Positions 1 to 64,000 of a stretch of DNA of 64,000 bases are shown here, piece by piece. Positions within the stretch are counted from its first letter, which is position 1. Every line of letters starts with the position of its first letter. This DNA is from Dactylosporangium sp. AC04546. Its GTDB lineage: Bacteria > Actinomycetota > Actinomycetes > Mycobacteriales > Micromonosporaceae. The translations under genes were made by a program, and so were the position numbers. The notes under the pieces were generated by a model that made no database searches, was not told the origin of the DNA, and was given only the letters and a program-made list of their open reading frames with translations. The stretch covers positions 1 to 64,000 of the forward strand of contig NZ_JAHYSG010000013.1 of assembly GCF_022095675.1 (NCBI RefSeq), in the 5' to 3' direction.

Positions 1-114
1 CGGCCCGAGAAGGACAAGAGGGGCAAAGACAAGGGCGACCAGGCCGAGGCGATGGCCCCGACGAGCTCGGGTCCGAAGTACGACTACGACTACGACCCGG
101 ACGATCTGGACTGA
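1..114 (+). CDS. C-terminal end of an unidentified protein (5' truncated by the window)
   Basis: The open frame enters at base 1 and ends at TGA 112-114, giving 37 residues. It is rich in Lys/Asp/Glu (EKDKRGKDKGD) and closes with an acidic Tyr-Asp stretch, KYDYDYDPDDLD. Such a hydrophilic tail looks disordered and carries no recognisable domain. A hairpin with a T-rich tail lies 17 bases after the stop, so this gene probably ends its own transcript before psd. The family cannot be named from the tail alone. Confidence 0.6.
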   Translation, partial: RPEKDKRGKDKGDQAEAMAPTSSGPKYDYDYDPDDLD

Positions 115-131
115 CGACGGAATATGCTGGG

Positions 132-155
132 CCGGCGGGGACGTCACCCCGCCGG
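132..155 (+). terminator. Intrinsic terminator after the upstream partial gene
   Basis: A perfect 9-bp stem (CCGGCGGGG with CCCCGCCGG) closes a six-base loop and is followed by TCTCGCCTTTT. It sits between the stop at 114 and the psd start, and it separates the two transcripts unless psd is read through. Confidence 0.6.
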
Positions 156-185
156 TCTCGCCTTTTCCCGAGGAGTCTTCCCGAG

Positions 186-1418
186 ATGACCCAGTTTCCC
201 GTTGGCCGCCCGGTCCAGATCGGTGACCGTGCCGCCCGGGTCCTTGCCTCCGAGCTCGCCCGCCACGGCGGCCCCAAGACCGGCCTGCTGGTCGGCGCGG
301 CCGCCGGCTCCGCCGCGCTGGCCGCCGCGATCGACGCCCTGCTGCCCGACGACCGGCTGACCGTCGTCGCCGGCGGCGCGACCGGCGCCGCCGCCCTGCG
401 CGAGCACGTGGAGCGGCAGGGCCGCTGGGTGGCCGAGCGCACCCGCGTGGTCGAGTCCCTCGACGCCGCCGAGCCGGCCGACGTCGTGATCGCGGCGGAG
501 GCCCTCACCGGCAGCGCCGACGAGGCCCGCGAGGTGCTCGGCGGGCTGTCCAAGCTCGTCGCCACCGGCGGCGTGCTGACCGTGGTGGTCCCGGCGACCC
601 GCCTGCCGAGCGGCGCCGCCGACGAGGTCGAGCGCCAGGCGGCGCTCTACGGCGTGGGCAGCGACCTGGTCCTGCGCAACGTCCCGCCGGTCCGCGTCCA
701 CCGGCTGCGCCACACGCCCGCCCACCACGCCACGGCCAGCCGGCTGCTGCCCGCGCTGCGCCCGTCGAGCGTCCCGCTCACCCGCGGCATGAACATCGAC
801 TCCAACGGCGTCGCCGCCGCCGGCATCGCGCTCGGCCTGGCGGCGCTGGCCAAGGCGGCCCGCCCGAAGTCGAAGCTGTGGCTGGTCCCGGCCCTGGCCG
901 CGGCCCCGGTGGCGGCGTTCTTCCGCGACCCGCAGCGCGACGTCCCGGACGACGCGAGCGCCGTGGTGGCCGCGAGCGACGGCAAGGTCCTCGGCGTGGA
1001 GCGCATGCACGACCCGCGCTTCGGTGACATGGAGTTCCTCCGCGTCGCCGTGTTCCTGTCGGTGCTCGACGTGCACGTCAACCGCGCCCCGGTGGCCGGC
1101 AAGGTCGTCGACTACTTCGTCGAGGACGGCGGCTACGCGGCCGCGATGAAGCCGGAGGCCGAGCACAACGTGGCCGCGTACACGCTGCTGGAGACGGCCT
1201 ACGGCCCGGTGGCGGTCGTGCAGCGCACGGGCCTGATCGCCCGTCGCATCGTGCAGCGCGCCCCGGTCGGCTCGCTGCTGGCCAAGGGCGAGCGCTTCGG
1301 CCTGATCCGCTTCGGCTCCCGCACGGACGTGTACCTCCCGGCCGACAAGGCCACCCCGGCGGTCGCCCCGGGCGACCGCGTGGTCGGCGGCCAGACCGTG
1401 ATCGCCCACTGGCTCTGA
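186..1418 (+). CDS. psd: Phosphatidylserine decarboxylase with an N-terminal methyltransferase-like extension
   Basis: This enzyme decarboxylates phosphatidylserine to phosphatidylethanolamine at the membrane, using a pyruvoyl group made by self-cleavage. The catalytic part covers about residues 200-410: FFRDPQRD, ASDGKV, the metal/histidine segment VFLSVLDVHVNRAP, and the C-terminal FGSR, whose Gly-Ser bond is the expected cleavage site of the short Psd class. The protein has 410 residues, whereas the short class usually has about 210-240. The first 190 residues resemble a Rossmann-type methyltransferase fold (LLVGAAAGSAAL, then alternating strands and helices) but lack a clear SAM-binding glycine loop. 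GAGGAG stands about 13 bases before the ATG. The partner gene pssA is adjacent but convergent. Confidence 0.93.
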   Translation: MTQFPVGRPVQIGDRAARVLASELARHGGPKTGLLVGAAAGSAALAAAIDALLPDDRLTVVAGGATGAAALREHVERQGRWVAERTRVVESLDAAEPADVVIAAEALTGSADEAREVLGGLSKLVATGGVLTVVVPATRLPSGAADEVERQAALYGVGSDLVLRNVPPVRVHRLRHTPAHHATASRLLPALRPSSVPLTRGMNIDSNGVAAAGIALGLAALAKAARPKSKLWLVPALAAAPVAAFFRDPQRDVPDDASAVVAASDGKVLGVERMHDPRFGDMEFLRVAVFLSVLDVHVNRAPVAGKVVDYFVEDGGYAAAMKPEAEHNVAAYTLLETAYGPVAVVQRTGLIARRIVQRAPVGSLLAKGERFGLIRFGSRTDVYLPADKATPAVAPGDRVVGGQTVIAHWL

Positions 1419-1431
1419 CACCGGCCAGCAA

Positions 1432-1475
1432 AAAACCGCCCCGGCGACCTCGCAGCGAGGTGGCCGGGGCGGTTT
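1432..1475. terminator. Bidirectional terminator shared by psd and pssA
   Basis: The arms ACCGCCCCGGC and GCCGGGGCGGT enclose a second stem, ACCTC/GAGGT. The hairpin is flanked by an A-run on the left and TTT on the right, so it reads as a terminator on both strands. It fills the 71-base gap between the convergent stops of psd and pssA. Confidence 0.85.
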
Positions 1476-1489
1476 CAGCAGAACAAGCG

Positions 1490-2290
1490 TCAGGCGGGCT
1501 GCTGGCCGCGCTGGCGGAGCCAGAGGACCGGGCCGCTCACCAGGTAGGCGAACACGACCACCACGAAGGTCACCCGGTAGTCCACCAGGGCGCCGATCAC
1601 CGGCAGCACCAGCAGCCACGGGGGCAGGCGCAGGAGGCGGGCCAGCTTCGCATACGGGAAGCTGGAGACCATCGCCAGGCCCAGCAGGGCAACGCCCGCC
1701 ACGCGCAGGACCGGCGGCATCTCCGGGGCGATCAGGGTGCCCAGGGCCAGGACCGCCGCGCACATCGTGGTCGGGACGCCGCAGAAGAAGCGGCCGTCCT
1801 TCGGCGAGACGTTGAAGCGGGCCAGGCGGATCGCCGCGCAGGCCGCCACGAGGGCGCACGCGGGCACCAGGATCGTGCTCGGCGCCGAGCCGTTGAGCCA
1901 CGCATACACCACCACGGGCGTCGCCAGGCCGAACGAGCACATGTCGGCCAGCGAGTCCATCTGCGCGCCGAAGGGGCTGGCGACGCCGAGCCGGCGGGCC
2001 AGGAAGCCGTCGAGGCCGTCGAAGATCACGCATGCGATCAGCAGGCCCGCGGCGACGTGGACGTCGCCGTGGTTGACCGCGATGAAGATGGCCGACAGGC
2101 CGAGCATGAGGCTGCTGATGGTGCACGCGTTGACGATCGCGAAGCGGATGCGGCGGGCGAGCGTGCGCTCGCCGGGCAGCAGCGGGATGCTCAGCGACTG
2201 GGTCGCCTCGGCAGGCGCGGTCGACGGGACGGCCGGGCTGACCGGGGCGACGGAGACCACGTCTCGTGACAGACCGTCACGGCGCCGCAT
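1490..2290 (-). CDS. pssA: CDP-diacylglycerol-serine O-phosphatidyltransferase
   Basis: The enzyme makes phosphatidylserine, the substrate of Psd, from CDP-diacylglycerol and serine in the membrane. The CDP-alcohol phosphotransferase signature D-G-x2-A-R-x8-G-x3-D-x3-D is complete (DGFLARR...GAQMDSLAD), followed by several hydrophobic segments and a basic C-terminus, RQRGQQPA. The ATG at 2290 gives 266 residues, a normal family length. The frame stays open upstream to a TTG at 2671, but that extension is Arg/Pro-rich, without family features, and runs into AT-richer promoter-like DNA. The exact start is therefore uncertain, and no strong ribosome-binding site precedes 2290. Confidence 0.9.
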   Translation of the reverse strand: MRRRDGLSRDVVSVAPVSPAVPSTAPAEATQSLSIPLLPGERTLARRIRFAIVNACTISSLMLGLSAIFIAVNHGDVHVAAGLLIACVIFDGLDGFLARRLGVASPFGAQMDSLADMCSFGLATPVVVYAWLNGSAPSTILVPACALVAACAAIRLARFNVSPKDGRFFCGVPTTMCAAVLALGTLIAPEMPPVLRVAGVALLGLAMVSSFPYAKLARLLRLPPWLLVLPVIGALVDYRVTFVVVVFAYLVSGPVLWLRQRGQQPA

Positions 2291-2726
2291 GCGCAGGCGG
2301 GGCAGCCGGACCCGGCCGTTGCGGACCTCGGTCTCGGCGGGCGGGGGCACGAGCAGCGCGGTGGAGCCGGCGATGTTGCCGTCACCACGGCGGCCGACGC
2401 GTCCGGCGAAGAGCACCTGCCGGGCCAGGGAACCGCTGCGCCGCAGCCGCCCGGCCCATTGCCGGCCCCCTCCCGGGCGAGGACTGTCCGTGGTGCGTCG
2501 TCGCTGCCAAGGTGCTCTCGGCACTGATCCTCCATGTAGGAACGGGGTTCCCACGGGCTCTGTCGGGGGGAGGTTGTCCCCCTGTGTCCGTTTTTGCGAG
2601 ACCGTCTCGCGATCTACACACCATCGCACATCAGATCGCGGTTGGCGATGCCCGAGGTTGGAAACCGCCAATGAAGGCGAATCCCGCGACTACTGAGCGT
2701 ATCCCGGAATTTACCTCGGGTCCATT
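2291..2726. other. Upstream region of pssA, no convincing gene
   Basis: This 436-base stretch lies between the pssA start and the end of the first Nudix gene. The part from 2580 to 2726 is clearly less GC-rich than its surroundings and is the likely pssA promoter region. The pssA frame remains open through most of the stretch but shows no domain. I see no tRNA and no strong hairpin. Confidence 0.5.
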
Positions 2727-3455
2727 TTAACGACCCCGGTCACTCCCCTGTCGCGGAGCGGCCAAGGCCCATTGCACCACCTCGGTCGTGGACAGCCCGG
2801 TCAGCTCGGCCGGGGCGAACCAGGCCGCCGCCGCGGTCGATCCGCCGGCGTCCTCGGTCACTGTGGGTTGCGACGGTGTGGGCACCAGCACGCGGTACAG
2901 CGCCCGCACGCCGTGCCAGTCGATCGGGTAGCCCTCCGGCCCGACGGCGCCGGGGTTGCGCCGGTGGGTCACCCCGAGCAGCTCGGTGATCTCGCCGACC
3001 TGGCCGGTCTCCTCGTACAGCTCGCGGATGAGCGCGTCACCCGGCTGCTCACCGGTGTCGGTGCCGCCGCCGGGCAGGTGCCAGCGGCCCGCCCCGGGGT
3101 AGCCCGGCGCGATCTCGGTGAGCAGCACCCGCCCGTCGGGGTCGGTGGCGAGGCCGTAGGCGGCGAAGCGCTGCCCGCGCGGCAGCGCGTCCGGGCCCGG
3201 CGGCGCCGCCTCGGCGACCGGCCCGGGCTCGCCGGGGACGGGCACGACGGCGAAGAGGATCCGGTCCTCGTGCGTGTCCGCGGTGACCAGCGCGCGCACG
3301 TCCAGTACCGCCGAAACCGCGACCGCCTGCCCGGCCTCGGCGAACAGGCGCACCATCGCGGTCGCCGGGTTCTCGAAGTGGCGGATCGGGCCGCCGATGT
3401 CGGTGTCGGAGCCGGCCACCCGGCCGTAGGCGGTGATCGTCCGCGTGCGCGTCAT
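2727..3455 (-). CDS. Nudix hydrolase with a decayed N-terminal Nudix-like half
   Basis: The C-terminal half holds a complete Nudix box, GGTDTGE-x7-RELYEETG, so it should hydrolyse a nucleoside-diphosphate-linked substrate with a divalent metal. The substrate cannot be read from the sequence. The N-terminal 90 residues (HFENPATAMVRLFAEAG, then AVSAVLDVRAL) align with the first domain of the neighbouring two-domain Nudix protein but have lost the box glutamates. The C-terminal halves of the two proteins are very similar (GYPIDWHGVRA in both), so one gene arose by tandem duplication of the other. Only 4 bases separate it from the upstream gene, so they are probably co-transcribed. Confidence 0.85.
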   Translation of the reverse strand: MTRTRTITAYGRVAGSDTDIGGPIRHFENPATAMVRLFAEAGQAVAVSAVLDVRALVTADTHEDRILFAVVPVPGEPGPVAEAAPPGPDALPRGQRFAAYGLATDPDGRVLLTEIAPGYPGAGRWHLPGGGTDTGEQPGDALIRELYEETGQVGEITELLGVTHRRNPGAVGPEGYPIDWHGVRALYRVLVPTPSQPTVTEDAGGSTAAAAWFAPAELTGLSTTEVVQWALAAPRQGSDRGR

Positions 3456-3459
3456 GATC

Positions 3460-4395
3460 TCAGCGTAGGCCCGCCCCGCGAAGCGCCTCCTCGGTGACCT
3501 CCGTCAATGGCAGCTCGTCGAGCTCGTCCGGGTCGAACCAGCGGGCCTCGGCGGTCGAGCCGCCGACGTCGTGGATCACCGGCCGGCTGGAGCGCGCGAC
3601 CTGGACCTTGTAGAAGGCCCGCACGCCGTGCCAGTCGATCGGGTAGCCCTCCGGGCCGAGCTGGGCCGCGTCGCGGTGGCTGGCCACGCCGAGCAGCTCG
3701 ACGATGCGCCCCTCCTGGCCGGTCTCCTCGACCAGCTCGCGGATCAGCGCGACGCCCGGCTGCTCGCCGAAGTCGGTGCCGCCGCCCGGCAGGTGCCAGG
3801 AGCCGCCGCCCGGGTAGCCGTCGGCGACCCGGGTGAGCAGGACCCGGTTGCGCCGGTCGGTGCAGACCGCGTAGGCCGCGAAGCGCTGCGCGCGGTGCAG
3901 GCCGTCGGGGCCGGGCACGGCGTAGAACGAGGGCAGCTCGGGCACCCCGTCGGGCCGGATGTCGGTGGCGGCGTCGGGCAGGCCGAGCGCGTCGGCGGTG
4001 AACCGGCGCAGCGGCAGCTCCTCGGCCTCGTCGAGGGTGACCCATCGGGCCAGGTCGGTGGGCTGGCCCACCCGGTCGCGCAGCGCACCGCCGCGGACCG
4101 TCACCTCGTAGATGAGCCGGTCGGTGTGGATGGTCAGGCCACGGTCCGGCAGCGCCCGCATGTCGGCGAGCACGTCACGCAGCCGGGCCACGGCGACCGA
4201 CAGCCCGGTCTCGGCGGCCGTCTCGCGCACGACCGTGTCCACCGGGTTCTCGCCGTGGTCGACCGCGCCGCCGGGCAGCGACCACACGCCCGGCGTGCCG
4301 GACTTCGCCGAGGCCCGGACCAGGAGGACCTGGTCGCCGTCGGCGCAGACGCAGTACGCCGCGATGCGTCGCAGCGGCTGGAGCGCAGGAGTCAC
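3460..4395 (-). CDS. Tandem two-domain Nudix hydrolase
   Basis: Two Nudix domains stand in one chain of about 311 residues. The first (around residues 40-80) reads GGAVDHGE-x7-RETAAETG, where one of the paired metal-binding glutamates is alanine. The second (around 200-240) reads GGTDFGE-x7-RELVEETG and is intact. The second domain is therefore probably the active one. The GTG at 4395 is chosen because the frame upstream would overlap the guaA stop; it lacks a good ribosome-binding site and may be leaderless. It lies downstream of guaA on the same strand and directly upstream of its paralogue. Confidence 0.82.
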   Translation of the reverse strand: MTPALQPLRRIAAYCVCADGDQVLLVRASAKSGTPGVWSLPGGAVDHGENPVDTVVRETAAETGLSVAVARLRDVLADMRALPDRGLTIHTDRLIYEVTVRGGALRDRVGQPTDLARWVTLDEAEELPLRRFTADALGLPDAATDIRPDGVPELPSFYAVPGPDGLHRAQRFAAYAVCTDRRNRVLLTRVADGYPGGGSWHLPGGGTDFGEQPGVALIRELVEETGQEGRIVELLGVASHRDAAQLGPEGYPIDWHGVRAFYKVQVARSSRPVIHDVGGSTAEARWFDPDELDELPLTEVTEEALRGAGLR

Positions 4396-4406
4396 GTCGG
4401 TAAATT

Positions 4407-4425
4407 GTCCGGCCTTTTGCCGGAC
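4407..4425 (-). terminator. Possible terminator after guaA
   Basis: GTCCGGC and GCCGGAC form a perfect 7-bp stem around a five-base loop, and on the minus strand the stem is followed by AATTTA. It lies 32 bases past the guaA stop and just before the tandem Nudix start, so it could end the guaA transcript. The stem is short, so this is tentative. Confidence 0.4.
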
Positions 4426-4456
4426 CCGCAAGGGTGACTTCAACCTGAGGGGTGAT

Positions 4457-6010
4457 TCATTCCCATTCAATTGTCCCCGGCGGCTTGGACGTAACATCGA
4501 CGACCACGCGGTTGACCTCCCGGACCTCGTTCGTTATCCGGGTGGAAATCTTGGCGATCAGCTCGTGCGGGAGCCGGGACCAGTCGGCGGTCATCGCGTC
4601 GTCGCTGGAGACCGGGCGCAGCACGACCGGGTGGCCGTAGGTGCGGCCGTCACCCTGGACGCCGACGCTGCGGACGTCGGCCAGCAGCACGACCGGGAAC
4701 TGCCACACGCTGCGGTCGAGGCCGGCCGCGGTGAGCTCCTCGCGGGCGATCAGGTCGGCCGCGCGGAGGATGGCCAGGCGCTCCTCGTCGACGGCGCCGA
4801 TGATCCGGATCGACAGGCCGGGGCCCGGGAACGGGTGGCGCATCACCATCTCCTCGGGCAGGCCGAGCGCCGCGCCGATCTGGCGGACCTCGTCCTTGAA
4901 GAGCGTGCGCAGCGGCTCGACGAGCTGGAACTTGAGGTCCTCGGGCAGGCCGCCGACGTTGTGGTGCGACTTGATGTTGGCCGTGCCGGTGCCGCCGCCG
5001 GACTCGACCACGTCCGGGTAGAGCGTGCCCTGCACGAGGTACTCGACGTGCTCCTCGGCCTCCAACTCGCGGGCCGCCTGCTCGAAGACCCGGATGAACT
5101 CCCGGCCGACGATCTTGCGCTTCTGCTCGGGGTCGGTGACGCCGGCGAGCGCGCCGAGGAACCGGGCGGAGGCGTCGACGACCTTGAGCGTGATGCCGGT
5201 GGCCGCCACGTAGTCCTTCTCGACCTGCTCGGCCTCGCCCGCGCGCAGCAGGCCGTGGTCGACGAACACGCAGGTGAGCTGGTCGCCGACGGCCTTGTGG
5301 ACGAGCGCCGCGGCGACCGCCGAGTCGACGCCGCCGGACAGCGCGCAGAGCACCCGCTTGCTGCCGACGCGGGCCCGGACCGCCGCGACCTGCTCCTCGA
5401 TGATGTTGTTCGACGTCCAGGTCGGCTCGATGCCGGCCACCTCGTGCAGGAACCGCTTGAGGATGGTCTGGCCGTGCGCGGTGTGCGCCACCTCGGGGTG
5501 GAACTGCACGCCGGCCAGGCGGCGCTCGACGTCCTCGAACGCGGCGACCGGGGCGCCGGGCGAGCCGGCGGTGACCGTGAACCCGGCCGGGGCCGCGGTC
5601 ACGCAGTCGCCGTGGCTCATCCAGACCGACTGCTCGGCCGGCAGGTCGCGCAGCAGCACGCCGCCGGCGCCGGCCAGCCGCAGCTGGGTGCCGCCGAACT
5701 CGCGGTTGCCGGTGTGCGCCGCCTCACCCGCCAGGGCGACGGCCATCGCCTGGAAGCCGTAGCAGATGCCGAAGACCGGCACGCCGGCGCCGAACAGCGC
5801 CGGGTCGACCTGCGGGGCGCCGTCCTCGTAGACCGACGACGGGCCGCCGGACAGGATGATCGCGGCAGGCCGCTTGGCGAGCATGTCGGCGACCGGCATC
5901 GAGTGCGGCACGATCTCCGAGTAGACGTGCGCCTCGCGCACGCGGCGGGCGATCAGCTGCGCATACTGAGCGCCGAAGTCGACGACGAGAACCGGCGGCG
6001 GCGTGGTCAT
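4457..6010 (-). CDS. guaA: GMP synthase (glutamine-hydrolysing)
   Basis: It converts XMP to GMP with glutamine and ATP, the last step of guanine nucleotide synthesis, in the cytoplasm. The N-terminal glutamine amidotransferase domain shows the Cys nucleophile in GICYGFQAM and the His-Glu pair in GVQFHPEV. The ATP-pyrophosphatase loop is [14 protein letters not shown], and the C-terminal dimer domain closes with [11 protein letters not shown]. The length of 517 residues is normal. The gene starts 11 bases after the stop of the ChoD-like gene, so the two probably share a transcript. IMP dehydrogenase lies about 13 kb further on. Confidence 0.98.
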
Positions 6011-6021
6011 GGGCAGAAAGC

Positions 6022-7671
6022 CTATCCGGCGAGCCTGAGGGCTCCGGGCGCGCCCTCGGGCACGGCGGGGTTCGCCGGGCGGACCGGCGCGACGGGGGTG
6101 TAGGCGGCCCCGAGTGACGGGCGCGGGTCGGGTTCGCCCTTGTTGGGCCACATGGACATGGCCCGCTCGGCCTGGGCGGTGATCGTCAGCGACGGGTTCA
6201 CGCCGAGGTTGGCCGAGACCGCCGCGCCGTCGACGACGTGCAGCCCAGGGTGACCGAAGACACGGTGGTACGCGTCGACGACCCCGCCGTCGGCTGACGC
6301 GCCGATCGCCGCGCCGCCCAGGATGTGGGCCGTGACCGGGATGTTGAACACCTCGGACCAGGAGCCGCCGGGCAGGCCGCCGATCTCCTCGGCCAGCAGG
6401 CGCACGGCGTGGTTGCCGGCCGGAATCCAGGCCGGGTTGGGCTGGCCGTGGCCCTGCGTGGTCGTGAGCCGCCGGCGGCCGGTCCACGAGCGGCGGTAGT
6501 GCACGTCGAGGGAGTTGTCGGCCGACTGCATGACCAGCGCGATGATCGTCTTGTGCGACCACCGGCGCACCGACAGCGCCCGCACGTGCCGGACCGGGTG
6601 GCGGAAGAACGCGCCGAACCAGCGCAGCGGCCGCAGCGGGCCGCCGTCGGTGAGCACGGTCTGGAGCAGGCCCATCGCGTTGGAGCCGGGGCCGTAGCGG
6701 ACCGGCTCGATGTGGGTGTTCGCGTCCGGGTGGAACGAGCTGGTGATCGCCACGCCGTCGGTGAAGTCGACGTCCTTGCGCAGCGACCGGGCGCCGACGA
6801 TCGACTCGGAGTTGGTGCGGGTCAGCGCGCCGAGCCGGCCGGACAGCCCGGGCAGCAGGCCCGCGGCCCGGCACTGGTGCAGCAGCCGCTGGGTGCCGAG
6901 CGCGCCGGCGGCGAACACCACCTGGCCGGCGGTGAAGGTCTGGCGGCGCCCGCGGCGGCCGGTGCCGCGGGTCTCGATCGCGTACCCGTCGCCGTCGGGG
7001 CGCACGGCGGTGACCGTGGTCAGCGGGTGGACCACGGCGCCGAGCCGCTCGGCGAGGTACAGGTAGTTCTTGACCAGCGTGTTCTTGGCCCCGACCCGGC
7101 AGCCGGTCATGCACGAGCCGCAGTGCTCGCAGGACTGGCGCACGGGGCCGGCGCCGCCGAAGTACGGGTCGACGTCCGGCCGGCCGAAGTACACGCCGAC
7201 CGGCGTCTGGTGGAACGTCGCCGCGACGCCCATCCGCTCCGCGACCGCCTGGATCGCCACGTCGGCGCGGGTCATCCGGCGGTACGTCGTGACCCCGAGC
7301 ATCCGCTCGGCCTGGTCGTAGAAGGGGGCGAGCTCGGCCCGCCAGTCGGCGATGCCCTTCCACTGCGGGTCGTCGTAGAACGGCTGGAGGGGGCGGTAGA
7401 GGGTGTTGGCGTACACCAGGGAGCCCCCGCCGACGCCCGCGCCCGACAGCACGAGGACGTTGCGCAGCATCGTGATCCGCTGGATGCCGTAGCAGCCGAG
7501 CGCCGGCGCCCAGAGGAAGCGCCGCGAGTCCCAGGAGGTCTTCGGGAACTCGTCGTCGGCGAAGCGCCGGCCCGCCTCGAGGACCGCCACCGAATAGCCC
7601 TTCTCGGCGAGCCGCAGGGCGGCCACGCTGCCGCCGAAGCCGGAGCCGATCACCACCACGTCGTAGCGCAC
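6022..7671 (-). CDS. choD: ChoD-like FAD-dependent GMC-family oxidoreductase
   Basis: The N-terminus carries a classic FAD-binding [17 protein letters not shown], a [15 protein letters not shown] segment follows, and the C-terminus has the HILGGAAIG and [19 protein letters not shown] regions of GMC oxidoreductases. A cluster [11 protein letters not shown] at about residue 180 is typical of the mycobacterial ChoD group. It stands in the same neighbourhood as M. tuberculosis choD (Rv3409c), close to guaA and guaB. Family members are called cholesterol oxidases, but substrate evidence is weak, so the sterol activity is an inference. It has a GTG start, 549 residues and no signal peptide. Confidence 0.8.
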
Positions 7672-7753
7672 GCCCCATAGTGACTCACGAGTAACTTATC
7701 CGGAAGAGGCGGTGCTTCAGCCGGGGCCCGATCTGGGGCAAACTGAGGGAACT

Positions 7754-8968
7754 ATGGCGAGACTTCCCGGCGGGCTGACCGCCTGGCGTGGTCGTCGGCT
7801 GCTGGGCAACATCCAGGAGCCGCGCCGGTCGGGGCTGCCGCTGGTGGGGGCCAGCCGGCACGCCGCGCTGCACTCGCTCGTCCTCGACGCCGTGAAGCAC
7901 GCCGATGTGGCGTTTCCCGCGGCGGTACGGCTGGGCGGCGCACCCACGGCCCGCCTCACCGCCGGCGAGCTGGTGATCGGCCTGCCGCTCGTCGCGGGCC
8001 TGCCCGCCGACCAGCTGCGCGCCGTGCTGGCGCACGAGCTCGCGCTGCCCCCGTCGCGCCACCCCGACCTGGTCCGCGGCCTGCTCAACGCCCGGCTGCG
8101 CGAGCCGGAGCCGGGCACCGCGGCCAACCGGCAGGCCCGCCTGCTCACCGCGACCGAGGGGCTGCTCGGCGAGGCCGAGCGGGTGCGCGACGCGGCCGCG
8201 GTCAACGCGGTCGGCGGCGGCCTGGGCGCGGTCGAGGACGCGGCGCTCGCCCTGCTGCGGGCGGCGGCGATCGAGGCGGTGTTCACCGCGTTCGCGGCGG
8301 CCGAGGGCACCCCGGAGGTCGACGGCCTGCCCCGGCGGGTGGCCGACCTGCACGCCGGCTGGCGGCTGCGGCTGGCCGAGTGGGGCGCGCCCGCACACGA
8401 CCTCACCGAGGTACTGGCGACCCTGCCCGACCGGCACCCGGGGCTCGCGGCCGAGCTGCGCTCGACCGCCGGCTCCGACCGGCCGGTCGCGCTGGCCGCC
8501 GACACCGTGGCGCTGGACGAGCTGTCGGCCGAGGACGAACAGGCGCTCGCCGCCGACGTCCTGACCGGCGACCTGCCCTGGACCCGCTTCGCCGACCTGC
8601 CGGTCGCGGTCTACCTGGCCGAGGTGGAGCGGCGGGCGCGGGAGTACGTGGAGGCGGTCCAGGCGGTGCTCGGCCGCGCGCCCGACGGGCGCGACGAGCT
8701 GGCCGGCACGCTGCTGCGCCGGCCGGTCGACGTGGAGCGCGCCCGCCGCGGGCTGCCGCCGGCCACCGAGGACGACGACCGCTCGGCGCCGCCGTGGATG
8801 GGGGCGACGCTGCTGGCTGTGGTCGTGGAGTACACCCTCCTGCGCCGGGGCTGGCGGCGCGCCCACCCGCTGCTGCCGCGGCGCCTCACCGGGCCGGACG
8901 GCGCCGCGCTCGACCTCAACGAGCTGGTCCGCCGCCCCGAGGAGCTCAGCCGGTACCTCAGAGACTGA
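7754..8968 (+). CDS. M48-like protein with a degenerate zinc site
   Basis: The segment GELVIGLPLVAGLPADQLRAVLAHELAL at about residues 75-102 matches the pattern just before the zinc motif of M48 peptidases (HExxH). Here it reads HELAL, so the second histidine is missing and peptidase activity is doubtful. The rest is Ala/Leu-rich and helical, with a possible hydrophobic segment near 355 (GATLLAVVVEYTLL). The ATG at 7754 follows GAGGGA at a good distance. It diverges from choD and its last 11 bases overlap the end of the convergent solute-binding gene. The function is unknown. Confidence 0.7.
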   Translation: MARLPGGLTAWRGRRLLGNIQEPRRSGLPLVGASRHAALHSLVLDAVKHADVAFPAAVRLGGAPTARLTAGELVIGLPLVAGLPADQLRAVLAHELALPPSRHPDLVRGLLNARLREPEPGTAANRQARLLTATEGLLGEAERVRDAAAVNAVGGGLGAVEDAALALLRAAAIEAVFTAFAAAEGTPEVDGLPRRVADLHAGWRLRLAEWGAPAHDLTEVLATLPDRHPGLAAELRSTAGSDRPVALAADTVALDELSAEDEQALAADVLTGDLPWTRFADLPVAVYLAEVERRAREYVEAVQAVLGRAPDGRDELAGTLLRRPVDVERARRGLPPATEDDDRSAPPWMGATLLAVVVEYTLLRRGWRRAHPLLPRRLTGPDGAALDLNELVRRPEELSRYLRD

Positions 8969-10226
8969 GCGTCGGCGTCGCCGCCAGCTCGATCGGGTGC
9001 ACCACCTGGTAGCCGTTGGGCACATGCTGCTCGACGACGCCGGCGGCGAGCTGGTTGTAGCCGTTGCCGTCGAAGCGGATGCCGTTCCACGGCATGATCG
9101 TCTGGGTCGCCGGCAGCGTGATCTGCTGCACCGCGCTGCGGATCGACTGCGGCGTGAAGTCGGTGACCTGGTCCATCGCCATCGCGAGCACCATCGTGGC
9201 GGTGAACGCGGCCGCCGCGACCTCGGTCAGCTTGGTGTGGAACGCCTGCTCGTACATGGTGGCGACGACCCGCGAGATCGGGTTGCGCCCGGCGAACTCG
9301 GTCGACCAGCCGGCGGCCCGCAGCGCCTGCACGCCGCCGCTGGACTTGACCCCGTCGAGCGCGCCGACGCCCGGGCCGATCGCGATGACCGGCGCGGTGC
9401 CGCGCAGCCGCACGGCCAGCTCGCTGGCGGCGTTCGCCTCGGCGGCGCTGGTGACGATGGCCAGCACCGCGTCGCCCTTGACCACCATGCCGTCGGGCTG
9501 GCCGGCGTCGGCCCCGCTGAGCGGCACGATCTTGTCCTTGCCGCCCACCTCGTAACCGGCGGCGAGGCTCAGGTCCTCGATCGTGGCCTTGAGGGTGCTG
9601 ACCTCGCCGCCGATGGCGCCAGCCGGGGTGCCGGCGGCGGTGATGATCCGCTTGAACTGGGCGGGGGTGTCGCGCTGGCGGTACAGCAGGCCGAGCGCGG
9701 TGGAGACGAGCTGCCGGTCGCTGGGCTGGATCCGGAAGTGCGCGGTGCGGTTGAGGTCGGCGAACGTGTCCGAGGTGCTCAGCGCGTCGACGAGCGAGAC
9801 GCCGATGAGGTCGGTCTCCCGGCCGGCCGGCGCGGCCACGTCGATGGTGTCGGCGAGCACCAGCCCGACGGCGCCCTCGGCGACCAGGCGCGACGCCTCC
9901 TTCTCGACCTTCTCCGGCGCGCTCTCGGTGTTGCCGGCGATGAGCGTCAGCTTGGTGCCGTTGCGCAGGCCCGCGCCGACGCCGAGCGGCAGGGGCAGCG
10001 GCAGGTCCTTGAAGTCCTGGTTGACCAGCTCGATCGCAAGTTTCGCGCCGAGCGTGGCCTGCTGGCCGAGCTGCGCGTTGGCGCCGGTGGTCGGGACCAG
10101 CAGCCCGATGGCGACGCTGGCGGGCGCCTTGGGCGCCGGGTTGCCGCCGCCCGTGCACGCCGTGATGAGCAATGCCGACGCCAGGAGCAGGACAGTCGCT
10201 GCGGGCCGGCGGCCCCTGGTGAGCAC
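8958..10226 (-). CDS. Solute-binding lipoprotein, branched-chain amino acid type
   Basis: A lipoprotein signal (TVLLLASALLITAC) places it on the outer face of the membrane. The mature part has the two-lobed Leu/Ile/Val-binding fold: IGLLVPTTGANAQLGQ at the start, AVGLVLADTIDVAAP in the middle, and a late YEQAFHTKLTEVAA region. Ligand identity is not visible. No permease or ATPase genes lie nearby, so it is an orphan receptor or works with a transporter elsewhere. The GTG at 10226 follows AAGGAG at good spacing. It is divergent from cvnA, so a link to that sensor kinase is possible but unproven. Confidence 0.85.
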   Translation of the reverse strand: MLTRGRRPAATVLLLASALLITACTGGGNPAPKAPASVAIGLLVPTTGANAQLGQQATLGAKLAIELVNQDFKDLPLPLPLGVGAGLRNGTKLTLIAGNTESAPEKVEKEASRLVAEGAVGLVLADTIDVAAPAGRETDLIGVSLVDALSTSDTFADLNRTAHFRIQPSDRQLVSTALGLLYRQRDTPAQFKRIITAAGTPAGAIGGEVSTLKATIEDLSLAAGYEVGGKDKIVPLSGADAGQPDGMVVKGDAVLAIVTSAAEANAASELAVRLRGTAPVIAIGPGVGALDGVKSSGGVQALRAAGWSTEFAGRNPISRVVATMYEQAFHTKLTEVAAAAFTATMVLAMAMDQVTDFTPQSIRSAVQQITLPATQTIMPWNGIRFDGNGYNQLAAGVVEQHVPNGYQVVHPIELAATPTLSL

Positions 10227-10427
10227 GGCGAATGTCTCCTTGCGGGCGCGGGAGGTCGGACGGCCGTATCCTTCCGTTCTGGTCAATGCGGAGGCAACCC
10301 CGGTGTCCGGCTTCGAGTAATGTGACCTGCACCACAATGACGTGGTTGGACACTGGTCGCAACCCTGGTTTGATAAGGGCCGCACGCTGCTCCGGCAGCG
10401 CGATGACGTATGCGAAAGGTGTGAGGG

Positions 10428-13391
10428 GTGCAGACCTTCGCTTCGCAGCCTTCCACGAGGGCGCCCGCCGTCGTGATGAAGGTGAACAGCCACCGCCGCC
10501 GGCGGCCGGGGGAGCCGCAACGGCGCAGCGCATCGCTGATCCGGGTGCGCGACTGGCGCGTGCCCACGAAGCTGGCCGCGGTCCTCGTGCTGCCCGCCGT
10601 CGCCTTCCTCGTCATCGCCGGTGTCCAGATCAACGCCTCCGTGCAGGACGCGTCGAAGTTGGATCAGTTCGCCCAAGGGGTCAAGGTCGGCCGCCAACTG
10701 ACCGATCTCATCCACCAGTTGCAGCTGGAGAGGGACCGAACGGCCGGACTTCTCGCGAAATCGACCACCGCCGCGGCGACGAGCGGCTCGACTTCCGACA
10801 ACCAGGAGCTGTTCGCCGACTACGCGCAGACCGACGCGGCCCTCGCCGCCTTCTCGAAGGCCGCCCGCCCGCTGCTGCAGAACCCGATCTTCAACCAGAC
10901 GCAGAACCGCATCGCCGCCGACTTCCAGGACCTGGCCCTGGTCCGGGAGGGCGTGAAGTCGCGCTGGCTGCGCCAGGAGGCCGTCTTCGACCAGTACTCG
11001 GAGACCATCCAGCACCTCTTCGACCTGGTGCCCGACCGCCCCGACATCGGCGGCGACTCGCAGTCCATCGGTGAGGTCTCCTCGCTGATGGATCTCGCCC
11101 AGGCCAAGGAGCTCAAGGACCAGCTGCGCGGCCGGATCTTCGCCGCCGCGAGCGCGGGCAAGTTCGCCCCCGACGACTTCGCCGTCTTCTCCGAGATCCA
11201 GGCCCGCCACGCCGCCGCGGTCGAGCGGTTCCGCGCCTCGGCGAGCCCGCGGCACCTGGCCCTCTACGACCGCAACCTGCGCCAGCCGGCCGTCTCCACG
11301 GTCGCCCGCCTCCAGCAGGAGGTCATCTCCCGGGCCCGGGGCGCCCAGGTCGGCGTGACCTCCGAGGAGTGGTGGCTGGCCAGCACGGCCGAGCTCGACT
11401 ACATCCGCTCGGTCGAGCAGGAGCTGCTCGAGGACGCCATCGAGGGCGCCGCCACCCGGTCGGTCGACCAGCGCAACGAGGCGTTCCTGGCGACCTCGGT
11501 GATCGTGCTGGTCATGCTGCTCGCGCTGCTGGCGTCCTGGCTCATCGGCCGGTCGATGGCCCGCTCGCTGCGCCAGCTGCGGGCCCAGGCCCTCGACGTG
11601 GCCCAGCACCGGCTGCCGGAGGCCATCCAGCGGCTGCGAACACTCCCCCGCGGCGAGACGGTCACCGTCGACACCACGACGCGGGTGCGCTCGTCCGACG
11701 AGATCGGCGAGGTGGCGGACGCGTTCACCGCCGTCCACCGCAGCGCCGTCAGCCTGGCCGTCGAGCAGGCGGTCATGCGGCGCAACGTCAACTCCATGTT
11801 CGTCAACCTGGCCCGCCGGTCGCAGACCCTGGTCGAGCGCCAGCTCCAGCTGCTCGACCAGCTGGAGTCGGCCGAGACCGACCCCGACCAGCTGGCCAAC
11901 CTGTTCCGCCTCGACCACCTCGCGACGCGCATGCGCCGCAACGACGAGAACCTGCTCGTCCTCGCCGGCAGCGAGGCCACGCGCAGGTGGGCCCAGCCGG
12001 TCTCGCTGTCCGCGGTCACCCTCGCCGCGATGGCCGAGATCGAGCAGTACGCCCGGATCCGTCACGACGTGTCCAACGACATCTTCGTCATCGGGCACGC
12101 CGTGGCCGACATCGTGCACCTGCTCGCCGAGCTGCTGGAGAACGCCACCACGTTCTCCCCGCCGGACACCGTGGTCACCGTGTCCGGCTGGCCCGCCAAC
12201 GGCGGCAAGGACGCCACGATCGTCATCGAGGACAAGGGCATCGGCATGACCGAGTCCGGCCTCGTCGACGCCAACGACCGCGTCTCGACCCCGATCGCCA
12301 TCGACGTCGCCGCCTCCGAGCGGATGGGCCTCGTCGTGGTCGGTCACCTCGCCGACCGGCACGGGGTCCACGTGCGGCTCACGGCGACCGACGAGGGCGT
12401 CACGGCGTACGTGACGCTCCCGCAGAAGCTGCTGGCGGCCGCGCCGGACGGCGTCGGGCTCTACGGCGGGTCGGGCAACCGGCTCGCCGGGCCGGGCCGG
12501 CTGCCGATCGCGATGGAGGGGCTGGCCAGCCCGCCGCTGCCGGCGGTGCCGTCGAGCGACGCGATGGACTCGCCGACGGCGGTGCTGCCCGCGCTGCCCG
12601 CCCTGCCCGGACGGCCCGCCGACGCGGGCGATCCGCGTCCGGTCTCGGGTGTACCGGCGGTGGCCGCACCGCCGCTGCCCGGCGCCGAGGTGCCGGCGAC
12701 CACCTGGCCGGTGGCCTCGTCGTCGGCGGCGCTGGAGGTCGCGGCGGGCAACGGGGCCGCGCACCCGGTCTCCGGGGCGCCGGTGCCGGCGACTCCGGTC
12801 TCGGCCGCCCCGGTGTCCGCACAGCCCGTGTCCGGCCAGCCGGTCTCGGCCGCGCCGGTGTCGGCGCAGCCGGTGTCCGCGGCTCCCGTGTCGGCCCAGC
12901 CGGTCTCGTCCCAGCCGGTCTCGGCCGCACCCGTCTCCGCCCAGCCGACGAACGGCGCGGCGCGGTCGGCGAACGGCGGGCCGGCGAACCCCGCCCGGCG
13001 CGGCCCGAACCGGGCCGAGGACATCATCGGTGCCGCGGCCCGGGGCAACGCCGCCCCGGCGGCGAAGGGCACCCGCTGGTGGTCGAAGGGCGGTGGCGGC
13101 GACGCGCCTGCGGCGCCCGCCATCCCGGCGCAGCGCCAGCCGGTCACGGCCGGCACGAGCAACGCCGGCCTGCCCATCCGGGTGCCGCTGGCCCAGCTGC
13201 CGGGCGACCCGAACGGCGTGGTGCCCGCGGCCGAGGTCGTCCAGCCGGTGACGGTCAGCCAGCCCAGCGAGCCGGACCCGGCGAGCGTCAGCAGCATGCT
13301 CACCCGGTTCTACAGCGGCGTGCACCGGGCCGCGAACGAGGACGAGGTGCCCACGGTGCCGATCAACGAAAATCGAGGGAGCACGGCGTGA
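10428..13391 (+). CDS. cvnA: CvnA-like sensor histidine kinase (NIT, HAMP, HATPase)
   Basis: Membrane segments at about residues 48-68 and 352-374 enclose a large extracellular NIT-type sensor domain. A HAMP linker and an ATPase domain follow: N-box LLAELLENATTF (about 562-573), G1 DKGIGM and G2 ERMGLVVVGHL. The architecture matches CvnA of actinobacterial conservons, which signals through CvnB, CvnC and the GTPase CvnD. The C-terminal third is a disordered Pro/Ala/Val tail with PVSAx repeats. The stop overlaps the GTG of the roadblock gene. cvnC and cvnD are not found here. An alternative start is the ATG at 10476. Confidence 0.88.
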   Translation: MQTFASQPSTRAPAVVMKVNSHRRRRPGEPQRRSASLIRVRDWRVPTKLAAVLVLPAVAFLVIAGVQINASVQDASKLDQFAQGVKVGRQLTDLIHQLQLERDRTAGLLAKSTTAAATSGSTSDNQELFADYAQTDAALAAFSKAARPLLQNPIFNQTQNRIAADFQDLALVREGVKSRWLRQEAVFDQYSETIQHLFDLVPDRPDIGGDSQSIGEVSSLMDLAQAKELKDQLRGRIFAAASAGKFAPDDFAVFSEIQARHAAAVERFRASASPRHLALYDRNLRQPAVSTVARLQQEVISRARGAQVGVTSEEWWLASTAELDYIRSVEQELLEDAIEGAATRSVDQRNEAFLATSVIVLVMLLALLASWLIGRSMARSLRQLRAQALDVAQHRLPEAIQRLRTLPRGETVTVDTTTRVRSSDEIGEVADAFTAVHRSAVSLAVEQAVMRRNVNSMFVNLARRSQTLVERQLQLLDQLESAETDPDQLANLFRLDHLATRMRRNDENLLVLAGSEATRRWAQPVSLSAVTLAAMAEIEQYARIRHDVSNDIFVIGHAVADIVHLLAELLENATTFSPPDTVVTVSGWPANGGKDATIVIEDKGIGMTESGLVDANDRVSTPIAIDVAASERMGLVVVGHLADRHGVHVRLTATDEGVTAYVTLPQKLLAAAPDGVGLYGGSGNRLAGPGRLPIAMEGLASPPLPAVPSSDAMDSPTAVLPALPALPGRPADAGDPRPVSGVPAVAAPPLPGAEVPATTWPVASSSAALEVAAGNGAAHPVSGAPVPATPVSAAPVSAQPVSGQPVSAAPVSAQPVSAAPVSAQPVSSQPVSAAPVSAQPTNGAARSANGGPANPARRGPNRAEDIIGAAARGNAAPAAKGTRWWSKGGGGDAPAAPAIPAQRQPVTAGTSNAGLPIRVPLAQLPGDPNGVVPAAEVVQPVTVSQPSEPDPASVSSMLTRFYSGVHRAANEDEVPTVPINENRGSTA
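12795..12947 (+). repeat. 15-base tandem repeat encoding PVSAA/PVSAQ units
   Basis: About ten imperfect 15-base units encode alternating PVSAA, PVSAQ, PVSGQ and PVSSQ pentapeptides in the C-terminal tail of the CvnA-like kinase. The units differ at synonymous positions, so this is not a recent slippage. It probably forms an extended, flexible cytoplasmic tail. Confidence 0.85.
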
Positions 13392-13807
13392 CCCTGAGCC
13401 AACAAGCACGTGACCTGAGCTGGCTGATCAACGCGTTCACCGAGCGGGTGCCGGGCATCGCGCACGCGGTGGTGGTGTCGTCGGACGGCCTGCTGGTCGC
13501 CGTCTCCGACCACCTCCCGCGCGACAGCGCCGACCAGCTCGCCGCCGTGACGTCCGGCCTGGTCAGCGTCACGAGCGGCGCCGCGCGCATCTTCGACGGC
13601 GACGAGGTCAAGCAGACCGTGGTCGAGATGGGCCAGGGCTTCTTCCTCGTCATGTCGATCCGCGACGGCTCGATCCTGGCCGTGCTGGCCGGCCGCGAGG
13701 CCGACATCGGCGTCGTGGGCTACGAGATGGCCCGCCTGGCCAAGCAGACGGGCGAGATGCTGACCCCGGCCCTGCGCGCCGAGCTCCAGCAGGCCCTCCC
13801 CCGCTGA
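13388..13807 (+). CDS. cvnB: Roadblock/LC7 protein, CvnB-like
   Basis: This 139-residue cytoplasmic protein has the roadblock/LC7 fold: SWLINAFTERVPGIAHAVVVSSDGLLVAVS at the start, then GAARIFDGDEVKQTVVEM and the core strand FFLVMSIRDGSILAVLAGREADIG. Roadblock proteins of conservons modulate small GTPases and bind the CvnA kinase. The GTG start overlaps the cvnA stop by four bases, so translation is coupled. The usual next genes (a DUF742 protein and a CvnD GTPase) are absent, and a terminator follows at once. Confidence 0.9.
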   Translation: MTLSQQARDLSWLINAFTERVPGIAHAVVVSSDGLLVAVSDHLPRDSADQLAAVTSGLVSVTSGAARIFDGDEVKQTVVEMGQGFFLVMSIRDGSILAVLAGREADIGVVGYEMARLAKQTGEMLTPALRAELQQALPR

Positions 13808-13808
13808 G

Positions 13809-13833
13809 GACTCCTCCCCGCTGAGGAGGAGTC
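13809..13833. terminator. Bidirectional terminator between cvnB and the PstS-like gene
   Basis: A perfect 9-bp stem (GACTCCTCC with GGAGGAGTC) closes a seven-base loop and fills the 27-base gap between two convergent stops. There is no long T-run, so efficiency is uncertain. Confidence 0.6.
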
Positions 13834-13834
13834 G

Positions 13835-15562
13835 TCAGGCGCTGATGAGCGTCAGCGTCAGCGTGCCCGCGTAGGTGCCTTTCGGGGACGTGTCCGGCAT
13901 CCACATCTCCATCCCGGCGCTCAGCCGCTGGGTGCCCAGGCCGCTCCCGGCCGGGGCGGCGGCCAGCAGGCAGGCCGTCGCCAGGCCGGGGCTCGCCGGC
14001 GCGGCCAGGTTCGGGTGCACCGCCGGGCCGGCGGCCGGGGCGCCCTCGGCATCGCTGCCGGCGGACAGCAGCGCCGGCGCCCAGCCGGCGTCGCGGGCCG
14101 GCACCGTCGCCGTGCCGTTCGTCAGGTCGGTGGCCTGACCGGTCACCGTCCAGCCGGGCTGGTCCGGGCGCGAGTCGGCGACCGACACCCCGGCCAGTTC
14201 GCCCCGGAAGACCCAGGCGTGGCGGTGGCCGGTCGGGTCGGTGGCCTGTGCGGGGTGGCCGCCCGCGGTCGCCGGGTCCACCTGGGTGAGCGCGACCCGC
14301 GAGCCGAGCGCCACCTGCAGGCCGAGGCTGCCCTGGTACGGCGGGGTCGCGTTGAGCGCCTCCGCCGGCACGCCGGCGGCGAGGCCGCACGGCCCGTTGC
14401 CGGTCTGGTCGCAGTCGGCCGGCATCGGCACCAGCTCGAAGTAGTCGTTCTGGAACGCCGCGTTGAGGCACGGATGCCCGCGCAGGTCGAGGATGCTCGT
14501 ATCGACCGCCGGGTCCACCGCGCGCAGCCGCTCGAGCGCGTCGAACATCCCGAACACGGCGGTCGTCGACAGGGGCGTCACGCCGTCGACCGGCGGCTCG
14601 CAGACCGCCGCGGCGAAGAAGTCGACGATGGTCTGCCGTTTGGCGGTGGTCATCCGCGGCTCGTCGGGGTCGGCGCCGGTCGGCAGGATGAGGTACGTGA
14701 CGCCCGACAACGGGTACAGCCGCGGGTCCGGGGCGCCGTACGCCGCGCCGCCGAGCGGCCAGTGCAGGGTGAGCGTGACGTTGAGCGGGTCGGGCGCGAC
14801 GAACCAGCCGCCGGCGTTGCCGATCTTCGCCACCGGCAGGCCGGCCCGGAACGCGGCGGTGTGGTCCGTGTAGCCGATCGCGCCGTCGTTGGCAGGATCG
14901 GCCACGAAGGCGGTGATCGCGTCGGTGCCGGTGAGCTCGCGCAGGCCGGGCCGCTGCGGGAGGTACTGGCTGCGGCCGGTCGTCCAGTCGGCCGGGAACC
15001 GCCGGCTCAGGAAGTCGGTGAGCAGGTACGTCGTGCCGGACACCGATGCCGGGGCCACCGGGATGATCGGCCGGGCGGGCAGCACGCGGCCGTTGTTGTC
15101 GGCCCGGATCGCCGGGTCACTCCAGTCCGTGATCGCGCCCGAGAAGATCCGCGCCAGGGTCGAGCCGGACAGGCGCAGGTTGCCGATCGGCACGCCGTTC
15201 TCGCGCAGCTGGTACGAGACCGCGACGGCGGTGGCCGCCAGCGGGGCGTACGTGAACGGCCGGTACCCGTCCCAGTCGTACTGGCCGGTCCGCGGGTCCT
15301 GCCCGAGGAACGGCAGGTCGGACACGGCGAAGTCGTTGGCCCGGTTCGCGAAGTCCCGCTTGCCGGCCGTCGACCCGATCGGGGTGTAGTCCACCTGGAG
15401 ACCCGGCTGCCGCGTCCGCCACCGGTCGAAGCCGGCGGCCGCGGTGGCGTCGCCGGTCCCGGAGATGCGCGCGTGCGGGGGCGGCGCCGCCTCGGCGGCA
15501 CCGGGCGCGAGCGCGGCGACGACGGCGACGGCCGTGAGGAGCAGCAGCTTTGTCGATCTCAC
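13835..15562 (-). CDS. Secreted PstS-like solute-binding protein with a C-terminal beta-sandwich domain (copy 1)
   Basis: A signal peptide (LLLLTAVAVVAALAPGAAEAAP) leads into a PstS-type phosphate-binding fold: ARISGTGDATAA, TPIGSTAGKRDF, NDFAVSDLPF and LRLSGSTLARIFSGAITDW. The last 150 residues form a separate beta-rich domain (QPGWTVTGQATDL, GTYAGTLTLTLISA) resembling WxL-like cell-wall-binding domains. No lipobox is seen, so it is probably exported and wall-attached. It has 575 residues from a GTG with a weak ribosome-binding site. A clear paralogue lies at 16414-18219. No pstC, pstA or pstB genes are nearby, so a transport role is doubtful. Confidence 0.8.
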   Translation of the reverse strand: MRSTKLLLLTAVAVVAALAPGAAEAAPPPHARISGTGDATAAAGFDRWRTRQPGLQVDYTPIGSTAGKRDFANRANDFAVSDLPFLGQDPRTGQYDWDGYRPFTYAPLAATAVAVSYQLRENGVPIGNLRLSGSTLARIFSGAITDWSDPAIRADNNGRVLPARPIIPVAPASVSGTTYLLTDFLSRRFPADWTTGRSQYLPQRPGLRELTGTDAITAFVADPANDGAIGYTDHTAAFRAGLPVAKIGNAGGWFVAPDPLNVTLTLHWPLGGAAYGAPDPRLYPLSGVTYLILPTGADPDEPRMTTAKRQTIVDFFAAAVCEPPVDGVTPLSTTAVFGMFDALERLRAVDPAVDTSILDLRGHPCLNAAFQNDYFELVPMPADCDQTGNGPCGLAAGVPAEALNATPPYQGSLGLQVALGSRVALTQVDPATAGGHPAQATDPTGHRHAWVFRGELAGVSVADSRPDQPGWTVTGQATDLTNGTATVPARDAGWAPALLSAGSDAEGAPAAGPAVHPNLAAPASPGLATACLLAAAPAGSGLGTQRLSAGMEMWMPDTSPKGTYAGTLTLTLISA

Positions 15563-15662
15563 CCGGCGATCCCACCGCCGGCCGGTGAACCGGCGGGGAA
15601 TGGCGAGCGAGCGCCGGACACCTGGCGCTGCGCGGCCGACCGGTGCGCGGTAAGGTCCGGCG

Positions 15663-16412
15663 ATGATCGATGAGGACGGGTACTTCGGGGAGCGGGTCGC
15701 GGCGCAGTACGACGCGCGGTCGGCCGACATGGCCGAGCCGGCCGTGGTCGGGCCCGTGGTGGCGGCGCTGGCCGAGCTGGCCGACGGCGGGCGGGTGCTC
15801 GAGCTCGGCATCGGGACCGGGCGGATCGCGCTGCCGCTCGCGGCGCGCGGGGTCACCGTCCACGGGATCGACCTCTCGCGGGCCATGGTCGCGCGGCTCA
15901 AGGAGAAGCCCGGCGGCGACTCCGTCAGCGTCACCATCGGCGACTTCGCGACGACGCGGGTCGACGGGGCGTTCTCGCTCGCCTATCTCGTGTTCAACAC
16001 GATCATGAATCTCACCACGCAGGAGGCGCAGGTCGCGTGCTTCCGCAACGTGGCGGCGCACCTCGTGCCGGGCGGGCGGTTCGTGGTCGAGGTGATGATG
16101 CCCGACCTGCGGCGGATGCCGCCGGGGCAGGACGTGGTGCCGTTCCACGTCAGCGACACCCGCTGGGCCTACGACCAGTACGACGTCGCCACCCAGTCGA
16201 TGAGCTCGAACTACGTCGAGGTCGTCAACGGGCGGGGCGGCTTCCGCTCGATCCCGTTCCGGTACGTGTGGCCGGCCGAGCTGGACCTCATGGCCCAGCT
16301 GGCCGGCCTGCGGCCCGCCCACCGGTGGGCGGGCTGGGCGCGCGAGCCGTTCACCAGCGAGAGCACCCAGCACGTGTCCGTGTGGGAGAAGCCGATCCTG
16401 CCGCCCGAGTGA
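15663..16412 (+). CDS. Class I SAM-dependent methyltransferase
   Basis: Motif I is VLELGIGTGRIALPLA, motif II reads VHGIDLSRAMV and a post-I acidic region follows, so SAM binding is well supported. The substrate cannot be predicted; the size of 249 residues and the single domain suit a small-molecule methyltransferase. It runs opposite to the two PstS-like genes on both sides, and its stop is one base from the stop of the second PstS-like gene. Confidence 0.85.
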   Translation: MIDEDGYFGERVAAQYDARSADMAEPAVVGPVVAALAELADGGRVLELGIGTGRIALPLAARGVTVHGIDLSRAMVARLKEKPGGDSVSVTIGDFATTRVDGAFSLAYLVFNTIMNLTTQEAQVACFRNVAAHLVPGGRFVVEVMMPDLRRMPPGQDVVPFHVSDTRWAYDQYDVATQSMSSNYVEVVNGRGGFRSIPFRYVWPAELDLMAQLAGLRPAHRWAGWAREPFTSESTQHVSVWEKPILPPE

Positions 16413-16413
16413 C

Positions 16414-18219
16414 TCAGGCGCTGATCAGGGTCAGGGTCAGGGTGCCGGTGTAGCCGCCCTTCGGCGACGTGTCCGGCATCCACAGCGCCATCGTCGCGGC
16501 GAGCTGCTGCGTGCCCAGGCCGGCGTCCTGGGCGGCTGACGCGAGCAGGGCGGCCCCTTCGAGACCGGTGCTCGCGGCGTCCTCGAGATTCGGCCGGACC
16601 AGGGGGCCGGCGACCACGGCGCCCTCGGCGTCGCTGCCGGCGCTCACCAGCGCCGGGAACCAGCCGACGTTGCGCGCCGCCACCGTCGTGCCCCCGCTCA
16701 CCAGGTCCGTGGCGCGGCCGGTCACCGACCAGCCGGGCATCGGCGGCCGGCTGTCCACGACCGCGACCCCGTCGAGCCGGCCCTCGAAGACCCACGCGCG
16801 GCGGTGGCCGGTCGGGTCGGTGGCCTGCACCGGGTGGCCCACCAGGATCGACGGGTCGACCTGGGTGAGCTGGACGCGGGTGCCGAGCCGCACCTGGAGG
16901 CTGAGGCTTCCGGTGTACGGCAGGGTCGTGTTGAGCGCCTCCGCCGGGATACCGGCGGTCTCGGCCGGGCACAGCCTGCCGCCGACCCGGTCGCACGCCC
17001 CGGGCATCGGGACGGTCGCGGCGAGCACGTCACGGGACGGGTCGGCCGGGTCGATCGTCGGGTTGGCGCAGTGCGCGAGGTCGAGGGCGGCGAGGTCGAC
17101 CGACGGATCCGCCTGACCGAGGCGGGCCAGCTGCTCGAACGCGGCCCGGACCAGGTTCGGCGGCAGCGGCGCGGTACCGCGGGCGGCCGCACCCGCCTGC
17201 CCACCGCAGACGGCGTAGGCGAGGAAGTCGACGAGCGTCTGGCGCTTCGCGCTGGTCATCCGCGCGTCCTGGGCGCCGGTCGGCAGGATCGCGTACTCGT
17301 AGACGGCCAGCGGGTAGGCCCGCGGGTCGGCCGGGACGCCGAGGTCGGCGGCCCGGTCGGGGTGGTGCGCCGCGGTGGTCAGGGCGAGCGCGACGTTGAG
17401 CGGGTCGGGGGCGATGTAGTACCCGGCGGCGTTGCTGATCCTGGCGACCGGGAGCGTGGCCGCCCGCGCGTACTGGTGGAAAACGTAGCCGATCGTCCCG
17501 TTGACGCTCGCGGCGCCGACCGCGTTGACGACGCCGTCGGGGCCGACCGGCGCGACCACGTGACCCGTGGGGGTTCCGGTGTGGGGTGCGACCGGGAAGT
17601 TGACCGTCGGGGACGAGCCACCGGTGTAGGGCTGCCAGAGGTCGGGGTGCCGGCTGTTCAGGTAGTCGCTGAACATCCAGCTCTCGCCGCTGGGGTCGCT
17701 GCGCACGACGCGGGTGATGTCCAGCGCGGGCAGCTCGTGGCCGCCGTTGTCGGCGGTGATCGCCGGGTCGTTCCAGTTCGTGACGGCGCCGGTGAAGATC
17801 AGGGCGAGGGTGCGGCCGGACAGGCGCAGGTTGGTCACCGGGGTGCCGTCGACGCGGACCTGGTACGGGAACGAGATCGCGCCCGCGGCCACGGGCGCGT
17901 AGGCGAACGGCCGGCCCTGCGCGTCGTCGCGCTGCCCGGTCTGCGGGTCGACACCCTGGTAGACGATGTCGGAGACGGCGAAGTCGCTGGCCAGGGCGGC
18001 GAAGTCCCTGCGTCCGGTCGCCGAGCCGGAGGGGGTGTAGTCGGTCTGGATGCCCTTGGACTGCACGTCGGCGACCCATTGGGCGACCGCGTTGGCGGCG
18101 GACGACGAGCCGGTGCCGGTGATGCGGGCGTGGCCGGCGGCCGAGGCCTGCCCCGGGAAGAAGGTCACGACGAGCGTGGTGATGGTGGCGGCGGCTGCGA
18201 GTCCCCGTGATCGACGCAT
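16414..18219 (-). CDS. Secreted PstS-like solute-binding protein with a C-terminal beta-sandwich domain (copy 2)
   Basis: This 601-residue paralogue of the gene at 13835 shares the whole layout: signal peptide (ITTLVVTFFPGQASA), ARITGTGSSSAAN, TPSGSATGRRDF, NLRLSGRTLALIFTGAVTNW, and the C-terminal PGWSVTGRATDL and MWMPDTSPKGGYTGTLTLTLISA. The phosphate-binding residues of true PstS cannot be confirmed by eye. It is probably exported and wall-bound. The two copies have diverged strongly in the middle, so the duplication is old. The ATG at 18219 has no strong ribosome-binding site. Confidence 0.8.
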   Translation of the reverse strand: MRRSRGLAAAATITTLVVTFFPGQASAAGHARITGTGSSSAANAVAQWVADVQSKGIQTDYTPSGSATGRRDFAALASDFAVSDIVYQGVDPQTGQRDDAQGRPFAYAPVAAGAISFPYQVRVDGTPVTNLRLSGRTLALIFTGAVTNWNDPAITADNGGHELPALDITRVVRSDPSGESWMFSDYLNSRHPDLWQPYTGGSSPTVNFPVAPHTGTPTGHVVAPVGPDGVVNAVGAASVNGTIGYVFHQYARAATLPVARISNAAGYYIAPDPLNVALALTTAAHHPDRAADLGVPADPRAYPLAVYEYAILPTGAQDARMTSAKRQTLVDFLAYAVCGGQAGAAARGTAPLPPNLVRAAFEQLARLGQADPSVDLAALDLAHCANPTIDPADPSRDVLAATVPMPGACDRVGGRLCPAETAGIPAEALNTTLPYTGSLSLQVRLGTRVQLTQVDPSILVGHPVQATDPTGHRRAWVFEGRLDGVAVVDSRPPMPGWSVTGRATDLVSGGTTVAARNVGWFPALVSAGSDAEGAVVAGPLVRPNLEDAASTGLEGAALLASAAQDAGLGTQQLAATMALWMPDTSPKGGYTGTLTLTLISA

Positions 18220-18322
18220 GTGGTCATGAGAAGCGCGGCCGGCGGCGCGCAGGTGAACGCCGTGTGTGCGGCGGACACCGTTGGGGTCTTCGTTCTTGGC
18301 ACGACGGCGGTGGCAGCGGGTC

Positions 18323-18342
18323 GGGCCCACCTCGGTGGGCCC
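18323..18342 (-). terminator. Hairpin after guaB3
   Basis: GGGCCCACC and GGTGGGCCC form a near-perfect stem with a very short loop, 55 bases beyond the guaB3 stop on the minus strand. No T-run follows. It is the only candidate terminator between guaB3 and the upstream region of the second PstS-like gene. Confidence 0.45.
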
Positions 18343-18396
18343 CACCCGCGGTGTCTGACGGGAGCGACGGTCGCGCGTTGCGCGGACCGGAGTCCG

Positions 18397-19515
18397 TTAT
18401 TTGTCGAGGACCAGGCCGACCTTCTGGAACTCCTTCAGGTCGCGGTAGCCGCACTTGGCCATCGCCCGGCGCAGGCCGCCGAACAGGTTGAGGGCGCCGT
18501 CGGGGTCCTCGGAGGGGCCGTAGAGGACCTTCTCCAGCGAGCCCAGGGTCGCCTCGGCCGAGCCGAAGGAGCCGCGCGGGAGCTTCGGGTGGCTCGCCGC
18601 CGAGTGCCACCAGGCGCCGCCGGCCGGGGCGTTGTCGGCGCGGGAGAGCGGCTCGCCCACCATCACGGCGTCGGCGCCGCAGCCCAGGGCCTTGGCGATG
18701 TCGCCGGAGGTCTGGATGTTGCCGTCCGCGATGATGTGGACGTAGCGGCCGCCGGTCTCGTCGAGGTAGTCGCGGCGGGCGTCGGCCGCGTCGGCGATCG
18801 CGGTGGCCATCGGGACGCGGATGCCCAGCACGCGGTCGGTGGTCGACCACTCGTCGGCGCCGATGCCCACGATGACGCCGGCCGCACCGGTGCGCATGAG
18901 GTGCAGCGCGGTCTGGTAGTTGGTGCAGCCGCCGACGATGACCGGCAGGTCGAGGTCGGCGATGAACTCCTTGAGGTTGAGCGGCTCGTCCGTCGTCGAG
19001 ACGTGCTCGGCGGAGACCAGCGTGCCCTGGATGACCAGGATGTCGACGCCCGCGTCGAGGATGACCGGGGCGAGGGCGAGCGTGTGCTGCGGGGAGACGC
19101 GGACGGCGACCGTGACGCCGCCGTCGCGGATCTCCTTGACCCGCTCGACGATGAGCTCCGGCTTGATCGGCTCCGCGTAGACCTCCTGGAGGCGCGCGGT
19201 GGCCGGGGCGTCGTCGTCGAGGCCGGCCAGCTCCTCCAGGATCTTGGCCGGGTCCGCGTACCGCGTCCAGAGGCCCTCGACGTTGAGCACGCCCAGGCCG
19301 CCGAGCTTGCCGAGCGCGACCGCGGTCGCGGGGCTCATCGTGGCGTCCGAGGGGTGCGCGACGCAGGGGATCTTGAAGGGATACGCGTCGAGCTGCCAGT
19401 TGGTCGACACGTCGTCCACGTCGCGGGTCCGCCGCGTCGGCACGATCGCGATGTCGTCCAGGTGGTAGCCACGCCGGGCGCTCTTGCTCAGCCCGATCTC
19501 GACCACGTCACGCAT
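18397..19515 (-). CDS. guaB3: GuaB3, IMP dehydrogenase family protein
   Basis: The 372-residue chain has the IMPDH/GMP reductase barrel but no CBS domains. It opens with VEIGLSKSARRGYHLDDIAIVPTRRTRD, a start typical of the actinobacterial GuaB3 group. The loop that carries the catalytic cysteine in IMP dehydrogenase (GxGSxCxT) reads GIGADEWSTT here, so the cysteine is absent. Its activity is therefore unlikely to be the standard IMPDH reaction, although a role in purine metabolism is likely. It follows guaB by 28 bases, as in M. tuberculosis Rv3410c-Rv3411c. Confidence 0.93.
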   Translation of the reverse strand: MRDVVEIGLSKSARRGYHLDDIAIVPTRRTRDVDDVSTNWQLDAYPFKIPCVAHPSDATMSPATAVALGKLGGLGVLNVEGLWTRYADPAKILEELAGLDDDAPATARLQEVYAEPIKPELIVERVKEIRDGGVTVAVRVSPQHTLALAPVILDAGVDILVIQGTLVSAEHVSTTDEPLNLKEFIADLDLPVIVGGCTNYQTALHLMRTGAAGVIVGIGADEWSTTDRVLGIRVPMATAIADAADARRDYLDETGGRYVHIIADGNIQTSGDIAKALGCGADAVMVGEPLSRADNAPAGGAWWHSAASHPKLPRGSFGSAEATLGSLEKVLYGPSEDPDGALNLFGGLRRAMAKCGYRDLKEFQKVGLVLDK

Positions 19516-19543
19516 GTTGGGGCTCCTCGCCGCTCTGGTGTGC

Positions 19544-21058
<1,515 letters not shown>

Positions 21059-21150
21059 TCATCGTACTTCCGCCGGAGCGGCGCACCCGTCCGCCATAGC
21101 GAAGCCGTGCCCGGCCCCACACCGGGGGTGTTTGGGGCTACCGTTGAGTC

Positions 21151-21543
21151 GTGCACGAAGAGCCCATCGACCCGTTCGCCGGCGACCCGGCCGATCCCTC
21201 GGCCGAGCTCGACGACAGCGGTGCCGAAGACCCGTTGACCGCCGCCGAGCGCCAGGACGTTCTCGAGGACCTCGCGGACCTCGAGATCTACCAGGCGCTG
21301 CTCACGGCGATCGGCGTCCGTGGGCTCGTCATCGAGTGTGAGGACTGCCACGAACCGCACTATTTCGACTGGGACCTGCTGCGGGGCAACCTGAAACACC
21401 TGCTCACGTCGGGTCGTCCCCGCGTGCACGAGCCCGCGTTCGACCCCGACCCCGACCATTACGTCACATGGGAGTACGCGCGGGGTTACGCTGACGGAGT
21501 TCACGACGCACTTGCGAGTGCGACGGACGACAACGACGGCTGA
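21151..21543 (+). CDS. DUF5319-family protein
   Basis: This is an acidic 130-residue protein with a conserved core, GLVIECEDCHEPHYFDWDLLRGNL, and a second block, VTWEYARGYADGVHDA. The CxxC pair plus a nearby His suggests metal or redox binding, but nothing more is known to me. Homologues stand divergent from guaB in many actinobacteria (Rv3412 in M. tuberculosis), and that placement is kept here. It starts with GTG, 122 bases from guaB. Confidence 0.85.
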   Translation: MHEEPIDPFAGDPADPSAELDDSGAEDPLTAAERQDVLEDLADLEIYQALLTAIGVRGLVIECEDCHEPHYFDWDLLRGNLKHLLTSGRPRVHEPAFDPDPDHYVTWEYARGYADGVHDALASATDDNDG

Positions 21544-21607
21544 GCCGGAGCAGGCCATCGTTTAGGGTTGCCGCGTCTGGGGTACCGACGCGGCATGCCA
21601 TGGCGCG

Positions 21608-22357
21608 CTAACTTACCAGCCCCGCGCGGAACGCCGCCGCGACCGCGTGTGCGCGGTCACGTGCGCCCAGCTTCCGGAACAGCCGGCGAGCGTGCGTCTT
21701 GACGGTGTCCTCGGAGACGAACAGCTCGCGGCCGATCTCCGCATTGCTCTTCCCGTCGGCCATCCCGCGCAGCACCTGCAGCTCCCGCTCGGTGAGATCG
21801 ACGCGGCGCCGCGGGGCCTCGCCGGGCACGTCACCGCGCTGCTGCGGCACGCCGGCGCCGACCAGCCGGGCCGCGGGCGCGGCCGCCGTGCGGGTCAGCC
21901 CGCGCGCGACCACCGGCACCACGCCGCCGTGGCCGGCCTGGGCCGGGGTGCCGACGCGCGCCTGGAGCACCGGTTCGCCGTTGCCGCGCACCTGGCTCAG
22001 CACCAGTAGCACCGCCTTCGCGAGCGTGGTCACCGGGTCGGCCGTGTCGACGCGGATGACCGCCCGCGCGCCGGCGGCGATCGCGGCGGCCGCCGCCCGC
22101 GGCTCCTCGGTGCCGAAGAAGACCACCGTCGCGCCGGGCGCCACCGCGAGGACCCGGCGGGAGAACTCCGCGCTGTCCGGGCGGGCCAGGACCGGGTCCG
22201 CCAGCACCAGGTCCACGGGCTGCTCACTCAGCCGCGCGAGTGCCTCGACCATCGTGACGGCGGTCCGCACCGCGTGTGCCACTCCGAGCCTCGCCGCGGC
22301 AGCGGCGACCGTCTGTGCCGCGACCTGTGTTCGCACACACACCAAAATCGTACGCAC
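21608..22357 (-). CDS. bldM: BldM-like response regulator with an atypical receiver domain
   Basis: The C-terminal LuxR-type DNA-binding domain (LTERELQVLRGMADGKSNAEIGRELFVSEDTVKTHARRLF, quoted here only as its span at about residues 185-249) is very close to BldM of Streptomyces, the developmental regulator. The N-terminal receiver keeps an aspartate (LVLADPV) but has lost the acidic pair near the start (it reads LVCVRT) and the conserved lysine. A Gly/Ala/Pro linker of about 40 residues joins the halves. The GTG at 22357 follows GAGAGGAG. It is divergent from a WhiD-like gene, and Streptomyces also keeps bldM and whiD side by side. Phosphorylation control is therefore doubtful. Confidence 0.8.
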   Translation of the reverse strand: MRTILVCVRTQVAAQTVAAAAARLGVAHAVRTAVTMVEALARLSEQPVDLVLADPVLARPDSAEFSRRVLAVAPGATVVFFGTEEPRAAAAAIAAGARAVIRVDTADPVTTLAKAVLLVLSQVRGNGEPVLQARVGTPAQAGHGGVVPVVARGLTRTAAAPAARLVGAGVPQQRGDVPGEAPRRRVDLTERELQVLRGMADGKSNAEIGRELFVSEDTVKTHARRLFRKLGARDRAHAVAAAFRAGLVS

Positions 22358-22537
22358 CGTCGTGCTCCTCTCTCTCAAAGAGAGAAACACGAAATGGGGA
22401 GATCTAGACGTGGTTTCGCCGCGATTGGCCTTACAGAAATTGACCGACGGCATGCCGTTACCTGAGGCGGTCTCGCGCGTTGCACAGAGATTGTGCCCCG
22501 CGCGAATTCCAGGCCGCACGCCTGGAAGGAGGAGCGA

Positions 22538-23026
22538 ATGACGAATGTGACTCGCCTGCCCGGACCGATCGCGGACGCCTGGGACTGGCAGCGGCTCGGA
22601 CTGTGCCGGGGACGGGACAGCGCCCAGTTCTTCCACCCCGACGGTGAACGCGGCGCCTCGCGCGGACGGCGCGAGGCGGCGGCCAAGAGCGTCTGCCGAG
22701 CGTGCCCTGTGCGGGCCGAATGCGCAGCTCAGGCACTCTCGACCCGGGAGCCGTACGGCGTCTGGGGCGGGTTCACCGAGGGCGAGCGGCTGCGGCTGCT
22801 GGCGATCGGCTGGGAGGACGCGGCCGACCGCCGCCGGCAGCGGGTCGACGTGCCGCGGCTGGAGGCGAAGCTGGGCCTGCGCCCGATGCCGGCCGTCACG
22901 GCGGGCACACAGCAGCCGCTGCGGGCCGGCCGCCCGGGCCCGACGCACCCGGCGCCCGGGGTGCCCGCGCAGCGCCGGCCGTCGACCTCGGCCACCAATT
23001 CCCGCTCGCGGGCCGCCGCCCGGTGA
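22538..23026 (+). CDS. whiD: WhiB-family iron-sulfur regulator, WhiD/WhiB3-like
   Basis: Four cysteines in the WhiB arrangement (LCRGRD, then VCRACPVRAEC) should hold a 4Fe-4S cluster, and the turn GVWGGFTEGERLRLL follows as expected. The C-terminal 60 residues are a basic Pro/Arg tail. WhiB proteins bind the primary sigma factor and respond to redox or nitric oxide. Position next to a BldM-like gene and near groEL matches whiD of Streptomyces and whiB3 (Rv3416) of M. tuberculosis. The ATG at 22538 is set by a strong AAGGAGGA six bases upstream. Confidence 0.88.
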   Translation: MTNVTRLPGPIADAWDWQRLGLCRGRDSAQFFHPDGERGASRGRREAAAKSVCRACPVRAECAAQALSTREPYGVWGGFTEGERLRLLAIGWEDAADRRRQRVDVPRLEAKLGLRPMPAVTAGTQQPLRAGRPGPTHPAPGVPAQRRPSTSATNSRSRAAAR

Positions 23027-23062
23027 TGGCAATTCGAGCCGTTCGGTTGACTCATTCCGGCT

Positions 23063-24583
23063 TTATCTGACGTCGATCTCAATCGAGTGCCAGCCGGTGG
23101 CGCCATCCGGGTCGGGTGGCGCCACCGCGTCGGTCTGGGTCTGCCCGCCGTTGTCGGTGGCCCGCACCGTCAGGCGGTGCTTGCCGGGGGTCGCCGTCCA
23201 GTTCAGCCGCCACTGCCGCCAGGTGTCGACCGACGGCACCGCGAGCAGTTCGGCCCGCTGCCACTCGCCCTCGTCCACCTGTACCTCGACCTTCGACACG
23301 CCGCGGTGCTGCGCCCAGGCGACGCCGGCGATGACGAGCGGCCCCGCCTTCGGTTCGCCGCCGTCGCGCGGGGTGTCGATCCGCGACTGGGTCTTGATCG
23401 GCGCCTTGGCCGCCCAGCCGCGCTTGATCCAGTAGGCGTCGAAGTCGGCGAACGACGTGAGCTCCAGCTCGGCGAGCCACTTCGTCGCCGAGACGTACCC
23501 GTAGAGCCCCGGGACCACCATCCGGACCGGGAAGCCGTGCTCGATCGGCAGCGGCTCGCCGTTCATCGCGATGGCCAGCATGGCGTCGCGGTCGTCGAGC
23601 AGCACGCTGGTCGGGGTGCCGGCGGTGAAGCCGTCGACGGAGCGGCTGACGACCTGGTCGGCGCCCGCCTTGGGCCGCGCCTCCGCCAGCAGGTCCTTGA
23701 CGCGCACGCCCTGCCACCTGGCGTTGCCGATCAGGCCGCCACCGACCTCGTTCGAGACGCAGGCGAGGGTGATGTACCGCTCGATCATCGGGCGCTTGAG
23801 CAGCTCGTCGTAGGAAATGGTGAGCTCGCGCTCGACCCGCCCGTGGATGCGCAGTGTCCAGTCGGCCGGGGAGACCTGCGGGACGACCAGGGCGGTGTCG
23901 ATGAGGTAGAAGTCCTTGTTCGGCGTGACGAACGGGGCGAGGTCGGGCAGCTGGGCGTCGGCCTGCGGCGGGAGGGCGGAGGCACTGTCACCGGCGGCGG
24001 GCACCTGCACGGCGGCCCGCTCGGCCTGCACCCCGCGCCGGGTGGCCCACCACCGGCTGGCGAACCCGACGACGGCCGCGCCGGCGAGGGTGCCGCCGGC
24101 GACGCGCAGGAACCAGCGGCGCTGCTCGTACGTGTAGCCGCTCTCGGCCGGCTGCGGCCGCAGGGTCAGGTAGAGCACGCCGGCGGCGGCCATCGCACCG
24201 ACGAGGGTCGGCAGAAAGGCGTACCACGGAGCGTTGTGCCTGCTCAGCGCGGCCGCGATGCCGACCGCGGCGAAGATCCCGACGCCCGCGTAGCCGTAGA
24301 GCCGGCGCTTCGTGGCGAGCGCACCGGTGACGGCGGCGAACGCGGCGAGCAGCAGGAGGGTGCCGACGAGGAGGGCGAGCTTGTCGTACGTGTAGAAGAC
24401 GTCGACGGCGAAGTTCTTGACACCGGCCGGCACCGCGTCGACCACCACGCCACCGACGGCGACGAGGGGCGCGGTGGCCGCTCCGGTGAGGATGGCGACG
24501 GCCTCGGCCACGCCGATGGCCGCGGCGGCGGCGGTGATCCCGGCGATCGCACCGTACGTACGACTTCTCACGCCGCCAAGCAT
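23063..24583 (-). CDS. Membrane-anchored molybdopterin oxidoreductase, sulfite oxidase fold
   Basis: About four hydrophobic segments in the first 140 residues anchor the protein, followed by a further RRWFLRVAGGTLAGAAVVGFA segment. The soluble part has the sulfite-oxidase molybdenum domain: ITLACVSNEVGGG carries the Mo-ligating cysteine, and HGFPVRMVVPGLYGYVSATKWL is typical. A Mo-co dimerisation domain ends the chain. Its electron acceptor and substrate are not evident; related proteins reduce methionine sulfoxide or oxidise sulfite. M. tuberculosis Rv0218 is a similar protein. The 506-residue chain ends convergent with the WhiD-like gene. Confidence 0.88.
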   Translation of the reverse strand: MLGGVRSRTYGAIAGITAAAAAIGVAEAVAILTGAATAPLVAVGGVVVDAVPAGVKNFAVDVFYTYDKLALLVGTLLLLAAFAAVTGALATKRRLYGYAGVGIFAAVGIAAALSRHNAPWYAFLPTLVGAMAAAGVLYLTLRPQPAESGYTYEQRRWFLRVAGGTLAGAAVVGFASRWWATRRGVQAERAAVQVPAAGDSASALPPQADAQLPDLAPFVTPNKDFYLIDTALVVPQVSPADWTLRIHGRVERELTISYDELLKRPMIERYITLACVSNEVGGGLIGNARWQGVRVKDLLAEARPKAGADQVVSRSVDGFTAGTPTSVLLDDRDAMLAIAMNGEPLPIEHGFPVRMVVPGLYGYVSATKWLAELELTSFADFDAYWIKRGWAAKAPIKTQSRIDTPRDGGEPKAGPLVIAGVAWAQHRGVSKVEVQVDEGEWQRAELLAVPSVDTWRQWRLNWTATPGKHRLTVRATDNGGQTQTDAVAPPDPDGATGWHSIEIDVR

Positions 24584-24646
24584 GCTGCGCCCGGCGGGGT
24601 GCCACCAAGCCCGGTAATGGAACCCTAATCATTCGGCGCGGCGCTT

Positions 24647-24693
24647 CATGATCAAGGGAGACCTTTGGCTGCCGTTCGTTTCCCTTGATCATG
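24647..24693. repeat. Palindromic intergenic repeat, family B, copy 1
   Basis: CATGATCAAGGGA and TCCCTTGATCATG form a perfect 13-bp inverted repeat around a 21-base loop. The same arms recur at 62611-62666 with 17 bp. The unit sits in a non-coding spacer just upstream of the molybdopterin oxidoreductase gene. Confidence 0.8.
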
Positions 24694-25354
24694 GCCCGAC
24701 GGTCGCGGATGGGTGCCGAAGGGTCGCGGCCGGCTTCACGCGGGGGCGGCATCGGTTGGCCCGCATGATCACGGCCTGCAGACTTCCGCGAACATGTCAC
24801 CCGATGGAGTGACAGCCCGCCAGGCGCTGGGCGGGACGATGCTCGCGGCGGCGGGACGGCCCGGACCGACCACCGCCTGACGACCTGGAGGGCGTGGGCG
24901 ACGACGGCCACCCCAGCTGGTTGACCACGCCCGTTCGGTACACCGCCACGCCGGATGCTGGCGCCACCACGGGCCGAGCGTCGCTTGCCGGCCACACCGC
25001 AAGAGCGGCCCAGGGCTCCTGTCACCGCGGCGCGGCAGGGCCGCACGGACCGCAAGCGGCACGGAGAGCACGGCCTCGGGTCCCCGACGGCGGCGGCCCA
25101 GCGGTGGCCGAATGAGACGGCGCGAATGGCAAGGGGACGGCCATCGGCCGACGACCCCGACGGCCCGCAAGACTATGGCCGTGGCCGCCCGCACGCCACC
25201 TCAACCACGCCCGGAGTGCGACCACGCCCAATTCGGTGCAGCGCCACGCCGAAGGCTGGCGCCACCGTCGTATGCCGGCCCGGCGGTCGTGCCACGGAGG
25301 CCGCACGGAAAGCAAGCGGAAGGCGAGCGGCCCGCCCTCGCCCAGGGACAGCAA

Positions 25355-25382
25355 AGGGGAGCCCCCGAGCGAGGGCTCCCCT
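25355..25382 (-). terminator. Terminator after groL
   Basis: A perfect 10-bp stem (AGGGGAGCCC with GGGCTCCCCT) closes an eight-base loop, 21 bases past the groL stop. On the minus strand it is followed by TTTGC. Confidence 0.75.
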
Positions 25383-25403
25383 GTGTAGCTTCCGCGGCGT
25401 CGG

Positions 25404-27062
<1,659 letters not shown>

Positions 27063-27071
27063 TCAAAGCGA

Positions 27072-27116
27072 CACCGCCCCGGCTGCCTGCGCGCCTGCGC
27101 ACGGTCCGGGGCGGTG
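27072..27116 (-). other. Strong hairpin between groS and groL
   Basis: The arms CACCGCCCCGG and CCGGGGCGGTG are perfectly complementary over 11 bp, with a 23-base loop that can itself fold. On the minus strand TCGCTTT follows, not a proper T-run. It could be a partial terminator or an mRNA-processing site that sets the GroES-to-GroEL ratio. Confidence 0.65.
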
Positions 27117-27139
27117 GCCACTGCTCTATTTGGTCTTGG

Positions 27140-27448
27140 TCACTTCTCGATGACCGCGAGGACGTCACGCGCGGAGAGCACGAGGTACTCCTCGCCCGCG
27201 TACTTGACCTCGGTGCCGCCGTACTTCGAGTAGATGACCGTGTCGCCGACCTTCACGTCGATCGGAACCCGGTTGCCCTTGTCGTCGATCCGACCGGGGC
27301 CGACCGCGAGGACCGTGCCCTCCTGGGGCTTCTCCTTGGCGGTGTCCGGAATGACGATGCCCGAGGCGGTGGTCGTCTCAGCCTCGTTGGCCTGGACCAG
27401 AATGCGGTCCTCGAGCGGCTTGATCGCAACCTTCGTCGCGGTAGTCAC
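27140..27448 (-). CDS. groS: Co-chaperonin GroES
   Basis: It is the seven-membered lid of the GroEL cage. The 102-residue chain shows [16 protein letters not shown], the mobile-loop region [13 protein letters not shown] and the closing [35 protein letters not shown]. The GTG at 27448 is preferred because AGGAGG lies eight bases before it, whereas the nearby ATG is only two bases from that site. A CIRCE element and a promoter lie about 120-160 bases upstream. Confidence 0.97.
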
Positions 27449-27565
27449 GGGCATACCCTCCTGGGGTATTGATTCTTGCGCTATCGAGTGCCCGGGGAAG
27501 CCGTCGTCGCGGGTGCCGGCTCCGGCCGGGGTGGCTGGCACCCTCGACACGAGAGTGCTAATCGG

Positions 27566-27595
27566 AGGTTATGTCGCTGTCTAGCACTCCGTCAA
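27566..27595 (-). promoter_or_regulatory. Candidate groS-groL promoter
   Basis: On the minus strand TTGACG (27590-27595) and TAACCT (27566-27571) are separated by 18 bases, close to a housekeeping sigma consensus. The -35 hexamer falls inside the spacer of the CIRCE element, which fits repression by HrcA. Confidence 0.6.
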
Positions 27596-27607
27596 GGAGA
27601 GTGCCAA
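27581..27607. promoter_or_regulatory. CIRCE operator (HrcA site) upstream of groS
   Basis: TAGCACTC, nine bases, then GAGTGCCA matches the CIRCE consensus TTAGCACTC-N9-GAGTGCTAA at nearly all arm positions and has the right spacer length. A further perfect half-site, GAGTGCTAA, lies at 27553-27561. Heat-shock repression by HrcA is the expected control. Confidence 0.85.
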
Positions 27608-27641
27608 ACACGCCACGAAATCACCCACGCATAATCGTCGG

Positions 27642-28829
27642 GTGGACGTCGACGACCTGCTCAGCGAGGCCGGACTGCGGGCGTTGACGGCCGCCGGGGC
27701 GACGGACGCCGCGGACCCGCTCAGGGCCGCCGAGCGCCTGCGCTCCCAGGGTATTGCACCCGCCCTCGCCGCCGCCGCGCTCACCCAGGTCGAGCTGCGC
27801 CGGAGGGCCGCCGCGAAGTTCGGCGCCGACGCGGCCGTGATGCTGTTCACCCGGGCGGGCCTGGAGCAGGCCACGCGGGCGGTCGTCGCGAGCCGGCGCG
27901 CGGAGCGCCTCAGACGAGCCGGAGTGACGAGCGTCGCCGACCTCGGCTGCGGCATCGGCGCCGACACGATCGCGTTCGCGAGGGCGGGGCTGCGGGTCCA
28001 CGCGGTGGAGGCCGACGCCGCCACGGCCCGGATCGTGGAAGCCAACGCCGCGGCGCTGGGCCTCGCGGGCGTGACGATCGAGCACGCCGACGCCACCGAG
28101 GTCGAGATAGCGACCGACGCCGTCTTCTGCGACCCGGCCCGCCGGACGAAGGGTGGCCGGCGGGTGTTCGACCCCAGGGCGTACGAGCCGCCGTGGGACT
28201 TCGTCACCGCCCTGCCCAGGAACACGCCCCGAACCGTGCTCAAGCTCGCACCCGGCATCGACCACGACCTGTTGCCCGACAACGCCGAGGGTGAATGGGT
28301 CAGCGTCGACGGCGACCTGGTCGAGGCGGCGGCCTGGTGCGGCCCCCTCGCCGAGGTGCCCCGCCGGGCCACCGTGATCACCGCCACGGCGACCCACGAG
28401 CTCACCGGCACCGGCCGGGAGCAGGCCCCGGTCGCCGCGCCCCGGCGGTACCTCCACGACCCCGACGGCGCCGTCATCCGCGCGCACCTCGTCGCCGAGT
28501 TCGCCGGAGCCGTCGGCGGCACCCTCGCCGACCCGACGATCGCGTACACCTACACCGACGAGCCCGCGCGCACCCCGTTCGCCCGGACGTACGAGGTCCT
28601 GGAGCACCTGCCGGTCGCGCTCAAGCGGCTGCGGGCGGCACTGCGCGACCTCGACGCCGGGCCGCTGACCATCCTCAAACGCGGCTCCGCCCTCGACGTC
28701 GAGGAGCTGCGCCGGAGCCTCAGGCTCACCGGCGCGAACGCCGCCACCATCACGCTCACGCGGATCGCGGGCGAGCCGGCGGTACTGCTGCTCAGAACAG
28801 CGGCTGACCCAGCCGCTGCTGGAGGTTGA
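27642..28829 (+). CDS. SAM-dependent methyltransferase with a C-terminal THUMP-like domain
   Basis: A helical N-terminus is followed by a class I methyltransferase core at about residues 90-230: VADLGCGIGADTIAFARAG (motif I), VHAVEADAATARI, and DAVFCDPARRT in the place of motif IV. The last 70 residues (LTILKRGSALDVEELRRSLRLTG) fit the THUMP-like domain seen in this actinobacterial family, which suggests an RNA substrate. The exact target is unknown. It starts with GTG just past the CIRCE region and its 3' end overlaps the next gene by 38 bases tail to tail. Confidence 0.82.
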   Translation: MDVDDLLSEAGLRALTAAGATDAADPLRAAERLRSQGIAPALAAAALTQVELRRRAAAKFGADAAVMLFTRAGLEQATRAVVASRRAERLRRAGVTSVADLGCGIGADTIAFARAGLRVHAVEADAATARIVEANAAALGLAGVTIEHADATEVEIATDAVFCDPARRTKGGRRVFDPRAYEPPWDFVTALPRNTPRTVLKLAPGIDHDLLPDNAEGEWVSVDGDLVEAAAWCGPLAEVPRRATVITATATHELTGTGREQAPVAAPRRYLHDPDGAVIRAHLVAEFAGAVGGTLADPTIAYTYTDEPARTPFARTYEVLEHLPVALKRLRAALRDLDAGPLTILKRGSALDVEELRRSLRLTGANAATITLTRIAGEPAVLLLRTAADPAAAGG

Positions 28830-29538
28830 CCAGCACGTCCTCGGCGAGCAGCTCGGGCTGGCGCCGCCCCAGCTGCTCCATCAGGAACAGCCCCGTGTCC
28901 CGGCACATCTCGTACGTCACCCGGTCGTGCAGCCAGCGCAGCCACTCGACGATCTCGTTGACGTAGAAGGACACGCTCTGCTCCGAGTTGCGCTGCCGCC
29001 GCTCCTCGGCCACCACCTGCAGCGCCGCGACCAGGCGCCGGATCGGGAAGTCGTGCCCGGCCAGGGCGTCGGCGAACACGTCGGCCCGGTGCCGCGGCGC
29101 GGTCGGCGCGACGGTCAGCTTCGGGAACGGCGGCTCCCCGGCCGTCCACACCTGGGCGCTGCGCGGCACGAACTCCGGCTCCAGCACCACGTCGACGCGC
29201 GAGGCGTGCCCGGGGTCGTCGACGGCGACAAGCACGCGGGGGCCGTAGCTGTTGGCCTTCGTGACGTACCGCGACAGCCCCGTCGCCTCCTCGACGCAGA
29301 ACCGCCCGTCGGGCAGCGCCAGCTTCCCGTCGAAGACCAGCCGCCCGACCCGCGGCCCGGCCCCCTGCCACAGCCGCACCCGCACCAGCCCGACCTGCGG
29401 CCGCGCCGCGACCCGGACGTGGTGCTCGGTCGCCGTGACCGGGCCGTCGCCATCGAACACGGACAAATCCACCGCGGTCGTGGCGCCCAGGAAGATGTGG
29501 CCGTGGCCGAGGTACATCTGGACGGCACCGATCTGCAT
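28792..29538 (-). CDS. Conserved hypothetical protein
   Basis: I do not recognise this 248-residue protein. It has no signal peptide or membrane segment. The first half is beta-rich (MQIGAVQMYLGHGHIFLGA, HHVRVAARPQVGLVRVRLWQG) and the second half is helical (VNEIVEWLRWLHDRVTYEMCRDTGLFLMEQLG). It diverges from the YbaK-like gene with only 17 bases between starts, and its end overlaps the THUMP-like methyltransferase. Confidence 0.65.
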   Translation of the reverse strand: MQIGAVQMYLGHGHIFLGATTAVDLSVFDGDGPVTATEHHVRVAARPQVGLVRVRLWQGAGPRVGRLVFDGKLALPDGRFCVEEATGLSRYVTKANSYGPRVLVAVDDPGHASRVDVVLEPEFVPRSAQVWTAGEPPFPKLTVAPTAPRHRADVFADALAGHDFPIRRLVAALQVVAEERRQRNSEQSVSFYVNEIVEWLRWLHDRVTYEMCRDTGLFLMEQLGRRQPELLAEDVLVNLQQRLGQPLF

Positions 29539-29555
29539 CTCGCTATTGTGGGCCA

Positions 29556-30035
29556 GTGGCGAGCAAGGGCACCCCGGCGACCGCGCTGCTGACGCGAGCG
29601 AAGATCGCGTTCACCCCGCACACCTACGAGGTCGACCCCCGGGCCGCCTCCTACGGCGAGGCCGCCGCGGCCGCGCTGGGGGTCGACCCGGCGCGGCTGT
29701 TCAAGACCCTGGTGACGACCGTCGACGGCAAGCTGACCGTCGGCGTGGTCCCGGTGTCGAGCTCCCTCGATCTCAAAGCATTGGCCGCCGCCGTCGGCGG
29801 GAAGCGGGCCGCGATGGCCGAGCCGGCCGCCGCCGAGCGCGCGACGGGGTACGTGACGGGCGGCATCTCGCCGGTCGGGCAGCGCTCCCGGCTGCCGATC
29901 GTCATCGACGCGTCGGCGTCGGGGTTCGAGACGATGTTCGTCTCCGGCGGGCGCCGCGGCCTGCAGATCGAGCTGGCCCCGGACGACCTGGTGCAGGTGA
30001 CGGACGCGATCACGGCGGACATCGCAAGTCGGTGA
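29556..30035 (+). CDS. ybaK: YbaK/EbsC-type Cys-tRNA(Pro) deacylase
   Basis: This 159-residue editing protein should hydrolyse mischarged aminoacyl-tRNA, by family Cys-tRNA(Pro). The YbaK fold is shown by ATALLTRAKIAFTPHTYEVD, the catalytic lysine region ARLFKTLVTTVDG, and the closing GYVTGGISPVGQRSRLPIVID and GLQIELAPDDLVQVTDA. It starts with GTG and is followed by a DUF1707 gene 19 bases on. Confidence 0.92.
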   Translation: MASKGTPATALLTRAKIAFTPHTYEVDPRAASYGEAAAAALGVDPARLFKTLVTTVDGKLTVGVVPVSSSLDLKALAAAVGGKRAAMAEPAAAERATGYVTGGISPVGQRSRLPIVIDASASGFETMFVSGGRRGLQIELAPDDLVQVTDAITADIASR

Positions 30036-30054
30036 GGCGCCGTATCCTGAACCC

Positions 30055-30330
30055 GTGCGCGCCTCCGACGAAGACCGCGAGCGGGTGATCACCGACCTGC
30101 AGCAGCACACGAAGGCGGGCCGGCTCACCCTCGACGAGTTCGCCGAGCGCGCCGGCACCGTCTACGCGGCCAAGACCCTGGCCGAGCTGCACCGGGCCAC
30201 CGTCGACCTGCCCAAGCTCGGCAAGGAGCTGGCCGAGCCGGTGAGCAACGAGCGGCAGCTGCTGCTCACGTTCCTCTTCGCGATCATCGCCGTCGTCGTG
30301 ATCGGCACCTTCTACGCGCTATTCCACTGA
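30055..30330 (+). CDS. DUF1707 (SHOCT-like) membrane protein
   Basis: The 91-residue chain starts with the DUF1707 block MRASDEDRERVITDLQQH, continues with AGRLTLDEFAERAGTVYAAKTLAEL, and ends in one membrane span (LLLTFLFAIIAVVVIGTFYAL). The soluble part faces the cytoplasm by charge. The function of the family is unknown. Its last 12 bases overlap the end of the convergent ABC transporter gene. Confidence 0.85.
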   Translation: MRASDEDRERVITDLQQHTKAGRLTLDEFAERAGTVYAAKTLAELHRATVDLPKLGKELAEPVSNERQLLLTFLFAIIAVVVIGTFYALFH

Positions 30331-32046
30331 GCCGTGCCACGAGCGCCACAGCGCGGCGTAGGCCCCGCCGGCGGCGACCAGCTCGTCGTGGCTGCCCAGC
30401 TCGGTGATCCGGCCGTCCTCGACGACCGCCACCCGGTCTGCGTCGTGCGCCGAGAACAGCCGGTGCGCGATCGCGATCACCGTGCGCCCCTCCAGCGCGC
30501 CGGCCAGGGACCGCTCCAGGTGCCGCGCGGCCCGCGGGTCGATGAGTGACGTCGCCTCGTCCAGCACGAGCGTGTGCGGATCGGCCAGGACGAGGCGGGC
30601 CAGCGCCAGCTGCTGCGCCTGTGCCGGCGACAGGGCCGGCTCGGTGGTGCCGAGGCCGTCGGGCAGAGCGTTGACCCAGTCGAGCGCGTCGACGGTGGCG
30701 AGCGCCGCGAGGAGCTCGTCGTCGGTGGCGCCGGGCCGGGCGAGGGTCAGGTTGTCGCGCAGGGTGCCCATGAACACGTGGTGCTCCTGGGTGACCAGGG
30801 CGACGTGCCCGCGCAGCTCGTCGAGCGGCAGCGCGGTGAGCGGCACCCCGCCGACCTCGACCGTGCCGGCGCGGGGCGCGTGGATGCCCGCGAGGAGCCG
30901 CCCGAGGGTCGACTTGCCGGCGCCGGACGGGCCGACCATCGCGATCCGCTCGCCGGGCCGCACGTCGAGGCTGACGCCGTGCAGCACGTCGCGGCCCTCC
31001 ACGTAGGCGTACCGGACGTCGCGCGCCTCCAGCCGCTCGTCGCGCGGCTCCGCCTCCGCGGGCGCCACGGCAGGTGCCGCGGCCGAGCGGACGCCGACGA
31101 TCCGGGCGAATGACGCCAGGCCCAGCTGGAGCTCGTCGAACCAGGACAGGATGTGGTCGAGCGGGTCGATGATCGCGACGAGGTACAGCACCCCGGCCGT
31201 GACCTCGCCGACCGTGGCCCAGCCCTCGAACACGAACCAGCCGCCGGCCACGAGCGCGACGGCGCCGGGCAGCACGTAGCCGAACTCGGTGAGCGGGAAC
31301 CACACCGTGCGCAGCGACAGCGTGTACCGGGCCGCCGCGAACGTCTGGCCCAGCTGCTCCTGGGTGCGGTCGAGGCGCCGCCGCCGCAGGCCGAGCGTCT
31401 CGACGGTGCGGGCGCCCTCGACGGTCTCGGTCAGCCCGTCGGTCAGCCCGGCGAACGCGGCGCCCTCGCGCAGGTAGCCGGGGGCGGCCCGGCGGAAGTA
31501 CCACCGCGAGCTGGGGTACAGCACCGGGACCGCGACCAGGCAGGGCAGCAGCAGGATCGGGTTGACCAGCGCGATCGCGCCGAAGGTCAGGATCATCTGC
31601 AGCAGCGAGATGACGATCGTCGGCACCGCCAGCTGCACCGTGTCGGACGTGCGCCCGACGTCGCGCGACGCCCGCGTGAGCAGGTCGCCGGTGCCCGCCC
31701 GCTCCACCGTGGACAACGGGACGGCCAGCACCCGGTCGACGAACTCTTCCCGCAGCCGCGCCAGGACGGCCTCGCCGAGGCGCGCCGACGCCAGCCGGGC
31801 CGCCCGGACGAGCACCGCCTGGGCGATGACGAACCCGGCGATGGCGATGGCCACGCGATCCACTGTGGATGCGGTGGTACCCCAGGAGACCCGCTCCACC
31901 AGGTCACCGAGCAGCCACGGCGCGGCGAGCCCGGCCACGGCGGCCAGCAGGTGCAGGGCCAGCACCCAGGCCAGCATCCGCGGATAGGCGGCGAAGATCC
32001 GCCGGAGGTAGGCGCGGACCTCGGCGCCGGTCGCGACGGGCAGCAT
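30319..32046 (-). CDS. ABC exporter half-transporter with intact Walker A and altered signature
   Basis: This 575-residue half-transporter has an N-terminal six-span domain and a C-terminal ATPase. Walker A is intact (GPSGAGKST), Walker B is LVLDEATS with its glutamate, and the H-loop reads IAIAHRL. The signature, normally LSGGQ, reads LSPAQ. It directly follows the gene at 32047 (TAG then ATG), so the two form a heterodimer. The partner has the reverse pattern of losses. The exported substrate is unknown. Confidence 0.9.
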   Translation of the reverse strand: MLPVATGAEVRAYLRRIFAAYPRMLAWVLALHLLAAVAGLAAPWLLGDLVERVSWGTTASTVDRVAIAIAGFVIAQAVLVRAARLASARLGEAVLARLREEFVDRVLAVPLSTVERAGTGDLLTRASRDVGRTSDTVQLAVPTIVISLLQMILTFGAIALVNPILLLPCLVAVPVLYPSSRWYFRRAAPGYLREGAAFAGLTDGLTETVEGARTVETLGLRRRRLDRTQEQLGQTFAAARYTLSLRTVWFPLTEFGYVLPGAVALVAGGWFVFEGWATVGEVTAGVLYLVAIIDPLDHILSWFDELQLGLASFARIVGVRSAAAPAVAPAEAEPRDERLEARDVRYAYVEGRDVLHGVSLDVRPGERIAMVGPSGAGKSTLGRLLAGIHAPRAGTVEVGGVPLTALPLDELRGHVALVTQEHHVFMGTLRDNLTLARPGATDDELLAALATVDALDWVNALPDGLGTTEPALSPAQAQQLALARLVLADPHTLVLDEATSLIDPRAARHLERSLAGALEGRTVIAIAHRLFSAHDADRVAVVEDGRITELGSHDELVAAGGAYAALWRSWHGSVE

Positions 32047-33723
32047 CTAGTCCTCCTCGCGGGTGACGACGCCGCGGTACGGCGGGCAGGTGCCGAGCAG
32101 CTCCCGGTGCGACCCGACGGCGGCGACCCGCCCGTCGGCGCCGACGAAGGCGACGCGGTCGGCCCGGTCGAGCAGCAGCGGGCTGGTGGTGCAGACGACC
32201 GTGGTCCGCCCGGCCCGGGCCTTCGGCAGCCGGTCGGCGATGCGCGCCTCGGTGTGCGCGTCGACGGCGCTGGTGGGCTCGACGAGCACGAGCACCGGCG
32301 GGTCGAGCGCGAGCACCCGGGCCAGCCGCAGCCGCTGCTGCTGGCCCCCGGAGAAGTCGCGGCCGCTCTCGGCGATCTCGGTGCCGAGCCCGTCGGGGAG
32401 GGCGTCGACGATGTCCTCGGCGCTGGCGGCGTGCAGCGTGGCGGTACCCCCGCCGATCTCGTCCCGGAGCACACCCCGGAACAGCCGGTCGTCGTTGTCG
32501 GCGACCACGATGTGGGCGCGCACCTCGGCGAGGGCGAGCCGGGTCAGCGGCTGCCCGGCCAGGCGGGCCGCGGAGCCGGGGACGAGCAGCCCGAGCCGGT
32601 CGGCGATCTCCGCCGCGTCCTCGGGCCGGGCCGCGGCGATCGCGGTCAGCTCGCCCTGACGCGCCGTGAACCCCGACGCGGGGTCGTCGAGGTCGCCGTC
32701 GGCGAGGGGCTCGGGACCGGCCGGGGTGACCACCTCGGGCTCGACCTGGAGCAGGTCGACGACCCGCCGGGCGGCGACGAGGCCGCGGGTCACCTTCTCG
32801 GCGAACTCGGTGAGCGTGCGCAGCGGCGAGATGAGGAACGCCGCGTAGGCGTAGAAGGCGACGAGCTCGCCGGGACTGATCCGGCCGGTGACCGCGAACC
32901 GCGCCCCGAGCCACGTCACCAGCGCGACGAAGCAGCCGGGCAGCAGGATCTGCGCCGCCTCGAGCAGCGACTCGACCTTGGCGACCCGGATCCCGGCCGC
33001 GCGCACGTGCTGCGACTCCCGCCGGTACCGCTCGGCGAACACCGCCTCGCCGCCGACGCCGCGCAGCACCCGCAGCCCGGCGACGATGTCGACGGCCCGG
33101 TTGGTCAGCTCGCCGGACAGGTCCCGCTGCAACTTCCGGCGGTGGTGCAGGGGCCGCAGCAGCAGCCCCACGACGACGACCAGGATCGGCACGCCGATGA
33201 CGACGACGAGCCCGAGCGGCACCGACACCCGCAGCAGCAGCACGCTGACCACGACGATGGCCACGATCGCGCCGCCCCCGCGGGCGGTGATGTCCATCGA
33301 GAAGCCGATGTGGTCGAAGTCGGTGGTGCCGATGCTCACGACCTCGCCGGTGGCGACCTTCTTCGGCAGCGTCGCCCCGAGCCGGGTGGCGTGGCGCACC
33401 GCGACCTGCACGGTACGGAATCCGGCGGTCATGAAGTTGCTCACCGCGAACCGGTGCCGCATGATCCCGGACCCGGCGGTGACGGCGCCGAGCCCGAGCA
33501 CCGCGGCCCCGGCCCAGAACAGCCGCCGCTGGTCGTGGGCGGCGAGCGCGTCGATCCCGGCCCCGAGCGCCGCCGGCACCAGGGCCTGGCTGACCATCCA
33601 CACGATGCCGAGCAGCACCCCGCCGAGGATGAGCCGCCACTGGTTGCGCGCGAGCCACAGCAGGTACCGCGCGGCCGACCGGCTGTCGGGCCGGCCGGGC
33701 TCGGGCAGGGGCAGTCGAATCAT
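32047..33723 (-). CDS. ABC exporter half-transporter with intact signature and lost Walker A
   Basis: The 558-residue chain has six membrane spans followed by an ATPase domain in which Walker A is gone (the region reads AIAAARPEDAAE), Walker B lacks its aspartate (LVLVEPTS), but the signature FSGGQQQRLRLAR is intact. It should pair with the 575-residue partner downstream. Together they give one working ATP site (partner Walker A plus this signature) and one dead site. No substrate clue is visible nearby. Confidence 0.9.
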   Translation of the reverse strand: MIRLPLPEPGRPDSRSAARYLLWLARNQWRLILGGVLLGIVWMVSQALVPAALGAGIDALAAHDQRRLFWAGAAVLGLGAVTAGSGIMRHRFAVSNFMTAGFRTVQVAVRHATRLGATLPKKVATGEVVSIGTTDFDHIGFSMDITARGGGAIVAIVVVSVLLLRVSVPLGLVVVIGVPILVVVVGLLLRPLHHRRKLQRDLSGELTNRAVDIVAGLRVLRGVGGEAVFAERYRRESQHVRAAGIRVAKVESLLEAAQILLPGCFVALVTWLGARFAVTGRISPGELVAFYAYAAFLISPLRTLTEFAEKVTRGLVAARRVVDLLQVEPEVVTPAGPEPLADGDLDDPASGFTARQGELTAIAAARPEDAAEIADRLGLLVPGSAARLAGQPLTRLALAEVRAHIVVADNDDRLFRGVLRDEIGGGTATLHAASAEDIVDALPDGLGTEIAESGRDFSGGQQQRLRLARVLALDPPVLVLVEPTSAVDAHTEARIADRLPKARAGRTTVVCTTSPLLLDRADRVAFVGADGRVAAVGSHRELLGTCPPYRGVVTREED

Positions 33724-33777
33724 GGCCCGCCGACCGTAACCTGCCGACCGGGGTGGGCGCCTTACCTTTTCCCTGCG

Positions 33778-33850
33778 GCGATCTTGGAGTTGTGGTCCCG
33801 GGAATGTCCGGAATATCGCGATAAATTCGGGACCACAAGTCCAAGATCGC
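33778..33850. repeat. Palindromic intergenic repeat, family A, copy 1
   Basis: Two 23-base arms, GCGATCTTGGAGTTGTGGTCC plus CG and its complement, match at 22 of 23 positions around a 27-base loop that contains a smaller palindrome, TATCGCGATA. The unit recurs at 56622-56690. It lies between the ABC exporter start and the end of the small ABM-like gene. Confidence 0.85.
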
Positions 33851-33865
33851 GGGCGACCCGGCCGG

Positions 33866-34123
33866 TCAGCGGTCGACTTGCGTGAAGTCCCAGAACTGCG
33901 GCTTGCGGGCGACCAGGTGCGAGGGCGGGTCGGCGAACGGCTCGGGCGTGCTGCCCCGCCACTTCGACACGACGACCAGCCGCTGGTCGGTCGACGCGTA
34001 CACCTCGCTGCTCAGGTGCAGCGGGTGGACCTCGACCTTGGGCAGCATCGCCTCGCAGACCCAGGACAGCAGTTCGTCGAACGCCTCCGGGTGCGCCCTG
34101 ACCTCCCACATGCGCACGATCAC
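33866..34123 (-). CDS. Small ABM-like (dimeric alpha/beta barrel) protein
   Basis: The 85-residue chain (MIVRMWEVRAHPEAFDELLSWV, then STDQRLVVVSKWRG) has the size and pattern of antibiotic-biosynthesis-monooxygenase-like dimeric barrels. No active-site residue can be named. The GTG at 34123 stands 11 bases after the tsaD stop, so it is probably the last gene of the tsaB-rimI-tsaD run. Confidence 0.65.
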   Translation of the reverse strand: MIVRMWEVRAHPEAFDELLSWVCEAMLPKVEVHPLHLSSEVYASTDQRLVVVSKWRGSTPEPFADPPSHLVARKPQFWDFTQVDR

Positions 34124-34134
34124 GGCGCAGGACT

Positions 34135-35181
34135 CTACGCGGTCACCGCCGTGACCGGCATCGCGGAGTCCGACGGCAGGCCCAGCTCGCCCGGCGCGGC
34201 GCCCGACGCGACCAGGTGCGAGCCGAGCGCGGCCACCATCGCGCCGTTGTCGGTGCACAGCTTCGGCCGCGGGACGCGCAGGGTGATCCCGTACTTGTCG
34301 CAGCGCTCCTGCGCGAGCGAGCGGATCCGTGAGTTGGCCGCCACACCCCCGCCGATCACCAGCGTCTCGATGCCGTGCTCCCGGCAGGCGTCGACGGCCT
34401 TGGCGGTCAGGACGTCGCAGACCGCCTCCTGGAAGCTGGCGGCGACGTCGCTGACCGGCACCGGCTCGCCGGCCCGCTCGCGGGCCTCGACCCAGCGGGC
34501 CACGGCCGTCTTCAGGCCGGAGAACGAGAAGTCGAAGCGGTGCCCGGCCAGGTCGCGGGCGGCGGTGAGGCCGCGCGGGAACGGGATGACGACCTGCCCC
34601 TCGCGGGCGGCCCGGTCGATCGGCGGCCCGCCCGGGAACGGCAGCCCGAGCAGCCGCGCCACCTTGTCGAACGCCTCGCCGGCCGCGTCGTCGATGGTCG
34701 CGCCGAGCGGCACGACCCCGCCGGCCAGGTCGTCGACCCGCAGCAGCGACGAGTGGCCGCCCGAGACGAGCAGCGCGATCGCCGGCTCCGGCAGCGCGCC
34801 GTGCTCCAGCGTGTCGACGGCGACGTGCGCCGCCAGGTGGTTGACGCCGTAGATCGGCTTGCCGGCCGCCAGCGCGTACGCCTTCGCGGCGGCCACCCCG
34901 ACGAGCAGCGCACCGGCCAGGCCGGGCCCGGCGGTGACCGCGACGGCGTCGACGTCGGCGAGCGTGATGCCGGCCGTGTCGAGCGCCCGCTGCACCGTCG
35001 GCACCATCGCCTCGAAGTGGGCCCGGCTGGCCACCTCGGGCACGACGCCGCCGAAGCGGGCGTGCTCGTCGACGCTCGACGCGATCTCGTCGGCGAGCAG
35101 GGTGTGCCCCCGCACGATCCCGACGCCGGTCTCGTCGCACGACGTCTCGATGCCCAGGACCAGGGGCTCAGTCGTCTTCAC
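34135..35181 (-). CDS. tsaD: tRNA N6-threonylcarbamoyladenosine transferase TsaD
   Basis: It transfers the threonylcarbamoyl group to A37 of tRNAs that read ANN codons. The Kae1/TsaD fold is clear: [15 protein letters not shown] at the start, the metal pair in [18 protein letters not shown], and [10 protein letters not shown]. Metal ligand D near the end is in [10 protein letters not shown]. The length is 348 residues. Its start overlaps the rimI stop by 14 bases. TsaB and TsaE are also encoded in the region; TsaC is not in the window. Confidence 0.97.
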
Positions 35182-35620
35182 GCATCATCACCAGTGCATC
35201 CGTGTTGCTGGGCTGGTAGTAGCCGCGGCGAATGCCGACGGCCTCGAAGCCGTACCCGGCGTAGAGCTTCTGGGCGGGCGCGTTGTCGACCGCCACCTCG
35301 AGCAGCACCTGCCGCGCGCCGCGGGCCCGGGCCTCGGCGAGCAGCGCCTGCAGCAGGCGCCGGCCGATGCCGCGGCGCTGCGCGTCCTTGCGCACGCCGA
35401 TGTTCTGCACCCACGCCTCGTCGGGCGGGCTGAGCGCGAGCCCGGCGTAGCCGACGATCCGGTCGCCGTCGAGCGCGACGAGGTAGTGGTGGCCGGCCGC
35501 CAGCTCGTTCCAGAACATGGCGGCGGACCAGCGCTCCTCGCCGAACAGCTCGTCCTCGATCGGCAGCAGCTGCTCGATGTGGAACCAGCGCAGCTCGCCG
35601 AGCTCGACCGGGGCCGTCAC
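35168..35620 (-). CDS. rimI: Ribosomal-protein-alanine N-acetyltransferase RimI
   Basis: A GNAT acetyltransferase of 150 residues. The acetyl-CoA loop reads [19 protein letters not shown] and the C-terminal block ENAPAQ-like segment is [25 protein letters not shown]. RimI acetylates the N-terminal alanine of S18 in enterics; here the context within the tsa genes is the standard actinobacterial and widespread one. The GTG overlaps the tsaB stop (GTGA). Confidence 0.92.
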
Positions 35621-36282
35621 CGCAGCGCCGGCTTCCGTTCGCCGGGTAGCACGGCGTCGGGGCGGCGCAGGTACAGCGGGATCAGCGGCTCGCCGGGCAC
35701 CTTGGCGCGGATCCGGTCGGCGGCCAGCTCGGCGAGGGCCGTCGCGACCGGGTAGCGCGGGCCATCGAGCAGGCGGGAGTGCGGGCGGGCCAGCACCGCG
35801 GCGTACTTCTCGGCGCCGTCGCCGGCGACGCCCTCGATCCCGTCGAGGGACACCGCGTCGGGCCGGGCCACCTCGGGCCCGTCGACCCGGACCCCGTCGG
35901 CGTAGACCGCCCAGTAGATCTCCTTGCGGCGGGCGTCGGTGGCGACCAGCACCCGGCCGGGCAGCCCGCGGCCGATGCCGTCGAGCGAGCACACGCCGTG
36001 GACGGGGACGCCGATCGCGTGCCCGAGCGCCGCGGCGGTGACCAGCCCGGCGCGCAGCCCGGTGAACGGCCCCGGCCCGGTCCCGGCGACGATCGCGGCC
36101 AGGTCGCCGGGCGCCACGCCGCCCTCGGCCAGCACGGCGGTGATCTGCGGCGCGAGCAGCTCGCCGGCGCCGCGGGCGTCGACGGTGACCCGCTCCGTGA
36201 GCAGGGTCACGTCGTCGTCGCCGACCCGCACGAGCGCCGCGGTCACCGCGGGCGTCGCCGTGTCCACCACCATCACCAGCAC
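35617..36282 (-). CDS. tsaB: t6A synthesis protein TsaB
   Basis: TsaB is an inactive TsaD paralogue that scaffolds the TsaB-TsaD-TsaE complex. It shows VMVVDTATPAVTAALV, GTGPGPFTGLRAGL and LVATDARRKEIYWAVY. The length is 221 residues from GTG. It is the first gene of the tsaB-rimI-tsaD run. tsaE, normally just upstream, is 3.8 kb away because of the inserted cassette at 36405-40035. Confidence 0.95.
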   Translation of the reverse strand: MLVMVVDTATPAVTAALVRVGDDDVTLLTERVTVDARGAGELLAPQITAVLAEGGVAPGDLAAIVAGTGPGPFTGLRAGLVTAAALGHAIGVPVHGVCSLDGIGRGLPGRVLVATDARRKEIYWAVYADGVRVDGPEVARPDAVSLDGIEGVAGDGAEKYAAVLARPHSRLLDGPRYPVATALAELAADRIRAKVPGEPLIPLYLRRPDAVLPGERKPALR

Positions 36283-36404
36283 GCGCCCAACTCTAGACGG
36301 CTTCGCAGATGGCGCGACGTCGCCACCACGATCAGTTAACGCCGTGGCAATGCGCGGGCCTTACCATCGGCCGACATCTCCGCGTGGGCGTCAGGAGGAT
36401 TCGG

Positions 36405-38468
36405 ATGACCGAGCCGATCCTGGTCGTGGACATGGGGTCCTGGGCCGTGTCCGCCGCTGTCCTCGCGCAGGACCAGCTGCACCCGGTGCGGGAGCCGGTC
36501 ACCGGCGCCGTCCGGTGGCCCGGCGGCGCCACCCTGCAGACCGGCGTGGGCCGGCCCCGGCTGCTCGTCGGCGGGGCCGCCGAGCACGCCCGCGACCAGC
36601 AGCCCCGCCAGTACGTCGACGGCGTGCGCCGCGCGGTCGACGCGAACGGGCCGGTCTGGCTCGGCGACCAGCTGCTCACCGGGGCCGAGCTGACGAGCGC
36701 CGCGCTCGACGCGGTGGTCGAGGAGGCCCGCCGCACCCACGGGCCGATCGGGCGGGTCGTCATGACGGTGCCCACGGGGTACCGCACCCACGACCCCCGC
36801 CGCGAGGTCCTCGTCACCGCCGCGTCCGTCTCCGGCCACCCCGACGTCGAGCTCGTCTGCGACGCCACCGCGGCGGTGCTCGACCCGATGACCATGCTGG
36901 AGGTCCCCGACGGCGGCTACGTCCTGGTCTGCGACCTGGGCGCGACCTGGTCGGCGACGCTCATCCAGATCCAGCGCGGCCAGCCGGTGCCGCTGAGCCA
37001 GGAAAGCTCCGGCAGCGGCCGCGACCTCGACGTGGTGCTCGCCGCCGACCTGCGGGCGACCCTCGCCGAGTGGGTGGAGCCGGCGTTCGCGGCCGGCGGC
37101 GACACCAGCATCCGGGCCGGCTTCCACGCGCTGGACATCGTGCGGCTGCTCAAACACCGCCTCAGCGAGCTGCCGGAGGCCGCCGAGGCGATCGAGCCGG
37201 GTGCCCCGCTGTACCGCATGGATCGCCGGCTCCTCGACCAGCACACCGAGCCGGCCATGCGCTGGCTCGTCGCCAGCTGCCGCGCGGTCATCGCCCGCGC
37301 GGGCATCGTCCCGGCGGACGTGACCACGGTGCTCCTCGTCGGCGGCCACGCCCACCTGCCGAACGTCGTCCCGGTCCTGCACAACAACCTCGGCCGCCCG
37401 GTCACCCGGCCCGCCGACCCGGAGCTGGCGGTCCTGCGCGGTACCGCGGCCTGGGCCCGCGCCCGACTCGACCGCGCCGTGCCCGCCGAGCCGCCCCAGT
37501 GGCGGGTCGAGCCGCTCGCCTGGACCGTCCCCGGCGGGCGGGGCCGGCTGGTCCGCTGGCTGGTCAAGGAGGGCGAGGGCTACGGATCGGGCACCCCCCT
37601 CGCCCAGGTCCGCACGGCCGACGACCGCGTGTTCGAGCTGACCGCGGGCCGCACCGACGGCGTCATGCTCGAACAGCGCATCCCCGTCGGCAACATGGTC
37701 GTCTCCGGCGCGGTCGCCGCGCACGTGCGGATCGAGCCGACGACCGAGCGGTACCAGCTGGCCAAGCGCCACCACCTGCGGGTCGCCGGCGACTGGCTGC
37801 TCCTCCCCGACCGCCGCATGATCGTCGAGTGCGCCCGCACGGCCGAGTACGTGAAGGTCCGCGCGATCGACACCGGCGCCCTGATCGCCGAGCTCCGCCC
37901 GGGCCGCGCCGCCGCCCGCGGCCAGCTGGCCCTCGGCCCCGGCCAGCAGCTGTCCCTGGTCACCTGGGACACCGCGGGCCACTTCGCCGTCTGGGACGTG
38001 CTGTCGGGCCGGATGATGAGCAGCTTCTCCGACGCCCACCGCACCGACGCGGTCATGGTCAACGAGGCCGAGTGGCGCCTGGTGGCCACCGGCGAGGGCG
38101 CGGCGACGGTGGGCCGCTACCGCCGCGACGTGGCGACCGTCTGGGACCTGGCGACGGGCGCCCGCCTGGACAAGGTCGTCGGCGAGGACCTGCCGCGCCG
38201 CTTCACGGGCTACTCGGGCTCGAGCCGCGCGGACGCGTTCGCCCCGGAGATGTCGAGCCCGGACGGCCGCCTGCTGGCCGCCGCCCACCCGGGCACCCTG
38301 TCGCTGCGCGACGTGGAGACGGAGACGGAGGTCTTCCGCGCCGACCTCCCCCCGGCAACGGCGGTGAGCACGGCGTTCTGCGCCGCGGGCCGCCACCTGC
38401 TGGCCCGCGGCACGGACGACGCCGGCGCCTGGCTGGACGTCTGGGAGATCCTCCAGCCCGCCGCCTAG
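36405..38468 (+). CDS. Hsp70-like ATPase fused to a lipoyl-like barrel and a beta-propeller
   Basis: Residues 1-350 form an Hsp70/actin-type ATPase: phosphate 1 LVVDMGSWAV, TVPTGY, phosphate 2 VLVCDLGATWSATL and the adenosine loop VLLVGGHAHLPNV. Residues of about 375-445 look like a lipoyl/biotinyl barrel (VKEGEGYGSGTPLAQV, IPVGNMVVSGAVAAHV) without the modified lysine. From about 455 to 687 WD40-type blades follow (FAVWDVLSGR, ATVWDLATGA, LSLRDVETETE). The Hsp70 substrate-binding domain is absent. No membrane segment is seen. The ATG at 36405 follows AGGAGG. It ends four bases inside the convergent propeller gene. Its role is unknown. Confidence 0.82.
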   Translation: MTEPILVVDMGSWAVSAAVLAQDQLHPVREPVTGAVRWPGGATLQTGVGRPRLLVGGAAEHARDQQPRQYVDGVRRAVDANGPVWLGDQLLTGAELTSAALDAVVEEARRTHGPIGRVVMTVPTGYRTHDPRREVLVTAASVSGHPDVELVCDATAAVLDPMTMLEVPDGGYVLVCDLGATWSATLIQIQRGQPVPLSQESSGSGRDLDVVLAADLRATLAEWVEPAFAAGGDTSIRAGFHALDIVRLLKHRLSELPEAAEAIEPGAPLYRMDRRLLDQHTEPAMRWLVASCRAVIARAGIVPADVTTVLLVGGHAHLPNVVPVLHNNLGRPVTRPADPELAVLRGTAAWARARLDRAVPAEPPQWRVEPLAWTVPGGRGRLVRWLVKEGEGYGSGTPLAQVRTADDRVFELTAGRTDGVMLEQRIPVGNMVVSGAVAAHVRIEPTTERYQLAKRHHLRVAGDWLLLPDRRMIVECARTAEYVKVRAIDTGALIAELRPGRAAARGQLALGPGQQLSLVTWDTAGHFAVWDVLSGRMMSSFSDAHRTDAVMVNEAEWRLVATGEGAATVGRYRRDVATVWDLATGARLDKVVGEDLPRRFTGYSGSSRADAFAPEMSSPDGRLLAAAHPGTLSLRDVETETEVFRADLPPATAVSTAFCAAGRHLLARGTDDAGAWLDVWEILQPAA

Positions 38469-39538
38469 CTGGGGCCGATTTCGACCCTGTGGTTACCGTC
38501 GGGGGCGCCTGTTGTCGTGGGGATGGTCTCGCGGAGGGTGCCCGTCGGGGAGTACACCTGGACCTCGCCCGGGACCGACAGGAGCAGGTCGGTCGGGGAC
38601 GACCAGCACAGCGAGTACGACGCCGGGCGGGAGCCCGGCAGCTCGGCCGTCGTGGCGCCCGTTGCCGTGTCGACGATGCGCCAGTCGGTCACCGCATGGC
38701 GGCCGTCCGTCGACCAGCCGCAGGCGTCCTCGACCGGGCCGCTCACCGGGACCGTGCGGACGAGGTGGCCGTCCTCGGCGGAGAGCAGGGACAGGCCCTT
38801 GCCGTCCGGGGACGTCACCGCCACCTCCTGGCCGGTCCGGGTCCAGGCCGCCGGGCAGTCGCCGTTCACGCAGTGGTGGGCGGCCGCGTCGAACGGGAGG
38901 GCCCGGGCCTTCACCTGGCCCGCGTTCACCTCGATGATCGTGAGGCGGCCGGCCGAGGGGTCCGAGTACAGCAGGCTGCGGCCGTCCGGGGACCAGCTCA
39001 GCTGCCTCGGGACCGTGGCGAGCGGCAGGTCGCGGACGGTGTGGGCGCCCAGGTCGAGCAGCACCGCGAAACCGGTCCGCGCGGACAGTGCCAGCGCCAG
39101 GTCGCCGGCCGGGGCCGGCCGGACGTCCGGGAAGGGCACGGTGACGTAGCCGCCGGCCGTGCGGTCGTACACCCACGTGCTGTCGCGCGGGCCCGGCACC
39201 GCGACCAGCGTGAAGCCGCCCGGCAGCTCGACCGGGCGCAGCGTCGGCGGGGCCTCGGACACCGCGAATGGCACCGCCGACGGGCTCGCTGACGGGCTTG
39301 CCGGCGGGGTCGGGCGCGGCGGGGCCGGCTGGTCGTCGCGGTCGCGGTCACGGTTCAGCGGGATCACCAGGGCCGCCAGCAGGATCGCGGTCGCCCCGGC
39401 CGCCGCCGCGAGCCGCCGGCGGCGGATGCGCTTTGCCCGCAGTACCGCCGCAGCCGCCAGGGGAACCGGACGAGCCTCCGCGGCGAGGCCGGCCAGCGTG
39501 TGGCGGACCAGGCGGTCCAGCTCTGCGTCGCGGTTCAC
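38465..39538 (-). CDS. Membrane-anchored beta-propeller protein coupled to a sigma factor
   Basis: The 357-residue protein begins with a cytoplasmic stretch (VNRDAELDRLVRHTLAGLAAEA), one membrane span near residue 50 (AAAAGATAILLAALVIPL), a Pro/Ser linker, then an extracellular TolB/WD-like propeller (RQLSWSPDGRSLLYSD, EVAVTSPDGKGLSLL, CGWSTDGRHAVTD). Two or three cysteines may form disulfides. Its GTG overlaps the stop of the sigma gene, which suggests it is the cognate membrane partner or anti-sigma factor. No zinc-binding anti-sigma motif is seen. Confidence 0.8.
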   Translation of the reverse strand: MNRDAELDRLVRHTLAGLAAEARPVPLAAAAVLRAKRIRRRRLAAAAGATAILLAALVIPLNRDRDRDDQPAPPRPTPPASPSASPSAVPFAVSEAPPTLRPVELPGGFTLVAVPGPRDSTWVYDRTAGGYVTVPFPDVRPAPAGDLALALSARTGFAVLLDLGAHTVRDLPLATVPRQLSWSPDGRSLLYSDPSAGRLTIIEVNAGQVKARALPFDAAAHHCVNGDCPAAWTRTGQEVAVTSPDGKGLSLLSAEDGHLVRTVPVSGPVEDACGWSTDGRHAVTDWRIVDTATGATTAELPGSRPASYSLCWSSPTDLLLSVPGEVQVYSPTGTLRETIPTTTGAPDGNHRVEIGPS

Positions 39539-40035
39539 CGGCGCACCCCCGTTCCGTCGAGGTCCGGCAGGCGGCGGCGCAGGGTGGCCAGGGCGCGCGA
39601 GGCCTGGCTGCCGACGGTGCCGGTGGACACGCCGAGGAGGTCGGCGACCTGCTGCTCGCTCAGGTCCTCGAGGTACCGCAGGACCAGCACCGCCCGCTGG
39701 CGGGCCGGGAGCGTGGCCAGCGCCGCACGCATCGTGAGCCGCAGGTGGGGATCGTCGTCGGCCCTGCCGCGCTCGGGCGGCTCGGCCGTCACCACCTCGC
39801 GGCGATGTCGCAGGCGGCGCCACCAGGAGACGTGCTCGTGGTACATGATCTTGCGCACGTACGGCTCGGCGTCGCCGCGGATGCGGGTCCAGCGCAGCAT
39901 CGCCTTGGCCAGGGCCGTCTGCACCAGGTCCTCGGCCGCGTGCTGCTCGCCGGTCAGCGCGTACGCCACCCGCAGCAGGGTCGTGCCGCGGGCCGCCACG
40001 AACTCGCTGAACTCGCGCTCGGCTGCCTTGTCCAT
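39535..40035 (-). CDS. SigE-family ECF RNA polymerase sigma factor
   Basis: The 166-residue chain shows region 2 (EFSEFVAARGTTLLRVAYALTGEQHAAEDLVQTALAKAMLRW) and region 4 (LPARQRAVLVLRYLEDLSEQQVADLLGVSTGTVGSQASRAL), described here by span: residues 8-55 and 110-155. It belongs to the actinobacterial SigE-type ECF group that is usually paired with a membrane protein encoded downstream, as here. The ATG at 40035 follows GGAGGCGAT. Its target promoters are unknown. Confidence 0.9.
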   Translation of the reverse strand: MDKAAEREFSEFVAARGTTLLRVAYALTGEQHAAEDLVQTALAKAMLRWTRIRGDAEPYVRKIMYHEHVSWWRRLRHRREVVTAEPPERGRADDDPHLRLTMRAALATLPARQRAVLVLRYLEDLSEQQVADLLGVSTGTVGSQASRALATLRRRLPDLDGTGVRR

Positions 40036-40094
40036 CGATCGCCTCCGCCATCTACGACGCGCGGAGGGGTGCACCGCCTTGCACGCTGCCTCGT

Positions 40095-40553
40095 TCAGAT
40101 TTTGGCGGTGCGTTGCTCCCAGTCGCCGCCGCGCGGGATCAGCGCGACCACCCGCGAGTCGTCCTCGCGGCGGTCGAGGCGGACCTCCAGGTGCTCGTCG
40201 CTGAGCTGCTCGACCAGGCCCTCGCCCCACTCGACGAGCGTGACCGAGTCCTCCAGCGTCGCGTCGAGGTCGAGCGCGTCGACCTCGCCCAGCGGGTCCT
40301 TGACGGCGCCGAGCCGGTACGCGTCGACGTGCACCATCGGGATCCGGCCGCCCCGGTGCACGCGGGCGATCACGAACGTCGGGGAGGTGACGTCGCCGCT
40401 GACCTTCAGGCCGGCGCCGACGCCCTGGGCGAGCGCCGTCTTGCCGGCGCCCAGCGGGCCGGTCAGCACGACGAGGTCGCCCGGGCGCAGTACCTCGGAA
40501 AGCGCCCGCCCGAAGGCGCGCGTGTCGTCCGCAGTCGACAGGATTCGGCTCAC
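40095..40553 (-). CDS. tsaE: t6A synthesis ATPase TsaE
   Basis: The 152-residue ATPase has Walker A GPLGAGKTALAQG, the switch SPTFVI and the family block MVHVDAYRLG, with EWGEGL near the end. It drives the TsaB-TsaD cycle. The GTG overlaps the stop of the upstream hydrolase (GTGA). The sigma-factor cassette lies just downstream, which splits tsaE from tsaB. Confidence 0.95.
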   Translation of the reverse strand: MSRILSTADDTRAFGRALSEVLRPGDLVVLTGPLGAGKTALAQGVGAGLKVSGDVTSPTFVIARVHRGGRIPMVHVDAYRLGAVKDPLGEVDALDLDATLEDSVTLVEWGEGLVEQLSDEHLEVRLDRREDDSRVVALIPRGGDWEQRTAKI

Positions 40554-41626
40554 TGGTCCAGCACCTTCGTCAAGAACGTGTCCATGGCGTCGTTGACCTC
40601 GTCGGCGTGCTCGAGCAGCACGACGTGGCCACCGTCGGCGACCTCGACGAGCTCCGCCTCCGGCAGCACAGACGCTATCTCGCGGGTGTGCGCGATCGGT
40701 GTCAACACGTCATGGTCGCCGCACACGAGCAGCACCGGCACCCGCCGCAGCGGGCCGAGCACGAGCAGTCGCGCGTGGGTGTAGAGCGTCCGCAGGTACC
40801 GTGCGATCACATCGGTCGACGTGGTCGAGTTCATCTTCTCGACGTACGACACCAGGGCCGGGCTGGGGCGCTGGGTGCCGAACCCGTACCGCCGGGTCAG
40901 CAGCCAGGCCAGGTCGGTCGACGCCTTGCGGGCCCGGTCGATGACGGCCGAGCTGATCGGGCCGGCGAACCCGACGACCGGCATCAGCGGCCGGCGGAAC
41001 CGCGCCACGATGTCGGGCAGGCCGAAGTTGACCGTGTCGAGCTTGCCGGCCGACGTCGAGATCAGCACACAGGCCTCGACCCGGTTCTCGAACAGCTCCG
41101 GCACCTGCTCGGCCAGCGCCATGATCGTCATGCCGCCCATGGAGTGGCCGACGAGCACCACCGGGCCGGTCGGGGCGGTCGCCTGCAGTACCGCCCGCAG
41201 GCCGGCGCCGAGCGCGTCGAGCGTGTACTCGCCCTTGGTCAGGCGGCCCGAGCGGCCGTGGCCGGGCTGGTCGTAGAAGACCATGCGGTACTTGCCCTCG
41301 AACGCCTTGCGCTGGAAGTGGAACGTGCCCATGTCGAGGCAGAAGCCGTGGACGAACACCAGGGTCGGACCCTCTTTCGGCCCGTCCACGACTTCGACGT
41401 GCAGTTCGATGCCGTCATCGGTGGTGACGGTGAGCTCCTCGTCGAAGTCCCAGACGCCGAACTCCTCGTCGGCGTAGGGGTCGCCGGCCTTCTTGGAGCG
41501 GCTGACCAGGTACCGCTCGGTGGCCACACCGGCGGCGACACCGGCGGCGGCGAGGCCGACGATCGCGCCGATGATGCCCGCCTTGCGCCGCCGGCTGCTG
41601 CCCTTGGCGACTTCGACATCCGTCAT
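40550..41626 (-). CDS. Alpha/beta hydrolase with an N-terminal membrane anchor
   Basis: One membrane span (AGIIGAIVGLAAAGVAAGVA) near residue 25 is followed by an alpha/beta hydrolase domain with oxyanion HGFCLD, nucleophile elbow GHSMGG, acid CGDHD and the final histidine in GGHVVLLE. The triad is complete. The substrate is unknown. It is coupled by four-base overlaps both to alr (upstream) and to tsaE (downstream), an order conserved in many actinobacteria. Confidence 0.9.
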   Translation of the reverse strand: MTDVEVAKGSSRRRKAGIIGAIVGLAAAGVAAGVATERYLVSRSKKAGDPYADEEFGVWDFDEELTVTTDDGIELHVEVVDGPKEGPTLVFVHGFCLDMGTFHFQRKAFEGKYRMVFYDQPGHGRSGRLTKGEYTLDALGAGLRAVLQATAPTGPVVLVGHSMGGMTIMALAEQVPELFENRVEACVLISTSAGKLDTVNFGLPDIVARFRRPLMPVVGFAGPISSAVIDRARKASTDLAWLLTRRYGFGTQRPSPALVSYVEKMNSTTSTDVIARYLRTLYTHARLLVLGPLRRVPVLLVCGDHDVLTPIAHTREIASVLPEAELVEVADGGHVVLLEHADEVNDAMDTFLTKVLDQ

Positions 41627-42738
41627 GTCCGCTCCCCTACGTAGATCCGCGGCGTCCGCGCGCTCCCCATCCGCGTCACGATCTCGTAGTTGATGGTGTC
41701 GCAGGCCAGGGCCCAGTCATCGGCGGTCGGGCCGCCCCGCTGGATGAGGATCGCCTCATCGCCGGGGCGCACCTCGTCGTCGCCGCAGTCGACCACCACC
41801 TGGTCCATGCACACCCGCCCGACGATCCGCCGGACCTTGCCGGCGAGCCAGATCGGCCCGCGGCTGCTCGCGGCGCGCGGGACGCCGTCGCCGTACCCGA
41901 GCGGGACCAGCGCCAGGGTGGTGTCCTTCAACGTCTTGTATGTGTGGCCGTAGGAGACGCCCTCGCCGACGGGGACCTCTTTCACCAGGGCCACGCGGGC
42001 GTGGACGCTCATCGCCGGGCGCAGGTCCGGCCCCGCGCCCTCGATCGGCGACAGGCCGTACGTCGACAGGCCGACCCGGACCAGGTCGAAGTGGGTCTCG
42101 GGCAGCGTCAGGGTGGCCGCGGAGTTGGCCAGGTGGCGCAGCTCCGGGCGGATGCCGTGCCGCTCGGCGGCCTCGAGCGCGTCGTGGAACGCGGCGAGCT
42201 GCCGGGCGGTCGACGGGTGGCCGGGCTCGTCAGCGCAGGCGAGGTGGCTCCAGACGGCCTTGATCTCGGCGTCGCCGTCGCCCGCGGCCTTGGCGGCCCG
42301 TTCGAGCAGGGCCGGCCAGTCCTTCTGGGCGGCGCCGCCGCGGGACAGGCCGGTGTCGATCTTCAGGTGGACCTTGGCCGGTTTTTTGGCTTTTCTGGCG
42401 CTTTGCGTGATCTCAAGGAGTCCGTCGATCGAGGCAGCGGACAGGTCGATGTCCCGCTCGATGGCGTCGTGGAGCGGGCGGTCCGGGCTGTGCAGCCAGG
42501 CGAGCACCGGCGCGGTGATGCCGGCGTCGCGGAGGGTGATCGCCTCGTCGAGCGTGGCGACGCCGAGCCAGTCGGCGCCGGCCTGGAGCGCGGCGCGGGC
42601 CACGGGCAGCATGCCGTGGCCGTACGCGTCGGCCTTGACGACCGTCATCAGCCGCGTGCCGGGCGCGAGGTAGTCACGCAGGGTCGCGACATTGTGCCGG
42701 ATCGCGTCGAGATCGACCCGGACCTGCGCCTGCCACAT
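41623..42738 (-). CDS. alr: Alanine racemase
   Basis: It makes D-alanine for peptidoglycan with pyridoxal phosphate. The PLP lysine is in VVKADAYGHG near residue 34, the second catalytic tyrosine is in GVSYGHTY, and the motifs LALVPLGYGDGV and GRVCMDQ are intact. The length of 371 residues is typical. Its stop overlaps the start of the hydrolase gene (ATGA). Confidence 0.97.
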   Translation of the reverse strand: MWQAQVRVDLDAIRHNVATLRDYLAPGTRLMTVVKADAYGHGMLPVARAALQAGADWLGVATLDEAITLRDAGITAPVLAWLHSPDRPLHDAIERDIDLSAASIDGLLEITQSARKAKKPAKVHLKIDTGLSRGGAAQKDWPALLERAAKAAGDGDAEIKAVWSHLACADEPGHPSTARQLAAFHDALEAAERHGIRPELRHLANSAATLTLPETHFDLVRVGLSTYGLSPIEGAGPDLRPAMSVHARVALVKEVPVGEGVSYGHTYKTLKDTTLALVPLGYGDGVPRAASSRGPIWLAGKVRRIVGRVCMDQVVVDCGDDEVRPGDEAILIQRGGPTADDWALACDTINYEIVTRMGSARTPRIYVGERT

Positions 42739-42794
42739 CCTCCTAGGGTAAGTGGTCCTGGCTGAAGTCGATCAGGGCGATCTGTTCGACCTGT

Positions 42795-44225
42795 TCAGAA
42801 CAGCGAGCGCACCGCCGGGCGGAGGTGGGCGGCCACGTCCGCCGCCGTCACCGGGCCCTCCTCGGCGGCCAGCCGACCGGCCAGGCCGTGGACGAACGCG
42901 GCGGCGATGGCGGCGTGCTCGGCGGGCAGGCCGGCGGCCAGGAGCGAGCCGAGCAGGCCGGCCAGGACGTCGCCCGTGCCGCCGGTCGCGAGGGCCGCGG
43001 TGCCGGTCGGGTTGACGAAGACCCGGGCGTCCGGTGTGGCGACGATGGTTCGATCGCCCTTCAGCAGTACCACCGAATCCATGCGCTCGGCGAGGTGCAC
43101 GGCCGCCGCCACCCGGTCGTCGCCCGGGGCGCCGCCGGCGAGCCGCTGGAACTCGCCGTCGTGCGGGGTCACCACGGTCGGGGCGTCGCGGTCGCGCAGC
43201 CAGTCGGCCATGCGGGCGTCGACCAGGAGCGTGAGCGCGTCGGCGTCGAGGATCACGGGGACGGGGGCGCCGAGGACGGTGCGCAGCTCGGCGTACGAGC
43301 GCTCGTCGGTGCCGAGGCCGCTGCCGCACGCCCACGCCTGCACGCGGCCGGCGTCCGGGACGCGGTCGGTGGAGATCACCGTCGGGTGGTGGCGGCGGAC
43401 CTGGCCGGCGGCGCTGCCCGCGTAGCGGACCAGGCCGGCCGGGCCGGCGAGGGCGCCGGCGACCGACAGCACGGCGGCGCCCGGGTAGCGGTCGGACCCG
43501 GTGGCGATGCCGACGACGCCGCGGGAGTACTTGTTGTCGTTCGCCGAGGGCCGCGGCCACCAGGCGGCGATGTCGTCGGCGTCGGGGAGGTACAGGGCGG
43601 GGTCGCCGTCGAGGTACGGCGCGAGGCCGATGTCGACGAGCTCGACGAGGCCGCTGTGGACGGCGCCGGCCCCGACGAGCAGGCCGGGCTTGAGCGCGCC
43701 GAACGTGACGGTGATGTCGGCGTGGATGGCCATGCCGTTGACGGCGCCGGTGTCGGCGTCGACCCCGGACGGCACGTCGACGGCGATGACCGGCGCGCCG
43801 CGCAGCGCGCTGGACACCTCGGCGACGCGGCTGGCGGCCGGCTCCCGCAGCCCGCCCCGCCCGCCGATCCCGAGGATGCCGTCGACGACGAGGTCGACCG
43901 CCGCGGGCACGTCGCGGGTGATGGTGCCGCCGGCCTGCCGCAGCGCCGCGGCGCCGCCCTGGTGGACCCGCTCGGGGTCGAGCAGCAGCGCCGACACCCC
44001 GGCGCCGCGCCGCGCGAGCATGGCCCCGGCGTACAACGCGTCGCCGCCGTTGTTGCCGGGCCCGACGAGCAGCAGCACCCGGCTGCCGTACACCCGCGGC
44101 AGGGTCTCGGCGCACCGCCGCGCCAGCCCGGCGGCGGCGCGCTGCATGAGCGCGCCTCCGGGGAGGACTTTCATGAGGGCCTCTTCGGCCGCTCGAACCT
44201 GGGCGACGCGCCAGGCAGCTCTCAC
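42795..44225 (-). CDS. nnr: Bifunctional NAD(P)H-hydrate epimerase and dehydratase
   Basis: It repairs hydrated NADH and NADPH. The N-terminal epimerase domain (about 1-210) shows LLVGPGNNGGDALYAG and VIAVDVPSGVDADTG; the C-terminal ADP- or ATP-dependent dehydratase shows GVVGIATGSDRYPGAA, TPHDGEFQRL and the ribokinase-like anion hole NPTGTAALATGGTGDVLAG. The 476 residues match the fused form common in bacteria. It starts with GTG, and alr follows 56 bases later. Confidence 0.95.
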   Translation of the reverse strand: MRAAWRVAQVRAAEEALMKVLPGGALMQRAAAGLARRCAETLPRVYGSRVLLLVGPGNNGGDALYAGAMLARRGAGVSALLLDPERVHQGGAAALRQAGGTITRDVPAAVDLVVDGILGIGGRGGLREPAASRVAEVSSALRGAPVIAVDVPSGVDADTGAVNGMAIHADITVTFGALKPGLLVGAGAVHSGLVELVDIGLAPYLDGDPALYLPDADDIAAWWPRPSANDNKYSRGVVGIATGSDRYPGAAVLSVAGALAGPAGLVRYAGSAAGQVRRHHPTVISTDRVPDAGRVQAWACGSGLGTDERSYAELRTVLGAPVPVILDADALTLLVDARMADWLRDRDAPTVVTPHDGEFQRLAGGAPGDDRVAAAVHLAERMDSVVLLKGDRTIVATPDARVFVNPTGTAALATGGTGDVLAGLLGSLLAAGLPAEHAAIAAAFVHGLAGRLAAEEGPVTAADVAAHLRPAVRSLF

Positions 44226-44323
44226 GCTGGACTCCCTGTGTCGGCGGTGCTCACGCTGCTCTTCCCCGGACCGGGCCGCTCTCCCCCGCGCTGGTCGATC
44301 TCACGCCCGGCTCCCCCGCGGCC

Positions 44324-44368
44324 GCCCGGCTCAAGCCGGGCCTTCCGTCTCCGCCTGCGGAGACGGAA
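44324..44368 (-). other. Two hairpins at the 3' end of acpS
   Basis: GCCCGGC/GCCGGGC (44324-44341) spans the acpS stop, and TTCCGTCTCCG/CGGAGACGGAA (44343-44368) lies inside the last codons. The 11-bp stem is perfect. They may end or slow transcription before nnr, but no T-run follows. Confidence 0.45.
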
Positions 44369-44741
44369 GTCGCTCGGCGACCACCATCGCCGAGGCGATC
44401 CCGCCGTCGTGGGACAGCGACAGGTGCCACCGCGAGATGCCGCGCTCCGCCGCCGCCTGGGCGACGCTCCCGGACACGGTCAGCCACGGCCGACCGTCAC
44501 GGTCGGTCACGATCTCGCAGTCGTGCCAGTGCAGGCCCGCCGGGGCGCCGAGGGCCTTCGCCACGGCCTCCTTGGCCGCGAACCGGGCGGCGAGCGACTC
44601 GGCGGAGCGCGGGTTGCCGGAGGACGTCGTCCGCTCGGCGCCGGTGAACAGGCGCTCGGCGAGCAGCGGCGTGCGCTCCAGCGCCTTGCCGAACCGCTCG
44701 ACCAGGACGACGTCCATCCCGACGGACACGATCACAGGCAT
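44331..44741 (-). CDS. acpS: Holo-[acyl-carrier-protein] synthase
   Basis: AcpS loads phosphopantetheine onto acyl carrier proteins. The 136-residue chain has the magnesium-binding [12 protein letters not shown], the second motif [18 protein letters not shown] and the closing [19 protein letters not shown]. The ATG at 44741 follows GGCAGGGT closely. It lies between glmS and nnr on the same strand. Confidence 0.93.
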
Positions 44742-44765
44742 ACCCTGCCATACCGCGTTCCGCCA

Positions 44766-44841
44766 CCACGTCGATGCCGACACGTTTCCCAATCAACGTA
44801 CAGCGCCCCACCAAACCGTCCGACCGTCCGGTTACGGAGCG
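44766..44841 (-). repeat. 76-base element similar to the truA leader and start
   Basis: This segment between the glmS stop and acpS matches 63763-63838 at 59 of 76 positions with no gap. Shared cores are CTCCGTAAC, GTTTGGT, GTACGTTGAT and TCGACGTGG. In the truA copy it covers the terminator loop, leader and first codons. Here one frame would read [12 protein letters not shown], close to CTLMSKRIRVDV of truA, but no gene follows. Confidence 0.65.
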
Positions 44842-44846
44842 TGGCG

Positions 44847-46712
<1,866 letters not shown>

Positions 46713-46798
46713 GATGAGTACCGTAGCAGAAGATCGAGCAGTACTCGTGCGCGAAACTGTCGTCAATGCGCACGGCATCTGCGCACAAACGGGTGACA

Positions 46799-46824
46799 CG
46801 GCGCCGCCCCGGGAAGCGGCGCCG
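46799..46824 (-). terminator. Terminator after the short-chain dehydrogenase gene
   Basis: A perfect 9-bp stem, CGGCGCCGC with GCGGCGCCG, closes an eight-base loop five bases past the stop of the dehydrogenase gene on the minus strand. There is no long T-run. Confidence 0.55.
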
Positions 46825-46828
46825 GGCG

Positions 46829-47587
46829 TCAGGCCAGCGATGAGCGGATCTGGGCGCCGCCGTCCACGACCAGCGTCTGGCCGGTCATCCAGCGTGACGC
46901 GGGGCCGGCCAGGAACGTGATCACGTCCGCGATGTCGTCTGGCTCGCCGATGCGGCGCAGCGGCAGGTGGTCGTTGAGGTACTCCTCGTTGTTCTCCCAC
47001 AGCCCCCGCGCGAGGTGCGTGCGCACGATGCCCGGGGCGACGCCGTTGACCCGCACGGCGGGGGCGAGCTCGGCGCCCATCTGCCGGGTCAGGTGGATGA
47101 CCGCGGCCTTGGTGGCGTTGTAGTACCCGATCCCCGGCTCAGTGAGCAGTCCGCCGACCGACGCCACGTTGACGATGGCGCCGCCCCGGGCCGACATCGA
47201 CGCCTTCCACACCAGCTGGCTCCACAGCACGACGCCGAACTGGTTGAGCCGGACCGTCTTCTCGGCCCGGACCGGGTCGATCTCCATGAGCGGCCCGAAG
47301 TACGGGTTGGTGCCGGCGTTGTTCACCAGCACGTCGACGGCGCCGAAGCGCTCCACCGCGGCACCGACGACCGCGGCGGCCTGCTCGGGCTCGGCGGCGT
47401 GCGCCGCGTGGGCCAGCACGCCGACGCCGGGGTGGGCCGCGGTGATCTCGGCGGCGACCTCTTCGAGCGTCTCGATCTTGCGGGAGGTCAGCACGACGTT
47501 GCAGCCCTCGGCGGCGAAGGCGAGGGCGGTCGCCTTGCCGATGCCACGGGAGGCGCCGGTGACGATGACGGTGCGGGCGTTGGTCAT
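46829..47587 (-). CDS. Short-chain dehydrogenase/reductase
   Basis: The Rossmann NAD(P) loop is TGASRGIG, followed by NNAG, the catalytic serine region NVASVGG and the YYNATK tyrosine-lysine pair. The last part ends FLAGPASRWMTGQTLVVDGG, the classic SDR close, in 252 residues. The Arg after the glycine loop (TSRK) favours NADP(H). The substrate is unknown. It lies between glmM and glmS, where it is not a usual member of the pathway. Confidence 0.93.
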   Translation of the reverse strand: MTNARTVIVTGASRGIGKATALAFAAEGCNVVLTSRKIETLEEVAAEITAAHPGVGVLAHAAHAAEPEQAAAVVGAAVERFGAVDVLVNNAGTNPYFGPLMEIDPVRAEKTVRLNQFGVVLWSQLVWKASMSARGGAIVNVASVGGLLTEPGIGYYNATKAAVIHLTRQMGAELAPAVRVNGVAPGIVRTHLARGLWENNEEYLNDHLPLRRIGEPDDIADVITFLAGPASRWMTGQTLVVDGGAQIRSSLA

Positions 47588-47612
47588 GCCCGCACGTTAC
47601 CCGCCGGTACTA

Positions 47613-48947
47613 CTAGACCGCGCGGACGATCGCCGCGATCCGCTCGGCGGCCTCGCGGGCCGTCTCCTGCGTGCCGGCCTCGACCATCACCCGGACGAGC
47701 TGCTCCGTGCCCGAGGGCCGCAGCAGCACCCGGCCGGTGCCGCCGAGCTCGGCCTCGACCTGCTTGGCCGCGTCGAGCACCTGCGGCGAGCGGGCGGCGG
47801 CCGCCCGGTCGGAGACGGGCACGTTGATCATCACCTGCGGCAGCCGGTGCACCACGGAGGCCAGGTCCCGCAGGCTCCGCCGGGTGGTCGTCATGCGTCC
47901 CATGAGGTGCAGCGCGGTCAGCACGCCGTCGCCGGTGGTGGCGTAGGCCGGCATGACGATGTGGCCGCTCTGCTCACCGCCGAGGGCCAGGCCCTTGGCC
48001 CGCAGCTCCTCCAGCACATACCGGTCGCCGACCTTGGTCTCCAGCAGCCGGATGCCGGCCTCGGCCATGGCGAGCTTCAGGCCCAGGTTGCTCATGACGG
48101 TCGCGACGAGCGTGTCGTCGGTGAGGCTGCCGGCCTCGCGCATCGACACGGCCAGGATCGCCATGATCTGGTCGCCGTCGATGTCGGCGCCGTCGGCGGC
48201 GACCGCGATGCAGCGGTCGGCGTCGCCGTCGTGCGCGATGCCGAGGTCGGCGCCGTGCTCGACGACGGCGGCGCGCAGCTGGTCGAGGTGGTTGGAGCCG
48301 CAGTCCTCGTTGATGTTGAGCCCGTCGGGGTCGGCGTTGATCGCGACCACGGCGGCACCGGCCCGGCGGTAGGCCTCCGGGGCGGCCGAGGAGGCGGCGC
48401 CGTTGGCGCAGTCGACGACGACCTTGAGCTCGGCGAGCGGGCTGGGCAGGGAGGTCAGCAGGTGCCGCACGTAGCGGTCCTCGCCGTCGGCGTAGTCGGT
48501 GACCCGGCCGATCCCGGCGCCGGTGGGGCGGCGGCGGGTGCCGCTCGCCATCAGCTGCTCGATCTCGTCCTCGACCTCGTCGGGCAGCTTGTGACCGCCG
48601 GCGGCGAAGAGCTTGATCCCGTTGTCGGGCATGGGGTTGTGCGAGGCGGACAGCATCACGCCGATGTCGGCGCCGAGCACCCCGGTGAGGTACGCCACGG
48701 CCGGGGTCGGCAGCACGCCCACCCGCACCACGTTGGCGCCGGCACTGGTCAGGCCGGCCACGACGGCCGCCTCCAGCATCTCGCCGCTCGCCCGCGGGTC
48801 GCGGCCGACGACGGCGACCGGCGCATGGGAGTGGTCGTGTTCGAACAGCGCCTGCGCGGCCGCGACGGCGACGGCCATCGCGAGCTCGGGAGTCAGGTCG
48901 GCGTTCGCCCGTCCCCGCACCCCGTCGGTGCCGAAGAGTCGCCCCAT
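47613..48947 (-). CDS. glmM: Phosphoglucosamine mutase
   Basis: It interconverts glucosamine-6-phosphate and glucosamine-1-phosphate. It starts [12 protein letters not shown], the phosphoserine loop is [14 protein letters not shown], the metal loop is DGDADR and the sugar loop is GGEQSGH; the phosphate loop [10 protein letters not shown] closes it. The length is 444 residues. GGGAGG precedes the ATG at 48947. It follows rpsI on the same strand, the common actinobacterial order. Confidence 0.98.
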
Positions 48948-49033
48948 TGCGTACCTCCCATGGTCGTACTTCCGCGCAGGCGAAATCGGCCGGGCGCTCA
49001 CCTCCCAGGGTGGCACCCGGCCGACAGGCGTGG

Positions 49034-49567
49034 TTAGCGCTTCGAGTACTGCGGAGCCTTGCGGGCCTTCTTCAGACCGTACTTCTTGCGCTCGGTCGCA
49101 CGCGCGTCACGAGTCAGGAAGCCGGCCTTCTTGAGCGCGCCGCGGTCGTCGGCGTCGTTCTCGACGAGCGCGCGCGCGATGGCGAGGCGCAGCGCACCGG
49201 CCTGGCCGGTGGTGCCGCCACCGCGGAGGTTGGCGTAGACGTCGAACGCCTCGGCCTTCTCCACGATCACCAGCGGCTCACGGACCGACTGCTGGTGGAC
49301 CTTGCTCGGGAAGTAGCTCTCCAGCTCGCGGCCGTTGAGCTGGAACTTGCCGGTGCCGGGGACCAGGCGGACCCGGACGATGGCCTCCTTGCGGCGGCCG
49401 ACGGTCTGGATCGGCTGGCCGGCACGGCGGGCCCGGGTGGGCGCCGTGGCGGTGGCCGTAGCGGTCGCCGTGGTGGGCGCCGTGGTGGTGGCAGCGGGCG
49501 GCGCCGGGGTCTCGACGGTCGCGACAGCGGCCGGCGTCGGGGCGTCGATGGTCTCGTCGGTCGTCAC
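49034..49567 (-). CDS. rpsI: 30S ribosomal protein S9
   Basis: The C-terminal 130 residues are standard S9 ([38 protein letters not shown], and the basic tail [12 protein letters not shown] that reaches the P-site). The first 45 residues form an Ala/Thr/Pro-rich extension with repeated AT dipeptides, as in other actinobacteria. The GTG at 49567 follows AAGGA. A second GTG at 49591 overlaps the rplM stop and is an alternative. Confidence 0.97.
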
Positions 49568-49587
49568 GCTCTGTCCTTCGTCCGCGC

Positions 49588-50031
49588 TCACTGCGCGATC
49601 TGCTTGATCTCGAACGGCTGGGGCAGCTGGGCGGCGTGCGGGTGCTCGGCACCCGCGTAGACCTTCAGCTTGCGGATCTGGCGCGCGCCGAGGCGGTTGT
49701 GCGGGAGCATGCCCTTGACGGCCAGCTCGATCGCCCGCTCGGGGTGCTTGGTCAGCAGCTCCTCGTAACCGACCGCCTTCAGACCGCCCGGGTAACCCGA
49801 GTGGCGGTAGGCGACCTTGGTCTGCCGCTTGTTGCCGGTCAGCGCCACCTTGCCGGCGTTGATCACGATGACGAAGTCGCCGGTGTCCACGTGCGGGGCG
49901 AACGTCGGCTTGTGCTTGCCGCGCAGCAGCGTCGCAGCGTGCGTGGCCAGACGGCCGAGCACGATGTCGGTGGCGTCGATGACGTGCCACGTGCGCTCGA
50001 TCTCACCCGGCTTCGGGCTGTACGTACCCAC
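49588..50031 (-). CDS. rplM: 50S ribosomal protein L13
   Basis: The 147-residue protein reads [22 protein letters not shown] at the start, then [19 protein letters not shown] and [11 protein letters not shown], all typical of L13. It starts with GTG after AAGGTAG. It forms an operon with rpsI. The next gene upstream runs in the same direction but is a nitrate transporter, so the promoter is within 50032-50190. Confidence 0.98.
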
Positions 50032-50190
50032 AGGTCTACCTTGTCTTCCACGTCGTCGGTCTGGGGTGCGCTCTCGATGGCGGCGCTCAGCGCGCACGAC
50101 CACCCAGCGTACCCGAACGATGGGGACGCCTTGTCATCGCACAACAGCGGTCCACGATACTCGGCGTCCCCCCACCGGACAAAATCGGGG

Positions 50191-51522
50191 TTACACCCCG
50201 GCCAGCCGGCCCGGGCGCGTGCGCATGTAGACCACCCAGGTGACGACGAAGCAGACCGCGTAGAACGCGAGGAATGCGACGTATGCCCCGTCACCGGTCT
50301 TGTAGGTGAGGAACGACTCGCGGAACGCGAGGTTCACCAGCACGCCGCCGGCCGCGCCGACCGCGCCGGCGACCCCGATGAGCGCCGTCGCCAGCCGCCT
50401 GGCCTCGTTCTCGTTGTCGGCGTACTTCGCCTTGAAGATCGCCGGGATCATCTTGTACGTCGAGCCGTTGCCGATGCCGCTGAAGATGAACAGGAACACG
50501 AAGCCGGTCAGGAACAGCGGCAGCGAGTGCTGCTGCGACGCGACGAGCACGGTCGTCGCCCCGACCGCCATCGCGACGAAGTTCCAGAACGTGATCCGGG
50601 CGCCGCCGTAGCGGTCGGCCAGCAACCCGCCGACGGGCCGGATGAGCGAGCCGAGCAGCGGGCCGATGAAGGTGAGGTAGGCCGCCTTCACCGGGGTGTC
50701 GAACTCGGCCTTGAACTGCACCTGGAGGACCTGCCCGAACGCGAAGCCGAAGCCGATGAAGGAGCCGAACGTCCCGATGTACAGCAGGGACATGATCCAG
50801 GCGTGCCGGTCCTTGATGACGTCCCGCATGGCGTGCTTGTCGTTCGACGCGTGCCGCAGGTTGTCCATGTACAGCGCGGCCAGGACGGCGGCGACGACGA
50901 TGAGCGGCAGGTAGATCAGGATGATGAGCCGCGGGTGGGCGGCGCCGGCGGTGGCCAGGACGAGCAGCCCGACGAGCTGCACGGCCGGCACGCCGATGTT
51001 CCCGCCGCCGGCGTTGACGCCCAGTGCCCAGCCCTTGAGCCGCTGCGGGTAGAAGGCGTTGATGTTCGCCATCGAGCTGGCGAAGTTGCCGCCGCCGACG
51101 CCCGCGATCGAGGCGACGACGAGCAGCGTCGTGAAGCTGACCCCGGGCTCCAGCACGATGCCGGCGGCGACGGTGGGCACGAGCAGCATCAGTGCGCTGA
51201 AGATCGTCCAGTTGCGCCCGCCGAACGTGGCGACGGCGAACGTGTAGGGCAGCCGCAGGACCGCCCCGAGCAGCGTGGGCGCGCTGGTGAGCAGGAACTT
51301 CTGGGCGGCGTCGAAGCCGTACTTCGGGCCGAGGAACAGCACGAAGACCGACCACAGGCTCCAGATCGAGAACCCGATGTGCTCGGACAGGATGGACACG
51401 ATGAGGTTGCGCCGGGCGATCTTCGCCCCGGCCTGCTCCCAGAAGCCGGTCTCTTCCGGGCGCCAGTCGTCGATCCAGCGCCCGCTGCCGCGAGCCGGCG
51501 CCTCTTCCACGGCGATCGTCAT
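50191..51522 (-). CDS. narK: Nitrate/nitrite transporter NarK (MFS)
   Basis: About twelve membrane spans carry the two NarK nitrate signatures, GVGGGNFASSMANINAFYP and GIGNGSTYKMIPAIF. The N-terminal 40 residues are cytoplasmic (WRPEETGFWEQAG is typical of the group). It imports nitrate or exports nitrite across the membrane. Although it stands on the minus strand, it belongs with nirB, nirD and nnaR, as narK3 lies by Rv0260c in M. tuberculosis. No nitrate reductase is in the window. Confidence 0.94.
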   Translation of the reverse strand: MTIAVEEAPARGSGRWIDDWRPEETGFWEQAGAKIARRNLIVSILSEHIGFSIWSLWSVFVLFLGPKYGFDAAQKFLLTSAPTLLGAVLRLPYTFAVATFGGRNWTIFSALMLLVPTVAAGIVLEPGVSFTTLLVVASIAGVGGGNFASSMANINAFYPQRLKGWALGVNAGGGNIGVPAVQLVGLLVLATAGAAHPRLIILIYLPLIVVAAVLAALYMDNLRHASNDKHAMRDVIKDRHAWIMSLLYIGTFGSFIGFGFAFGQVLQVQFKAEFDTPVKAAYLTFIGPLLGSLIRPVGGLLADRYGGARITFWNFVAMAVGATTVLVASQQHSLPLFLTGFVFLFIFSGIGNGSTYKMIPAIFKAKYADNENEARRLATALIGVAGAVGAAGGVLVNLAFRESFLTYKTGDGAYVAFLAFYAVCFVVTWVVYMRTRPGRLAGV

Positions 51523-51622
51523 GGTGCGGACGCTATGGACGCGTCGTTACCGACGGCCGCACCGTTTGTTGTCACCGCTGCAACGTCTTCCCCGCCTTTT
51601 CTCCCGGCGGGGTTGTGAGAAC

Positions 51623-51666
51623 GTGGCGCCGGGCGCCCCGGAAGGTCCCGGGGCGCCCGGCGCCAC
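51623..51666. terminator. Strong terminator after the lipoprotein gene
   Basis: An 18-bp perfect stem (GTGGCGCCGGGCGCCCCG and its complement) closes an eight-base loop, 14 bases past the lipoprotein stop. On the minus strand GTTCTC follows. It insulates the lipoprotein transcript from narK. Confidence 0.8.
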
Positions 51667-51680
51667 AAGAGACTCAGGAA

Positions 51681-52376
51681 TCAGGACTTGGTGAAGGTCC
51701 AGGTTCCGGTGTCGGCGCCACCCTGCGGCGGGGACAGCTTCAGGGTGTTGCCGCTGCAGTCGTACTGGCTCTTCTTCAGCACCGGCTGGGCGTCGACGGC
51801 GCCGCCGGTGTCGGCGGTGCCGGTGCCGGTGAACTCGCTGATCGGCGTCTTGTCGGCCACCCGGATGGCGGCCGGCGCGGACAGGTCGACCGTCACCTTC
51901 AGCGACGAGAAGTCGACGGTGCCGGTGGGCTCGAGGGTCCCGGTGTTCGTGGTCGGGGTCTTGACCGTGCCGTTGACCGTACCGCTGTAGGCGAAGGTGC
52001 CCTTCACGTCGTTGCCGGAGACGTTGAACGTGAAGGTCACCGGCTGCATCGGGCCGAAGTCGACCTGCGTCTTGCCGGCCGAGTCGATCGTCAGCAGGGT
52101 GCCGCCGCCGCCCGTCAACGTGCCGTTCACCGGGCCGCTCAGTTTGCCCGTCAGGTCGCTCGCCTTCCACGTGCCGACCAGGCACGAGGCCGCGGCACCG
52201 GTGGCGCCGGCGCCGCCGCCGGCGGAGGCGCTGCCCGAGGGAGCCGCCGACGACGGTCCACCCGAAGCACCCGCCGAGGTCGACGAGCCCGGGGTCGCAC
52301 CGTTGCCACTGCATCCGGCGAGCCCGATGCCGAACACCGCAACAGCCGCCAGGGCGGCCTTGCCGGTCGTGCGCAT
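51681..52376 (-). CDS. Secreted lipoprotein of unknown function
   Basis: A lipobox signal (ALAAVAVFGIGLAGC) is followed by a 45-residue Gly/Ser/Ala linker and a beta-rich domain with CLVGTWKASDL near the start and YDCSGNTLKLSP near the end, which holds two cysteines that may pair. The pattern of a GTW start and a TGTWTF end resembles lipocalin-like or heme-free beta-barrels, but I cannot assign a family. It lies between narK and nirB, divergent from nirB. Confidence 0.8.
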   Translation of the reverse strand: MRTTGKAALAAVAVFGIGLAGCSGNGATPGSSTSAGASGGPSSAAPSGSASAGGGAGATGAAASCLVGTWKASDLTGKLSGPVNGTLTGGGGTLLTIDSAGKTQVDFGPMQPVTFTFNVSGNDVKGTFAYSGTVNGTVKTPTTNTGTLEPTGTVDFSSLKVTVDLSAPAAIRVADKTPISEFTGTGTADTGGAVDAQPVLKKSQYDCSGNTLKLSPPQGGADTGTWTFTKS

Positions 52377-52557
52377 CTGCTTCCTCCTCGCTGTTCCATT
52401 GGGGTCCGTGCTTGTCTTACCCCGCTGCGGACCGTCGCCACCCTACCGTGGGAAGATCTGGCACATCTGTGCAGCGAAGGGCCGCTATCGACCGCGGTCG
52501 ACCACCGATTCCGCCACGGCTCGGTAACGTCCTGCTCAAGGGCCGTGTGAGGCGCTC

Positions 52558-52595
52558 TTAGCAGGCAGGAAACATTCGGGACCCGGGAGCGAAAC
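52558..52595 (+). promoter_or_regulatory. Candidate GlnR box upstream of nirB
   Basis: Four five-base sites are spaced by exactly six bases: TTAGC (52558), GAAAC (52569), GACCC (52580) and GAAAC (52591). The GlnR consensus is gTnAC-n6-GaAAC-n6-gTnAC-n6-GAAAC, so both b-sites are perfect and both a-sites are weak. The box ends 23 bases before the nirB ATG, which is closer than usual and would imply a very short leader. Confidence 0.45.
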
Positions 52596-52618
52596 CCCCT
52601 CCCGGCAGCCTTTTGGCC

Positions 52619-55126
52619 ATGTCCGAAGCGCACGACTCCGAAGCGCACGTCCCCGAAGCGCGCGCCGACCAGGCGCACGTCATCGTCGTCGGTCATGGAA
52701 TGGTCGGCCACCGCTTCGTCGAGGCGTTACGGGCACGGGACACCGAGGGCCGCTGGCGGGTCACGGTCCTCGCGGAGGAGGGCCGGTCCGCCTACGACCG
52801 GGTGCGGCTGTCGGCGTTCTTCGACGGCGCTTCCGCCGAGGACCTCACCTACGACCTTCCGGACGGCATCGACCTGCGGCTCGGCGAGCCGGCGCTGTCG
52901 ATCGACCGGCACGCCCGCAAGGTCACCACCGCGCAGGGTGTCTACGAGTACGACGCGCTCGTCATGGCCACCGGGTCGTCGGCGTTCGTGCCGCCGATCA
53001 GCGGCGTCGACGCGCCGGGTGTCTTCGTGTACCGCACGCTGGACGACCTGGAGGCGATCCGCGCGCATGCGGACGGCAAGGAGGTCGGCGCGGTCATCGG
53101 CGGCGGCCTGCTCGGGCTGGAGGCCGCCAACGCCCTGCGGCTGCTGGGCCTGCGCACGCACGTGATCGAGTTCGCGCCGCGGCTCATGCCGGTGCAGGTC
53201 GACGAGGCCGGCGGCGCGGTCCTGCGGCAGTACGTGGAGGAGCTCGGGGTCCGCGTGCACCTCGGCGCGGGCACGACCGCGATCCGGCAGGCGTCCCCCA
53301 CCGGCCGGCTCGGCCTCACGCTGTCCGACGGCGCGCACGTGCCGGCCGACATCGTGGTCGTGGCCGCCGGCATCCGTCCGCGCGACGAGCTGGCCCGCGC
53401 GATGGGGCTGGCGACGGGGGCGCGCGGCGGGGTGGTCGTCGACACGAGCTGCCGCACCGGGGACCCGGCGGTCTACGCGATCGGCGAGTGCGCCGAGATC
53501 GACGGGCGCTGCTACGGCCTGGTGGCGCCCGGCTACGCGATGGCCGAGGTCGTCGCGGACCGGCTGCTCGGCGGGGCCGCCGAGTTCCCCGGCGCCGACA
53601 CGTCGACCAAGCTCAAGCTGCTCGGCGTGGACGTGGCGAGCTTCGGGGACGCGCTGCGTGACGACCTGCTCGACGTGGTGTACCTGGACCCGGCGAACGG
53701 GCGGTACGCGAAACTCGTCCTCTCCGACGACGCCCAGACGCTGCTCGGCGGCATCCTCGTCGGCGACGCCGGCGCCTATCCGACGCTGCGGGCCAGCGTC
53801 GGCGGCCCGCTGCCCGGCCACCCGCTGAGCCTGCTGGCCCCGCCGGCCGACGGTGAGAGCAGGGCGGTGCTGCCCGACGGCGCCCAGGTGTGCTCCTGCA
53901 ACGCGGTCACGAAGGGCCACATCAAGGCGGCGATCACCGACGGCTGCTGCGACGTCGCCGAGCTCAAGGCGTGCACCCGGGCCGGCACCAGCTGCGGCTC
54001 GTGCGTGCCGCTGCTCAAGCAGCTCCTCGCCGAGAACGGCGTCGCGGCGAGCAAGGCGCTGTGCGAGCACTTCACGTACTCGCGGGCGGAGCTGTTCGAC
54101 ATCGTCCGGGTCCGCGACGTGCGCACGTTCTCGCAGCTGGTGACCGAGCACGGCACCGGCCGCGGGTGCGACATCTGCAAGCCGACGGTCGCGTCGATCC
54201 TGGCGTCGCTGCACAACGACTACGTCCTCGACGGCGAGCAGGCCTCGCTGCAGGACACCAACGACCATTTCCTGGCCAACATCCAGCGCAACGGCACCTA
54301 CTCGGTCGTGCCGCGCATCCCGGGCGGCGAGATCACGCCGGAGAAGCTCATCGTGATCGGCGAGGTCGCGCGGGACTTCAACCTCTACACGAAGATCACC
54401 GGCGGGCAGCGCATCGACCTGCTCGGCGCGCGTGTGGAGCAGCTGCCGGCGATCTGGGGCCGGCTCGTCGCGGCGGGGTTCGAGTCCGGGCACGCCTACG
54501 GCAAGGCGCTGCGCACGGTGAAGTCGTGCGTCGGGTCGACCTGGTGCCGCTACGGCGTGCAGGACTCGGTGGGCCTGGCCATCGAGCTGGAGCTGCGGTA
54601 CCGCGGCCTCCGCGCCCCACACAAGATCAAGTCGGCGGTGTCCGGCTGCGCCCGGGAATGCGCCGAGGCCCGGGGCAAGGACTTCGGGATCATCGCCACC
54701 GACAACGGCTGGAACCTCTACGTCGGCGGCAACGGCGGCTTCCGCCCCCGCCACGCCGACCTGCTGGCCAGCGACCTGTCGACGGACGAGCTGATCCGCA
54801 TCGTCGACCGCTTCCTCATGTTCTACATCCGCACCGCCGACCGGCTGCAGCGCACGTCGGCCTGGATCGAGGCGATGGACGGCGGCCTGGAGTACCTCCG
54901 CGGCGTCATCGTCGACGACACGCTCGGCATCGCCGGCGAGCTCGAGGCGATGATGGCCGGCAACGTCCAGGCCTACGTCGACGAGTGGAAGGCCACCGTC
55001 GAGGACCCCGAGCGGCTGGCCCGGTTCGTGTCGTTCGTGAACGCGCCCGACACCCCCGACCCGACGATCTCCTTCGTATCCGAGCGCGGACAGCCCGTGC
55101 CCGTCGTCCTGGGAGTGCGCCCATGA
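52619..55126 (+). CDS. nirB: Nitrite reductase (NAD(P)H) large subunit
   Basis: It reduces nitrite to ammonia with NirD. The FAD and NAD parts (residues about 20-310) show VIVVGHGMVGHRFVEAL and GAVIGGGLLGLEAANAL. A BFD-like iron-sulfur segment with VCSCNAVTKGHI and TSCGSC lies near 420-465. The C-terminal siroheme and 4Fe-4S domain has its cysteines in SCVGSTWCRYG and SGCARECAEA (about 634-685). The length is 835 residues. The ATG at 52619 is preferred over a TTG two codons upstream. It overlaps nirD by four bases. Confidence 0.97.
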   Translation: MSEAHDSEAHVPEARADQAHVIVVGHGMVGHRFVEALRARDTEGRWRVTVLAEEGRSAYDRVRLSAFFDGASAEDLTYDLPDGIDLRLGEPALSIDRHARKVTTAQGVYEYDALVMATGSSAFVPPISGVDAPGVFVYRTLDDLEAIRAHADGKEVGAVIGGGLLGLEAANALRLLGLRTHVIEFAPRLMPVQVDEAGGAVLRQYVEELGVRVHLGAGTTAIRQASPTGRLGLTLSDGAHVPADIVVVAAGIRPRDELARAMGLATGARGGVVVDTSCRTGDPAVYAIGECAEIDGRCYGLVAPGYAMAEVVADRLLGGAAEFPGADTSTKLKLLGVDVASFGDALRDDLLDVVYLDPANGRYAKLVLSDDAQTLLGGILVGDAGAYPTLRASVGGPLPGHPLSLLAPPADGESRAVLPDGAQVCSCNAVTKGHIKAAITDGCCDVAELKACTRAGTSCGSCVPLLKQLLAENGVAASKALCEHFTYSRAELFDIVRVRDVRTFSQLVTEHGTGRGCDICKPTVASILASLHNDYVLDGEQASLQDTNDHFLANIQRNGTYSVVPRIPGGEITPEKLIVIGEVARDFNLYTKITGGQRIDLLGARVEQLPAIWGRLVAAGFESGHAYGKALRTVKSCVGSTWCRYGVQDSVGLAIELELRYRGLRAPHKIKSAVSGCARECAEARGKDFGIIATDNGWNLYVGGNGGFRPRHADLLASDLSTDELIRIVDRFLMFYIRTADRLQRTSAWIEAMDGGLEYLRGVIVDDTLGIAGELEAMMAGNVQAYVDEWKATVEDPERLARFVSFVNAPDTPDPTISFVSERGQPVPVVLGVRP

Positions 55127-55461
55127 AATGGACCGTCGTCTGCCCCTACCCTCGGCTGGAGCCCGAGCGCGGCGTGGCGGCCCTGATCGACGGGGCCCAG
55201 GTCGCCGTGTTCCGGGTCTTCGGCGGCGAGGTGCACGCCATCGGCAACCTCGACCCGATCAGCGGCGCGGCCGTGCTGTCGCGGGGCATCGTCGGCAGCC
55301 GCGGCGACGTGCCGGTGGTCGCGTCCCCTATGCACAAGCAGGCGTTCGACCTGCGCAGCGGCGAGTGCCTCGACGCGCCCGGCGTCCGCGTGCCCGTCTA
55401 CCCGGTCCGCATCCGCGACGGTCTGGTGGAAGTCGCGGTCGAAGCCGCGGTGAGCACGTGA
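55123..55461 (+). CDS. nirD: Nitrite reductase small subunit
   Basis: A Rieske-type fold of 112 residues without a full set of iron-sulfur ligands: VAVFRVFGGEVHAIGNLDPISG and VASPMHKQAFDLRSGECLD. The usual C-x-H of Rieske proteins is missing, as is normal for NirD. It couples to nirB through ATGA and to nnaR through GTGA, so the three are one operon. Confidence 0.95.
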   Translation: MKWTVVCPYPRLEPERGVAALIDGAQVAVFRVFGGEVHAIGNLDPISGAAVLSRGIVGSRGDVPVVASPMHKQAFDLRSGECLDAPGVRVPVYPVRIRDGLVEVAVEAAVST

Positions 55462-56600
55462 GCGCGAGCAGCACGTTGGAAGCACGGCCGGACTCGGGCG
55501 AGGAGCTGCCCCTCGCGGGCTTCACCGTCGCCGTCACCGCCGACCGCCGTCGTGACGAACTGAGCGCCCTGCTGGAACGGCGGGGCGCTCGCGTCGTGCT
55601 CGCCCCCGCGCTGCGCATCGTGCCGGTCGCCGACGACACCGAGCTCAAGGCGGCGACGATCTCGTGCGTCGACATCGCGCCCGACATCGTCGTCGCCACG
55701 ACCGGGATCGGGCTGCGCGGCTGGATCGAGGCGGCCGAGGGCTGGGGGCTGGGCGAGGCGCTGCGGTCCCGGCTCGGCGAGTCGTTCCTCATCGCCCGCG
55801 GCCCAAAGGCCAAGGGCGCCGTCCGGGCCGCCGGCATGATGGAGGCCTGGTCGCCCGACACCGAGAGCTGCGACGAGGTCCTCGACTACCTCCTGGGCGG
55901 CGGCTACCCGGGCGGGATCGCCGGCCGGCGCATCGCGGTGCAGCTGCACGGCGAGCCGCACCCCGAGTTCACCTCGGCGATGCGCGACGCCGGCGCGATC
56001 GTCGTGGAGATCCCGGTGTACCGCTGGGCGCCGCCCGTCGACCCGGCACCCCTGCGCCGCCTGGTCGACCTCATCTGCTCCCGGCTGGTCGACTCGGTGA
56101 CGTTCACGTCGGCCCCGGCCGTCAGCTCGCTGCTGCGGGTCGCCGGCGCCGAGGCCCCCGACGTGCTGGAGGCGCTGCGCACCGACGTCCTGGCGGCCTG
56201 CGTCGGCCCCGTCACGGCGGCGCCGCTCAAACGCCTCGGCGTGCCCGTCGCCGCCCCGGCCCGGGCGCGGCTCGGCGCCCTGGTCCGCATTCTCGTCGAC
56301 GAGCTGCCGAAGCGGGCGCCCACGCTGTACGTGGCCGGTGCGGCGGTCACCCTGCGGGGCCACGCCGCGATCATCGACGGCACCCTCAAGCCGTTGGCGC
56401 CGGGCCCCATGGCGGTACTGCGGGCGCTGGCCGCCTCCCCGGGCCGGGTCCTGTCCCGCGCCGCGCTGCTGCGTGAGCTGCCCCGCGGCGCCGACGAGCA
56501 CGCCGTCGAGATGGCGGTGGCCCGGCTGCGGGCGGCGCTGGGCGGCTCGGCGTTCGTCCAGACGGTGGTGAAGCGCGGCTACCGCCTCCGCGTCGACTGA
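55458..56600 (+). CDS. nnaR: NnaR-type regulator: HemD-like domain plus winged helix
   Basis: Residues 20-280 match uroporphyrinogen-III synthase (FTVAVTADRRRDELSALLERRGA, TFTSAPAVSSLL, VGPVTAAPL). Residues 290-380 form an OmpR/PhoB-like DNA-binding domain (PMAVLRALAASPGRVLSRAALL, HAVEMAVARLRAALG, KRGYRLRVD). NnaR of Streptomyces and mycobacteria has this layout and co-activates nitrate and nitrite assimilation genes with GlnR. The HemD part may sense a tetrapyrrole or supply siroheme. It is translationally coupled to nirD. Confidence 0.9.
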   Translation: MSASSTLEARPDSGEELPLAGFTVAVTADRRRDELSALLERRGARVVLAPALRIVPVADDTELKAATISCVDIAPDIVVATTGIGLRGWIEAAEGWGLGEALRSRLGESFLIARGPKAKGAVRAAGMMEAWSPDTESCDEVLDYLLGGGYPGGIAGRRIAVQLHGEPHPEFTSAMRDAGAIVVEIPVYRWAPPVDPAPLRRLVDLICSRLVDSVTFTSAPAVSSLLRVAGAEAPDVLEALRTDVLAACVGPVTAAPLKRLGVPVAAPARARLGALVRILVDELPKRAPTLYVAGAAVTLRGHAAIIDGTLKPLAPGPMAVLRALAASPGRVLSRAALLRELPRGADEHAVEMAVARLRAALGGSAFVQTVVKRGYRLRVD

Positions 56601-56621
56601 AGCCCGGCCCCTTTCGGCCGC

Positions 56622-56690
56622 GATCTTGGAGTTGTGGTCCTGCTTTTATCCGCTCAAGTCGGATAAATCCGGGACCACAACTCCAAGATC
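56622..56690. repeat. Palindromic intergenic repeat, family A, copy 2
   Basis: A perfect 19-bp inverted repeat (GATCTTGGAGTTGTGGTCC and its complement) encloses a 31-base loop, which holds a second stem, TTATCCG/CGGATAA. The outer arms equal those at 33778-33850; the loop differs. It fills the gap between the convergent nnaR and DUF2630 genes. Confidence 0.85.
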
Positions 56691-56725
56691 GGCGCGCGAG
56701 AGGGGTGCGGCGAGGCGCTCGCGTG

Positions 56726-56971
56726 CTACTGGAGGTAGTGCTCGACCTCGTCGATCGAGTGCGCCTCGACCTCGTCCGGGGCGACGCCCTGCAGCTTCGC
56801 CGCGCGGCGGCGGCGCATCAGGTCCCACAGCTGGTCGAGCTGCTCCTCGATCGCCCGGAGCCGGTCGTGCTCCTCCTGCTCGGTGATCTTGCCCTGCTGC
56901 AGCTGCGTGCGCAGCTTGTGCTCGTCGTCAACCAGCGTGGAGATCTGGTGGACCAACGTCTTCTCGTCCAT
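56726..56971 (-). CDS. DUF2630-family small protein
   Basis: The 81-residue helical protein (MDEKTLVHQISTLVDDEHKLR, then QEEHDRLRAIEEQLDQLWDLMRRRRA) matches the DUF2630 pattern, a likely two-helix coiled coil with a Arg-rich turn. It has no known function. The start at 56971 is chosen by analogy with the family; an ATG at 56983 is also open. Confidence 0.8.
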   Translation of the reverse strand: MDEKTLVHQISTLVDDEHKLRTQLQQGKITEQEEHDRLRAIEEQLDQLWDLMRRRRAAKLQGVAPDEVEAHSIDEVEHYLQ

Positions 56972-57011
56972 GCCATGCATCATCCACCAGAGCAGGGTGA
57001 TCGCGGTGTGG

Positions 57012-57812
57012 TCACCGTAACGTGAGCGCCGACCAGCCGAACTGGTCGATCGGGCCGGTCCCGGCTCCGATCCGCCACTCGGCGGCGTCGCCGATGGCCC
57101 GGCCGACGAACCCCTTCGCCCACACCACCGCGTCCGGCGGCGCGTCCCCGGCGGCGAGGCGGGCGGCGATCGCCGTCGCGAACGTCGGGCCGCTGCCGTC
57201 GGTGTTGCGGCTGGTGATCCGCGGGCTGTGCAGCACCCGGGCGGCGCCGTCGGCCCACAGCACGTCGATCGCCTCCCCGCCGACGACGAAGTCCCCGCCG
57301 GTGATCACCACGTACGGCGGACCGCCCGCCGCCAGCTGCGCGGCCGCCCCGGCCATGTCGGCCGGGGTCACCACTTCCCAGCCGAGCAGGGCCGACGCCT
57401 CCTCGCGGTTCGGCGTGACGACCGCGGCGTGCGGCAGGAGCCGCTCGAACGCCGCGATCAGCCCCCGCCGGGAGCCGCTCGTGGTGGCGAGGACCGGGTC
57501 GACGACCAGGTTCGGCAGCGCGCCCGCGCGGGCCCGCGCGGCGACCGTGATCACCGCCTCGGCGGTCGGGAACATGCCCGTCTTGACCGCGGCGACCGGG
57601 AGATCCTCCAGCACGCTGCCGAGCTGGGCGGCGACGACCGTGGTGGGCTGCGCGTACACGTCGGTCGTGCCGCGCGTGTTGCGGGACAGCACCGCCGTCA
57701 CCACACACGCGGCGTGCATCCGCAGGGCCGCCAGGGTCCGCAGGTCGGCCTGCAACGCGGAGCCGCCGGACGAGTCCGTCGCGCCGATGGTGAGCACCAC
57801 AGTCGGTTCCAC
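57012..57812 (-). CDS. ThiD-like hydroxymethylpyrimidine kinase with an altered catalytic loop
   Basis: A ribokinase-like fold of about 266 residues with ThiD marks: TIGATDSSGGSALQADLRTLAAL, AVKTGMFPT, LVVDPVLATTSG and TPNREEASALLG. The anion-hole loop, GTGC in ThiD, reads GSGPTF here, so the cysteine is proline. It probably phosphorylates a pyridoxine- or pyrimidine-like alcohol, but true HMP kinase activity is uncertain. The GTG at 57812 gives the family start; a TTG at 57854 is also in frame. No thiamine genes are nearby. Confidence 0.8.
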   Translation of the reverse strand: MEPTVVLTIGATDSSGGSALQADLRTLAALRMHAACVVTAVLSRNTRGTTDVYAQPTTVVAAQLGSVLEDLPVAAVKTGMFPTAEAVITVAARARAGALPNLVVDPVLATTSGSRRGLIAAFERLLPHAAVVTPNREEASALLGWEVVTPADMAGAAAQLAAGGPPYVVITGGDFVVGGEAIDVLWADGAARVLHSPRITSRNTDGSGPTFATAIAARLAAGDAPPDAVVWAKGFVGRAIGDAAEWRIGAGTGPIDQFGWSALTLR

Positions 57813-57862
57813 AGACCTGAGCTGACCACGTTTCGTGACCGCGGCCCCGCACAACGCGTCCG

Positions 57863-59509
57863 CTAGCCGCGCCCTTCCCAGACCGGCTCCGGTACCTCGA
57901 CCACCTCACCGTCGGCGCGGAACAGCAGGAACCGCTCGAACGACCGGCTGAACCAGCGGTCGTGCGTCACCGCGATCACCGTGCCGTCGAACGTCCGCAG
58001 CCCCTCCTCCAGGGCCTCGGCGCTGGCCAGGTCGAGGTTGTCGGTCGGCTCGTCGAGCAGCAGCAGCGTCGCCCCCGACAGCTCCAGCAGCAGCACCAGG
58101 AACCGCGCCTGCTGGCCACCCGACAGGGTGCCGAACCGCTGGTCGGCCTGGGCCGCCAGCTCGTAGCGCGACAGCGCCGGCATCGCCTGCGGCCGGGGCA
58201 GCCCCGCCCGCCAGTCGTCGCCCCGCCACAGGATCTCGGCGAGCGTCTTGTCCAGCAGCTCCGGCCGGTCGTGGGTCTGCGAGAAGTGGCCGGGCCGCAC
58301 CCGCGCGCCGAGGCGCACCACGCCGTCGTGCAGCACCGGCGCCAGCCGGGCCCCGATCGGTGTCTCCACCGGGTCGGTGCCGCCCCGCGCCAGCAGCCGC
58401 AGGAAGTGCGACTTGCCGGTGCCGTTGCCGCCGAGGACCGCGAGCCGGTCGCCGTACCACAGCTCCAGGTCGAACGGGTACGTCAGGCCGTCGAGCTCCA
58501 GCCCCTCGGCCACGACCGCCCGCTTGCCGGTGCGCCCGCCGGACAGCCGCATGCGGATGTCCTGGTCCTTCGGGGGCGACGGCGGCGGGCCGGCCTCCTC
58601 GAACTTGCGCAGCCGGGTCTGAGCGGCCTGGTAGCGCGACGCGAGCCCGTCGTTGTAGGCGGCCTTCGTCTTGTACATCAGCACGAGCGCCTTGAGCTTC
58701 TCGTGCTCCTCGTCCCAGCGGCGGCGCAGCTCGTCGAGGCGCTCGTGGCGGGCCACCCGCGCCTCGTGCCAGGACGCGAAGCCGCCGGGATGGACCCACG
58801 CCGAGCCGCCCTCGACGGCCACCACCCGGTCGGCGGACTGCGCCAGCAGCTCACGGTCGTGGGACACGTACAGGACACTCTTGGGTGACTCCCGCAGCCG
58901 CTCCTCCAGCCAGCGCTTGCCGGGCACGTCGAGGAAGTTGTCGGGCTCGTCCAGCAGCAGTACCTCGTCCTCCCCGCGCAGCAGCAGCTCCAGCGCGAAC
59001 CGCTTCTGCTGCCCGCCCGAGAGGGTCCGCACCGGCCGGTCCCGCGACTCGTCCCACGACAGGCCCAGGGCGGCCACGCTCGCGGTGTCGAAGAGCACCT
59101 CCGCGTCGTAGCCGCCGGCCTCACCCCAGGCGGCGAGGGCGTTGGCGTAGCGCAGCTGCGCCTTCTCGCTGTCGTCCTGGTGCATGGCGCGTTCGGCCTT
59201 CGCGAGCCGCTCGCCGGCGGCCTGCAGGGCCGGCGGGGCCAGCTCCAGGGCCAGGTCGTGCAGCGTGCGGTCGTCGCCGATCATGCCGATGAACTGCCGC
59301 ATCACGCCGAGCCCGCCAGAGCGGGCCACCACGCCCGTGCGCACCGGCAGGTCGCCTGCCACCATCTTGAGCAGTGTCGTCTTGCCGGCGCCGTTCGGCC
59401 CGACGAGCGCCACCTTCGCGCCCTCACCGACCCGGAACGACACCTCGGAGAACAGCTCCCGGCCGTCCGGCAGCGTGTGCCCGACCCCTGCGACGTCGAC
59501 GTATCCCAC
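57863..59509 (-). CDS. ABC-F family ATPase
   Basis: Two ATPase domains lie in one soluble chain of 548 residues without membrane spans. Walker A: GPNGAGKTT and GGNGTGKSH; signatures: LSGGQQKRFAL and LSGGQQARFLV; Walker B: LLLDEPDNFLD and LLLDEPTDNLD. A charged linker (LDELRRRWDEEHEKLKALV) joins them. ABC-F proteins act on the ribosome or give antibiotic protection. It starts with GTG 10 bases after the methyltransferase stop. Confidence 0.92.
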   Translation of the reverse strand: MGYVDVAGVGHTLPDGRELFSEVSFRVGEGAKVALVGPNGAGKTTLLKMVAGDLPVRTGVVARSGGLGVMRQFIGMIGDDRTLHDLALELAPPALQAAGERLAKAERAMHQDDSEKAQLRYANALAAWGEAGGYDAEVLFDTASVAALGLSWDESRDRPVRTLSGGQQKRFALELLLRGEDEVLLLDEPDNFLDVPGKRWLEERLRESPKSVLYVSHDRELLAQSADRVVAVEGGSAWVHPGGFASWHEARVARHERLDELRRRWDEEHEKLKALVLMYKTKAAYNDGLASRYQAAQTRLRKFEEAGPPPSPPKDQDIRMRLSGGRTGKRAVVAEGLELDGLTYPFDLELWYGDRLAVLGGNGTGKSHFLRLLARGGTDPVETPIGARLAPVLHDGVVRLGARVRPGHFSQTHDRPELLDKTLAEILWRGDDWRAGLPRPQAMPALSRYELAAQADQRFGTLSGGQQARFLVLLLELSGATLLLLDEPTDNLDLASAEALEEGLRTFDGTVIAVTHDRWFSRSFERFLLFRADGEVVEVPEPVWEGRG

Positions 59510-59519
59510 GGTCAGGCAT

Positions 59520-60158
59520 TCAACGCGACGGCGGTACCACAGTCGCGGTGTTTTTTCGCACCGCGAAGATCCGGAACCCCTTGTGGTTGGCGTGGCGCTC
59601 GGCCGGGAAGCCCTGCTCGCCGAGCCAGCGCTGCAGCGAGTCGGCCCCCAGGTTCTTGGCCACGACCAGCCACGCCACCCCGTCGTCGGCGAGCCGCGGC
59701 AGCCACCGCAGCAGCAGCGCGTGCAGCTCGGGCTTGCCGATGCGGATCGGCGGGTTCGACCAGATCTGCGCAAACCTGACAGTCGCCGGCACCTCGTCGG
59801 GAGTGACGGCCACCACGTTCGTGCCGGCGGTGTTCTCCCTCGTCAGCTCCAGCGCGCGCTGGTTGACATCGACGGCGTAGATCGTCGCCCGGGGCGCGGC
59901 GTGGGCAAGCGTTGTGGCGATCGGCCCGTAGCCGCAGCCCAGGTCGAGCAGGGCGCCGATGGTTCCCGGCCCCGGAAGCGGGGCGTTGTGCAGCAGGGCC
60001 GCGGTGCCCGGGTCCAGCGCCCGCCAGGAGAACACCCCAGACGCCGTGGCCAGGCGGAACTCCTTCGCGATGCCCTCGACGTCCACGCTGAACACGACCT
60101 CGTGCCGCTCGTGGGCGACCGCGGGGTCGGCCGTGAAGTAGTGCTCGCCGGACACCAT
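59520..60158 (-). CDS. RsmC-like class I methyltransferase
   Basis: The 212-residue chain has LLDLGCGYGPIATTLAH (motif I), IYAVDVNQRALELT and the N6/N2-guanine-type motif IWSNPPIRIGK, which marks rRNA guanine-N2 methyltransferases of the RsmC/RlmG group. The N-terminal half of the large enteric RsmC is missing, as in other actinobacteria. The target rRNA base is unproven. It is divergent from the low-complexity membrane protein gene. Confidence 0.88.
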   Translation of the reverse strand: MVSGEHYFTADPAVAHERHEVVFSVDVEGIAKEFRLATASGVFSWRALDPGTAALLHNAPLPGPGTIGALLDLGCGYGPIATTLAHAAPRATIYAVDVNQRALELTRENTAGTNVVAVTPDEVPATVRFAQIWSNPPIRIGKPELHALLLRWLPRLADDGVAWLVVAKNLGADSLQRWLGEQGFPAERHANHKGFRIFAVRKNTATVVPPSR

Positions 60159-60269
60159 GAACGCATTGTCCCCGCCCAGGTGACGGCCACGTCGTAGGGC
60201 CACCCGTTCGGATTGTGCGAAACATTGCCGATACGGCACCCCATGCGGGTGTCGGCTACCCTGTGCGAC

Positions 60270-62591
60270 ATGACTTCTGGGAACGAGCAGCGCCGGAAGC
60301 GGCGTTCCGACTCGTTCCGCCGGGACGAGGCGGACGAAGCCGACAACTGGCTGGCGGGCCTTCGCGGGAGCGGCAGAGGCGAGCCCGACCCCTTCTCGGC
60401 ACCGCCGCCGCCCGAGCCGGCGCCGTTCGAGCACCCGGCGTTCGACGCTCCGCCACCGCCACCGCCACCGCCGCGGGCCCGCCGGCGCCCGCGGGACGAG
60501 CCCGGCGACTCGCCGAGCGGCGTGTTCAGCCCGGCCATGCTGCCCCCGGCGCCGCCGCCGTCGCGGCCGCCCGCGATCGACTCGACGCAGGCCATCGGCC
60601 GCCGTCGCCGCGACGACTCCGGAGAGTCGCCGAGCGGTTCGTTCCGCGCCACTCCACCGGCCGATCCGGGTGCCGCCGCTCCTGGTGGGCGCCGCCGGGC
60701 CCGCGAGATCGAGCCGCCCGCTCGCCCGTCGGAGTCGTATGACCACGGGCCGGAGCTGACGCCGATCATCAAGCCGCTGGCCGACTACACGCCGGCCCAG
60801 CCGTCGGCCGAGCCGCCGCCGCTCGTCCCGATCTTCCCGTCGATGCGCCCCGACGCGCCGCCGGACGCACCGCCCGCCGGGCGCCGTGGCCGCCGGGCGG
60901 CCGAGGAGGCGCCACGGGACCACGAGCCCGGCGGCCGTCGCCGGGCCCGCGAGGACACCGGCCCTCCCACGGGCGACATCGCCGCGCGCCGCGGCTTCGG
61001 TTCCACGGGCGACGTGGCTGACCGCCGTTCCGCTCCGACGGGTGACGTGGTCGACCGCCGTTCCGCTTCGACGGGCGACGCGGCCGACCGCCGCTTCGGT
61101 TCGACGGGCGACGTGACCGACCGCCGCTTTGCCGAGCCACCTGCCGGCGACGCGCCCGGCCGCCGCTTCGGCTCCGAGGGCGACGCGGCCGACCGCCGCT
61201 TCGGTTCGACGGGCGACGCGGCCGACCGCCGCTTCGGTTCGCCGGGCGACGCGGCCGGCCGGCGGTTTGCCGAGCCGGGCACGGGTGACGTCGGCGGTCG
61301 GCGCCGGCGCGACGGCACCGGCGAGTTCCCGGGCGAGTTCGGCGGCCGTCGTGACGGCACGGGTGAGCCCGGTGGCCGGCGTGACGGTTCAGGCGAGTTC
61401 GGCGGCCGTCGTAACGGCACGGGTGAGCTCGGTGGCCGGCGCGGCCGGGCGGACGAGACCACGGCGTTCCGCCGCGAGCGTCAGGACGAGTTCGGCGGCC
61501 CCCGCCGGTACGACGACGAGCCCTCCGCGGGCCCGCGGGGCCGGATGGCGTCGGCGGGCTTCGCCGCGAGCGCCCCGCCGGACGTCGACGCCCCGCGCCG
61601 CCGCCCGTCGTTCGACGACCCGCCACACCAGCGCCGCGCCCTGGACGACGCGATGCCGGGCCGCGGCTACGACGACCCCCCGCCGGCCCGCCGCCGCGGC
61701 ACCGGCGAGTTCACCGGCTCCGGCGCCCGAGCGCTCCGCGACCGTCCGGGCGCCCCCGGCCGGCCACCCGCGCGTCCCGGCCGAGGCGGCACGGGCACCC
61801 ACCCACGCCCGGCGACCATGGAGTCGCCGCACCGCCCGCACCGCTGGGTGGCGATGCTGAGCGCGATCGCGGTCCTGGTCGTGCTGGCCGCGTGCGGCAT
61901 CGGCACCTGGTTCATCTTCCGCGACGAGCGCGACGGCCCGGAGTCGGCCCGCTCCAGCACCACGGACGGCCCGAAGAAGCGCGACATCAGCAGCCGCAAG
62001 GTCGACCCGAACCCGCTGACGGAGGCGGAGGTCTTCCCGAGCAACAACATCGTCGCGGTTCCGAACGAGCCCCCGTACCTGATCCTCTCCACGAAGGCGT
62101 CCCCCGACTGCAAAACGGCGGCGACGGACGACCTCGCGGCGTTGCTGATGAACGCGGGCTGCAGCGAGGTGGTCCGCGCGACGATGAAGTCGCCGAACGA
62201 GGAATACCTGATCACGGCCGGCCTGTTCAACCTGGACACGGAGGAGGCCGCGGCCAAGGCCTTCGACGCCGTGAAGCCCATCGTCGACGGCCAGAAGGGC
62301 CGCTTCTCGGGCATGAGCGTGGGCGCCGGCACAGGCACGGACGCCCTGGTCCGCGCCCCGACCCAGCTGGGCTGGAACTTCAAGGGTCACTTCATCGCGT
62401 ACTGCGTGATCGCCCGCGTGGACGGCAACGCGTTCGCCCCCGACGACCCGTACCCGAACCAGATCACGTTCGACATCGTCGAGACGTATCTGGAGAACGG
62501 CATCATCGGCAACCGCGCGATCATCCAGCCGGAGGCCACCCCGGCGGCATCGCTACCGGCGTCCGGAGGCTCCCAACCCCCGCCCAGCTAA
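60270..62591 (+). CDS. Large low-complexity membrane protein with Arg/Asp/Gly repeats
   Basis: The 773-residue chain has three parts. Residues 1-525 are disordered and rich in Arg, Pro, Asp and Gly, with decapeptide repeats like DAADRRFGSTG and later GEFGGRRDGTG. One membrane span follows near residue 530 (WVAMLSAIAVLVVLAACGIGTWFIF). The extracellular 200 residues (FPSNNIVAVPNEPPYLILSTKASPDCKTAA, quoted only as the span 585-615, then VVRATMKSPNEEYLITAGLFNL) look folded and hold a possible disulfide. I know no homologue. The ATG at 60270 suits the charge pattern. Confidence 0.75.
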   Translation: MTSGNEQRRKRRSDSFRRDEADEADNWLAGLRGSGRGEPDPFSAPPPPEPAPFEHPAFDAPPPPPPPPRARRRPRDEPGDSPSGVFSPAMLPPAPPPSRPPAIDSTQAIGRRRRDDSGESPSGSFRATPPADPGAAAPGGRRRAREIEPPARPSESYDHGPELTPIIKPLADYTPAQPSAEPPPLVPIFPSMRPDAPPDAPPAGRRGRRAAEEAPRDHEPGGRRRAREDTGPPTGDIAARRGFGSTGDVADRRSAPTGDVVDRRSASTGDAADRRFGSTGDVTDRRFAEPPAGDAPGRRFGSEGDAADRRFGSTGDAADRRFGSPGDAAGRRFAEPGTGDVGGRRRRDGTGEFPGEFGGRRDGTGEPGGRRDGSGEFGGRRNGTGELGGRRGRADETTAFRRERQDEFGGPRRYDDEPSAGPRGRMASAGFAASAPPDVDAPRRRPSFDDPPHQRRALDDAMPGRGYDDPPPARRRGTGEFTGSGARALRDRPGAPGRPPARPGRGGTGTHPRPATMESPHRPHRWVAMLSAIAVLVVLAACGIGTWFIFRDERDGPESARSSTTDGPKKRDISSRKVDPNPLTEAEVFPSNNIVAVPNEPPYLILSTKASPDCKTAATDDLAALLMNAGCSEVVRATMKSPNEEYLITAGLFNLDTEEAAAKAFDAVKPIVDGQKGRFSGMSVGAGTGTDALVRAPTQLGWNFKGHFIAYCVIARVDGNAFAPDDPYPNQITFDIVETYLENGIIGNRAIIQPEATPAASLPASGGSQPPPS
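60973..61455 (+). repeat. Tandem repeat array encoding ADRRFGSTGD and GGRRDGTGEF units
   Basis: About 10 units of roughly 30 bases (core GACCGCCGCTTCGGTTCGAC) give the decapeptide ADRRFGSTGD with variants. About four units of roughly 27-30 bases (core GGCGGCCGTCGTGACGGCAC) give GGRRDGTGEF. Units vary at third positions, so the array is old but has been homogenised. Confidence 0.85.
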
Positions 62592-62974
62592 CGCCGCCTC
62601 GCACCCGTCCCATGATCAAGGGAAACTCCTGGCTGTCATAGCGACCAGAAGTTTCCCTTGATCATGGTGCCCAGGGGCGCCCCGGCTCACCACTGTCAAC
62701 CGACGCGGTAGCGAAGGCGGCGGGACACCTCACCAGCCGGCTCGCCTTGGGGCGCTACGCAGCGCCAGGCAGGCGCTTCACGGCGGGCACCCGCAGAGGA
62801 CCCGCACGGCGTCATTCGGGCGCCGACGGCCGCGTGACGACGTCTTGCCGCGCGGCCCATTCAGGCACCCTCGGCCGGGCGAGACGCTTCAAGGGCTCGC
62901 GGCCCCGCGCGGCGACGTCGAGTCGCAGAGCCGGCCGAGCGCCTCGCGGTGGAGGTCAGCCCGCCCAGAAGGCG
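62592..62974. other. Gene-free spacer with a family B palindrome
   Basis: This 383-base gap separates the low-complexity gene from truA. The palindrome at 62611-62666 is the main feature. The rest (62700-62974) is GC-rich and has short open frames without start signals or domains. In character it resembles the spacer at 24584-25403, where the same palindrome family occurs. Confidence 0.55.
62611..62666. repeat. Palindromic intergenic repeat, family B, copy 2
   Basis: CATGATCAAGGGAAACT and AGTTTCCCTTGATCATG form a perfect 17-bp inverted repeat around a 22-base loop that contains CTGG/CCAG. The first 13 bases of each arm equal copy 1 at 24647-24693. It could also end transcription of the low-complexity gene, whose stop lies 20 bases before. 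Confidence 0.82.
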
Positions 62975-63790
62975 TCAGGCCGGCACGTCACGCCGCCGCC
63001 GGGTGAGCTCGGCACGCTCGCGGAGGGCAGCCACATCGGCCGGGTACACCACCTCGACCAGCGTCAGCCCGTGCGCCGGCACCACACCCACCTCGTCGGC
63101 CCGCACGGAACGGCCCAGCAGCCCCGCCGGCCACGACGGCGACCGCCGCCCGTCCCCCACCGGCAGCTGCGCCCCGACCAGGCTGCGCACCATCGACCAG
63201 CAGAACGCGTCCGCCTGCACCGTGGCGACCAGGATGCCGTCCGGGTCGCGCCGCCACGACAGCTGGCTCACCGCACGGATCGTGGACGCGTGCTCCTTGC
63301 GGCGGCAGAAGGCGGCGAAGTCGTGCTCGCCCACCAGGCCCGCGGCAGCGGCGTTCAGCAGCGTCAGGTCCAGGGGGCGGGGCCAGGCCAGGGTGTCGCG
63401 GCGGCGGAGCGGGGCCGCGCCGTGCGGGGCGTCCGTCACGCGGTACTCGTAGCGGCGCGACAGGGCCGAGAAGCGGGCGTCGAACTCCGGGGGTGCCTCC
63501 GTCGCGGCCAGGACGCGGACGTCGAGCGGGAGGAGGCCGGCCAGGCGGCGGACCAGGGAGTCGCCGAGGGCGGCCCAGCGCTCCTCGGGGACGTCGATGT
63601 GGCAGACCTGGCCCGTCGCGTGCACACCCGCGTCGGTGCGGCCGGCGACTGTCAGACCCTCGACCGCGCCGAACAGGCGCTCCAGGACGGCCAGCAGCTC
63701 ACCGGCCACGGTGCGGCGTCCGGGTTGGACGGCCCACCCTGAGAAGTCCGTGCCGTCATAGGCCACGTCGACGCGGATTCGTTTGCTCAT
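62975..63790 (-). CDS. truA: tRNA pseudouridine(38-40) synthase TruA
   Basis: It makes pseudouridine in the anticodon arm of many tRNAs. The catalytic aspartate is in the GRTDAGVHA motif (VAGRTDAGVHATGQVC). The chain starts MSKRIRVDVAYDGTDFSGW and has the late block CWSMVRSLVGAQL. The length is 271 residues from the ATG at 63790, with GGAGG eight bases before. It follows rplQ, the standard order. Confidence 0.97.
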   Translation of the reverse strand: MSKRIRVDVAYDGTDFSGWAVQPGRRTVAGELLAVLERLFGAVEGLTVAGRTDAGVHATGQVCHIDVPEERWAALGDSLVRRLAGLLPLDVRVLAATEAPPEFDARFSALSRRYEYRVTDAPHGAAPLRRRDTLAWPRPLDLTLLNAAAAGLVGEHDFAAFCRRKEHASTIRAVSQLSWRRDPDGILVATVQADAFCWSMVRSLVGAQLPVGDGRRSPSWPAGLLGRSVRADEVGVVPAHGLTLVEVVYPADVAALRERAELTRRRRDVPA

Positions 63791-63838
63791 CAACGTACAC
63801 CCTCCAACCAAACGGCCCGACACTCCCGTTACGGAGAG
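63763..63838 (-). repeat. 76-base element at the truA start shared with the glmS-acpS gap
   Basis: It covers part of the rplQ terminator, the truA leader with its ribosome-binding site and the first nine codons of truA. It matches 44766-44841 at 59 of 76 positions without gaps. Confidence 0.65.
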
Positions 63839-63848
63839 TGCCGGGCCG
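63813..63848 (-). terminator. Terminator between rplQ and truA
   Basis: CGGCCCG/CGGGCCG and CACTC/GAGTG stack into one hairpin around a GTTAC loop. On the minus strand TTTGG follows. It lies 20 bases past the rplQ stop and 23 bases before the truA start, so truA may depend on read-through or its own promoter. Confidence 0.7.
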
Positions 63849-63867
63849 TCCGAGACAGGGCCCTGAA

Positions 63868-64000
63868 TCAGGCCTTGGCCTCGTCGTCCTTCGAGTCGTC
63901 GTCGGAGGACGAGGCGGCGGGAGCCGAAGACGAGGACGACGGCGTCTCGTCCTCGTCGCCGGCCAGGACCGCGATCGAGTCGGCCTTGGCGGCCTTGCGA
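63868..64000 (-). CDS. rplQ: 50S ribosomal protein L17, C-terminal end (truncated by the window)
   Basis: Only the last 44 residues are present: RKAAKADSIAVLAGDEDE and a Ser/Asp/Ala-rich tail that closes DDEAKA. Actinobacterial L17 proteins have such acidic and Ala-rich tails, and rplQ always stands directly upstream of truA in this group. The identity therefore rests mainly on position, since the conserved core is outside the window. Confidence 0.65.
   Translation of the reverse strand, partial: RKAAKADSIAVLAGDEDETPSSSSSAPAASSSDDDSKDDEAKA

Follow-up and report, generated by a model that had tools for sequence, protein, structure and literature searches.

The gene at positions 36405 to 38468 of the window, by which we mean the whole 64,000-nucleotide stretch of Dactylosporangium sp. 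AC04546 DNA analyzed here, encodes a protein of 687 residues on the + strand. Taking all evidence together, the best explanation is that this protein is an Hsp70-fold (ASKHA) pseudo-ATPase, descended from the dead member of a probably ancestral two-gene set, a combined reading to which we give about even confidence. The features of the gene and its two neighbors are as follows.

36390..36404, + strand: ribosome-binding site AGGAGG, in the sequence directly 5' of the ATG at 36405
36405..37460, + strand: Hsp70-type nucleotide-binding domain (NBD), residues 1 to 352, catalytically degenerate (residue tally)
37500..37740, + strand: biotin/lipoyl-type barrel, about residues 366 to 445 (hhalign, model strands, lysine tally)
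37755..38453, + strand: WD40-like beta-propeller, about residues 451 to 683 (models, Foldseek, VIA)
35617..36282, - strand: divergent neighbor that we take to be tsaB, followed by rimI and tsaD (gene comparison)
38465..39538, - strand: convergent neighbor with one hydrophobic segment and WD40/TolB-like repeats (translation)

A longer open reading frame (ORF) starting at 36309 appeared in the mechanical ORF list and was rejected as an over-extension; a good ribosome-binding site precedes the start at 36405. In comparisons with four Dactylosporangium species, point estimates of dN/dS were 0.25 to 0.31 overall and 0.14 to 0.32 for single domains, the C-terminal domains being under constraint equal to that on the NBD. 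Because relatives span the whole length and the overall dN/dS is this low, a chance ORF was ruled out, and the gene is a maintained one. In Pfam, HSP70 alone was above the cut-off (residues 88 to 350; E = 1.3e-11). Searches of NCBIfam and PDB sequences matched the first half to HscA/DnaK; for the second half, they yielded no more than faint suggestions of a lipoyl domain (E = 0.078 and 0.065) and, at E = 2.2, of a G-beta propeller.

The first half of the protein has the Hsp70 NBD fold, and the preliminary description had judged this ATPase intact by its nucleotide motifs. The residues contradict this. In the window protein, R75 replaces the catalytic lysine, whose position we take to be that of DnaK K70 (the numbering and the catalytic roles of the residues are likewise presumed), D153 replaces the catalytic glutamate, and DLGATWS, one residue shorter, replaces DLGGGTFD. 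We tallied these positions in the window protein and 75 of its 98 relatives (alignment A1, from which fragments and some near-duplicates had been removed by eye), aligned jointly with seven neighboring partner proteins and with 32 other Hsp70-like proteins of the same genome (36 ORFs minus four: the window gene itself, one duplicate, one partial and one truncated neighbor ORF). The lysine position was R in 70 of the 76 family members and empty in 6 (R in 70, a gap in 5 and E in 1 in the original family alignment; n = 76), compared to K in 31/32 of the genome's other Hsp70-like proteins, with one gap. Glutamate was kept in only 3/76, with D in 53 and S in 13, as against 31/32 in the other proteins. 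The phosphate-2 motif read mostly DLGATW[ST] in the family: W182 was found in 76/76, where the 32 other proteins mostly have F, and the loop aspartate was present in 0/76 versus 31/32. Loss of normal hydrolysis is, on this tally, probable. Many other positions were retained, namely, K250 (74/76), H251 (74/76), G313 (76/76), G314 (74/76) and D9, G11, G179 and G346 (74 to 76 of 76 each), together with D177 in 68/76 (changed in 8/76), and we infer that the protein binds nucleotide without hydrolyzing it.

Two other readings of these residues were weighed. According to the first, the protein is a nucleotide-gated scaffold that still hydrolyzes slowly, arginine standing in for the lysine and aspartate for the glutamate; both replacements are conservative and retained, as are the adenosine-side residues, and the loop threonine is kept in 60/76. 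The conservative replacements and the threonine also count against our preferred explanation. However, slow hydrolysis sits poorly with a phosphate-2 loop that is shortened round an invariant tryptophan and never keeps its aspartate, with S, A, N or G at the glutamate position in 20/76, and with the absence, through a gap, of the lysine segment in five members (P0028, P0029, P0046, P0086 and P0087), and we consider it distinctly unlikely. The second reading is a pure scaffold that neither binds nor hydrolyzes, the NBD being a relic or a dimerization fold and the barrel and propeller alone mattering. While the gaps of at least 12 residues in the NBD of 8/76 members and the equal constraint on the C-terminal domains are in its favor, the near-invariance of D9, G11, G179, K250, G313 and G346 would be needless in a relic fold, so that this reading, too, seems rather unlikely. 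As a separate observation, P0028 and P0029, both from Dactylosporangium, have lost NBD residues 44 to 94, the segment bearing the catalytic-lysine position.

The second half of the protein bears out the three-domain anatomy proposed earlier. Instead of an SBD-beta and lid after the NBD, models, Foldseek and hhalign showed a lipoyl-type barrel, at the site of the Hsp70 peptide-binding domain, and then a propeller, and the claim that the peptide-binding half of Hsp70 had been replaced was thus correct. By sequence profile, the barrel is of the biotin/lipoyl type: family residues 360 to 448 aligned to biotin/lipoyl pieces with an hhalign probability of 95.6 (pairwise E = 1.2e-8), and the barrel of the partner protein did so with a probability of 96.8 (E = 2.7e-10). 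As controls, 20/20 column-shuffled versions reached a probability of at most 0.75 and two propeller pieces at most 0.81. The biotin/lipoyl set consisted of 11 pieces from the same genome; two of these were cut short, and the two from L112 duplicate two of those from L104. In addition, positions 375 to 437 of the family profile matched one biotin/lipoyl protein of the own genome (E = 3.3e-4), where PF00364 also matches it, and the relative P0208 gave a sub-cut-off Pfam Biotin_lipoyl match at residues 391 to 453. The PDB re-ranking of the C-terminal model lists propellers and is therefore mute on the barrel, neither for nor against it. Support for the barrel thus comes from hhalign, the model strands, the family-profile match and the P0208 match; the hhalign result with its controls and the last two matches are the reasons for which we consider the earlier assignment right. 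The barrel was also correctly said to be without the modifiable lysine, since its hairpin, RTADDRV, contains none and a lysine occurs in the hairpin (residues 400 to 412) of 0/76 family members.

The propeller region was modeled with 20 strands, that is, five blades' worth, in four-stranded blades of the WD40 type, and structure prediction, one of the checks suggested at the outset, gave strands for both barrel and propeller. No Pfam WD40 model was above the cut-off in the window protein, and single specialized WD40 models, with E values up to 0.01, matched no more than 8 of the 38 proteins in alignment A2, which were drawn from the 76 family members of A1.

We then determined the distribution of the gene, as the preliminary description had proposed for the fusion. 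A close ortholog (E < 1e-100) was present in 22 of 101 genomes searched: all 22 came from the window's own family, represented by 61 genomes, and the 40 genomes from the rest of the order had none; in G004, of the same genus as the window, it was not found. At least 98 relatives passed E = 1e-3 in the protein collection, a lower bound because scoring was limited to the 7998 candidates with the most shared words, and 82 of these relatives cover at least 96% of the query. The relatives bearing organism names belong to genera that we take to be Micromonosporaceae.

Directly after the ortholog, 8 of the 22 genomes (G012, G014, G021, G034, G037, G040, G043 and G044) carry a second Hsp70-like gene. 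The two reading frames share 17 bases in five pairs (L039, L040, L041, L048 and L049) and 13 bases in G012 and G021 if the first start is used; in G044, the size of the overlap varies with the start chosen. The partner protein is mostly about 450 residues long and consists of the NBD and the barrel, with no further domain. Among the seven partners included in the tally, which left out that of G044, the lysine was kept in six, the glutamate in seven and the full GGGTFD in five; the partners of G021 and G034 have a degenerate phosphate-2 loop, and that of G021 also lacks the lysine. No adjoining partner was seen in the other 14 ortholog genomes, including that of the window (neighborhoods L089 to L091 were checked for the partner, and their remaining genes were left out of the comparison).

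Apart from the window gene, the same genome (G000) has an overlapping pair on its contig C12 (L057:6408-10546; overlap of 13 bases with the first start), both members of which are of the NBD-barrel type, the first catalytically degenerate and the second intact. Since Pfam finds no domain in the first protein, its gene was placed by the family profile alone. In a tree of 60 NBDs, the barrel clade had a support of 0.999, the dead clade, with the C12 first gene in it, 0.949, and the partner clade 0.958. In view of the C12 pair and the tree, the pairing of a dead with an active member seems to be ancestral, the window copy having apparently parted from its twin. We also searched 37 family genomes for a second NBD-barrel protein (E = 1e-80; 27 candidates scored per genome; G037, G040, G043, G044, G048, G056 and G060 omitted). 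One was found besides the ortholog in 6 of the 37, all 6 within the 15 ortholog holders, a co-occurrence that favors a link, with the caveat that these genomes are not independent of one another. Among the 11 searched ortholog genomes without an adjoining twin, 9 showed no active NBD-barrel protein anywhere at E = 1e-80, only G000 and G002 having one elsewhere. Because of these nine genomes, a barrel-type partner does not appear to be obligatory.

Beyond the close relatives, an active NBD-barrel profile matched 272 proteins at E = 1e-70. Among the best 120 of these 272, the hosts were Micromonosporaceae, Kitasatospora, Streptomyces, Nocardioides and Streptosporangiaceae, the records were named "Hsp70 family protein," "molecular chaperone DnaK" or "WD40 repeat protein/actin-like ATPase," and six Kitasatospora entries had two NBD-barrel proteins each, probably on one contig. 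The additions vary in this wider family and are missing from some members; a Pfam-clear WD40 domain is found in P0212, P0182 and P0151, and hydrophobic tails were seen by eye in Kitasatospora and Nocardioides members. In P0145 (L061, G000:C88), a Clp_N domain lies N-terminal to the Hsp70 NBD and lipoyl-like barrel. In 394 genomes of the class, at least 28 matched at E = 1e-80, namely, the window's and 27 of family f32, and among 198 genomes drawn from the phylum, the window's alone matched; both counts are lower bounds because few candidates were scored per genome. The 27 f32 genomes belong to three genera and yielded a single NBD-barrel-WD40 match apiece (L195 to L221). These f32 proteins terminate in WD40-like repeats in all 27 open frames and have the lysine pattern in 27/27, the glutamate pattern in 24/27 and GGGTF in 25/27, followed by E rather than D in 17/27. 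Judged by sequence, the window protein is a dead-ATPase branch of a widespread actinobacterial NBD-barrel family. The order of domains had earlier been held to be without a described example; our literature searches indeed found no paper on the NBD-barrel family, which is undescribed as far as these searches reach, but the order itself is not rare, given the relatives and the wider family in Micromonosporaceae, Kitasatospora, Streptomyces, Nocardioides and others.

The own genome is also unusual in its number of Hsp70-like proteins. It contains 50 PF00012 HSP70 matches, some sharing an open frame, an unusually large expansion in which most matches combine an Hsp70-type NBD with differing C-terminal halves. 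Two such matches fall in the same 997-residue open frame (G000:C135:4533-7313), perhaps as tandem NBDs. The family profile gave 54 matches in this genome, and loci were taken for 30 of these. One of them, L097:6534-7958 (G000:C15), is a miniature relative in which profile pieces 2 to 98, 213 to 266 and 367 to 432 are closely consecutive, its NBD seeming stripped of large parts and its barrel retained. A contig scan with the diverse alignment A5, which gave 80 loci matching the query over the NBD only at 27 to 34% identity, was set aside, general Hsp70 motifs having been picked as patterns.

The genomic position of the gene bears on two further explanations. In all six Dactylosporangium genomes that have the ortholog, it stands between tsaE on one side and tsaB-rimI-tsaD on the other; it is divergent from tsaB, and in three of the six, further genes separate it from tsaE; tsaB, rimI and tsaD are named here from what we take to be their families. 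TsaB and TsaD are themselves an ASKHA pair with one inactive member, and the protein could be a helper of this adjoining tRNA-modification machinery, as its place beside tsaB in all six genomes would suggest. However, no tsaB was seen in 12 neighborhoods of other genera, and the gene, being divergent from tsaB, is not cotranscribed with it. Since the adjacency to tsaB is seen in Dactylosporangium only, we rank a role in t6A modification low and regard it as highly improbable.

On the other side, the convergent neighbor at 38465 overlaps the stop of the window gene by 4 bases and is not conserved as a neighbor; by eye, its product is probably an anti-sigma factor. With an ECF-type sigma factor gene, this hydrophobic-segment/WD40-TolB-like protein makes up a set at 38465-40173 on the - strand, convergent with the window gene; a related gene sits close by in G002, and the remaining four species in the comparison showed none. 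Clustering of the neighbors at 20 loci, including the 12 neighborhoods of other genera, showed that, besides the partner, no neighbor recurs in more than 4 of the 12: a sigma-like gene was found in 4/12 and several further genes in at most 3/12. Part of these recurring neighbors is plain shared synteny of related genera. In L039, L040 and L041, from three genera, a gene resembling an rRNA methyltransferase (by eye) adjoins the partner.

These neighborhoods also bear on whether the protein could belong to a conflict system, serving defense or programmed death in the manner of the GTPase-HSP70 and beta-propeller systems known from multicellular bacteria. The host is one of the multicellular actinomycetes, and Clp_N and WD40 additions do occur among the relatives. 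HSP70 genes in actinobacteria and firmicutes, in some cases paired with a second, are described by Kaur et al. 2020 (PMC7159879). Yet the lack of any neighbor, the partner aside, in more than 4 of the 12 neighborhoods of other genera argues against such a system, and both the fixed site beside tsaB in six species and the single NBD-barrel-WD40 match in each of the 27 f32 genomes fit a housekeeping role better. We consider a conflict system improbable.

Returning to the pseudo-ATPase reading, the NBD is predicted to bind nucleotide, probably ATP. Because this binding is predicted to occur without hydrolysis, the protein would be a scaffold that is fixed or switches slowly, not a cycling chaperone. 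It may yet be the nucleotide-gated scaffold or sensor of the preliminary description, with a propeller that selects the client, but the gating would then stem from binding alone or from a partner rather than from its own hydrolysis. In place of SBD-beta, the lipoyl-like barrel would be what couples to the NBD, and a client or a docking partner may bind on the face of the propeller. The window protein would derive from the dead half of a two-gene set that looks ancestral. Where the two are paired, the likely arrangement is a heterodimer: ATP cycling would fall to the active twin, and the dead twin, which bears the propeller, would regulate or position it, a role that could be likened to that of Ssz1 in serving Ssb. 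In Dactylosporangium, the dead member, twinless beside tsaB, would act alone or with another Hsp70-like protein of the cell.

In some sister genera, the overlap with a mostly intact twin gene hints at an undescribed two-part chaperone-like machine. More specifically, we tentatively propose, at well below even confidence, an actinomycete machine of two components, an ATP-cycling NBD-barrel protein and its translationally coupled, dead NBD-barrel-propeller twin, in whose heterodimer the barrel would stand in for the peptide-binding domain as what the ATPase drives, the propeller choosing the client. Hsp70 is usually seen as one engine with a single output, the peptide-binding domain. The NBD-barrel family keeps the engine and has a lipoyl-type barrel at the output site, followed by WD40 repeats, with Clp_N as another addition, or by nothing; one conserved branch is without the engine's chemistry and still under selection, and several genera encode an active twin alongside. 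The family thus offers a clean system for asking what the Hsp70 NBD drives beyond peptide binding and of what use a dead NBD is in bacteria. If true, the two-component machine would be a third use of the Hsp70 engine, beside SBD chaperones and Hsp110-type exchange factors.

Compared to canonical Hsp70/DnaK (PF00012), the window protein has its catalytic lysine and glutamate replaced and its GGGTFD loop rewritten, and no peptide-binding domain of the canonical kind was seen in it. Its barrel shares a profile likeness (95.6) with the biotin/lipoyl attachment domains (PF00364) and differs from them in having no modifiable lysine. P0212 (Streptomyces), P0182 (Actinoplanes) and the f32 proteins have the same order of NBD, barrel and WD40; P0212 and P0182 keep the lysine, the glutamate and GGGTFD, whereas the window protein lies in the dead branch of a tree built from 60 NBDs other than those of f32, P0212 and P0182. 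The nearest paper to the family that our searches found is that of Kaur et al. 2020 (PMC7159879), which places HSP70 genes in GTPase-centered systems of actinobacteria and firmicutes, the second gene sometimes being an HSP70 domain without a peptide-binding domain. An SBD-less HSP70 domain beside another HSP70 is common to those conflict systems and to the pairs described here; unlike in those systems, no recurring GTPase or GrpE neighbor was recognized among our neighbors, which were clustered and in part annotated. Ssz1, a fungal ribosome-associated protein of the Hsp70 fold, has an SBD-beta and is bound to the J-protein Zuo1, in contrast to the lipoyl-like barrel and propeller that follow the NBD here, where nonhydrolysis and pairing are read from residues and genes. 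Ssz1 binds ATP without hydrolyzing it and serves a second, active Hsp70 (PMC7083937), and it is the best functional precedent for the window protein.
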